In this document: positions 1 through 36,470 of the stretch, piece after piece
How positions within the stretch are numbered: position 1 is the stretch's first letter
How the letters are laid out: every line of letters begins with the position of its first letter
DNA from: Wenzhouxiangella sp. 15190
GTDB taxonomy: Bacteria; Pseudomonadota; Gammaproteobacteria; Xanthomonadales; Wenzhouxiangellaceae
DNA: 36,470 nucleotides
Direction of reading: 5' to 3'
NCBI RefSeq assembly: GCF_003417465.1
Contig: NZ_QVMV01000049.1
Span: 1-36,470 of the forward strand
Translations under genes and position numbers: made by a program
Notes under the pieces: model-generated
What the model was told of the DNA's origin: nothing
What the model saw: the letters and a program-made list of their open reading frames with translations, nothing else
Database searches by the model: none

Positions 1-1
1 C

Positions 2-58
2 GTCCCTTTTTTCGCGCTGGAAAAAAGGGACCCGCCATCAGCCTGCGGAGCAGGCGGG
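2..58. repeat. Two adjacent intergenic hairpins
   Basis: A perfect inverted repeat with 12-base arms lies at 2-13 and 20-31 (GTCCCTTTTTTC against GAAAAAAGGGAC) around a 6-base loop. A second hairpin follows directly: GCCTGC at 41-46 pairs with GCAGGC at 50-55. The first has the T-run and A-run of a bidirectional terminator, but no gene end is visible because the window starts here. It could equally be a dispersed repeat, since GTCCC/GGGAC ends also occur in the GC-rich repeats near 24.8 and 25.4 kb. The rest of the stretch up to the first gene shows nothing I recognise. Confidence 0.6.
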
Positions 59-208
59 CGGAACAGATTTTGACTTGTCGAAGCCCGCACAGCACCCGGT
101 ATCACCAAACCACCTTGCGCCCCCCGCCTGAAGCAGCCCGACTCCATTCAGCCACTAGTCAGAATCCGGCGCTAGAATGAGCGACACATGTCACGGAATG
201 ACCGAACC

Positions 209-1261
209 ATGCGCTACCTGCTGCTTACCCTGACTTTCGTGCTCGTCGGCCACGCTTCGGCGACCGGCGAGATCAACGTGCTCACGGACCTGCAATCGCC
301 CTTCCCGCCCGGCTGCGTGGCGGTTTCGCTGCCGCAGGAGTCGGCATCCGCCGAGAACGAGTTGTACGATGAGGACGTATTCATCCCTTCGGTCGAAGAG
401 GACCAGCCGGCCGCCCAGGTGCGCGTGCAGATCTGGCGCACGGGGTGTCACGACGAAGGCTTTTCGGTGGTGATGGTCCGACTGGAAAAAGTCAGCGGCG
501 GGCCCGTTCTGGTTCCCAGAGCTTTCGCCGAGGCCGGGAACGTCGAGCTGCCCGGCCACCAGGCACAATTGATCCGCCATCCCGCCGTCGGCGGCGTGGG
601 GGCGTCCGGCAACGACCTCGTGGGCGCGACGACCTACATGCTCGGCGTCGATCCGTTTCCGCTCAACCCGGACAACGATACAACGTTCGGACCGACCGAA
701 TACAACGATGAATTCACCCTGGAGCTTTTCTGGGGCGACTACGCCCGGACGGACCCGTCGGAGGACTTTCGTCTGTTCACGATCTTCGAGTACGAGCCGC
801 AGATCGACCCGACACAAAAGGACTACCCCATTCTTCACGGCCGCATGTCGGGCCAGTACACGGTCGAGGGCCGACCGTTCAGCGGCGTCGTGCTGCAGAT
901 CGGCGAGGTCTACAACCCGGACGGTCCCGACACCAACTCGGTCTCGGTATTGTTTTTTACCTACATAAATGGTGCGCCCACCTGGGTCATCGGCGCGGAT
1001 TCCAACCTGGAGCCTGGCTTCGATATGGTCACCCTCGACATGCTCGAACTGTCGGGCGGCCAATTCATCACCAGCCCCCCCGGAAGGTATGACGAGGACG
1101 ATGTCACCGATGAATTCATCGGAACCATGACCCTCGAGGCACTGGACTGCAACACACTGCTGATCGGCTACAACTTCAGCGAAAGCGGACTGGGGACCGG
1201 TTCCTTCGAAGCCGAGCGGTTGATCAACCTGGCCGGGTATGCGTGTAATCCTTGGAGGTAA
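209..1261 (+). CDS. Secreted protein of unknown function
   Basis: A 350-residue protein with a clear Sec signal peptide: MRYLLLTLTFVLVGHASA followed by TGEINV. I recognise no family. The mature part is acidic, with few lysines, and contains a cysteine near the N-terminus (PPGCVAVSL), a TGCHDEG stretch, a late LDCNTLL and a C-terminal AGYACNP. Disulfides in the periplasm or outside the cell are therefore possible. An in-frame ATG at 188 would add seven residues ahead of the signal peptide. I prefer 209 because GGAA lies about eight bases upstream and the hydrophobic core then starts at once. The gene faces the hydrolase tail to tail, and a CG-rich hairpin follows its stop codon directly. Confidence 0.75.
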   Translation: MRYLLLTLTFVLVGHASATGEINVLTDLQSPFPPGCVAVSLPQESASAENELYDEDVFIPSVEEDQPAAQVRVQIWRTGCHDEGFSVVMVRLEKVSGGPVLVPRAFAEAGNVELPGHQAQLIRHPAVGGVGASGNDLVGATTYMLGVDPFPLNPDNDTTFGPTEYNDEFTLELFWGDYARTDPSEDFRLFTIFEYEPQIDPTQKDYPILHGRMSGQYTVEGRPFSGVVLQIGEVYNPDGPDTNSVSVLFFTYINGAPTWVIGADSNLEPGFDMVTLDMLELSGGQFITSPPGRYDEDDVTDEFIGTMTLEALDCNTLLIGYNFSESGLGTGSFEAERLINLAGYACNPWR

Positions 1262-1281
1262 CGCGCGCCGCGTGGCGCGCG
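1262..1281. terminator. GC-rich stem-loop right after a stop codon
   Basis: CGCGCGCC at 1262-1269 pairs perfectly with GGCGCGCG at 1274-1281 around the loop GCGT. It begins on the base after the TAA stop of the secreted protein. There is no T-run, so it is not a classical intrinsic terminator. It could stabilise the transcript 3' end, and it borders the AT-rich inverted repeat that follows. Confidence 0.45.
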
Positions 1282-1410
1282 AAATTCGAAGCACGAAGCA
1301 CCAAACTCGAAACAAATCCGAAATTTAAAATCCGAAACTGATCGAAGGCAGCCGTTTCGAATTTCGAGTTTGGTGCTTGTTTCGGATTTGGTGCTTCGGA
1401 TTTCGGATTT
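1282..1410. repeat. AT-rich word-based inverted repeat (locus 1)
   Basis: Arms of 57 bases lie at 1282-1338 and 1354-1410, and the second is an imperfect reverse complement of the first. Both are built from shuffled short words such as AAATCCGAA, GCACCAAA and CTCGAAAC. The 15-base centre is GC-richer. The element fills the gap between two convergent genes and contrasts sharply with the GC-rich surroundings. A long RNA hairpin could form on either strand, with an A-rich 5' arm and a U-rich 3' arm, so bidirectional termination is possible. Related word sets recur at 2.1 and 8.1 kb. Confidence 0.8.
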
Positions 1411-1418
1411 AGGAACCG

Positions 1419-2051
1419 CTACTTCTCGAAACTGCCGGACTGCAGGAATCTTGCGACTGCCCGCGATACCACCGGCGCCATCACCAGACCGGTGTGGGTG
1501 ACCGGCAGGATGCACTCCGCGGCTCCCTCGAGACGGCATTCCGAGACGCTGACGGTACCGTCGTTGGGACCATCCAGGCCGCCAATAATCCGCCCTACCC
1601 CCATCGATCGGCTGCCGGCGATCACGCCGGTCTCGCGGCCGGGAGGGGCGTGGGAGAGGCCGTTGGTCAGCGCCTTCCTCGCCTGTCCGACCAACGGCTT
1701 GAACAGGGGACGACCGGCCACGCGCCGGCCCACGGCCGAGCCCCGGACGGGACTTCCCAGAAGCACGACACGACCCGGCGGCAGGCCGGTGTATTCATCG
1801 AGCATGCGCAGGATGACCAGCCCGCCCAGGGAATGGCCAACCAGGTCGACCTGGTCGAGCGACAGGCCGGCGACGAACTCGCGCAGGGCCTCAGCATTGG
1901 CGCGCAAGGAGCGTTGCATGGTGGGATAGCCGAAGCTGTGGGTTCGAAATCCCGCCCGCTCCAGCCGGCGGGCCACCAGCCTCATGCTCCAGGGACCCCA
2001 CCAGAGGCCGTGGACCAGGACGACGGTTCGGGGGGAGGTTGCCTTATTCAT
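1419..2051 (-). CDS. Alpha/beta hydrolase (lipase/esterase-like)
   Basis: A 210-residue cytoplasmic-looking alpha/beta hydrolase with no signal peptide. An HG oxyanion-hole motif lies near the N-terminus (VVLVHGLWWGPW). The nucleophile elbow is GHSLGG, with the serine near residue 73. The likely acid is the aspartate in GPNDGTVSV and the likely histidine is in PVTHTGLV near the C-terminus. The whole triad is therefore visible and the enzyme is probably active. The short core, without a large lid, resembles PGAP1/triacylglycerol-lipase-like bacterial hydrolases; the substrate cannot be told. It lies downstream of aspS on the same strand, but the inverted repeat at 2096-2243 separates them. Confidence 0.85.
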   Translation of the reverse strand: MNKATSPRTVVLVHGLWWGPWSMRLVARRLERAGFRTHSFGYPTMQRSLRANAEALREFVAGLSLDQVDLVGHSLGGLVILRMLDEYTGLPPGRVVLLGSPVRGSAVGRRVAGRPLFKPLVGQARKALTNGLSHAPPGRETGVIAGSRSMGVGRIIGGLDGPNDGTVSVSECRLEGAAECILPVTHTGLVMAPVVSRAVARFLQSGSFEK

Positions 2052-2095
2052 TGCTTCAGGCCGTCGTCCTTAATGCTCAAGAACCAAGCATGCTC

Positions 2096-2243
2096 AATGA
2101 CCAAGAACCAAATTCCAATTTACAAACAAGGACCAATGATCAATTTTCAATGACCGAAACGAGTTCCAAACGCTGCAGTTTCGATGATTGATTATTCGAT
2201 CATTGAGATTTGTTTGTAAATTGGTGCTTGGTAATTGGTCATT
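2096..2243. repeat. AT-rich word-based inverted repeat (locus 2)
   Basis: Arms of 46 bases at 2096-2141 and 2198-2243 both begin or end with AATGACCAA when read on the appropriate strand, and share the core CCAATTTACAAACAA. They are imperfect reverse complements with no length difference. The outer end overlaps the aspS stop codon: the TGA at 2239-2241 lies inside the right arm. The words (TTGGTGCTTGG, AATTGGTCATT) partly overlap those of loci 1 and 4. Confidence 0.8.
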
Positions 2244-4011
2244 GACTCTCGCCTGCATCCGATCGCAACTTCAACTCCTTCAGCTGCTCAGCCTCCACCG
2301 CCGCCGGTGCCCCCGTCATCAGGCACGAGGCATTCGCGGTCTTGGGGAAAGCGATGACTTCGCGGATGGAGTCCTCGCCGGCCATGAGCGCGGCGATGCG
2401 GTCGATGCCGAAGGCAATGCCGCCGTGCGGCGGGCAGCCGTACTTGAGCGCTTCGAGCAGGAAGCCGAAACGCGCCTTCGCTTCCGTCTCGTCAATACCG
2501 AGCACGTCGAAGGCGGCCTGCTGCAGCTTCGGGTCGTGAATACGGATCGAACCGCCGCCGATCTCCGAACCATTGAGCACCATGTCGTACGCACGCGAGA
2601 GCGCGTTGACCGGGTCGGCCTTGAGCGCGTCTCCGTCGTTGACCGCCGGCGCGGTGAAAGGATGGTGCAGCGCGTAGTAGCGGCCGTCCTCGTCGTCGTA
2701 TTCGAACATTGGGAAGTCGACCACCCACAAGGGCTTCCAGCCTTCCTGCACGAGGTCGAGATCCTTCGCCACCTGCAGGCGCAGCGCACCCAGGAAGGTG
2801 CTGACCGTCATCTTCTCACCGGCGCCGAAGAACAGGATATCGCCGTCCTGCGCGCCGGTTTCGGCCAGAATGCCCGCCACCGCCTGCTCATCGAGGAACT
2901 TGGCCACCGGCGACTGCACGCCTTCAAGGCCGGCGGCGGCATCTTTGACCTTCATCCAGGCCAGGCCCTTCGCACCGTAACGGCCGACGAAATCGGTGTA
3001 GCCATCGATCTGCTTGCGCGTCAGCTCAGCGCCGCCGGGCACGCGCAACGCAGCCACACGCGAGGCCGGGTCGTTGGCCGGGCCGGAGAAGACCTTGAAT
3101 TCGACGTGGCGCACGTGCTCGCAGATGGTGATCAGCTCGAGATCGACACGCAGGTCCGGCTTGTCGGAACCGTAGCGGCGCATCGCCTCGGCATAACTCA
3201 TGCGCGGGAAAGGATCGGGCAGCTCAACGTCGAGCACGTCCTTGAACACCTGCCGGATCAGTTGCTCGGCAGTGTTCTGCACGTCAGCCTCCTCGACGAA
3301 GGCCATCTCCATGTCGAGCTGGGTGAATTCGGGCTGGCGGTCGGCGCGCAAGTCCTCGTCGCGGAAGCAGCGCGCGATCTGGTAGTAGCGGTCCAGCCCG
3401 GTCATCATCAGAATCTGCTTGAAAATCTGCGGTGACTGCGGCAGCGCGAAAAAGCTGCCCGGGTGCACGCGGCTGGGCACGAGGTAGTCGCGCGCGCCTT
3501 CGGGCGTGGCACGCGTCAGGATCGGGGTTTCGGCATCGACGAAATCGCGCGCGTCGAGGAACTGCCGGATCGCACCGGTCAGCTTCGAGCGCAGACGCAG
3601 GTTGCGCTGCAGGCGCGGTCGTCGGAGATCCAGGAAGCGGTACTTCAGCCGCACTTCCTCGCCGTCTTCGTCGTTCATCAGCAGCGGCAGCGGCGCGGCG
3701 GCGCTGAGAATCTCCAGCGAGTCGGCTACCACCTCGACCTTGCCGGTGGACATGTCCGGGTTCCACTGGCTTTCCGGGCGCATGCGGACCGTGCCGGTCA
3801 AGCGTACGCAGAATTCATTGCGCAGTTTCTCGGCCTCGGCAAAGGCGGGCTTGTTGTCAGGCTCGACCACGACCTGCAGAACACCGGCGTGGTCTCGCAA
3901 ACCGATGAAAATCAGCCCACCCAGATCACGGGCCCGATTGACCCAACCGCAGACGGTGACCTGCTGGCCATCGAGTGCTTCGGTGACTTCTCCGCAAAGA
4001 TGAGAGCGCAT
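2239..4011 (-). CDS. aspS: Aspartyl-tRNA synthetase
   Basis: A 590-residue class II aminoacyl-tRNA synthetase that charges tRNA-Asp with aspartate in the cytoplasm. The N-terminal OB-fold anticodon-binding domain starts [16 protein letters not shown]. Motif 2 is visible as [20 protein letters not shown]. The bacterial GAD insertion domain lies in the middle third, and motif 3 is [20 protein letters not shown] near the C-terminus. Length matches bacterial AspRS (about 590). The gene starts three bases after the stop of the upstream zinc-ribbon gene, so the two are probably co-transcribed. Whether the enzyme also charges tRNA-Asn depends on gatCAB elsewhere and cannot be judged here. Its stop codon lies within the repeat arm of locus 2. 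Confidence 0.98.
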
Positions 4012-4014
4012 CGG

Positions 4015-4359
4015 TCAGGCCGCCTGCCCGGAGGAGGGGCTGCCGGCACTGCCGCTCTTGTCGGAACCGGATGAGGTCGACTTCTTCTCGCCCTTTTTGT
4101 CCTTTGATTCCGACTGGCCTTCCGACTTCGATTCCTTTTTGCCGTCCTTGCCGTCACCGGCAAGATTGCGCTTGTTGTCTTTCTTGAAATCGGTCTCGTA
4201 CCAGCCGCCACCCTTGAGCCGGAAACCGGCGGCGGAAATCAGCTTGGTCAGTTCGGGACGACCGCATTCGGGACAGTCGACCAGGGGCGGGTCGGAAAGC
4301 TTTTGCAGTTTTTCCAGTTCGTGCCCGCACGACTGGCAGCGATATTCGTAGATCGGCAT
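4015..4359 (-). CDS. FmdB-family zinc-ribbon protein
   Basis: A 114-residue protein starting MPIYEYRCQSCGHELEKLQK. It has two CxxC pairs (CQSC and CPEC) forming the small zinc ribbon of the FmdB regulatory-protein family. The zinc domain ends near residue 55. The rest is a highly charged, low-complexity tail rich in Lys, Ser, Gly and Glu and probably disordered. I chose the ATG at 4359 because family members begin MPIYEYRC; the open frame continues upstream without homology. It sits three bases upstream of aspS. FmdB-type ribbons are found near aspS in many proteobacteria, but their role remains unclear. Confidence 0.9.
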   Translation of the reverse strand: MPIYEYRCQSCGHELEKLQKLSDPPLVDCPECGRPELTKLISAAGFRLKGGGWYETDFKKDNKRNLAGDGKDGKKESKSEGQSESKDKKGEKKSTSSGSDKSGSAGSPSSGQAA

Positions 4360-4493
4360 TGTTCCAAATCCCCGTCTGAATCCTGTGGTGATGCGTATTG
4401 TGGGGGTCGCCGGCCTGGATTTCGAGTCCCGGGCCCAACTTTTCCCGACCGCCGAGCACCTGAAATACCGCTGCAATCCGCTATGATTGGCGA

Positions 4494-5147
4494 ATGCCGT
4501 TGGCCGCAACCAAACTCGGTGACATCCATGCGTTGTTCGAGGACTTCTCGACCACGCGTTGGCCGGTGATCGCCGAAAGCAACCAGGGCACGATCGTACG
4601 CGTGCAAACCGGCGACCTCGACCTGGCCGTCAAGACCCCGCGCGGACGCGGTATCGCCTGGCGTGCACGCCGTTTCTCGCTCGGGCGCGAATACCGGGCC
4701 TATCGCCGCATCGAGGGTCTCGAGGGCTTTCCGCGCTGCCTGGGACTGTTCGGCGGCTGCCACCTGGCAATCGAATACGTCGACGGCGCCCTGCTCCGCC
4801 ACGCCACACCTTCAGACCCGGAATGCTTTTTCGGCCGACTCAGGCAGACCATCCAGGCCATGCATGAACGCGGCGTGGTCCACGGCGACCTCAAGAGCCG
4901 CCAGAACGTATTGGTCGCCAGCGATGGGCGACCGGTCATCATCGACCTCGGTACGGCCCTGGTGCGCAAGCCCGGGTGGCACCCGATCAATCACTGGCTG
5001 TTCGACTACCTGCGCCAGATCGACCTCAACGGCTGGGTCAAGCTCAAGTACGGCAGTTACGACCGCGTGGACGAGCTCGATCGCCACCTGGTGCGGCGAT
5101 CGCGCATCGAGCGCATCAACAACTGGGCGCGACGCCGCGGTTTATGA
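4494..5147 (+). CDS. Small protein-kinase-fold phosphotransferase
   Basis: A 217-residue protein with a compact kinase fold. A probable ATP-binding lysine lies in LAVKTPRG (near residue 47) and a helix-C-like glutamate in GREYRAYRRIE. The catalytic loop is VVHGDLKSRQNVLV and the metal-binding motif IIDLGTA stands in for DFG. The HGDLKxxN layout is shared by RIO/Bud32-type kinases and by lipopolysaccharide (Kdo/heptose, WaaP-like) kinases, so the substrate could be a protein or a sugar. The C-terminus is basic (RRSRIERINNWARRR), which fits nucleic-acid or membrane contact. It is divergent from the FmdB gene and its stop overlaps the epimerase stop by six bases, tail to tail. Confidence 0.75.
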   Translation: MPLAATKLGDIHALFEDFSTTRWPVIAESNQGTIVRVQTGDLDLAVKTPRGRGIAWRARRFSLGREYRAYRRIEGLEGFPRCLGLFGGCHLAIEYVDGALLRHATPSDPECFFGRLRQTIQAMHERGVVHGDLKSRQNVLVASDGRPVIIDLGTALVRKPGWHPINHWLFDYLRQIDLNGWVKLKYGSYDRVDELDRHLVRRSRIERINNWARRRGL

Positions 5148-6116
5148 ACCCCAAAGCTTTCGCAGCCCTTCCTCGATGCTGACGGTCGGCTCGTATCCCA
5201 GGTCGCGCCTAGCCGCCGAGATATCGAACCAGTGTGCCGTGGCCAGGTGCTCCACCACGAATCGCGACAATGGCGGATCACTTCGTCGCCGGGTGGCCCG
5301 CCACAGCCATTCAACGAGCGTTGCTGCGGCCATGGCGATGCCTGGCGACACCCGGCCGAGCTTCGGCGTTTCGCCGGCGGCCTCGAGCATCATCGACAGC
5401 ATCTCGCCGACCGGTTTCGGCTCGCCGTTGGAGATGAAGTAGGCTTTGCCGGCAGCCGTGCCCGGGCCGGAGAGATTGTCCAGCGCCAGCACATGCGCCC
5501 CGGCGGCGTTGTCGATATAGACGGTATCGATCAGTTTTTCCGGCGCGGGCAGCTTGAGCCGCCCGGCACGGTTTTTCTCGATCAGGCGCGGCAGAAGCTG
5601 ATTGTCACCCGGGCCCCAGATCAGGTGCGGGCGCAGCGCGCAGACCTTCAGATCGGCATCACTGGCGGCCAGCGCCAGACGCTCGGCTTCCGCCTTGGTG
5701 GCCGGGTACGGTGCCGGGAAATGATCCGGATAAGGCAGCGACTCTTCGCCGCCATCGATATCATCGCCGGCATGAACCACGCTGGGCGACGAGGTGTGCA
5801 CCAGATAGCGCACGCCGAACTTGCGGCAGGCTTCGATGACATTGCCCGTGCCCACCACGTTGGCGGCCACGAAATCCGGTGCGTACAGGCCGGGGCCGGC
5901 CTTGGCAGCCACGTGGATCACCGCATCCATGCCGTCGACGGCGGCCATGACTGCCTCCCGGTCAGCAATATCGCCGCGATGACAGGTCACGCCCAGCCCC
6001 GCCAGCTCGGGATAGTCGGAGCGATTGATGGTGGACACCGAATCGCCGCGCTCGACGAGCTGGCGTACGATGGCCTGGCCGAGGAAGCCGCCCCCACCGG
6101 TGACCAGAATTTTCAT
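5142..6116 (-). CDS. NAD(P)-dependent epimerase/dehydratase (extended SDR)
   Basis: A 324-residue extended short-chain dehydrogenase. The N-terminus MKILVTGGGGFLGQAIV carries the GxxGxxG dinucleotide-binding loop. The active-site YxxxK is in PYPATKAEAERLAL and the preceding serine in VHTSSPSVV. The sequence resembles the 3-beta-hydroxysteroid dehydrogenase/isomerase-like branch, acting on a sterol-like, NDP-sugar or other hydroxyl substrate; the substrate is unknown. An ATG at 6134 (MSNAAPMKI) is an alternative start. The open frame further upstream is translated repeat and should not be included. Its last six bases overlap the kinase-like gene from the other strand. Confidence 0.88.
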   Translation of the reverse strand: MKILVTGGGGFLGQAIVRQLVERGDSVSTINRSDYPELAGLGVTCHRGDIADREAVMAAVDGMDAVIHVAAKAGPGLYAPDFVAANVVGTGNVIEACRKFGVRYLVHTSSPSVVHAGDDIDGGEESLPYPDHFPAPYPATKAEAERLALAASDADLKVCALRPHLIWGPGDNQLLPRLIEKNRAGRLKLPAPEKLIDTVYIDNAAGAHVLALDNLSGPGTAAGKAYFISNGEPKPVGEMLSMMLEAAGETPKLGRVSPGIAMAAATLVEWLWRATRRRSDPPLSRFVVEHLATAHWFDISAARRDLGYEPTVSIEEGLRKLWGS

Positions 6117-6149
6117 CGGTGCTGCGTTGCTCATGAGATGGAGTCTCAC

Positions 6150-6223
6150 GTGTGAAGTGTGAAGTGTAAAGTGTGAAGGAAGTCGCCGTCCCCTCTTCAC
6201 ACTTCACACTGAACACTTCACAC
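6150..6223. repeat. Word-based inverted repeat (locus 3)
   Basis: Arms of 29 bases at 6150-6178 and 6195-6223 are near-perfect reverse complements (about 25 of 29). They consist of repeats of the word GTGTGAA/GTGTAAA. The 16-base centre is GC-richer. It sits between divergent genes (epimerase and ettA), so the promoters of both must lie in or beside it. The design matches loci 1, 2, 4 and 5, but the words are different. Confidence 0.8.
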
Positions 6224-6297
6224 TCGTTGCCGCCTGGCAATCCGCTACACTCGCCCCCACATTCACGCACTCGCAACGAACCGAACGGATTCCGCCG

Positions 6298-7968
<1,671 letters not shown>

Positions 7969-8015
7969 TTAACGTCGGAGTCGGAATCACCGGCCGGTGG
8001 CACAGGTCAACGTTG

Positions 8016-8180
8016 AAAATCCGAAATTACAAATTCGAAATCCGAAACAAATTCAAAATCTCAATGTTCGAATGATCGAAACGAAAGACCTGGGCGTCAG
8101 AGCATGATCGCCGTTTGGGTCATTTGAGTATTCGGAAATTCGAATTTGTTTGAGATTTGGTGCTTCGGATTTGGTGCTTT
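8016..8180. repeat. AT-rich word-based inverted repeat (locus 4)
   Basis: Arms of about 67 bases lie at 8016-8082 and 8113-8180. Both use the words AAATCCGAA, ACAAATTCGAA, AAATCTCAA and GCACCAAA and are imperfect reverse complements. The central 30 bases are GC-richer. The element occupies the space between the convergent ettA and SDR genes. Its vocabulary closely overlaps locus 1 (TTGGTGCTTCGGATTT occurs in both), so loci 1 and 4 are the most closely related pair. Confidence 0.8.
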
Positions 8181-8186
8181 ACCGAT

Positions 8187-9023
8187 TCATGGTCTGAACG
8201 GCCTCGGATTCCATCCCAGCTGCTCCCGCGCCGGCGTGTCGTCGACGACCAAGTCCATCGCCTGTCGCTCGATCATTGCCGGCGTGATGTCCTTGAGCCG
8301 GCCGGTCAGGTGGGCGGCGCGAATGCCGGCCTTCATGATCGACGCGGGCAAGCGCAGCAGGCGAATATTGCGACCTTCGGAGGCGGCCACTCGAGAAAGC
8401 ATGTCGGGGTAGGTCAGCGTTTCCCCGCCGGCCAGTAGCCAGGTGCCGGCGCTCTTCGGCCCGGAAATTACGCACTCGACAGCCAGCCGCGCCAGGTCGT
8501 CGGCATGGACCGGTGCACGCAGCCCGCGGCCGGCCACGGGCACATACGCCAGCCGCGAGACCAAGCCCTTGAGGCGACTCACATTGGCATCGTCGCCACC
8601 GCCGTAGATCATCGTCGGCTTGAGCAGGGTCATTATGATGTCGCGTTCACGGCAGGCGTCGGCCAGCGCTTGCTCGCACCGCGCCAAGGCGTCCATCTGC
8701 CGACGCTCGGCCCGATCGCTGGATTGTTTCTTGAACATCGTGCTGGCCGAACTGAGCGCAATTACCCGGCCCAGGCCGGTACCTTGCTCGACCTGCGAGA
8801 GCGCGTGGGCGAGTGGCCCGAAGCTCACCAGCGTTCCGGCGCGCACATCGGCCGGGCCGCGCTCGAGGTCGTGCTGAAGCCAGGTCACATGCGGGAAAGC
8901 CCGGGCGGGTTCGCGGCGGGATACGGCGATAACGCGCACGCGCTGGCCGGCCGTACGGTCGAGCAGATAGCGGCCGCCGGCTCCGCTTGCGCCGAGCAGC
9001 AGGATGATCGCGCCTTCGCTCAT
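8187..9023 (-). CDS. NAD(P)-binding SDR/NmrA-like oxidoreductase
   Basis: A 278-residue atypical SDR. The N-terminal ILLLGASGAGGRYLLDR carries a GxxGxxG-like Rossmann loop. Mid-protein ALSSAS and KPTMIYGGG are typical of NDP-sugar epimerase/dehydratase relatives. The canonical active-site YxxxK is not obvious, so it may be a binding or reductase-type member. The ATG at 9023 overlaps the upstream glycosyltransferase stop by four bases (ATGA), the usual arrangement in this operon. As the last gene of a polysaccharide cluster, it most likely makes or modifies a nucleotide sugar; this is context only. Confidence 0.82.
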   Translation of the reverse strand: MSEGAIILLLGASGAGGRYLLDRTAGQRVRVIAVSRREPARAFPHVTWLQHDLERGPADVRAGTLVSFGPLAHALSQVEQGTGLGRVIALSSASTMFKKQSSDRAERRQMDALARCEQALADACRERDIIMTLLKPTMIYGGGDDANVSRLKGLVSRLAYVPVAGRGLRAPVHADDLARLAVECVISGPKSAGTWLLAGGETLTYPDMLSRVAASEGRNIRLLRLPASIMKAGIRAAHLTGRLKDITPAMIERQAMDLVVDDTPAREQLGWNPRPFRP

Positions 9024-9889
9024 CGTCGCGCGAGCAGGCACACCGGGGTCATCAGCACGGCATGCAGGTGAATGAACGACCACCACAGCATGCGACTGAA
9101 CCAGGTCCAGCCTTCATCATCACCGGAGTGCTTGTTGAGATAGCGCCACAGGCTCTTGTGCTTGGCCCACATGACGGCGATCGGCCGACGACGGGAGGAA
9201 ACCCCGCCGGCGTGCGATACGAAGACCGACGGCACCAGGCGAATGCGCCAGCCGGCCTCGCGCAGACGCGCCATCATGTCGAGATCCTCGAAGTGCATGT
9301 GAAAGCCCGGATCGAATCCGCCGACCTGCGCCAGGGCCGCGGTGCGCACCAGCATGCAGGCGCCGGAAACCGCTTCCACGTCGCTCGGCTCCTCGGGGGA
9401 AGGCTCATGGGTCAGATCGATGCCGTTGATGCGGCTGAACGGCAGGATTTCGGAAAGCACGTGTCGCCGGGTGGGCAGACGCCGGCGGCTGCCGCGCTGC
9501 TCGACCCCGCGCATGTCGAACACCCGCCCCGATACCAGGGCGGCGTCGGAGTGCTGATCCAGCTCTTCGACCAGTCGAGCCAGCGCAGCCGGCACCAGCA
9601 GACAGTCCGGATTGATGATCAGCAGGTACTCCGTGCGCACGGTCCGCAGCGCCTGATTGACGCCTCGCCCGAAGCCGAGGTTGCGGTGGGCCCGGCGAAC
9701 CGTGATGCCGGGCATCGCGGGCAGGACGTCAATGCTGCCGTCATCGGATGCGTTGTCGATGACGATCACCTGCGGAGACGTGCCGCCACGGCCACGGAGA
9801 TTTTCGATGCAGCGCGCCAGCCAGCGGCCGGAATTGTAATTGACGATCACCGCGGTCACGCGCGACAGCGGGCTGACTGCTGAAGTCAT
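9020..9889 (-). CDS. Family 2 glycosyltransferase
   Basis: A 289-residue GT-A fold glycosyltransferase. The N-terminal TAVIVNYNSGRWLARCIENL is typical of the rhamnosyltransferase-like GT2 subgroup. The nucleotide-binding aspartates are in VIVIDNASDDGS, and the DxD-like region is LLIINPDCLLV. The conserved acceptor-side motif is GFDPGFHMHFEDLDM, with the ED pair containing the likely base. The C-terminal WWSFIHLHAVLM is hydrophobic and may associate with the inner membrane. It probably adds a sugar to a lipid-linked glycan. Start and stop overlap the neighbours by four bases (ATGA) on both sides. Confidence 0.9.
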   Translation of the reverse strand: MTSAVSPLSRVTAVIVNYNSGRWLARCIENLRGRGGTSPQVIVIDNASDDGSIDVLPAMPGITVRRAHRNLGFGRGVNQALRTVRTEYLLIINPDCLLVPAALARLVEELDQHSDAALVSGRVFDMRGVEQRGSRRRLPTRRHVLSEILPFSRINGIDLTHEPSPEEPSDVEAVSGACMLVRTAALAQVGGFDPGFHMHFEDLDMMARLREAGWRIRLVPSVFVSHAGGVSSRRRPIAVMWAKHKSLWRYLNKHSGDDEGWTWFSRMLWWSFIHLHAVLMTPVCLLARR

Positions 9890-10761
9890 GATCGACGGAA
9901 GATCCTGCGCCACCATGGCCGGGCCAGTCGGGCCCGGAGGCGTTCGATCTCCGCCTCGCGTTCGGCCAGAAGGTGGCCGGCCTGAATATGCCGGGCCACC
10001 TCGTCATTGTAGTGCTGGTAGACCGATTCACCGCGGTCTCCGTAGAGCGACAGACCCGCTACCGGCGGCAACGACGAGGGCTCCGCGGCCGCCACGACGA
10101 CGTAGTAAAGCGGTGGATAATCCGGTGCGTGTGCCGCGCGCAGGGTTCCTTCGTCTTCGATCAGGAATTGCCGCCCTTCGCCGTCGTCCAGATCCCACAG
10201 GGCCGAGACGAACATCAGCTTCTGGCCATAAAAACGATAGGCCGGAAAGACCGCCGAGATCAGCGACTCGAGTTCATCGCGGTACAGCTCGCGCACATGG
10301 AAGGGATTGTCGTAACCGGTCTCGTCGCTGTAGGTCTTTCGATCGGGCGAGGAAATGACGAGGAAGCCGTCAGGGCGCAGGACGCGACGAAACTCGGCCA
10401 GCAGGGTCTCCTGGGCCTCGAGATGTTCAAGCGTCTCGAAGGATACGACGACATCGAAGCGATCGTCCTCGCAGGGCAGCTTGGTGGCATCCGCCTGTTC
10501 GAACCGGAGATTGTCGCCAGAATAGCGTTCGCGCGCATGCGCCACCGCCGCTTCGCCAATATCCACGCCCACGACCGACTTAGCCCGTGTGGCCAGCAGG
10601 TGGCTGCCGTAACCCTCGCCACAAGCCGCGTCGAGCGCGTCGAGCCCCTTGACCATCTCGGCCGCCCAGGCATAACGGTGCCAATGCTCGTAGGCCATTT
10701 CACGCACGCACTCGGGCGTGAAGCGCTCGCCGGTGAATTCGAGTTCGGGCTGGTCTGACAT
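9886..10761 (-). CDS. SAM-dependent methyltransferase with C-terminal coiled coil
   Basis: A 291-residue class I methyltransferase. Motif I is ALDAACGEGYGSHLL, the acidic motif-II loop VVGVDIGEAAV and motif III FDVVVSFETLEHL. The last 45 residues form a heptad-like charged helix (LLAEREAEIERLRARLARP) ending in WWRRIFRRS, a basic amphipathic tip that could attach to the membrane. A methyltransferase linked by a coiled coil to a membrane tip, in an operon with a Wzt-like ATPase carrying an extra domain, recalls O-antigen chain terminators such as WbdD. It lacks the WbdD kinase domain, so that role is inference. Confidence 0.87.
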   Translation of the reverse strand: MSDQPELEFTGERFTPECVREMAYEHWHRYAWAAEMVKGLDALDAACGEGYGSHLLATRAKSVVGVDIGEAAVAHARERYSGDNLRFEQADATKLPCEDDRFDVVVSFETLEHLEAQETLLAEFRRVLRPDGFLVISSPDRKTYSDETGYDNPFHVRELYRDELESLISAVFPAYRFYGQKLMFVSALWDLDDGEGRQFLIEDEGTLRAAHAPDYPPLYYVVVAAAEPSSLPPVAGLSLYGDRGESVYQHYNDEVARHIQAGHLLAEREAEIERLRARLARPWWRRIFRRS

Positions 10762-10807
10762 CTAGCGGGTGTCGATCATGTACAGCTGCCAGTTTAACCC
10801 GGCCGGT

Positions 10808-10933
10808 TGGCTGTGGTCTGTGGTCTGGGCTCTATGTGTCGTTTCGTCGTTTTGTCGTTTCGACTTATTACCGAGTACTGAACATGGACCACAGTGCACG
10901 GGATCCCGGATAACGCCTCCGGCGTTTCCGGGA
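10808..10933. repeat. Composite intergenic repeat (locus 6)
   Basis: Two kinds of repeat meet in the gap between the GT2 and methyltransferase genes. From about 10808, words GTGGTCTGTGGTCTG and TGTCGTTTCGTCGTTTTG are repeated without a matching opposite arm. Then at 10904-10933 a palindrome TCCCGGA...TCCGGGA encloses an inner stem AACGCC/GGCGTT. The CCCGGA/TCCGGG ends are those of the GC-rich repeats in gspI and gspJ. The GTGGTCTGTGG words resemble those in the gspH leader. This is the only interruption in an otherwise overlapping operon. Confidence 0.65.
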
Positions 10934-10938
10934 CGACA

Positions 10939-11766
10939 TTATTGCGACGGGTTGGCTTTTCGAAAGGCCTCGACGATTTTCTGCCGGCGCTCGGCCATCG
11001 GATCGGCTTCGATGAAAGCGCGTACACGCTCCATGTAGTCCGGATAGCGCGAGAGCAGGGTTTCCATCGCCTCGCCACCGGGCTTCAGTCCCAGGGGACC
11101 GAAGCTGGCGCCGCCTTCGTGCGCGACGAAGGCATCGTCGCAGATCACGTGGCGCCAACCCGCGCGAGCGGCGCGCATGCACCAGTCGTTTTCCTCGCCG
11201 TAGCCCCGCCCGTAGGCGGCCTCGTCGAACAGGCCGATCTGGTCGATGGCCCGGCGCCGCAGGAACATGCAGAACCCGACGGCCGTCGGGACTTCGGGAT
11301 ATAGAGGCGGACCGGCTTCCCGGCAGGCCTTTGCCCAACGCTCGGGGGCATCGGGCCAGGGGTTCGGATGACAGAACGTCGGGATGGACGCAATTTCGCC
11401 GTTGTTGGTCAACGGCGTCACAGAGGCAATGTCGCGGCCCGAGGCGGCACAGCGCTCGATGGCCTCCAGCCAGCCCGATGTGACGCGGGTATCGGCGTTG
11501 AGCAGGATCACATCCTGTCCTGCAGCCAGGGTCATGCCGAGGTTGGCGCTGGCGACGAATCCCAGGTTGCTTTCGTTGCGGACCCGCGTCCAGTTGCGGG
11601 GTTGGCTATCGAGCAATTCCGGGATCTCGGGCTCGGTCGATGCATCGTCGATAACGATCACCGGTTGTCTCGTCTCGATAGTTTCAGTCAGGGACGCCAG
11701 GCAACGACGCGTCGCCTCGGGCGCATTGAATACGGGAACGACGATCGCGGTCACGGCTTGCGCCAT
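10939..11766 (-). CDS. Family 2 glycosyltransferase
   Basis: A 275-residue GT2 enzyme. The N-terminal TAIVVPVFNAPEATRRCLASL is followed by VIVIDDASTEPEI (UDP-sugar binding), DVILLNADTRVT (DxD-type metal site) and RGYGEENDWCMRAARAG (ED acceptor motif). It closely follows the WcaA/rhamnosyltransferase-like pattern and has no signal peptide or strong membrane helix. I used the ATG at 11766, which overlaps the ATPase gene by 16 bases. A GTG at 11754 would give a four-base GTGA overlap like other junctions in this operon and the common start MTAIVVPVFN, so it is a good alternative. Its donor and acceptor sugars are unknown. Confidence 0.88.
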   Translation of the reverse strand: MAQAVTAIVVPVFNAPEATRRCLASLTETIETRQPVIVIDDASTEPEIPELLDSQPRNWTRVRNESNLGFVASANLGMTLAAGQDVILLNADTRVTSGWLEAIERCAASGRDIASVTPLTNNGEIASIPTFCHPNPWPDAPERWAKACREAGPPLYPEVPTAVGFCMFLRRRAIDQIGLFDEAAYGRGYGEENDWCMRAARAGWRHVICDDAFVAHEGGASFGPLGLKPGGEAMETLLSRYPDYMERVRAFIEADPMAERRQKIVEAFRKANPSQ

Positions 11767-12932
11767 TCGTGCTTCAGTCGGACGAGGCCGAGCTCTCTGC
11801 TGCGGCCGGTGACAGTGAAGCTTTGCTCGATCGTGTCGCACACGCGCAACCCCTCCGGGTCCATGGCATGGGCACGCAGGGTGTAGCCACCGGGCAGCAA
11901 GGGCAATTCGGGGAATCGCAGGATGACGACCCAGCCATTGTCGCCGACGGGGTAAGGCTCGATCTCATCGTGGTCGGTGGCCACGCCATAAACCGGCGTT
12001 CCGTCGGCTCGAACGATGCCGAACAAGGCCTCCGGGGATCGGCCGTCCGGCGCGGCCAGCTCCAGTCGGACTTCCAGCGGATCGCCAACCGCCAACATCA
12101 GACTGTTTCCCTCGTTTTCCCCCAGCGTCATGGATCGAATCCGATAGGGCGCGTCCGGGTTACTGCCTGCCCGGGCACCGACATCCCGGGCATCCTTCCG
12201 CTCGTGCCAGGCCAGGTAGGACTGGGTGACATCGAAGACATCGCCGTACATGGACACCTTGCCCTCGTCGAGCCAGAGCGCGTGGCGACAGAGCTTCTGA
12301 ACCTGGTACATGCTGTGGGAGACCATCAACATGGTGCCGCCGTCGGCCAGGTAGCCCTCGATCCAGCGAATGCACTTCTTCTGGAAACTCTCGTCACCGA
12401 CCGCCAGTACCTCGTCGGTAATCAGCAGGTCGGGCCTGACCGAGGCGACCACCGCGAACCCCAGGCGAACGACCATGCCCGATGAGTAGTGCTTGACCGG
12501 TTCGTAAACGGAATCACCGATGTCGGCAAAGGCGAGAATATCGTCCAGGCGTTCGTCGACTTCCCGCCGCGACAGGCCGAGAAAGGCGGCATTCATGCGC
12601 AGATTGTCCAGGCCGGTGTATTCGGGATCGAAGCCGGCGCCCAGTTCCAGCAGCGCGGCGACACTGCCGTTTTGTTCGATCGTCCCCGTGGTCGGCGCCA
12701 GCACGCCCGTGATGATCTTCAGCAGGGTGGACTTGCCTGCACCGTTGGAGCCGATGATGGCCAGCGATTCGCCCGGCATGATGTCGAAGCTGATGTCCTC
12801 GAGCACCGCCGTGCCGCCCTCGGCCTTGCCGCGCCACAGCAATTGCCAGAAGGCACGAAAGCGCTCTCCCGAATTGACCGTCGGCGGGTAGCGCTTCGAG
12901 GCATTCGCCAGGCTGAGTAGCGGCCGGGTCAC
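11751..12932 (-). CDS. Polysaccharide ABC transporter ATP-binding protein (Wzt-like)
   Basis: A 393-residue ATPase that drives export of a lipid-linked polysaccharide across the inner membrane. Walker A is GSNGAGKSTLLK, the signature region YSSGMVVRLGFAV and Walker B LLITDEVLAVGDE. The sequence before the cassette is short, as in the Wzt/KpsT/TagH group. Residues from about 260 on form a separate beta-rich domain (LRVCDTIEQSFTV near the end), like the Wzt C-terminal carbohydrate-binding domain that recognises the capped chain end. I chose the GTG at 12932: it overlaps the permease stop as GTGA and has GAGGA six bases upstream. The longer open frame runs into the permease gene. Confidence 0.92.
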   Translation of the reverse strand: MTRPLLSLANASKRYPPTVNSGERFRAFWQLLWRGKAEGGTAVLEDISFDIMPGESLAIIGSNGAGKSTLLKIITGVLAPTTGTIEQNGSVAALLELGAGFDPEYTGLDNLRMNAAFLGLSRREVDERLDDILAFADIGDSVYEPVKHYSSGMVVRLGFAVVASVRPDLLITDEVLAVGDESFQKKCIRWIEGYLADGGTMLMVSHSMYQVQKLCRHALWLDEGKVSMYGDVFDVTQSYLAWHERKDARDVGARAGSNPDAPYRIRSMTLGENEGNSLMLAVGDPLEVRLELAAPDGRSPEALFGIVRADGTPVYGVATDHDEIEPYPVGDNGWVVILRFPELPLLPGGYTLRAHAMDPEGLRVCDTIEQSFTVTGRSRELGLVRLKHEWRKP

Positions 12933-13705
12933 AGGAAGTCCTCGAAGTAGGGGCTCAAACGGCGAAAAATACGATGCCCGGCCCAGGCCACTGCCAGGCT
13001 GCCGAGAAGCATCGCCAGTGCCGGCCAACCAGGAAGAGACTCGGCATGCAGGATCCCGCCGCGGATTTCGGCCATCCACCAGGTCAGCGGATTCAGATCC
13101 AGCCAGGCCCCAAGATCTGACGGCAGCAGGGAGGGCGCGTACAGGATCGGGGTGAGAAAGAACCAGAACATCATCACCGTCGGCAGGGCCTGTTCGAGGT
13201 CGCGGACGTAGACCTGGATGGCGGACAGGCCCAGCGCCAGCCCACTGGTCAACACGAAAAGGCTGACAAGCGCCAGAAGCAGTCGGGGCAGCCCGGCCCA
13301 GTGCAGGTCGATACCCAGAACGACCAGGACGAGAAAAACGGCCAGGTAGCCGGCCAGGTGGAGCAGGAAAACCGCCGATACCGACGCAAACACCAGCAGT
13401 TCACGTGGCAGTGAAACCTTCGAGATCAGCGCAGCATGCTCCCGAATGGATTGGGAGCCCTTTAGTACACCCTCGGAAAACATCAGCCAGGGCCAGAGCG
13501 CGACCGCCAGCCAGGCCACGAATGGCATTTCCAGGCCGGGTGGAACCCGGGCCTGGAATATCACGCCGAATACGAAGGAGTAAACCGCCAGCAACAGCAG
13601 CGGGTTGAGAATCAGCCAGATCCAGCCGCTGGCGCTGCCGATAAACCGGGCACGGACATCACGCTGGAGAAGGAGGACAAAAGTAGCCAGCGTCGAACGA
13701 GACAC
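12929..13705 (-). CDS. Polysaccharide ABC-2 type permease (Wzm-like)
   Basis: A 258-residue inner-membrane permease with about six hydrophobic segments. The first is WIWLILNPLLLLAVYSFVFG, followed by a gate-helix region and a WFFLTPILYAPSLLP stretch characteristic of ABC-2 polysaccharide exporters (Wzm/KpsM/TagG). The N-terminal amphipathic part RDVRARFIGSASGW is the family's coupling region. The downstream gene encodes the cognate ATPase with a four-base overlap, so the two form the transporter. It is the first gene of the minus-strand cluster running down to 8187. Confidence 0.92.
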   Translation of the reverse strand: MSRSTLATFVLLLQRDVRARFIGSASGWIWLILNPLLLLAVYSFVFGVIFQARVPPGLEMPFVAWLAVALWPWLMFSEGVLKGSQSIREHAALISKVSLPRELLVFASVSAVFLLHLAGYLAVFLVLVVLGIDLHWAGLPRLLLALVSLFVLTSGLALGLSAIQVYVRDLEQALPTVMMFWFFLTPILYAPSLLPSDLGAWLDLNPLTWWMAEIRGGILHAESLPGWPALAMLLGSLAVAWAGHRIFRRLSPYFEDFL

Positions 13706-13740
13706 TTAGCAATTCCCAACCTCGGCCTCAGTGAAACCAA

Positions 13741-14694
13741 TTAGTCTTCGGTCGCGAGGGTCTCATGGTCACGCGTCCAGTCGACATTGTAACGTTCTAG
13801 CAACTCTCTTACGGCACCTTCCGGGAGTTGCATTGAATGCGACCCGGCCAGCCGAGAGCGAAACCGATCATTCAACTTTGCCCGGTGCTCATTGCGGGCT
13901 TGCTCTGTTGCTGCATCACGAACTTCGTCCCATTCGGGAATTCGACCTTCATTCCTGGCATCAAGTCGAACGATATGCCATCCAAGTGCGGAGGGAAATG
14001 GCTGGGATCTCTCGCCGGGCTCCAGCCGTTCCAGTTGACGCCGCACGCTTCGCTCAAGCTGGTCCGGTTCAACGTGTTCGTAGCGTCCCCGATTTTCTTC
14101 GACGCGCGGATCTTCCGAATACCGAGCAATCAGTTCATCCAGGTCAGCCCCGTCTTTCAGCCTTTCATTCAACTCAAGCATAAGCTCCATGAGCTTAATC
14201 TGATCATCGTCGGGATCCCTCTTTACCAGTAAATGACTGAAATCAAGGGTTTCGGGTTCACGGAAACGCTCAGGATTCGCCAGGTACATTTCGTGGGCCT
14301 GATCGCTATAGTCATCCAGCGTATTCTCATCGATATACTGCTCGGTCATGCGTTCCGCCGTCAAAACGGAGGCAGTCTGCAATAACAGGGCCTGGTGGAG
14401 CGGGTCGTCCAACAGCCCGGTCCGAGTGGCTTCGACCATATACTGACGTACGAGCATTAATTGTGTGAGTGCCTTTTCAACCCGGGCCGGACTATTCAGG
14501 AACGCCACATGGTCCGTTTCCGGAATTTGGGTCATATAGGCATCGAAATCCCTTTGTGTAACGACTGCCGGACCCGCTTGCGCCAGTATATCGCCCTGCT
14601 GTTCAACACTGAAGCTCAAAAGTGAGTCTGCATAACCGGCATTGCCCAGGGACAGACCAAGTGCCAGAATAAAACATTTGTAAGTAAGTCGCAT
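13741..14694 (-). CDS. Periplasmic parvulin-type peptidyl-prolyl isomerase
   Basis: A 317-residue protein with a signal peptide (MRLTYKCFILALGLSLGNAGYA). A SurA/PpiC-like N-terminal helical region spans about residues 30-150 (TQRDFDAYMTQIPETDHV). The parvulin domain spans about 165-265: LDFSHLLVKRD, ARYSEDPRVEENRGRYEHV, and the family-typical ending FPSALGWHIVRLDARNEG. It probably folds exported proteins. The gene has lower GC than the genes around it. It follows the secreted protein at 14714-15790 by 19 bases on the same strand, so the two may be a unit: a dedicated foldase and its client. That pairing is inference. Confidence 0.88.
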   Translation of the reverse strand: MRLTYKCFILALGLSLGNAGYADSLLSFSVEQQGDILAQAGPAVVTQRDFDAYMTQIPETDHVAFLNSPARVEKALTQLMLVRQYMVEATRTGLLDDPLHQALLLQTASVLTAERMTEQYIDENTLDDYSDQAHEMYLANPERFREPETLDFSHLLVKRDPDDDQIKLMELMLELNERLKDGADLDELIARYSEDPRVEENRGRYEHVEPDQLERSVRRQLERLEPGERSQPFPSALGWHIVRLDARNEGRIPEWDEVRDAATEQARNEHRAKLNDRFRSRLAGSHSMQLPEGAVRELLERYNVDWTRDHETLATED

Positions 14695-14713
14695 TGAGAT
14701 CTACTTTACCCTT

Positions 14714-15790
14714 TTATTGATCCTTAATAGTGATGGCTCGGCCGCAAGTTTGTTCAGGATCACCGGCGCACGCCCAGTTCAACTTATCAGGTGCAGTTCC
14801 CGCTTCTGAATCTGTATACAAGATATTGAGGTAATAGGTCGAGTTCTGCTTCAAGGTGCACATGCTGGAGTAATTCACGTTCTCTCCCTGCCACCACATC
14901 ACTTCACTAGCATCACCCGTGCGGTAGCAAGTATTCTCCATTTCTGAAGCAATTGCCTTGGCATCAAAGTCGCCCGGGCACTTAGAAATAGTCCACAGCA
15001 ATTCTCCAGTTTCCACCCCATATTGCGGGGTTTCGGTGCTAAATCTACCGTATACATCAAGCGGGTAATCACCGGAGTTGAACTTAAGCGCCAGATATTC
15101 GTTCGGCCGCTGATAGAAATTGGTTTGCGTTGACTTCGTCGAACCAAATTCTCTTCCAAAGAACCCCTTCCAGGATTGGCAATCGGCGGAGCCCTGGTTG
15201 TCCCAATCACAGTGGGAAACTGCCCGATTCATTCCGGCAGGAGTGCGACCCGAACATCCCTCGGGTACCGGTTCCGCCTCAGCTTCTTTATCAACCTCAA
15301 AGGTGGTGCTAACAGAGTCACAGTTTGGTCCATTGCAGCATTTTATACTCGGTTTGTGAACTTCTTCCGTTGAAAGACCCGCGACACTGATCGACGCACT
15401 GCCTTCTGGACCACCGGCATAGTCTTGCCAGTCGGTACCTGCCAAGTTTCCGCCCTCGCAGTTCCAGGCACCTTTTGAGTTCCAGGTAAAGGTCACATCA
15501 CCATTTTCGGAGACGGGATCGGGGCTGACGCTGAACGACCCGCCATCAACGGGGGCCATGGACACTTGAACGTCATCGCATGCGCTGCATACAAAGTCGT
15601 CTTTCGCAGTCGCCCGGAGCTGGCCTGTCGCCAGCAGTTCCAACGACGTGGATGCCTTAAGGGGAATCTCTATTGGCCCATCAGCGGTTTCAAGGGTAAT
15701 AGTTCTGTCTTCGGCCGAGACCGAGAAACTCAAAACAAGCAGACAAAAAATCGTGCAATTTATCGTTAACAGGCGGCTCATGGTATTCAT
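14714..15790 (-). CDS. Secreted cysteine-rich protein of unknown function
   Basis: A 358-residue exported protein. The signal peptide spans MNTMSRLLTINCTIFCLLVLSFSVSA; an ATG at 15781 would drop three residues. The mature part has many cysteines in pairs (VCSACDD, IKCCNGPNCD, CYRTGD), suggesting several disulfides. Residues about 80-170 contain PDPVSENGDVTFTWNSKGAWNCEG, quoted here only as an Ig/PKD-like pattern with W and C spaced as in beta-sandwich repeats. I do not recognise the C-terminal half. Base composition is more AT-rich than most of the window, which may indicate transfer. A -10-like TATAAT lies upstream at 15900-15905. Confidence 0.72.
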   Translation of the reverse strand: MNTMSRLLTINCTIFCLLVLSFSVSAEDRTITLETADGPIEIPLKASTSLELLATGQLRATAKDDFVCSACDDVQVSMAPVDGGSFSVSPDPVSENGDVTFTWNSKGAWNCEGGNLAGTDWQDYAGGPEGSASISVAGLSTEEVHKPSIKCCNGPNCDSVSTTFEVDKEAEAEPVPEGCSGRTPAGMNRAVSHCDWDNQGSADCQSWKGFFGREFGSTKSTQTNFYQRPNEYLALKFNSGDYPLDVYGRFSTETPQYGVETGELLWTISKCPGDFDAKAIASEMENTCYRTGDASEVMWWQGENVNYSSMCTLKQNSTYYLNILYTDSEAGTAPDKLNWACAGDPEQTCGRAITIKDQ

Positions 15791-16218
15791 GAAACGTATT
15801 CAACCTCTCCGAGTTGCTGCATGGCGCAAATTCGCCTAACAGGCCAATTGTCTAGTAGGCAATTGTAGTACAGGAAAGTTCCAGTTTGACAGATTATTCA
15901 TTATAGAAATTGCAGATTAATATTAATAAAGGATAAGAGGGGCAATGCGTCTCGCGCTTAGCGCTGCGAAGTGTGATGCACGTCGCCTACCCGGCGGCGG
16001 GAATTCGTAACAACGCAAGACCGCCGGCCAGCACATCGACATCTGAACACGACGGTTACCAGTTTCTTGTCGGATGTCGCTCACTCTTCTTGCGCCAACA
16101 TGAATTGTCAGCACCATTGCGACATCATTCCTCCACCGAGCGTCCACCTCGAGTTCGGCCCTTCCTTATAGATGAAGACGCCAGACTATTACAATTCATA
16201 TTTGGCAGCGGCTCCCCT
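15791..16218. other. Long AT-rich non-coding stretch
   Basis: No convincing gene lies here. Short open frames exist (for example 15923-16147 on the minus strand) but look random, with Arg-rich translation and no ribosome site. What can be seen is a TATAAT at 15900-15905 on the minus strand and two CAATTG boxes at 15845-15866, nine bases apart (an operator-like pair). The run from about 15840 to 15945 is very AT-rich. The part beyond 15960 returns to GC-rich sequence. It may hold the promoter and leader of the cysteine-rich protein, or decayed DNA. Confidence 0.5.
15900..15928 (-). promoter_or_regulatory. Putative promoter for the cysteine-rich secreted protein
   Basis: On the minus strand TATAAT occupies 15905-15900, a perfect -10 box. 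A weak -35-like TTATTA or TATTAA lies 17-18 bases upstream, around 15923-15929. The leader to the ATG would be about 105 bases and contains the CAATTG pair. The -35 is poor, so an activator or a chance match is possible. Confidence 0.4.
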
Positions 16219-16252
16219 AAAAAAAGAGCCACCCGGTGGGTGGCTCTTTTTT
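16219..16252. terminator. Strong bidirectional intrinsic terminator
   Basis: A nine-base perfect stem (GAGCCACCC at 16226-16234 with GGGTGGCTC at 16238-16246) has a three-base loop. It is flanked by seven A on the left and six T on the right. On the minus strand it lies 23 bases after the stop of the large secreted protein and has the stem plus U-run of a textbook rho-independent terminator. It is the clearest terminator in the window. Confidence 0.92.
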
Positions 16253-16275
16253 CGCCAAACATATCGAGTCCGAGC

Positions 16276-17841
16276 TTAATCGGACGCGACGATGCTACGG
16301 CTTCCATGATGGTTGAAGGAACCGCCGTAGTTCGACAGGACGGTATCTCCATCGCCAGTCGGCAACGCACCAAAGGTGGAGGTGCTGGCCTGGAATCCAA
16401 TGACCGGAAGACCTTCCACGATCATGCCGTTATTGTCCGCTTCAGCCTGGAAATCGCCAAAGTCAAAGCGAACCCATCCGTTGAGGAAGGCTTCGGGCAG
16501 ATCGAAATTGACGTAACCCAGATCCGGGAAGGTGTCTTCACGACTCGGTTCCTTGAGGATCTCCGTGCTGGCCGGCAGGCTACCGTCGTTGGCGAAGCGA
16601 ATCACGTTGGCTTCGCGGCAGAGATCGAAGGTTGGCCGTTCGGTTGCCGGCGGTTTCGGCGAGACGATGATATCGTCCGGCTCATCGATCGGTTCACCTT
16701 CCTCACGGTTCCAGACATCGAAGTCCTGCGTTTCACAGGCCGGATCAGCGACGCCATTCACCCGGGTCCAGGTTTCGGTGAACGGGGGATCAGCCTCGTC
16801 CGTAGCACCCAGGAAACCACCCGGTGCAGCGTCGGTGTGGAAGCGCTTGGTCGGGAAAGTCAGCACCCACTCGGTACGGCCGCCCACGTCAGGTTCAATG
16901 GCATACTCGTTCATCAAGGTTTCGAGGGAAAGCACAGCATTGACGGCAGAGATGGTATCGATACCCGTATAATCCAGGGTTTCGAGGTTACCGCCACTGA
17001 AAACAAAGGCCTCGGAACTGGTGCCACCACCGAGATTCGGGTCCAGGTTGCCCGGATCGGTGTGATCGGCAGCATCGGTCCAGAATCCATCAATCGCGGT
17101 CGCGTTATAGGAAAACATCGTGCCGTCGGCCACATTGATAATGGATCCAGCGCCGAACAGACCGCCGCTAGCCGGAATCCGGACCCCGTCCGACCTCATG
17201 TCTGTGAACTCATCCGTAGCGTCCCAGACACCCTCATCAGGAACCCACTGCTCCTGGACGAGGTCACAGGCTGTCGCGGGGTCGCCACCCGGCACGCCAT
17301 CAACGTGCTTGACATCGGCAAATGTGTCACTGGTAGCGTTGATGGTACCCATTTCGATCATTTCGACATAGCCGGACTGTGTACGCTCCAAACCGCTGGG
17401 ACCACCGTCGAAACGGTCGTCAGCACTAGTCTGAGCTGCGTACTGGAAGTTCAGGAACTCCTGCTCACCGACGTCACCAGGGGTTCCACCCTGGAAGTAC
17501 GGCACGGTGCAAGACGTGTCGCGGGTCACCATCTTGGCACCGTCGCCGTCGGCCGTGATACCGGCCGTCCAAACGTCGAACGGAGACAGGTAGAGGTTGA
17601 AGTCGAGCACTTCGCGCGAGTTCAGGGCCTCGATGAAACGGACTTTGACAGCCTTGGCGTCATCGGTCGTATTGACGATCGAGATCAGCGTGTCGTTGCC
17701 GCCGCGGGCAGAATAGTACGGATACAGCAGGACCTGACCGAGTCCGTCCGGGTTGACGTTTACGGCATTGGCCACGCTGGCCATGCCCGCCACACCCGTC
17801 AGACCTGCCAGTACTGCGGTCGTCAAGGTATTTCTTTTCAT
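16276..17841 (-). CDS. Large secreted protein of unknown function
   Basis: A 521-residue exported protein. The signal peptide MKRNTLTTAVLAGLTGVAGM ends in ASVANA. The mature start VNPDGLGQVLLYPYYSARGG recalls a family of abundant, uncharacterised surface or secreted proteins of marine gammaproteobacteria. A C-terminal GGSFNHHGSRS supports that resemblance. It is acidic, low in cysteine, and likely beta-rich. I chose the ATG at 17841 because AGGAGT lies six bases upstream; the open frame reaches 17886. It has its own promoter-like element, a hairpin in its leader and a strong terminator, which suggests high expression. Its position just downstream of the type II secretion operon makes it a possible substrate, by context only. 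Confidence 0.82.
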   Translation of the reverse strand: MKRNTLTTAVLAGLTGVAGMASVANAVNVNPDGLGQVLLYPYYSARGGNDTLISIVNTTDDAKAVKVRFIEALNSREVLDFNLYLSPFDVWTAGITADGDGAKMVTRDTSCTVPYFQGGTPGDVGEQEFLNFQYAAQTSADDRFDGGPSGLERTQSGYVEMIEMGTINATSDTFADVKHVDGVPGGDPATACDLVQEQWVPDEGVWDATDEFTDMRSDGVRIPASGGLFGAGSIINVADGTMFSYNATAIDGFWTDAADHTDPGNLDPNLGGGTSSEAFVFSGGNLETLDYTGIDTISAVNAVLSLETLMNEYAIEPDVGGRTEWVLTFPTKRFHTDAAPGGFLGATDEADPPFTETWTRVNGVADPACETQDFDVWNREEGEPIDEPDDIIVSPKPPATERPTFDLCREANVIRFANDGSLPASTEILKEPSREDTFPDLGYVNFDLPEAFLNGWVRFDFGDFQAEADNNGMIVEGLPVIGFQASTSTFGALPTGDGDTVLSNYGGSFNHHGSRSIVASD

Positions 17842-17892
17842 TACAACACTCCTAAAGTTGTTGGACACAGGGCTCTGTGTAAACACAAGCGA

Positions 17893-17917
17893 GATAGCCC
17901 GTTTTTGCGGGCCTATC
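17893..17917. promoter_or_regulatory. Hairpin in the leader of the large secreted protein
   Basis: GATAGCCCG at 17893-17901 pairs with CGGGCCTATC at 17908-17917 (one bulge) around a U/A-rich loop. On the minus strand it falls between the promoter-like element and the ribosome-binding site of the secreted protein. There is no T-run, so it is more likely an mRNA-stabilising or regulatory hairpin than a terminator for the lipoprotein gene upstream. Confidence 0.5.
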
Positions 17918-17929
17918 CCAGCGTGTGCA

Positions 17930-17959
17930 ATTCTATGCTAATTCATCCTGTCGTGTAAA
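17930..17959 (-). promoter_or_regulatory. Sigma-70-like promoter of the large secreted protein
   Basis: On the minus strand TTTACA (17959-17954) and TAGAAT (17935-17930) are separated by 18 bases. Each differs by only one or two bases from the consensus boxes. Transcription would start near 17923 and give an 80-base leader carrying the hairpin at 17893-17917. Confidence 0.6.
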
Positions 17960-17963
17960 GCAA

Positions 17964-18386
17964 TCACCCGGAGTCGGAGTACCACCACTGTTCCTGGGTA
18001 CGGATCCAAGTCTCGGTCAACTCCCGCTTCCCGCGCACGTTATTCAGGCCCGCGGGCGCTTGTGGCACGCTGTAGCTGACTTCCACGACCACTTCGCAGC
18101 GATCACCCTCGCAGTCGCGCGCCACCACCGTGGCGTCCTCCCAGCGAACGGGCCGCTTTCGCACGGTCGTGGCGAACTCCTCGGCGGATGTGGTCTCGCG
18201 AAAGCCCGGCGTGTAGTAGCTCCAGGCCTCGGCAAACTCGCGGGCGATCATATGGTCCCACCGCGCCTGGGCCCGCTCCTCGACGCTTTGCGGCTGCGAC
18301 GAGGTGTCCTCGCCGGACTGGCACCCGGACAACAGCAGCGCCGCCGAGACGAGGGCGAGAAAAATGGTGCTTGTTCGGATCTTCAA
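17964..18386 (-). CDS. Small lipoprotein of unknown function
   Basis: A 140-residue predicted lipoprotein. It has a short basic start, a hydrophobic core and the lipobox LLSGC at about residues 18-22, followed by a Ser/Glu/Gln linker. The folded part begins ARWDHMIAREFAEAWSYYTPG, a fold-like pattern seen in small NTF2/SnoaL-like domains. That assignment is tentative. The start codon is TTG at 18386, with AAAGGAGC ending six bases upstream; no later start would keep the signal sequence. It follows gspD by 44 bases on the same strand and is probably the last gene of the secretion operon. Confidence 0.72.
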   Translation of the reverse strand: MKIRTSTIFLALVSAALLLSGCQSGEDTSSQPQSVEERAQARWDHMIAREFAEAWSYYTPGFRETTSAEEFATTVRKRPVRWEDATVVARDCEGDRCEVVVEVSYSVPQAPAGLNNVRGKRELTETWIRTQEQWWYSDSG

Positions 18387-18430
18387 GGCGTTGCTCCTTT
18401 TTCATAAAAGGTTGAAATCAATAAGAAATA

Positions 18431-20644
18431 TCAATTTTTGCGCCCGCGCATCGGCTTGAGCGCCTCGAACTGGCCGCGCACCTCGTCGGAGACGCGCTTG
18501 AGCTGGTTAGTGGACTCCACGACGGTGGGCGTAATCATCACCAGCGTCTCGGTTCGGGTGAGGTTGTCGGTGGTGCTGCGGAACAGGCCGCCCAGCACCG
18601 GGATGCGCTGCAGCCCGGGCACGCCGGACTTGGATTCTCGCGTCCGCTCCTCGATCAGCCCCCCGAGCATGATGGTCTGGCCCGACTGCACCGCGACTTC
18701 GGTCTGGATGGTCCGGGTGTCGACCGGCGGGTTGGAGCCTTCTCCAGCCGGCGTGCCCGGCGAAGAGACCTCCTGGCGGATCTGCAGGTAGACCAGGCCG
18801 CCCGGGTTGACGCGGGGCGTCACCTCGAGAATCACCCCGGTATTGAGGTACTGGACGCTGCCGAATCGGTTGCCCTCCCCGGAGCCGCCGATGAAACTGG
18901 TCGACTGCACCGGAATCTGCTGGCCGACGTTGATGGTGGCGTCGGAGTTGTTGCGAACCATCAGGCTGGGCGAGGAAATCGTGCGCACGTCCGAGACCGA
19001 CTCCAGCGCGTTGATGGTTGCCGATACGAAATTGCGGCCGACGGCCCGGCGGGTGATGGTGCCCAGGACATTTCTGCCGCCACCGAAGCCAATGGCATTG
19101 GCGTCCCGACTGGGCGCGAAGCCCTCGGGCAGGCTCGGCACGCTGTCGTCGGGGGAGCCGTTGGCCAGGAACCAGCTCACGCCGTACTGCAGGTCGTCGG
19201 TCAGGTCGACGATGAGGACCTGCGCCTCGATCATGACCTGCAACGGCTCTTCGTCGAGACGCTCAATCGCCGACAGAATGCCGTCGTACTCGCTCGGCGA
19301 AGCCTGGATCAGCAGGGAATTGGTCTCCTGGATGGCCGTCACGCGCACATCCCCTTCCTCGCCCAGGGACATGCCGCCGGCCGTGTTGCGGTTGCGGTTG
19401 TCGTTGTTGTCGTTGCCTTCGCTCCCGCCCTCGGCCCGCGATTGCTGGAAATCGCTGACGCTCGAGGCCGATGCCCGTTCCAGCCCCGGTGCCAGGCCAC
19501 CGCCCGATTCCCGCGAGCGGCTTCTGCCGCTACCGCTGCCGAACAAATCCCCCAGGTAACCGGCCAGCACGTCGGCCTCCAGGTTCTTGACACGGTAGAC
19601 ATACAGGCGGGATCCACCCTCCGGACTGGAGCGATCGAGCCGCCTGATCCACTTTTCAGCCTCGTCCAGGTAGTGTTCGTTGGGCGTGATCACCATGACG
19701 GCGTTGAGCCGCTGCAGCGGCATGAATCGGAACATGCCGGCCAGGGGCGTTTCCCCTTCCTCGCCGAACACGCCTTGAAGCTCGGGCAATAGCTCATCGA
19801 CCTCGATACGCTCGAGATTGAAAATGCCCACCGACATGCCTTCCAGCCAATCGACGTCGAAGGATTCGATGATCTGCAGGTAGTTGCTCAGCTCGAACTG
19901 GGTGCCGGCCAGGAAAAGCAGGTTGCGGGCGTTGTCGGCATTGAAAATGGCATCTTCCCTGACCCAGGGTTCGAGCATTTCGGCCATCTTGCTGGCGGAG
20001 ATGTACTCCAGCGGTACGGCCATCACTTCGTAGCCCCGGGCATTGCCCGCCGAATCCATGCGCGGCACCAGGTTGCCGGCCACCGCATTGGAGATGGGCA
20101 CCACGTGGTACTGGCCCTCGCGCCAGATCAGGGTTGCCCCATTCCAGCGCAGCAGCATCTCGAGCACGTCCATGACCTGGTCTCGTTTGATCGGCTTGGC
20201 CGTGGAAAAAGTGACCTCCCCGCTCACGCCCGGCGCGATGATGTAATTTTCCTCGAACATCTGCCCGAGGATCGCGTGCACGATCTCCTGGATGCCCTGC
20301 CCTTCGAAGTTCAGCGTGATTTCGCCGCCCTCGCCCGGCGACTCCGCGCGCGGCTTGATCGCACTATCGTCGATGAACACGCCGGTACCGGAGTAAGTTT
20401 CGCTTTCTTCGAACTGGGCCTCGGGATCCGCCTCGCCTTCGCCGGTGCCCAGTCGGATACCCTCGCGGTCGCCTTCGCTTTTTTCAGGCGCCACGGCACT
20501 TTCACCGGGGCGCAGTTGCGTATCGCTGTCGTCGTCATCCCGCTCACCCATCGCCGCACAACCGGCCAGCGTCAGACTGGCCAGGAGCAGCGCCGCGAGC
20601 GCGGGCCGGTTTCGAATGTTGCTCTGTCGGGTTAGCTCAGCCAT
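18431..20644 (-). CDS. gspD: Type II secretion system secretin GspD (XpsD)
   Basis: A 737-residue outer-membrane secretin forming the exit channel. The N-terminus carries a lipobox (SLTLAGC), as in XpsD-type secretins. The N0 domain (ITLNFEGQGIQEIVHAILGQ) spans about 107-185. N1-N3 follow, with the N3 loop extended by a Gly/Ser/Arg/Asn-rich low-complexity insertion at about 365-420. The secretin core includes VRTISSPSLMVRNNSDATIN and NVGQQIPVQSTS, and ends with the ML-GGLI and LVMITPTVV motifs. The start overlaps the gspN stop by eight bases. It is the last core gene of the operon, as in Xanthomonas. Confidence 0.96.
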   Translation of the reverse strand: MAELTRQSNIRNRPALAALLLASLTLAGCAAMGERDDDDSDTQLRPGESAVAPEKSEGDREGIRLGTGEGEADPEAQFEESETYSGTGVFIDDSAIKPRAESPGEGGEITLNFEGQGIQEIVHAILGQMFEENYIIAPGVSGEVTFSTAKPIKRDQVMDVLEMLLRWNGATLIWREGQYHVVPISNAVAGNLVPRMDSAGNARGYEVMAVPLEYISASKMAEMLEPWVREDAIFNADNARNLLFLAGTQFELSNYLQIIESFDVDWLEGMSVGIFNLERIEVDELLPELQGVFGEEGETPLAGMFRFMPLQRLNAVMVITPNEHYLDEAEKWIRRLDRSSPEGGSRLYVYRVKNLEADVLAGYLGDLFGSGSGRSRSRESGGGLAPGLERASASSVSDFQQSRAEGGSEGNDNNDNRNRNTAGGMSLGEEGDVRVTAIQETNSLLIQASPSEYDGILSAIERLDEEPLQVMIEAQVLIVDLTDDLQYGVSWFLANGSPDDSVPSLPEGFAPSRDANAIGFGGGRNVLGTITRRAVGRNFVSATINALESVSDVRTISSPSLMVRNNSDATINVGQQIPVQSTSFIGGSGEGNRFGSVQYLNTGVILEVTPRVNPGGLVYLQIRQEVSSPGTPAGEGSNPPVDTRTIQTEVAVQSGQTIMLGGLIEERTRESKSGVPGLQRIPVLGGLFRSTTDNLTRTETLVMITPTVVESTNQLKRVSDEVRGQFEALKPMRGRKN

Positions 20645-21392
20645 CGTTGTCCTGTTGTTGTTGCTGTTGCGCGCGTCGCTCCGCCTCGGCCCTCAACTGG
20701 GCCCGGCGCTCGGCGACGCGGCGTCGGATTTCCTCGGCCCGGGCCCGTGCTTCCTCGCTAGCCTCGCGTTGATCCGTTTCCTGCGCCGCCTGCTCACCCT
20801 CCGGCTCGGCCTGGGACGCCTGTTCTCGCTGCCGATTACTGGCACTCGCCGAAGCCAGGCCCTGGGTATTGACCTTGAGCTCGAGATCGGTCTCGCGCCC
20901 ATCAACGGAAACGAAACTGACCCGCCGCGGCTGGATCGTATTCAGCTTCCAGGCCGCCTGCTCGCCTTCGAGGTTCATGCCCTCGCGCAGTACGAAGGTC
21001 TTGTCGGCCTGCTTGTCGGACACCATCGCCAGCTTCATGTCCGGCGTGATGACGATGCCAGCGATTTCGGCCTCGAGGTCCTTGATCTCCTCGGTCTCCG
21101 GTTCTTCCTCGACCACCACCTCTTCTTCTTCCCCGGGCGATTCGACTACGGGCAGTTGACGGTCGGAGAAAAAAACCGGCCGCTCGACGATGGCCGAGTA
21201 GGCCGAGAAATCCTGCAGCCCCGTATCCGGTACGTCAACTTCGGCATCCGCGGCTTCGGTATTGCCCTGCGGCTCGATGGCCGCCAGGTCCGGGCGACCC
21301 ATCAGCAGCGCCAGCCCGCCGCCGGTAAGCACCAGAACACCGGTGCCGGCCACCAGCAGGGTCGTGAGCAGATTGCGCTGCAGATCGAACAC
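20637..21392 (-). CDS. gspN: Type II secretion protein XpsN/GspC-like
   Basis: A 251-residue bitopic inner-membrane protein. One membrane helix spans about 8-30 (LLTTLLVAGTGVLVLTGGGLALLMG). A Pro/acid linker with a run of Glu/Val follows. The homology region at about 95-165 contains LEAEIAGIVITPDMKLAMVSD, as in GspC. The last 70 residues are a charged Glu/Arg/Ala/Gln helix ending in poly-Gln. In Xanthomonas, XpsN at this position links GspD to GspL/M and replaces GspC; no gspC is present here. The start is GTG at 21392, two bases after the gspM stop, with GAGGA upstream. Confidence 0.85.
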   Translation of the reverse strand: MFDLQRNLLTTLLVAGTGVLVLTGGGLALLMGRPDLAAIEPQGNTEAADAEVDVPDTGLQDFSAYSAIVERPVFFSDRQLPVVESPGEEEEVVVEEEPETEEIKDLEAEIAGIVITPDMKLAMVSDKQADKTFVLREGMNLEGEQAAWKLNTIQPRRVSFVSVDGRETDLELKVNTQGLASASASNRQREQASQAEPEGEQAAQETDQREASEEARARAEEIRRRVAERRAQLRAEAERRAQQQQQQDNDG

Positions 21393-21394
21393 GC

Positions 21395-22006
21395 TCAGTC
21401 CTCTTCCACGACGGGTTGCGACAGAAAACCGTAGATGTCGAAACGCACGTCCAGCAGACCGTAGCCCCTGCTGCCGCGCCGGCCTGCACGATCAGCCGGT
21501 ACTCGCTGGTTGATGATCAGATTGTCGACGAAAATCAGCGGCACATTGTCTTCCACTTGATAGAGGATGCGCGTGAGATCCGGCAAGGGGCAATTCATGC
21601 GCACATTGACCGTCACCTGCTCGAAACGTTCCGGTTCGTCGTCGGGACGGTTGGTCGTCGATTCGATGCGGCACAGCTCGGTATCGTCGGCCTCACGCTG
21701 AATGATATCCCGAAGTCGCCGCGTCAAACCGGCCGCGGCGACGTTGAAGTTGGACTCGGGCAAAAACAGCGCGCTGTCGAGCCGATCGGACTGCAACTCC
21801 TCCAGTCGGGCTTCCAGGTCGGGACGACGGGCCACGGCCGCCTTGAACCGGGCAGCCCGCTCTTCCAGCGAGTTGACTTCGTCGGCCAGTTCCAGATGGC
21901 GCATCACGAACCAGTGAAACCCGACGAAGTAGACCGCCACCAGCACGATCACCAGCAGGCCGACGGCCAGGGGACGATTATTCTCCAGATCCGGCAGCAG
22001 CTGCAC
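21395..22006 (-). CDS. gspM: Type II secretion protein GspM
   Basis: A 203-residue bitopic inner-membrane protein of the assembly platform. It has a short cytoplasmic start, one membrane helix (LAVGLLVIVLVAVYFVGFHW), a heptad-rich segment (LADEVNSLEERAARFKAAVA) and a ferredoxin-like periplasmic domain ending near VRFDIYGFLSQP. The latter resembles the GspM/PilO fold. I place the start at the GTG at 22006 because AGGAGG lies five bases upstream. The open frame upstream reads into gspL. The gene overlaps the end of gspL by 29 bases. Confidence 0.87.
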   Translation of the reverse strand: MQLLPDLENNRPLAVGLLVIVLVAVYFVGFHWFVMRHLELADEVNSLEERAARFKAAVARRPDLEARLEELQSDRLDSALFLPESNFNVAAAGLTRRLRDIIQREADDTELCRIESTTNRPDDEPERFEQVTVNVRMNCPLPDLTRILYQVEDNVPLIFVDNLIINQRVPADRAGRRGSRGYGLLDVRFDIYGFLSQPVVEED

Positions 22007-23141
22007 GCTCGCCTCCTGTCGTTTCGATGCGGGCACGCGCATTGAAGCGCTCGCGGCCGCTGCCCGGGTCGATGCTGACCGAGCCACGGAATTCGGCCTC
22101 GCCCAGCAATTCGGATTCGTTGATCAACTCGATCAGACGCTGCGCCTGATCGGCCAGCCCCTGCAGCATCAGCTCGTCGCCCTGCATCCGCAACTGCATC
22201 AGCCAGATGTCGTCGGGAAGAATCCGGGTGATCTCGTCGAGCACCCGCACGCTCACCGGCTGGCGCCGGCGATGCTCGGCCAGGAAATTGGCCGCGGCCA
22301 GGGCATCCTGCAGCTCGGTCTGCAGCGCAAGCACTTCGTCGGCTTCCTGACGCAGGGCTTCGACTTCGCTCTCGAGCCGATTGACGGTCCGCTGGTGAAG
22401 AAAAAGCGACTCGGCCATGACGAGGGCCAGCACCAATACCAGACCGCCGGCAAGCAGCCAGTTAATGCGGGCGCGCCGATAGACATGACGCGGCCGCTCG
22501 GCCAGCGGCAACAGGTTGAAGCCTTCGCAGGCGGGCTGTACGGCGTCCCCGCCGAGCGCGTCGACGGCGTGGGGACGAATGCCGACAGCGGCCAGGCGCT
22601 CGAGCAGTTCATCGACGCGCGAGCGCATCGCCAGGCGCAACTCGACTTTCAGAAGGCTGCGATCAGTATCGCGCTCGCAAATATCGTAGTCGAAATAGAC
22701 CTGGTCGGCGCTGAAAGGCGTGACCTGATCGAGCTGGTAGCGCAGCGACTCGGCCAGGTTGGCCTCCACCGCCAGGGGCAGTTCCACCGGGCAGTGAAGC
22801 ATATCCTCGGCCGGCAGGCACAGCCGGATTTCGGGCCGGCCGTCCTCGAAACCATTGATCAACTCCTGCCATCGGTCACGCAGCAGGCCCGCGTCCTCGT
22901 TCGCACCGAAGGTATCGCGCTTTTCGGGCGATTCACCCCCGGTCCAGACCGAGAACGTGCGGCTTTCGGCTTCGGGCACCAGCCACAGCACCGGTCGCGG
23001 CGGCACCATGCGGCTGCGCAACGACTGCGGCAACAGCCCGGCCAGCTCGCTGCGCCACCATTTCAGAAACCCGGGCAGCGGGCCGGCGCGGTAGCGGGCA
23101 ACGACGCTGCCCCAGTATTCGTTGACGGCACTCTGATTCAT
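21978..23141 (-). CDS. gspL: Type II secretion protein GspL
   Basis: A 387-residue inner-membrane protein that recruits the ATPase GspE. The cytoplasmic actin-like part spans about 50-230 (PVLWLVPEAESRTFSVWTGG, LPLAVEANLAESLRYQLDQV). A single membrane helix at about 238-258 (INWLLAGGLVLVLALVMAES) follows. A coiled segment (LESEVEALRQEADEVLALQ) and a periplasmic ferredoxin-like domain complete it. The order is that of PilM-N-like fusion proteins. The gene starts ATG at 23141 with a four-base overlap on gspK. Confidence 0.9.
   Translation of the reverse strand: MNQSAVNEYWGSVVARYRAGPLPGFLKWWRSELAGLLPQSLRSRMVPPRPVLWLVPEAESRTFSVWTGGESPEKRDTFGANEDAGLLRDRWQELINGFEDGRPEIRLCLPAEDMLHCPVELPLAVEANLAESLRYQLDQVTPFSADQVYFDYDICERDTDRSLLKVELRLAMRSRVDELLERLAAVGIRPHAVDALGGDAVQPACEGFNLLPLAERPRHVYRRARINWLLAGGLVLVLALVMAESLFLHQRTVNRLESEVEALRQEADEVLALQTELQDALAAANFLAEHRRRQPVSVRVLDEITRILPDDIWLMQLRMQGDELMLQGLADQAQRLIELINESELLGEAEFRGSVSIDPGSGRERFNARARIETTGGERAAAAGSGE
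22012..22017 (-). promoter_or_regulatory. Ribosome-binding site that fixes the gspM start
   Basis: AGGAGG on the minus strand at 22017-22012, five bases before the GTG at 22006. It lies inside the gspL coding region and selects a GTG start over the in-frame ATG at 22042, giving translational coupling. Confidence 0.75.
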
Positions 23142-24031
23142 CGATCCTCGACATTGTCGCGCCAGCGCAGCACACGGAAGGGTCGACCGCGCTGGTCGCC
23201 TCCGAGTTCAATCGTGGCCTGTACTTCGTTCCAGGTGCCCGAGTCCAGCGTCGCCCGCGAGCGAATGCTAAAGGTCCGGCCACCCCCTTGCAAGCTGACC
23301 GTCTGTCCGTTCGGCAGGAAAAGCGCCTGCTGGTCGCGCGGGTGGAACTGTCGCCGTTCCTCGACAAAGGCAGCCGCATCCTCGGCGGTAATCTCCGGAT
23401 CGGCCGCCAGAACGTCGGCGGAAGCGAAGGCCGGATTGATGCGTCCCCTGGAATGGACCGTCAGCATCGGTTCGAGCTCCCGAAACAGATCCCAGCTCAT
23501 GCCGATGACCTGCTGTAGTTCGTCGACCGATGCGAACGGCTCGTTGGCCGGCCCGTAAGGATATCCGGCGGACTCGTATTCGATCAATTCCGCGCCGTAG
23601 AGCCGGGGCAGATCGTCTTCGTCGCGCCAGTCCTCGATGGCGTCGGCAAGGTGCCACGCTTCGGTCTCTTCCATGCCACGCGACATGAACAGATTCGACA
23701 ACTCCTCCGCCGAGGTGCTGTTGAGGTCCATCTTGCCCGATTCGTCGGTAATGCGGATTTCGACTTCCGCGCCGCCGAATTCGAGGGTATAGGGGCGCCC
23801 GTCGGGCACCCAGCGCGTTTCCACGTCGGAATTGCGCATTTCGAAGGCCGCGCGATGGATTCCAGCCTCGGCCGCATAGCGCGCCCGCGTCGTGTCGAGG
23901 AGAAATCGCGCCTGCAGGCTTTCGGTACGCGCCAGCACGGCGTAGGTACCGACCACGATGGTCAGCAGCACCAGAATCCAGAGCACGACGATGAGCGCGA
24001 TCCCTCGCTGAACTCCCGGTCGGGCAATCAT
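23138..24031 (-). CDS. gspK: Type II secretion minor pseudopilin GspK
   Basis: A 297-residue minor pseudopilin at the tip of the pseudopilus. The leader MIARPGVQRG is cut before IALIVVLWILVLL. As usual for GspK, residue +5 is not glutamate. The large alpha-helical domain contains LNSTSAEELSNLFMSRGMEE and DAIEDWRDEDDL, the latter being the calcium-site region. The leader is 10 residues and ordinary, unlike those of gspH, gspI and gspJ next to it. It overlaps gspJ by four bases (ATGA). Confidence 0.93.
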   Translation of the reverse strand: MIARPGVQRGIALIVVLWILVLLTIVVGTYAVLARTESLQARFLLDTTRARYAAEAGIHRAAFEMRNSDVETRWVPDGRPYTLEFGGAEVEIRITDESGKMDLNSTSAEELSNLFMSRGMEETEAWHLADAIEDWRDEDDLPRLYGAELIEYESAGYPYGPANEPFASVDELQQVIGMSWDLFRELEPMLTVHSRGRINPAFASADVLAADPEITAEDAAAFVEERRQFHPRDQQALFLPNGQTVSLQGGGRTFSIRSRATLDSGTWNEVQATIELGGDQRGRPFRVLRWRDNVEDR

Positions 24032-24909
24032 CGGTTCCTCCTCCGGCCGCGATTACCCGGCCTCAGCATGTCGCGAGCGCGCTCGATGGTGCGCGTGCGA
24101 CGTGAATTGCCGCTGTCGACCATGACCGGCGCGACCAGGTCCGGCCAGACCAGGCCGCGGTCGGAATCGAGGTCGAGCATCACGCCCACGGCCAGCGGAA
24201 GGCGATCAGGCTCTTCCCAGAAGTCGGTCCAGAACGTCTCGCCGGTTTCCGGATCGAAGTCGAGGAAAATGAACTCGCCACCGCCAAGGTTTTCCATCAG
24301 GACGCGTCCGTCGGTGGTCTCGCGCAGTGCGCCGTCCTCGTAGCCGTTGAGCATGGCGTAGTAATAAACCAGTTCGAGACCCTCGCTCCCCCGCTCCAGC
24401 CGGAATTCCTGAACGTACGGGCCGCCGTAGCTGAGATAGCCGGGCATGGGCGAGACGAATCGCACCCGCTCACGCTCACCCTCGAACCGCACGGTTTCGC
24501 CGTCCTCGAACTGCTCGATAACGAGCGAGCGCGACCGCATCAGCTGCCGTCGCATGAACTGCTGGACCACACGCAGGCGATTGGTCTGCTCGATGACTTC
24601 CTCGCCGGAGCTGGTCGCGCGCACGCTGGCGCGAAAACCGCCGTAGGCCATGGCCATGATGATCGACACCAGCGCAATCGCCAGCAGCACCTCAATCAGC
24701 GTGAAGCCGCCTTCGCGCATTCGCGAAGGCGTCCCGGACGAGCGAAGCGAAGATCCGGGACCTCCCAGACCATGCCGGCAGGCTGTCCCGGACCCCGATC
24801 CGGGACCTCCTTCAGTTTGCTCCCACCGCCGGCGCGAAGCCGACCCGGAACCCCCGGAACACTGTCGCAACGCACGCTTGTCGCGCTTGAAGAACCGGCC
24901 GATGCTCAC
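24028..24909 (-). CDS. gspJ: Type II secretion minor pseudopilin GspJ with repeat-derived leader
   Basis: A 293-residue prepilin by the start I prefer; the mature part (about 225 residues) begins FTLIEVLLAIALVSIIMAMA with Glu at +5. The start is GTG at 24909: GGGAGGA lies five bases upstream and the codon overlaps the gspI stop as GTGA. It then encodes a basic stretch (SIGRFFKRDKRALRQC), about 45 residues translated from GC-rich repeats (RWEQTEGGPGSGSGT, GGPGSSLRSSGTPSR) and finally MREGG before the cleavage site. The leader would be 68 residues. The alternative ATG at 24720 would give a normal five-residue leader but has no nearby ribosome site. The mature domain has the GspJ pattern (RATSSGEEVIEQTNRLRVV). 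Confidence 0.88.
   Translation of the reverse strand: MSIGRFFKRDKRALRQCSGGSGSASRRRWEQTEGGPGSGSGTACRHGLGGPGSSLRSSGTPSRMREGGFTLIEVLLAIALVSIIMAMAYGGFRASVRATSSGEEVIEQTNRLRVVQQFMRRQLMRSRSLVIEQFEDGETVRFEGERERVRFVSPMPGYLSYGGPYVQEFRLERGSEGLELVYYYAMLNGYEDGALRETTDGRVLMENLGGGEFIFLDFDPETGETFWTDFWEEPDRLPLAVGVMLDLDSDRGLVWPDLVAPVMVDSGNSRRTRTIERARDMLRPGNRGRRRNR
24722..24839. repeat. GC-rich repeat cluster in the gspJ leader
   Basis: Two modules. Module A (24722-24766) is identical over 45 bases to 25444-25488. Module B (24794-24839) matches 25405-25450 at 42 of 46 positions. Between them is a TGTCCCGGACCCCGATCCGGGACC palindrome (quoted as CCCGGA/TCCGGG arms) with a six-base loop. Module A has eight-base arms GTCCCGGA/TCCGGGAC with a 15-base loop. 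On the minus strand GGAGGT precedes each palindrome. The modules are in a different order from those in gspI. Confidence 0.85.
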
Positions 24910-25511
24910 TGTCGTCCTCCCCCGCCCGACTGTCGCTGCCGCTCTTCCCAATAAGTATCCACCGAGCGCAGGGTCTCGAAGGTCGCCTCCCGGCGCCCCT
25001 CGGCCCATTCCACCGTCAGGACAACGTGATAGAGGGCGATGGGCAACTCCTCCTGGAGATCGAGGCCCCGTTCGTCGACGACCTGCGTCTCGCTGACGTC
25101 CATCGTCCAGGTAAATTCGTCATTGAAACGGCCCTGGCTCACCCCGGGTTCGATCATCTGTTCCAGGCCCAGCACATCCAGCTTGGACTGGGCCCACAGG
25201 GCCGCCTGTGTGTAATCACCGGACATGCGTGTATTCCCCACCGAGGTCGAGAGGATCTGCAGCACAACGCCGAACAGCAGGGCAAAAACCATGAACGCGG
25301 CCATCACCTCGATCAACGTAAAGCCACCCTGGCGGCGTAGCCGACAGGGTGTCCCGGACCCCGATCCGGGACCTTCCAGACGGGCCCGCGCACGCGACCC
25401 GAAACCCGATCCGGGACCTCCGTCAGTTTGCCGCCACCGCTGGCGCGAAGGCGTCCCGGACGAGCGAAGCGAAGATCCGGGACCTCCCTGAATCGGCCGA
25501 CGCTCAAGCAT
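24906..25511 (-). CDS. gspI: Type II secretion minor pseudopilin GspI with repeat-derived leader
   Basis: A 201-residue minor pseudopilin. The mature protein begins FTLIEVMAAFMVFALLFGVV (Glu at +5) and continues with the GspI pattern (SKLDVLGLEQMIEPG). Upstream of the GG cleavage site there is no in-frame ATG, GTG or TTG until the ATG at 25511, which has GGGAG seven bases upstream and overlaps the gspH stop by eight bases. The leader is therefore 63 residues. MLERRPIQ comes first, then about 50 residues read from GC-rich repeats (GGPGSSLRSSGTPSR, RWRQTDGGPGSGFGSR, LEGPGSGSGTPCR), then RRQGG. Leaders of this family are usually 5-15 residues. Confidence 0.92.
   Translation of the reverse strand: MLERRPIQGGPGSSLRSSGTPSRQRWRQTDGGPGSGFGSRARARLEGPGSGSGTPCRLRRQGGFTLIEVMAAFMVFALLFGVVLQILSTSVGNTRMSGDYTQAALWAQSKLDVLGLEQMIEPGVSQGRFNDEFTWTMDVSETQVVDERGLDLQEELPIALYHVVLTVEWAEGRREATFETLRSVDTYWEERQRQSGGGGRQ
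24915..24921 (-). promoter_or_regulatory. Ribosome-binding site for the distal gspJ start
   Basis: GGGAGGA on the minus strand at 24921-24915, five bases before the GTG at 24909. It lies at the very end of gspI. It is the only strong site near either candidate gspJ start, apart from the GGAGGT inside the repeats, and supports the long leader. Confidence 0.7.
25340..25488. repeat. GC-rich repeat cluster in the gspI leader
   Basis: Three successive units on the plus strand: a CCCGGA/TCCGGG palindrome with short loop (about 25350-25375), module B (25405-25450) and module A (25444-25488). Module A is identical to the copy in gspJ. All three stay in the gspI reading frame with no stop. The insert length therefore keeps the frame even though the units are clearly repeats rather than gspI sequence. 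Confidence 0.85.
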
Positions 25512-26019
25512 CGTCCGACTCCCGCTTGATGCTGACCTCGCCGGTCAGCCAGGACACTTCCACTTCCCACGTCCGCTCGCCGGCCAGCAATTCCACGCTG
25601 CCGCCGGTCGATGCGCCGTCGGGGTAGAAGCGGATACCGCCGGCATTCTCGCCGGTCAGCTCCGAACGGGCGGTATTGATGGTGATATCCAGGCCTTCGG
25701 GAATCTCGACCGGTTCCCGCTCCGCCGCCGTCCAGGTCTTCGCATCGGCATCGACGTGAAAGACCTGCTGCTGGCGCTGGATGATGGCCTGGCCGCGGGT
25801 GTGCCGGATGCCGGCGACGACTTCGCGCGAGGCGTTACGAATCTCGGCGCCCTCGATCGAGCGGCTGACCGAAACCCCGACCACGGCGAACAACATGGCG
25901 ACGAGCATCATCACCACCATCAGCTCGATCAGCGAAAAACCGTGTTCCGTAGTCTGTGGTCCGTGGTCTGTAACCTGAACCCTGAAACCGGAAACCGGAA
26001 ACCGGAAACCTTTAGTCAA
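25504..26019 (-). CDS. gspH: Type II secretion minor pseudopilin GspH with repeat-derived leader
   Basis: A 171-residue minor pseudopilin. The mature part begins FSLIELMVVMMLVAMLFAVV (Glu at +5) and shows the GspH pattern (ASREVVAGIRHTRGQAIIQRQ). No ATG, GTG or TTG occurs in frame between the cleavage site and the TTG at 26019, which follows the gspG stop by one base. I take this TTG as the start, with a weak GGGA before it. The leader would be 27 residues: MTK, then a stretch read from word repeats (GFRFPVSGFRVQVTDHGPQT), then TEHG. An upstream start within gspG cannot be excluded and would make the leader longer still. Confidence 0.85.
   Translation of the reverse strand: MTKGFRFPVSGFRVQVTDHGPQTTEHGFSLIELMVVMMLVAMLFAVVGVSVSRSIEGAEIRNASREVVAGIRHTRGQAIIQRQQQVFHVDADAKTWTAAEREPVEIPEGLDITINTARSELTGENAGGIRFYPDGASTGGSVELLAGERTWEVEVSWLTGEVSIKRESDDA
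25519..25523 (-). promoter_or_regulatory. Ribosome-binding site for gspI
   Basis: GGGAG on the minus strand at 25523-25519, seven bases before the ATG at 25511, inside the end of gspH. Together with the absence of any later in-frame start, it fixes the start ahead of the repeats. Confidence 0.65.
25945..26012. repeat. Word repeats in the gspH leader
   Basis: On the plus strand, AGTCTGTGGTCCGTGGTCTGT is one block (two copies of a GGTC(T/C)GTGG word), then AACCTGAACCCTGAAACCGG and three copies of GGAAACC. The two blocks are not complementary to each other, so this looks like a half element rather than a hairpin. The GTGGTCTG word also occurs at about 10.81 kb. It is in frame with gspH and contains no stop. 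Confidence 0.75.
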
Positions 26020-26020
26020 C

Positions 26021-26428
26021 TCAATCCCAGCTCTTGATATCGGCGTTCGCGCCTTCACCACCGGGCGAACCGTCTGCGCCATGCGACCAGATATCGAAGG
26101 AGCGATGTTCGCCCGGATAACGATACTGGTAGGCGTTATCCCAGGGATCCTTGAGGTTGGAATCGTTGACGTAAGGGCCGTTCCAGTTGGTAGCATCGCC
26201 AGGCTTTTCGATCAGTTCGCGCAGCTCCTCGGGCGGGCGACCGTTGTCCAGGTAGAACTCGTCAACGGCCATCGACAGACGCTGCACCTCGGCATCGGCG
26301 GCACGAAGCTTGGCATCTTCACCGCGCTGCATGATGTTGGGCACGACCAGGCCGGCGATCAGGCCGAGAATGATGAGCACCACCAGCAGTTCGATCAGGG
26401 AGAAACCTGAATTGGGCGATTTGTACAT
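26021..26428 (-). CDS. gspG: Type II secretion major pseudopilin GspG
   Basis: The 135-residue main subunit of the pseudopilus. The leader MYKSPNSG (eight residues) is cut before FSLIELLVVLIILGLIAGLV with Glu at +5. The globular part contains VDEFYLDNGRPPEELREL and the calcium-loop region near KDPWDNAYQYRYPGEHRSFD, ending SPGGEGANADIKSWD. GGAGG lies nine bases before the ATG at 26428; the open frame upstream is not coding. This normal leader is the internal control for the long leaders of gspH, gspI and gspJ. Prepilin peptidase (GspO/PilD) is not encoded here. Confidence 0.96.
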   Translation of the reverse strand: MYKSPNSGFSLIELLVVLIILGLIAGLVVPNIMQRGEDAKLRAADAEVQRLSMAVDEFYLDNGRPPEELRELIEKPGDATNWNGPYVNDSNLKDPWDNAYQYRYPGEHRSFDIWSHGADGSPGGEGANADIKSWD

Positions 26429-26489
26429 CTTGGTTTTCCTCCAGCCCCTTTGGGCATTATGTTCCTGAAATCTTTCTCGAGCGCGGCCT

Positions 26490-27701
26490 TCAGGCCACCA
26501 GTTCATTGATACTGAGAATGGCCATCAGCACCGACATCACGATCACGCCGATCAGCACCGCCAGGCCCAGGGTCAGTGCCGGCACCAAAAGCGCCATAAG
26601 GCGATCGATAGTGGTGCGCACCTCGCGATCGTAGGTATCGGCAACCTTGAGCAACATGTCGTCGAGTTTGCCGGTTTCCTCGCCGACGTTGACCATCTGC
26701 AGCGCCAGGCGCGGAAAATGGTCGTTGGCCGCCAGCGCCCTTGCCATGGGCGTACCGGTCTTGACCTGCTTGGCGGCCTCGGCCACGTCGTCACCGAGCA
26801 CCGTATTGGTCATGACATTCTTGGCGATGGAAAGTGCCGACAGCAGCGGCACGCCGTTGACGAGCAGCGTGCCGGCCGTGCGCGCCAGGCGCGCGGTCTC
26901 GATCTTGGCGATCACGTCGCCGATGCCCTTCATCCGAAGGAAACGCAAGTCCCAGCGTCGGCGTGAGGCCGGCCGTCGCATCTGGCCGCGGAACCACAAA
27001 ACGACGAGCAAGACGGCACCGAGCATCGCCCACCAGTAATTCTGCAACGCCGCACCCACCGCCATGACAATCTGTGTGAGCAACGGCAGCTCGCCGCCGA
27101 ATTCCTCGAACATGGGCGTGAACTGCGGAATGACGTAGCCCATCAGCAGAATCAGCGAAGCGACAGCCAGCACCACCAGCAGCGCCGGGTAGACCATCGC
27201 CGAGATCACCGAGTCCTTGAGCTCCTTGGAGCGTTCCAGGTACTCGGCCATGCGAGAGAGCGTCTGATCGAGCGAACCGCCGATCTCACCCGCACGAACC
27301 ATGTTGATGTAGAAGCGCGAAAAAACGCCGTGGCGCTCTTCCAGCGCCTCGGAAAGGGAGCCACCCTCGCGCACGCGGTTGCGAATCCGATCGATCGTGC
27401 TCTCCACGCGCTCGTTTTCGGCCAGCTCCCCCAGGATACCGAGCGATCGATCAAGCGGCAGGCCGGCACTGAGCAGGGTCGCGAGCTGCTGGGTCAGGTC
27501 ACCGATTTCGGCCTGCTTGAGCCCCTGCCGCCCGCGAAACAGTGCCGACAACCGAAATCCCGAACCCACTTCCTTGGCCGACACGGGAATATTGCCCGAC
27601 TCCTGCAAATGGGCAATCACCAGATCCTTGCTGGGCGCATCCATCTCGCCGGTCATCGTCTCGCCGGCCGGCGTCACCGCCTTGTACTCGAAAAGTGGCA
27701 T
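26490..27701 (-). CDS. gspF: Type II secretion inner-membrane platform protein GspF
   Basis: A 403-residue polytopic membrane protein of the GspF/PilC family. It has two homologous cytoplasmic helical domains, each followed by hydrophobic segments (VISAMVYPALLVVLAVASLI, a middle pair and the final LVPALTLGLAVLIGVIVMSV). The N-terminus MPLFEYKAVTPAGETMTGEM is typical. It couples ATPase action to pseudopilin assembly. An unusual 310-base gap separates it from gspE upstream. Its ATG at 27701 lies right beside that gap. Confidence 0.95.
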   Translation of the reverse strand: MPLFEYKAVTPAGETMTGEMDAPSKDLVIAHLQESGNIPVSAKEVGSGFRLSALFRGRQGLKQAEIGDLTQQLATLLSAGLPLDRSLGILGELAENERVESTIDRIRNRVREGGSLSEALEERHGVFSRFYINMVRAGEIGGSLDQTLSRMAEYLERSKELKDSVISAMVYPALLVVLAVASLILLMGYVIPQFTPMFEEFGGELPLLTQIVMAVGAALQNYWWAMLGAVLLVVLWFRGQMRRPASRRRWDLRFLRMKGIGDVIAKIETARLARTAGTLLVNGVPLLSALSIAKNVMTNTVLGDDVAEAAKQVKTGTPMARALAANDHFPRLALQMVNVGEETGKLDDMLLKVADTYDREVRTTIDRLMALLVPALTLGLAVLIGVIVMSVLMAILSINELVA

Positions 27702-27767
27702 CAGATTGCGGTGGCTTCGTTGAGCCTTGTCGAAGGCTGCAGTCGCGGTGCGGGTCGGCGCAGGTTT

Positions 27768-27958
27768 AGAAAATAGAAAATAGAAAAAAGTGAATAGGAA
27801 AAAGAAAATAGAAAATAGACCGGCATTAGAAAGCCGGCAGTCCCGTTTAGCACGGGTGACTTCGACTGCACCACCGGCGCTACCTCGATAGGCATAAATT
27901 GAATTTTTGGGGCGCTCACTGACTGCATCTATTTTCTATTCACTATTTTCTATTTACT
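27768..27958. repeat. AT-rich word-based inverted repeat (locus 5)
   Basis: The left arm (27768-27819) repeats AGAAAATAGAAAATAGA with AGTGAATAGG in the middle. The right arm (27928-27958) is the reverse complement of the same words, ATAGTGAATAGAAAATAG. The arms are unequal in length. The centre is about 108 bases and contains the competing hairpins described separately. As at the other loci, the 5' arm is A-rich and the 3' arm T-rich on both strands. Confidence 0.75.
27820..27878. promoter_or_regulatory. Competing hairpins in the gspE-gspF gap
   Basis: GCCGG at 27833-27837 can pair with CCGGC at 27820-27824 (eight-base loop) or with CCGGC at 27874-27878. In the second fold it closes a longer hairpin: GCAGTC (27837-27842) with GACTGC (27864-27869) and CCCGT (27842-27846) with ACGGG (27852-27856). 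The two folds exclude one another. On the minus strand this would lie in the message between gspE and gspF. It starts with GTAG-CGCCGG on that strand, as do some REP elements. I do not recognise a known riboswitch. Confidence 0.45.
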
Positions 27959-28011
27959 TACCACTAGTGACTCCAGGCCGGCAAAAGTCCACCGCACCTC
28001 AGCCGCAGATG

Positions 28012-29769
28012 TCACGCTTCCTGCGTCACCCTAAGCACTTCTTCCGCCGAGGTAATCCCCTGCAGGGCCTTCATCAGGCCGTCCTCGTACATGGTGCGCA
28101 TGCCCTCGGCACGTGCCTGCTTCTCGATCTCTGTCGAGATGGCGTGCTTCATGACCATGCGGCGGATTTCCTCGCTCAGGACCAGCAGTTCGTGGATGCC
28201 GGTCCGGCCGCGGTAGCCGGTGGGGCTGGCTTCCGAAGTGCCGGGGCGATAGAGCTTGATCGGCCGCTCGTCGGTCAGATCGTCGAGACCGAGCTCCTTG
28301 ATCATCTCCGGCAGCACCTCGTAGGCTTCCATCGTTTCGGGATCGAGGCGTCGCACCAGGCGCTGGGCCATGATGGCGTTGACCGTGGAAGTCAGCAGGT
28401 AGTCCTCCACACCCATGTCGATCATTCGCGTCACGCCGCCGGCGGCGTCGTTGGTATGCAGGGTCGAAAGGACCAGGTGACCGGTCAGCGCCGACTGGAT
28501 GGCGATCTTGGCGGTTTCGAGGTCTCGCATCTCACCGATCATGATCACGTCCGGGTCCTGGCGCACGATCGAGCGAAGCGCGCGGGCGAAGTCGAGACCA
28601 ATGGAGGACTTGGCCTGGATCTGGTTGACGCCCTCGAGCTGGTATTCGACCGGGTCTTCGACCGTGATGATCTTGCGCTCGGGCGTATTGAGACGACTGA
28701 GCGCAGTGTAGAGCGTGGTGGTCTTGCCCGACCCGGTCGGGCCGGTGACAAGGATGATGCCGTGCGGCACTTCCAGCTCGTGGATGAAGTTCTCCCGCAC
28801 GTCCTCGGCGAAACCGAGACTTCCGAAGTCGAGCACCACGGCCTCTCGGTCGAGAATACGCATGACCACCGACTCGCCGTGCGCGGTCGGTACGGTCGAG
28901 ACACGCAGGTCGAGCTCCTTGCCGCCGACGCGATGCATGATGCGACCGTCCTGCGGAAGGCGGCGCTCGGCGATGTTCAGCCGAGCCATGATTTTCACGC
29001 GCGAGATCACCGCAGCGGTCGAGCGCGCCGGCGGCGCCTCGACCTCCTGCAGCACGCCGTCGATGCGATAGCGTACTTTCAGGCGGTTCTCGAACGGTTC
29101 GATGTGAATGTCGGAAGCGCGCGATTCAACCCCGCGCTGGAGGAGCAGGTTGACCAGGCGAATGACCGGTGCCTCGGAGGCCAGGTCGCGCAGGTGCTCG
29201 ACATCTTCCTCGTCGTCACCGCCATCACCCTCGCCGCCGAGGTGCTCGGCGATCTGGCCCATGGCCGACTTGCCGCCACCGAAGTAACGCTCGATGGTGT
29301 TGTCGATCTCGGAGGTCACACCGACCCGCGGCTTGACCTCGCGGCCGGTCGCCATGCCCAGTGCGCGCAAGGCGAACTCATCGCAGGGATCGGCCATGAC
29401 GACTTCGAGGGTGTCGTCGTCGATCCGCACCGGCACCAGGTGCTGCTGTTTCATGTAGCGCACCGAAATCGAATCGATCCGCGGCCCGGACTCCGGATAG
29501 TCCTTTTCACCGACCATGGGAATCTCGAGCAGCTCGGACTGGGCACGGGCCAGGTCGCGCTCTGAAACCAGGCCCAGGCGAACAAGCAGGGTCAGCAGGT
29601 TGCCACCGTGCTGTTCCCGATAGGCCTTGGCGCGCTGGAGATCCTCCTCGCGCAGGCGATCCTGCTCGATCATCAGCTTGCACAGGTCGGCTGCCCGATC
29701 CTCGAGATGGTCGCCGATGCTCGGAAGCAGTTCGGTTTCGTCGGTAGCGGTAAGTGCTTCGGTTTCCAT
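28012..29769 (-). CDS. gspE: Type II secretion ATPase GspE
   Basis: A 585-residue cytoplasmic secretion ATPase. The N1E-like domain (LLTLLVRLGLVSERDLARAQ) binds GspL. Then come a long acidic linker (GGEGDGGDDEEDVEHL), Walker A GPTGSGKTTTLYTAL, the Asp box VEDPVEYQLEGVNQIQ, Walker B DPDVIMIGEMRDLETAKIA and the His box HLVLSTLHTNDAAGG. The CxxC...CxxC zinc-binding region between LVRRL and GYRGRTGIHELL lacks all four cysteines (DPET and SEAS in their place). The ATG at 29769 is preferred over a GTG two codons upstream. It is the first core gene of the operon. Confidence 0.96.
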   Translation of the reverse strand: METEALTATDETELLPSIGDHLEDRAADLCKLMIEQDRLREEDLQRAKAYREQHGGNLLTLLVRLGLVSERDLARAQSELLEIPMVGEKDYPESGPRIDSISVRYMKQQHLVPVRIDDDTLEVVMADPCDEFALRALGMATGREVKPRVGVTSEIDNTIERYFGGGKSAMGQIAEHLGGEGDGGDDEEDVEHLRDLASEAPVIRLVNLLLQRGVESRASDIHIEPFENRLKVRYRIDGVLQEVEAPPARSTAAVISRVKIMARLNIAERRLPQDGRIMHRVGGKELDLRVSTVPTAHGESVVMRILDREAVVLDFGSLGFAEDVRENFIHELEVPHGIILVTGPTGSGKTTTLYTALSRLNTPERKIITVEDPVEYQLEGVNQIQAKSSIGLDFARALRSIVRQDPDVIMIGEMRDLETAKIAIQSALTGHLVLSTLHTNDAAGGVTRMIDMGVEDYLLTSTVNAIMAQRLVRRLDPETMEAYEVLPEMIKELGLDDLTDERPIKLYRPGTSEASPTGYRGRTGIHELLVLSEEIRRMVMKHAISTEIEKQARAEGMRTMYEDGLMKALQGITSAEEVLRVTQEA

Positions 29770-29807
29770 AATCACGTCTCAAACAGACAATTCACGGCCG
29801 TGTCGGT

Positions 29808-30449
29808 TCAGCGCAGCCGGCCTTGTACGAGTTGCTCGATGAAGGGGCGATTCATGAGAATCCAGGCGGCGATGGGTATCACGCCCGGAAACATCAGATA
29901 CCCCAGCTGATAACACAAGGCAATGGTCGTGGCCGAAAGATTGGTCGATTGCACCGCCGCGGCGGCCTCCGGACCCATCAAAAACGCCATGTCGCGCCAG
30001 ACTTCCCAGAATACGCCCCAGGAAGTCACAAGGGTGACGATAATGAAGCCGACGATCAACTGGACGAGGCGGCGAAGCCCCCGCATGGGTGTGGCCATGA
30101 CCAGGCCGAAAAGCAGCGCCAGTCCCCAGGCATAAATCATCGGGTTGATGTCCAGGTTCAGCGCGGCAGTCCGCCCTTCGACCTGTTGCGGCATGACGAC
30201 CAGTGTCTGTACTTCGAAGTGGAAGCCGAGCTGTACGACCTGTTCGAACAGGTCGGGATAGAAGCCGGTCAGCAGCCATTCCACCAACCGCGAGGCCGGA
30301 TACATCAACCCACTGGCCAGGAAGAACCAGAGGAAAAACCCCAGTGGCAGGTAAAGCGCAGCCAGCAGGAACATCTCCTTGACCGGGTTGCCGGAAGACG
30401 TTTCTTCCGCCCCGGTTTCCTCGACGCGCTCGGGCTCCCGTTCGCTCAT
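29808..30449 (-). CDS. Putative exosortase-H-associated membrane protein
   Basis: A 213-residue inner-membrane protein. The charged N-terminus (MSEREPERVEETGAEE) precedes a first membrane segment (LYLPLGFFLWFFLASGLMYP), a periplasmic-like stretch, the segment LDINPMIYAWGLALLFGLVM and two more hydrophobic helices. The pattern of LPLxFxLW, then NPxIYxxGLxL, then RLVQLIVGF and SWGVFWE reminds me of the exosortase-H-associated membrane proteins. That is recognition from memory and needs a profile search. No exosortase or IPTL-CTERM substrate is in the window. The ATG at 30449 comes ten bases after the purL stop and 39 bases before gspE. Confidence 0.6.
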   Translation of the reverse strand: MSEREPERVEETGAEETSSGNPVKEMFLLAALYLPLGFFLWFFLASGLMYPASRLVEWLLTGFYPDLFEQVVQLGFHFEVQTLVVMPQQVEGRTAALNLDINPMIYAWGLALLFGLVMATPMRGLRRLVQLIVGFIIVTLVTSWGVFWEVWRDMAFLMGPEAAAAVQSTNLSATTIALCYQLGYLMFPGVIPIAAWILMNRPFIEQLVQGRLR

Positions 30450-30459
30450 CGCTTTCGAT

Positions 30460-33400
30460 TCACTCCAGCCACAGCCTTGCATTGTGGAACATCTTCATCC
30501 AGGGGGAAAGTTCGCCCCATTCGCGCGGGGCCCAGGAATAGTTGACCGCGCGCAGCAGCCGCTCGGGATGCGGCATCATGATCGTGACCCGTCCGGTCGC
30601 ACTGCTCAGACCCGTGATGCCGTCGGGCGAACCGTTGGGATTGTCGGGATAGCTGATCGCCGGCGCGCCATTCTCTTTCACATAACGGACGGCAACCGGT
30701 AAATCGGCCACGGGGCCCTCGCTGAACTGCGCCCGACCTTCGCCGTGCGAGGAGACCACCGGCAACCGCGATCCGGCCATGCCGGAGAAAAACAGCGAAG
30801 GACTTTCCTCGATCGCAACCTGGCTCAGCCGGGCCTCGAACTGCCGGGACCGGTTGACCACGAAGTCCGGCCATGCCTCCGAGCCGGGGATGATCTCACG
30901 CAGCGCCGAGAGCATCTGGCAGCCATTGCACACGCCCAGGGCGAAACACCCGGGGTCTTCGAAGAAGGCCTGGAAGGCATCGCGAAGTGCGTGATTGAAG
31001 AGAATGGAACGCGCCCATCCCTGCCCTGCGCCGAGTACGTCGCCGAAGGAAAAACCGCCGCAGGCGGCCAGCCCGTGGAAATCGGCCAGTTTTTGGCGCC
31101 CCGCCTCGAGATCGCTCATGTGGACGTCGACCGCTTCGAAACCGGCCGATATGAACGCCTGCGCCATCTCGCGCTGGCCGTTGACGCCCTGCTCGCGCAG
31201 GATGGCCACGCGCGGCCGGGCCCCGGTATTGACGGAGACACTCGCCGGCGGCTCGAAAATCAACTTCGGAACCAGGCCGGGGCGCGTGAAATCGCCGATC
31301 GCCTCGAATTCCTCGTCGGCACATTCGGGATGATCGCGCAGGCGCTGCATGCGATAACTGGTCTCGGCCCAGCGCCGGGCCAGGTCCGGCAGGTCGCGCC
31401 GAAAGACTTCCCGATCGCCGGCGAAAATCTCGAACCGATGCCCGTCGACGACTTCGCCGATGATCGAGGTCTTTTCACCCAATCCGGCCCGGGCCAGCTC
31501 GGACTCGACATCCGGCAGGTCGTCGACAGCCACCTGCATCACCAGCCCCAGCTCCTCGTTGAACAGAGCGGCCATCGGATCGCCCTCGTCCGGGCCCAGC
31601 TCCAGCCGCAGACCGCAGCGGCCGGCCAGCGCCATTTCCAGAACGGTGGTGAACAGGCCGCCGTCGGAGCGATCGTGGCAGGCGAGGATGCTTTCGTCGG
31701 CAACGAGTTTCTGGACGGCCTCGAAGGCCGACTTGAGTGCATCGACGTCGTCCACGTCGGGCACCTCGCCCAGCTGCCGCGAGTAAACCTGGGCCAGGGC
31801 CGAGCCACCGAGGCGTCGGTGACCAAGATCGATCAGCACGAGACGGCTGTCCACGTTGTCGCGCAGTTCGGGCGTGAGATGCCGGCGGACGTCGGGTACC
31901 GGGGCGAAGCCGGATACGATCAGCGACACCGGCGCGATCATTCGCCGTTCCTCGTCGCCGTCATGCCAGACAGTCTGCATCGACAGCGAGTCCTTGCCCA
32001 CGGGAATGGACAGGTTCAGTTCCGGGCAGAGCGCAGCAACGGCCTCGACGGCTTCGCGCAGCGCCGCGTCCTGTCCCGGCGCGCCCGCGGCCGCCATCCA
32101 GTTGGCCGACAGCTTGATGTGGGCCCGATCGCGCACGACGACCCCGGCCAGGTTGGTCAGCACCTCGCCCACGGCGACTCGCGCGGCGGCGGCCGAATCG
32201 TGGACGGCCAGCGGCGTGCGCTCGCCCATGGCCATCGCCGTACCGGCGTATCCGGTGTAATCGAGCAGGGAGATGGCACAGTCGGCGACCGGCACCTGGT
32301 GCGGGCCGACCATCTGGTCGCGCACGCTCAACCCGCCGACGCTGCGATCGCCGATGGTGATCAGGAACTGCTTGCTGCCAACCGACGGCAGTGCCAATAC
32401 GCGGTCGGCCGCCTGGTCCAGCGTGACGCCTTCGAGCACCCCGGTTTCCGGCGCAATACGCTCGGTGATCGCATCGCGATGCATGCGCGGCGCCTTGCCG
32501 AGCAGCACCTCCAGCGACATGTCGACGGCCGCTCGCTCACCCAGCCGATCGGCCAGCAGGAGTTGTCCGTCGTCGGTGGCCTCGCCCAGGTCGGCCCAGG
32601 GGCAACGTTCGCGCTCGCACAGCGCTGCGAAACGATCAAGATCTCCGGGCGCGACGGCCAGGACGTAACGCTCCTGGGCTTCGTTGCACCACAGCTCCAT
32701 CGGCGAGAGTGCAGGATCATTGGTGGGAATCGAGCGAAGCTCGAGGCACCCGCCGACCCCACCATCGTGCAGCAATTCCGGCAGTGCGTTGGACAGGCCG
32801 CCGGCGCCGACGTCGTGAATCGACTTGATCGGGTTGTTCTCGCCCTGCAGCCAGCAGCGGTCGATCACCTCCTGGGCGCGCCGCTGTATTTCCGGATTGG
32901 GGCGCTGCACCGAGGCGAAATCCAGGTCGGCGTCGGATTGCCCGGAACTCATCGACGAGGCCGCACCGCCGCCCAGGCCGATCAGCATTGCCGGCCCACC
33001 GAGCACGATGATGCGGTCGCCGGCGGCCAGCGGCTTCTTGTGCGTCTGTCCATCGGCGATCATGCCGCTGCCGCCGGCGATCATGATGGGTTTGTGGTAA
33101 CCCCACAGGCGCTCACCGATGCGTTCACTGAAAGTACGGAAATACCCCAGCAGGGCCGGGCGGCCGAATTCATTGTTGAAGCGTGCAGCACCGATCGGGC
33201 CGTCGCGCATGATTTCCAGCGCCGAGGCCATGCGGTCGGGCTGCGCCGGCGCCGTCTCCCAGGGCTGCGCCCAGTCGGGGATGTGCAGGTCGGAGACGGA
33301 AAATCCGCAAAGGGCCGCGATCGGGCGCGCGCCGCGGCCGGTGGCCGACTCGTCGCGAATCTCACCCCCCGATCCCGTTGCCGCACCGGGGTCGGGCGAA

Positions 33401-34296
33401 ATGGCGGTGGGATGGTTGTGCGTCTCCACCTTGATCTGGATATGGGCGCGGCCGGGTTGATGGACATACGCGGGACGCTGCGGCGCGGTGGACAGGATTT
33501 CGACCTCGAAGCCTTCGATGACCGCGGCGTTGTCGTCGTAGGCGACCAGGGTGCCGTCCGGCGTGGCCGCATGGGTGCTGCGAATCAGGCCGAACAGCGT
33601 CCCGTCGACGGATTTCCCGTCGACGCGCCAGCTGGCATTGAAGATCTTGTGGCGGCAGTGCTCGGAGTTGGCCTGGGCGAACATCATCAGCTCGGCGTCG
33701 CTGGGATCACGGCCCATGCGACCGTAGGCATCGACCAGGTAGTCGATTTCATCGTCGCTCAGCGCCAGGCCGAGTTCGCGGTTGTACGCCGACAGGGTGG
33801 AAGCGGCGTCGGCACCGAGCTGCATCACGCCCAACGGGGCGAAAGCACGCTCAGCGAACCAGCCCTGCAGCGCATCCAGCCGATCGAGCACCACCTGCGT
33901 CATGCGATCGTGCAGGCGCTGCCTGGCGGCGGGCGCAAGCTCTTCGGCGTTGATGCCCTCGAACTCGAAAAGGGTCGCGTGCTCCAGGCGCGAGAAGGTG
34001 GCCAGATCACAGCGCCTGAGAATGTCGACGGCCTTGCTCGCCCAGGGGGTCACCGTGCCGGGACGGGGCACGACCAGCAGCTGGCGGGCCGAAAGCCTGT
34101 CGCGGTCGAGCGGTTCGGCCGACAACAGGGACAGCAAGCGATGGCGCTGCGGTTCGGACGGCAGGCTGTCTGCATCGATCAGGAACAACTCGCGCGCCCG
34201 CAGTCGAATCTCACGTCCCTGCAGTGCGGACAGTTCACCGGCAAGTTGGGATAAACGAAACGGCGGCAGGGAGTCCCTGCCGAGGAGGACAATCAT
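30460..34296 (-). CDS. purL: Phosphoribosylformylglycinamidine synthase
   Basis: A 1278-residue large-type PurL that makes FGAM from FGAR, glutamine and ATP in purine synthesis. In order it has an N-terminal domain, a linker, two AIR-synthase-like halves (metal and ATP sites around KVETHNHPTAI and NPIKSIHDVGAGGLSNAL), and a glutaminase domain from about residue 1025. The catalytic cysteine is in GVCNGCQM (near 1123), with His and Glu in MPHPERLL (near 1243 and 1245). Length matches E. coli PurL (about 1295). The ATG at 34296 (MIVLLGRDSLPPFRLSQL) is preferred to a TTG eight codons upstream. Confidence 0.98.
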   Translation of the reverse strand: MIVLLGRDSLPPFRLSQLAGELSALQGREIRLRARELFLIDADSLPSEPQRHRLLSLLSAEPLDRDRLSARQLLVVPRPGTVTPWASKAVDILRRCDLATFSRLEHATLFEFEGINAEELAPAARQRLHDRMTQVVLDRLDALQGWFAERAFAPLGVMQLGADAASTLSAYNRELGLALSDDEIDYLVDAYGRMGRDPSDAELMMFAQANSEHCRHKIFNASWRVDGKSVDGTLFGLIRSTHAATPDGTLVAYDDNAAVIEGFEVEILSTAPQRPAYVHQPGRAHIQIKVETHNHPTAISPDPGAATGSGGEIRDESATGRGARPIAALCGFSVSDLHIPDWAQPWETAPAQPDRMASALEIMRDGPIGAARFNNEFGRPALLGYFRTFSERIGERLWGYHKPIMIAGGSGMIADGQTHKKPLAAGDRIIVLGGPAMLIGLGGGAASSMSSGQSDADLDFASVQRPNPEIQRRAQEVIDRCWLQGENNPIKSIHDVGAGGLSNALPELLHDGGVGGCLELRSIPTNDPALSPMELWCNEAQERYVLAVAPGDLDRFAALCERERCPWADLGEATDDGQLLLADRLGERAAVDMSLEVLLGKAPRMHRDAITERIAPETGVLEGVTLDQAADRVLALPSVGSKQFLITIGDRSVGGLSVRDQMVGPHQVPVADCAISLLDYTGYAGTAMAMGERTPLAVHDSAAAARVAVGEVLTNLAGVVVRDRAHIKLSANWMAAAGAPGQDAALREAVEAVAALCPELNLSIPVGKDSLSMQTVWHDGDEERRMIAPVSLIVSGFAPVPDVRRHLTPELRDNVDSRLVLIDLGHRRLGGSALAQVYSRQLGEVPDVDDVDALKSAFEAVQKLVADESILACHDRSDGGLFTTVLEMALAGRCGLRLELGPDEGDPMAALFNEELGLVMQVAVDDLPDVESELARAGLGEKTSIIGEVVDGHRFEIFAGDREVFRRDLPDLARRWAETSYRMQRLRDHPECADEEFEAIGDFTRPGLVPKLIFEPPASVSVNTGARPRVAILREQGVNGQREMAQAFISAGFEAVDVHMSDLEAGRQKLADFHGLAACGGFSFGDVLGAGQGWARSILFNHALRDAFQAFFEDPGCFALGVCNGCQMLSALREIIPGSEAWPDFVVNRSRQFEARLSQVAIEESPSLFFSGMAGSRLPVVSSHGEGRAQFSEGPVADLPVAVRYVKENGAPAISYPDNPNGSPDGITGLSSATGRVTIMMPHPERLLRAVNYSWAPREWGELSPWMKMFHNARLWLE

Positions 34297-34392
34297 GCGA
34301 GACCCCGCAAGAACGCTCAAGTCAGCGCGCCATTATAGGGCACTGGGCCCACTGTAATGCCCGGACCGGTCATGCGGCCCGGGCAGGCGTTA

Positions 34393-35127
34393 TCAATCGT
34401 CCGGAGTCTCGGCCTGCGAGAGGGATTCCAGCCGCTGGCGCAGCTGCTCGGGCGGAACATAACCGGGAATCATGTTGCCGTCGGGCGTGACCATCGAGGG
34501 TGTACCGGTCACACCGAGTGCGCGGCCGAGCTGGTACTGTTCTTCGACCGGATTTTCGCACTTGGCTTCGGGAGGCTGGCTGCCTGACTTGGCGGTGGTC
34601 ATCGCGCCCTGACGATCCTCGGCGCACCAGACCGACACCATGGTGTCGTAGGTTTCCGAATCCGCGCCGGCGCGCGGGAAAGCCAGGTAATTGATTCGGA
34701 TACCCTCGTTGACATAGTCGTAGATTTGTTCGTGCAGGCGGCGGCAATAGCCACAGCTGGTATCGGTGAAAACCATCAGCTCATAGTCGGCATCTTCCGG
34801 GCCGAATGACACCATGTCCGACGCGTCGAGATCGGCCAACTGGTTCCGGCGCAGGACCGTCTTGGCGGCATCCGTGAGATCCTTCTGGGTTTCCAGATCG
34901 ATCAACCGGCCCTGCATCAGGTAGCGGCCGCTTTCGCTCATGTAGACAATTTCGTTGTTGAGCTGTACTTCCATTACCCCCGGCATAGGGGTTTCCGCAA
35001 TCGCGAACGTTTCCAGTTCCGGCACCAAGGTGCGCACGCGTTCTTCGATCGCCTGCTCGTCGGCGGCCGCAACCAGTCCGGTCAGGGTGATGCCCAGGGC
35101 TACTACGAGTCCCGTCAAGATTTTCAT
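34393..35127 (-). CDS. dsbC: Periplasmic disulfide isomerase DsbC
   Basis: A 244-residue protein with a signal peptide (MKILTGLVVALGITLTGLVAA) and a mature part of about 223 residues. A dimerisation domain (FAIAETPMPGVMEVQLNNEIVYMSE, quoted up to its core) is followed by a thioredoxin-like domain with the active site DTSCGYCRRLHEQI and the cis-proline in GVTGTPSMVT. It shuffles wrong disulfides in exported proteins, being kept reduced by DsbD. AAGGAGT lies five bases before the ATG at 35127. It lies downstream of xerD, as in E. coli (xerD-dsbC). Secreted proteins of this window with many cysteines are possible clients. Confidence 0.95.
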   Translation of the reverse strand: MKILTGLVVALGITLTGLVAAADEQAIEERVRTLVPELETFAIAETPMPGVMEVQLNNEIVYMSESGRYLMQGRLIDLETQKDLTDAAKTVLRRNQLADLDASDMVSFGPEDADYELMVFTDTSCGYCRRLHEQIYDYVNEGIRINYLAFPRAGADSETYDTMVSVWCAEDRQGAMTTAKSGSQPPEAKCENPVEEQYQLGRALGVTGTPSMVTPDGNMIPGYVPPEQLRQRLESLSQAETPDD

Positions 35128-35256
35128 CCGATACTCCTTGGAAAACATTTCAGTCAGGCTTCAATCGCTATCGCGCAATGATAGCGGACTGTCGCATGCC
35201 TGGTTGGATCACGAGAAGGCCAACAAGTTCGCACCATGATCCTGGCCATTACAGAG

Positions 35257-36185
35257 TCAGCCACGTGGGTGGTGGCGCTCGTGCAGGGACTTCAACCGCG
35301 CTCGCGAGACATGCGTATAGATTTGCGTGGTCGCCAGGTCCGCATGGCCGAGCAACATCTGCACCACACGCAGATCCGCGCCGTTGTCGAGCAGGTGAGT
35401 TGCGAACGAATGACGCAGGCGATGGGGATGCACCGGCTGCCGGATTCCGGCTCTCAGGGCGAGCTGGCGAATACGCGCCCAGATCGCCTGGCGTGACAGC
35501 GCCCGGCCGCTTTTCGATACGAATACCCAGTCGCCCTGTGGACGAAGCGCCGAGCGAACCGCAAGCCAGTGCTGAACGGCACCACAGGCCGTTTCGCCCA
35601 GCGGCACCAGCCGTTCGCGCCCGCCTTTTCCAACCACCCGCACGACACCTTGGCCCAGATTCATGCGTGACAGGGTCAGCCCGACAAGCTCCGAGACCCG
35701 CATTCCCGTTGCATACAGGGTCTCCAGTACCGCCCTGTCTCGCACGTCGAGCGGCCGGTCGCCGTCCGGCACAGCCAGCAGCGCTTCCACCTCGCTTGCG
35801 GTCAGTGTCCCGGGCAACGCACGCGGGCGCTTCGGCCCATCGAGATCGAGCATGGGATCCCGGGCAATTCGGCGCTCGCGCGACGCCCAGGCGAAAAACT
35901 GGCGCAAGCAGGAGAGCTGGCGAACGACGCTGCTGGTGTTTGCGCCGGAGCGCATGCGGTCGGCAAGAAACTCGAGAACCTCGGTACGGGAAATCTGCAC
36001 GATCGGGCGATTGACGCGAGCCAGAAAGTGCTTGAGGTCGTTGTGGTAAGCGTCCGCGGTCGCGGGCGCAATGCCACGCTCGGCCCAGAGCGCATCGAGA
36101 AAGGTGTCGATCAGCCGATCATGGTCGGCCGGAGGATGGGAATCGGGGGTGGCGGTCGCCACCCCCGGGGAAGTTCCCTTCTCGC

Positions 36186-36189
<4 letters not shown>
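35257..36189 (-). CDS. xerD: Site-specific tyrosine recombinase XerD
   Basis: A 310-residue tyrosine recombinase for chromosome dimer resolution at dif with XerC. The N-terminal core-binding domain contains [19 protein letters not shown]. The catalytic residues are visible: Arg in [13 protein letters not shown], Lys in the beta-hairpin after RVVGKG, the HxxR in [14 protein letters not shown], His in [16 protein letters not shown] and the Tyr in the same motif. The ending [16 protein letters not shown] is that of XerD rather than XerC. The start is a TTG at 36189 that overlaps the upstream stop (TTGA); a GTG at 36162 gives 301 residues and is also possible. Confidence 0.95.
36144..36167. repeat. 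Perfect hairpin inside the xerD start
   Basis: CGGGGGTGGCG at 36144-36154 pairs perfectly with CGCCACCCCCG at 36157-36167 around two bases. The hairpin lies between the TTG and just after the GTG candidate starts of xerD. On the minus strand it reads as Gly-Val-Ala-Thr-Ala-Thr-Pro. It could restrict translation from the first codon or help the ribosome select a start. Confidence 0.65.

Positions 36190-36470
<281 letters not shown>

What the first reader, a model, noticed from the sequence alone, without database searches (positions are those of the whole stretch)
24720..26019. Three adjacent pseudopilin leaders are all repeat-derived: a general tolerance rule?
gspH, gspI and gspJ each carry repeats exactly between start codon and cleavage site, and nowhere in the mature parts. 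Gene junctions here overlap, so there is no spacer to accept an insertion. The leader is the only disposable segment. That suggests selection or targeting: repeats enter junctions, and only in-frame events ahead of a prepilin site survive. Alternatively, long leaders may control insertion or timing of the minor pseudopilins that nucleate the pseudopilus.
Basis: inference. Interest (0 to 1): 0.78.

Follow-up and report, generated by a model that had tools for sequence, protein, structure and literature searches.

The report
Repeat-built leaders on secretion pseudopilins
In a group of Wenzhouxiangella bacteria, short selfish palindromes appear to have become in-frame protein tags on secretion-machine subunits, just ahead of the point where the tag is predicted to be cut off, and these tags have moved between three neighbouring genes; the same palindromes also sit inside ordinary enzymes, so there is no leader-only rule.

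Summary
The repeats are real. In a Wenzhouxiangella T2SS operon the gspI leader (63 codons) contains REP-type palindromes and the gspH leader is built of heptamers; no ATG/GTG/TTG start avoids either. gspJ has two possible starts: a GTG with a good Shine-Dalgarno sequence (68-codon leader through the repeats) and an ATG after them (MREGG|F). Eight of nine genomes in one clade carry REP modules, intact or decayed, before gspH, I or J. The module is a reversed REP plus a covarying hairpin ending three bases before the first mature codon. Module similarity ignores gene identity (36 nt upstream: cross-gene 21.0, same-gene 21.4), while sequence just downstream stays gene-specific (23.8 against 31.4), so leaders have moved between paralogues. 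The 'leader tolerance rule' fails both ways: 0 of 40 other prepilin leaders read in three genomes carry such repeats, and REPs lie in frame inside a TviB-type dehydrogenase, a cyclase-family enzyme and a DnaE2-like protein of the same genome. In-frame intragenic REPs are already published (PMC3733652). Best reading: REP-borne leader cassettes, filtered for frame and roughly neutral because the leader is predicted to be removed. Their movement in register with the prepilin site was not found in my paper searches; its mechanism is not shown.

The parts
25939..26019 (-). gspH leader from TTG 26019 (27 codons); ten consecutive 7-nt units at about 25941-26010 (GGTTTCC x3, GGTTTCA, GGGTTCA, GGTTACA, GACCACG, GACCACA, GACTACG, GAACACG)
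   Evidence: unit count read by eye
25504..25938 (-). mature GspH (XpsH-like, PF12019) after predicted cleavage G|FSLIEL, with stop
25323..25511 (-). gspI leader, 63 codons; ATG 25511 is the only ATG/GTG/TTG in frame; contains three REP palindromes, one degenerate
25453..25483 (-). REP palindrome 1 of gspI leader (GTCCCGGATCTTCGCTTCGCTCGTCCGGGAC)
25397..25418 (-). degenerate REP 2 of gspI leader (3 mismatches to the pattern)
25351..25373 (-). REP 3 of gspI leader (GGTCCCGGATCGGGGTCCGGGAC)
25326..25350 (-). hairpin 2 of gspI (ACCCTGTCGGC TAC GCCGCCAGGGT, one mismatch); its right arm lies in the codons of ..RRQGG and stops 3 nt before the mature F codon
24906..25322 (-). mature GspI (XpsI-like), with stop
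24706..24909 (-). gspJ leader if GTG 24909 is used (68 codons); GGAGG lies 6 nt upstream of the GTG; alternative ATG 24720 gives MREGG|F
24785..24807 (-). REP a of gspJ leader (GGTCCCGGATCGGGGTCCGGGAC)
24731..24761 (-). REP b of gspJ leader; together with hairpin 2 it is 57/60 identical to the module before gspH in relative G024
24709..24730 (-). hairpin 2 of gspJ (GCCTTCGCG AATG CGCGAAGGC), with the alternative ATG in its loop
24028..24705 (-). mature GspJ, with stop
26021..26428 (-). gspG (major pseudopilin); no abutting hairpin before its mature codon (0 of 30 loci)
   Evidence: start as called

Best explanation
REP-type palindromes (gspI, gspJ) and heptamer tandem repeats (gspH) have been incorporated in frame between the start codon and the prepilin cleavage site of three neighbouring minor pseudopilin genes of one T2SS operon. 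Shown from sequence: the repeats, the open frames, recurrence in relatives, sharing of leader modules between gspH, gspI and gspJ regardless of gene, and in-frame REPs inside mature enzymes of the same genome. Inferred: the leaders are translated, the prepilin peptidase removes them, so they are roughly neutral in the mature pseudopilus, and events that break the frame are lost. Also inferred: a module (reversed REP plus hairpin 2) was acquired in an ancestor of one Wenzhouxiangella clade and then spread between the three genes by REP mobility or short-homology recombination at the conserved Gly-Gly|Phe codons, with the mature part kept by selection. Hairpin-2 covariation is as compatible with palindrome correction during replication (recalled mechanism) as with selection.
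For: Palindromes far beyond chance and dispersed genome-wide: 44 forward and 40 reverse matches, largely the same palindromes seen on both strands, 0 in the control. gspI has a single start, upstream of its repeats. Frame 0 is open in 11 of 11 gspI/J leaders counted, +1 in 2, +2 in 6. A hairpin of score 9 or more abuts the mature codon in gspH 5 of 27, gspI 5 of 30, gspJ 3 of 30, gspG 0 of 30; stem changes are compensated at 5 of 11 pairs over 10 sequences. Among 81 distinct REP copies in the loci held then, a following hairpin (score 8 or more) is present in 10 of 12 T2SS copies and 2 of 69 others (recounted). Cross-gene sharing: G009 gspI and G018 gspH 100/126 nt; own gspJ and G024 gspH 57/60; 35 of 56 high-scoring leader pairs join different junctions, best of 3000 shuffled comparisons 33 against a cut of 44. 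Upstream 36 nt: cross-gene mean 21.0, same-gene 21.4, background 12.7; downstream 36 nt: 23.8, 31.4, 23.3. Eight of nine genomes of one clade (support 0.97) carry modules, intact or decayed. In-frame REPs in mature enzymes show that the process is not leader-specific.
Against: No translation or processing data. The gspJ ATG at 24720 may be the true start, making its repeats non-coding; in G003 the heptamers before gspH lie ahead of its only listed start, so there they are probably spacer. 0 of 40 other prepilin leaders carry repeats, so dispensability of a leader alone does not explain why this operon is hit. The exact end of modules at the cleavage site could mean targeted insertion rather than neutral drift. 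REP-leader genomes are related, so the number of independent events is unknown. Several genomes are metagenome assemblies. Only the 30 best-scoring GspI loci, out of 56 genomes with a match, were read.
Confidence: 0.72

Rival explanations
1. The repeats are ordinary extragenic REPs in 5' spacers; translation starts after them and the long open frames are annotation artefacts.
For: gspJ has ATG 24720 (MREGG|F) after the repeats and G024 gspH has a like ATG (MREGG|F). G003 gspH has heptamers ahead of its start. PMC3733652 warns that many NH2-terminal REPs are probably extragenic (section 15 read).
Against: gspI and gspH here, and gspJ of G003, have no ATG/GTG/TTG after the repeats; the gspJ GTG has a better Shine-Dalgarno sequence than the ATG, and an in-frame start at that same -4 place exists in 24 of 30 loci; overlapping starts stay in frame in 11 of 11.
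Confidence: 0.12
2. Targeted insertion: a REP-mobilising activity recognises the DNA around the Gly-Gly|Phe codons and places modules in register with the cleavage site.
For: Modules of three genes and several species end at the same codon; sharing does not reach past the cleavage codon; Y1-type transposase genes exist in the genome.
Against: 0 of 40 other prepilin leaders, many with similar Gly|Phe-Thr/Ser-Leu-Ile-Glu codons, are hit; REP copies outside the T2SS mostly lack hairpin 2 (2 of 69 have one); 2 of the 12 T2SS REPs lie inside leaders without it.
Confidence: 0.15
3. Selected long leaders: the n-region or hairpins tune membrane insertion, translation or timing of the minor pseudopilins.
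For: Leaders kept in most of one clade; hairpin-2 covariation; Arg-rich stretches just before cleavage; whole own gspI and gspJ leaders fold slightly better than shuffles (z -1.73, 11 of 200 shuffles as good; z -1.69, 12 of 200).
Against: Leader length from the junction start ranges from 5 to 68 codons over the loci and relatives with short leaders exist; the folding signal is weak, and partial windows gave z 0.29, -1.74 and 0.68.
Confidence: 0.1
4. The gspH heptamer tract is a phase-variation (contingency) locus: gain or loss of a 7-nt unit shifts the frame and switches gspH off.
For: 7 is not a multiple of 3; a 27-nt perfectly 7-periodic core in the leader; heptamer stretches before gspH also in G003, G005, G013 and G025, with none of 24 nt or more before gspI or gspJ. 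Phase variation by heptanucleotide repeats is recalled for E. coli NeuO; only a listing and an abstract start that calls NeuO phase-variable were seen.
Against: Copies are imperfect; no read-level data; the heptamer family is dispersed elsewhere; in G003 the stretch lies ahead of the start. My parser keeps only open frames, so being in frame in every genome is no test.
Confidence: 0.1
5. Assembly or chance artefact.
For: Draft genome of 55 contigs.
Confidence: 0.02

Closest known systems
CGTC/GTAG-tagged REP elements with intragenic copies (PMC3733652; passages and section 15 read)
   Same: Short palindromes, for the short form an 8-bp stem and 5-nt loop, dispersed, mostly intergenic in what I sampled, some in frame inside genes including DnaE2; inserts up to 82 aa reported there
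   Different: Here joined to a covarying hairpin abutting the prepilin cleavage codon and shared between paralogous leaders; several T2SS copies have an altered CGTC tag
Rickettsia palindromic elements (RPE; seen only as described in PMC3733652)
   Same: Palindromes in frame in functional proteins, including N-termini
   Different: Different organism and sequence; no link to a cleaved leader in what I read
REP units adjoined to unrelated stem-loops in P. putida/P. fluorescens (passage in PMC3733652)
   Same: REP next to a second stem-loop
   Different: Here the second stem-loop's right arm is coding sequence of the leader
T2SS minor pseudopilins GspH/I/J (XpsH/XpsI-like)
   Same: Prepilin motif, mature domains, operon order
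   Different: Leaders of 27, 63 and possibly 68 codons made largely of repeats
Heptanucleotide contingency loci such as neuO (recalled; only listing and abstract start seen)
   Same: 7-nt units near the 5' end of a coding region
   Different: No variation shown; degenerate copies

Membership tests
CGTC-tagged REP | 8-9 bp stem and 4-5 nt loop palindrome, many dispersed copies | tested here: met
   GTCCCGGA-5 nt-TCCGGGAC form; dispersed matches in own genome. Longer-loop forms, including two of the T2SS copies, exceed the 4-5 nt loop
CGTC-tagged REP | CGTC at one end | tested here: inconclusive
   Dispersed own copies mostly read CCGGGACGAC (CGTC on the other strand); own gspJ REP b and gspI REP 1 keep CGTC, other own T2SS copies are altered
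CGTC-tagged REP | mostly intergenic | tested here: met
   54 of 61 non-T2SS palindromes in the own loci examined (a sample around search hits), by a simple codon-usage gene caller
GTAG REP mobilised by RAYT | RAYT gene flanked by the REPs | tested here: inconclusive
   Three Y1_Tnp matches in own genome; stretches around two of them and eight stretches of G016 did not show a REP-flanked transposase; GTAG form seen in G016
T2SS minor pseudopilins | prepilin motif and GspH/I/J family match | tested here: met
   PF07963 over its cut-off for all three; XpsH, XpsI and type II protein J models match with E 1.2e-19 or better but below their equivalog cut-offs
T2SS minor pseudopilins | cleavage by prepilin peptidase | not testable with these tools
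   Motif only
General leader tolerance rule | repeats in other prepilin leaders, absent from mature domains | tested here: not met
   0 of 40 other prepilin leaders; in-frame REPs in TviB-type, cyclase-family and DnaE2-like proteins; Sec and Tat leaders not tested
Phase-variable heptamer locus | copy-number variation changing the frame | not tested
   No read data

The most novel reading that the evidence does not exclude
REP plus hairpin-2 modules are a mobile leader cassette: they insert or recombine in register with the Gly-Gly|Phe codons of pseudopilin genes, bring their own Arg-rich n-region, and so let a selfish palindrome live inside overlapping secretion genes at little cost, moving between paralogues and species.
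Probability: 0.22. Interest if true: 0.75.

Novelty: new variant of a known kind. Interest (0 to 1): 0.52.

Why it matters
It gives a natural, multi-species case in which selfish palindromes become coding sequence in a protein segment that is predicted to be discarded, with paralogues as internal controls. It makes testable how long and how odd a class III leader may be, and whether REP elements can move as in-frame cassettes. It also warns gene callers: starts of these genes cannot be placed from the repeats alone.

Tried and rejected
General prepilin-leader rule: 19 of 19 prepilin matches of the own genome and 30 of the 46 matches of G024 and G018 (those given as loci) were read; outside gspG-J of this operon 0 of 40 carry REPs or heptamers by the motif tests used. 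GspK leaders: no REP module seen; one half-motif was flagged in the own J-K junction. RNA structure: partial windows gave z 0.29, -1.74 and 0.68 (the 150-nt limit cut hairpin 2); whole gspI and gspJ leaders gave -1.73 and -1.69, weak. Hairpin-bridged Shine-Dalgarno for the gspJ ATG: considered, not tested. Gene conversion reaching into the mature part: not seen, downstream similarity equals background. RAYT ownership: not established. Papers: seven searches listed nothing on repeats in pseudopilin leaders; only the listed rows were looked at. PMC3733652 was seen as passages plus section 15, PMC10191384 and PMC7691419 as passages; the original RPE papers were not read. Structure prediction was not run. 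The DnaE2-like insert was judged from the family profile only; relatives were not searched for it. A seventh in-gene palindrome (L082) may be native sequence.
Full report
What is there. The window is contig C30 of a 3.13-Mb draft genome of 55 contigs. On the minus strand lies a T2SS operon. gspH, gspI and gspJ match XpsH, XpsI and type II protein J models, below their equivalog cut-offs, and the N-methylation motif above its cut-off.

The gspH leader is ten heptamers (counted by eye). The gspI leader holds three REP palindromes, one degenerate. The 200 nt between gspI and mature GspJ hold two more. gspI can start only at ATG 25511 among ATG/GTG/TTG, so its repeats must be read if a standard start is used. 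gspH has no standard start after its repeats. gspJ can start at GTG 24909, with GGAGG six bases upstream, or at ATG 24720 after the repeats. I favour the GTG because an in-frame start at that same place (-4) exists in 24 of 30 loci and because G003 gspJ has no other start in the stretch examined.

What the repeats are. The palindromes are a dispersed family: 44 forward and 40 reverse pattern matches, largely the same palindromes seen on both strands, and 0 in the reversed control; a pattern for the short form with up to three mismatches gave 20 and 18, control 1 and 0. Stem changes are compensated (GATC..GTCC against GCTC..GGCC). Most dispersed own copies are followed by GAC, which makes CGTC on the other strand. 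This agrees with the CGTC-tagged REP class of PMC3733652 (passages and section 15 read). In relative G016 a GTAG-tagged form is abundant (49 matches to the module query). The heptamer family is dispersed too: 14 forward and 25 reverse matches, many overlapping, control 1 and 1.

Relatives. Of 61 genomes searched, own included, 56 had a GspI match; the 30 best loci were returned and all were parsed, 25 of them of the genus. Three of the 30 (G020, G004, G007) lacked a parsed gspH. Two or more palindrome halves lie before gspH, gspI or gspJ in G000, G003, G024, G009, G016, G008 and G018; decayed forms are in G029 and, outside the clade, G017. On a tree of the mature proteins eight of nine members of one clade (support 0.97) carry the module in some form; G027 does not. 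Heptamer stretches of 24 nt or more lie before gspH in G000, G003, G005, G013 and G025 and before no gspI or gspJ; in G003 the stretch is ahead of the start.

Anatomy of the module. Directly after the REP comes a second hairpin whose right arm ends about three bases before the first mature codon and lies in codons such as RRQGG or MREGG. A hairpin score of 9 or more abuts the mature codon in 5 of 27 gspH, 5 of 30 gspI, 3 of 30 gspJ and 0 of 30 gspG. Ten equal-length copies show changes on both sides at 5 of 11 pairs; slid controls show 0 or 1; 2 of 500 shuffles reach 5. Among 81 distinct REP copies in the loci held then, 10 of 12 T2SS copies and 2 of 69 others have such a hairpin. The two others are one locus in G000 and a like one in G003. 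Two inner REPs of the own leaders carry only a left arm, as if later modules were placed between them and the gene (inference).

Exchange between genes. Among the best cross-junction matches are G009 gspI with G018 gspH (100/126 nt), own gspJ with G024 gspH (57/60) and own gspI with own gspJ (82/99). Of 56 leader pairs scoring 44 or more, 35 join different junctions; the best of 3000 shuffled comparisons scored 33. In 15 module-bearing genes the 36 nt before the mature codon are as alike across genes (21.0) as within a gene (21.4; background of other genes 12.7), while the 36 nt after it are gene-specific (23.8 across, 31.4 within; background 23.3). So modules moved, and the shared stretch stops at the cleavage codon. 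Neither a conversion tract nor a target preference is proven.

Is it a leader rule? No. All 19 prepilin matches of the own genome and 30 of 46 from G024 and G018 were read; outside gspG-J of this operon 0 of 40 carry the repeats. In the same genome REPs lie in frame in a TviB-type dehydrogenase: about 105 residues have no counterpart in the best PDB relative, and five of six aligned relatives lack most of the stretch; the sixth, G027, has a different repeat there. A cyclase-family protein carries two copies, one of them partial, where its only close relative among 13 genomes searched, G024, has a single copy with one changed base in the stem, also in frame. A DnaE2-like protein carries one as well (profile evidence only). 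REP-tagged DnaE2 is already reported (PMC3733652, section 15). Of 61 non-T2SS palindromes in the own loci examined, 54 were intergenic and 7 in genes, one of which (L082) may be native sequence. This is a sample around search hits, not the whole genome.

Mechanism. Shown: repeats, frames, recurrence, sharing between genes, mature insertions. Inferred: translation, removal by the prepilin peptidase, near neutrality, and loss of frame-breaking events. The frame count (11 of 11 open against 2 and 6) fits this, but the sequences are related. Leader peptides vary in length, end in Gly or Ala and are removed by the prepilin peptidase (PMC10191384, passages). What drives the concentration in this operon is unexplained: either an early module spread by recombination at Gly-Gly|Phe codons, or a mobility preference.

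Verdict. A real and recurrent oddity, a new variant of the known intragenic REP phenomenon. Its general rule is not borne out in this genome; its register with the cleavage site and its movement between paralogues are the interesting part.

Noticed in passing
27767-27819 and 27928-27958: Further heptamer arrays (TAGAAAA x7.6; TCTATTT x4) between gspE and gspF.
   Followed up: no
6150-6178 and 6195-6224: Two heptamer arrays that look like an inverted pair (GTGTGAA / CTTCACA).
   Followed up: no
36393-36470: 15-bp repeat GGAAGCCTTCTTCTT x5.2 running into the contig end, 98% matches.
   Followed up: no
10904-10934: A long-form REP-like palindrome with a variable, self-complementary inner part, one of a family clustered on several contigs.
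   Followed up: partly
L095 (G000:C52), 510-2111 minus strand: TviB-type dehydrogenase with an in-frame REP array and a GTCGTTT-type repeat; relative G027 has a different repeat at the same place.
   Followed up: yes
L079 (G000:C33) and L185 (G024): REP copies in frame in a cyclase-family enzyme in two species, with one more copy in the own genome.
   Followed up: yes
L065 (G000:C19) and L147 (G003): REP followed by a perfect 14-nt palindrome that abuts the end of a gene, the only other REP-hairpin pair of that strength found.
   Followed up: partly
L156-L161, L164 (G016): Inverted pairs of GTAG-tagged REPs about 670-960 bp apart, with no recognisable transposase gene seen between them, possibly a MITE-like unit.
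   Followed up: partly
L108-L110, L114 (G000:C6:186508-187835): A second pseudopilin-like gene cluster without repeats in its leaders.
   Followed up: partly
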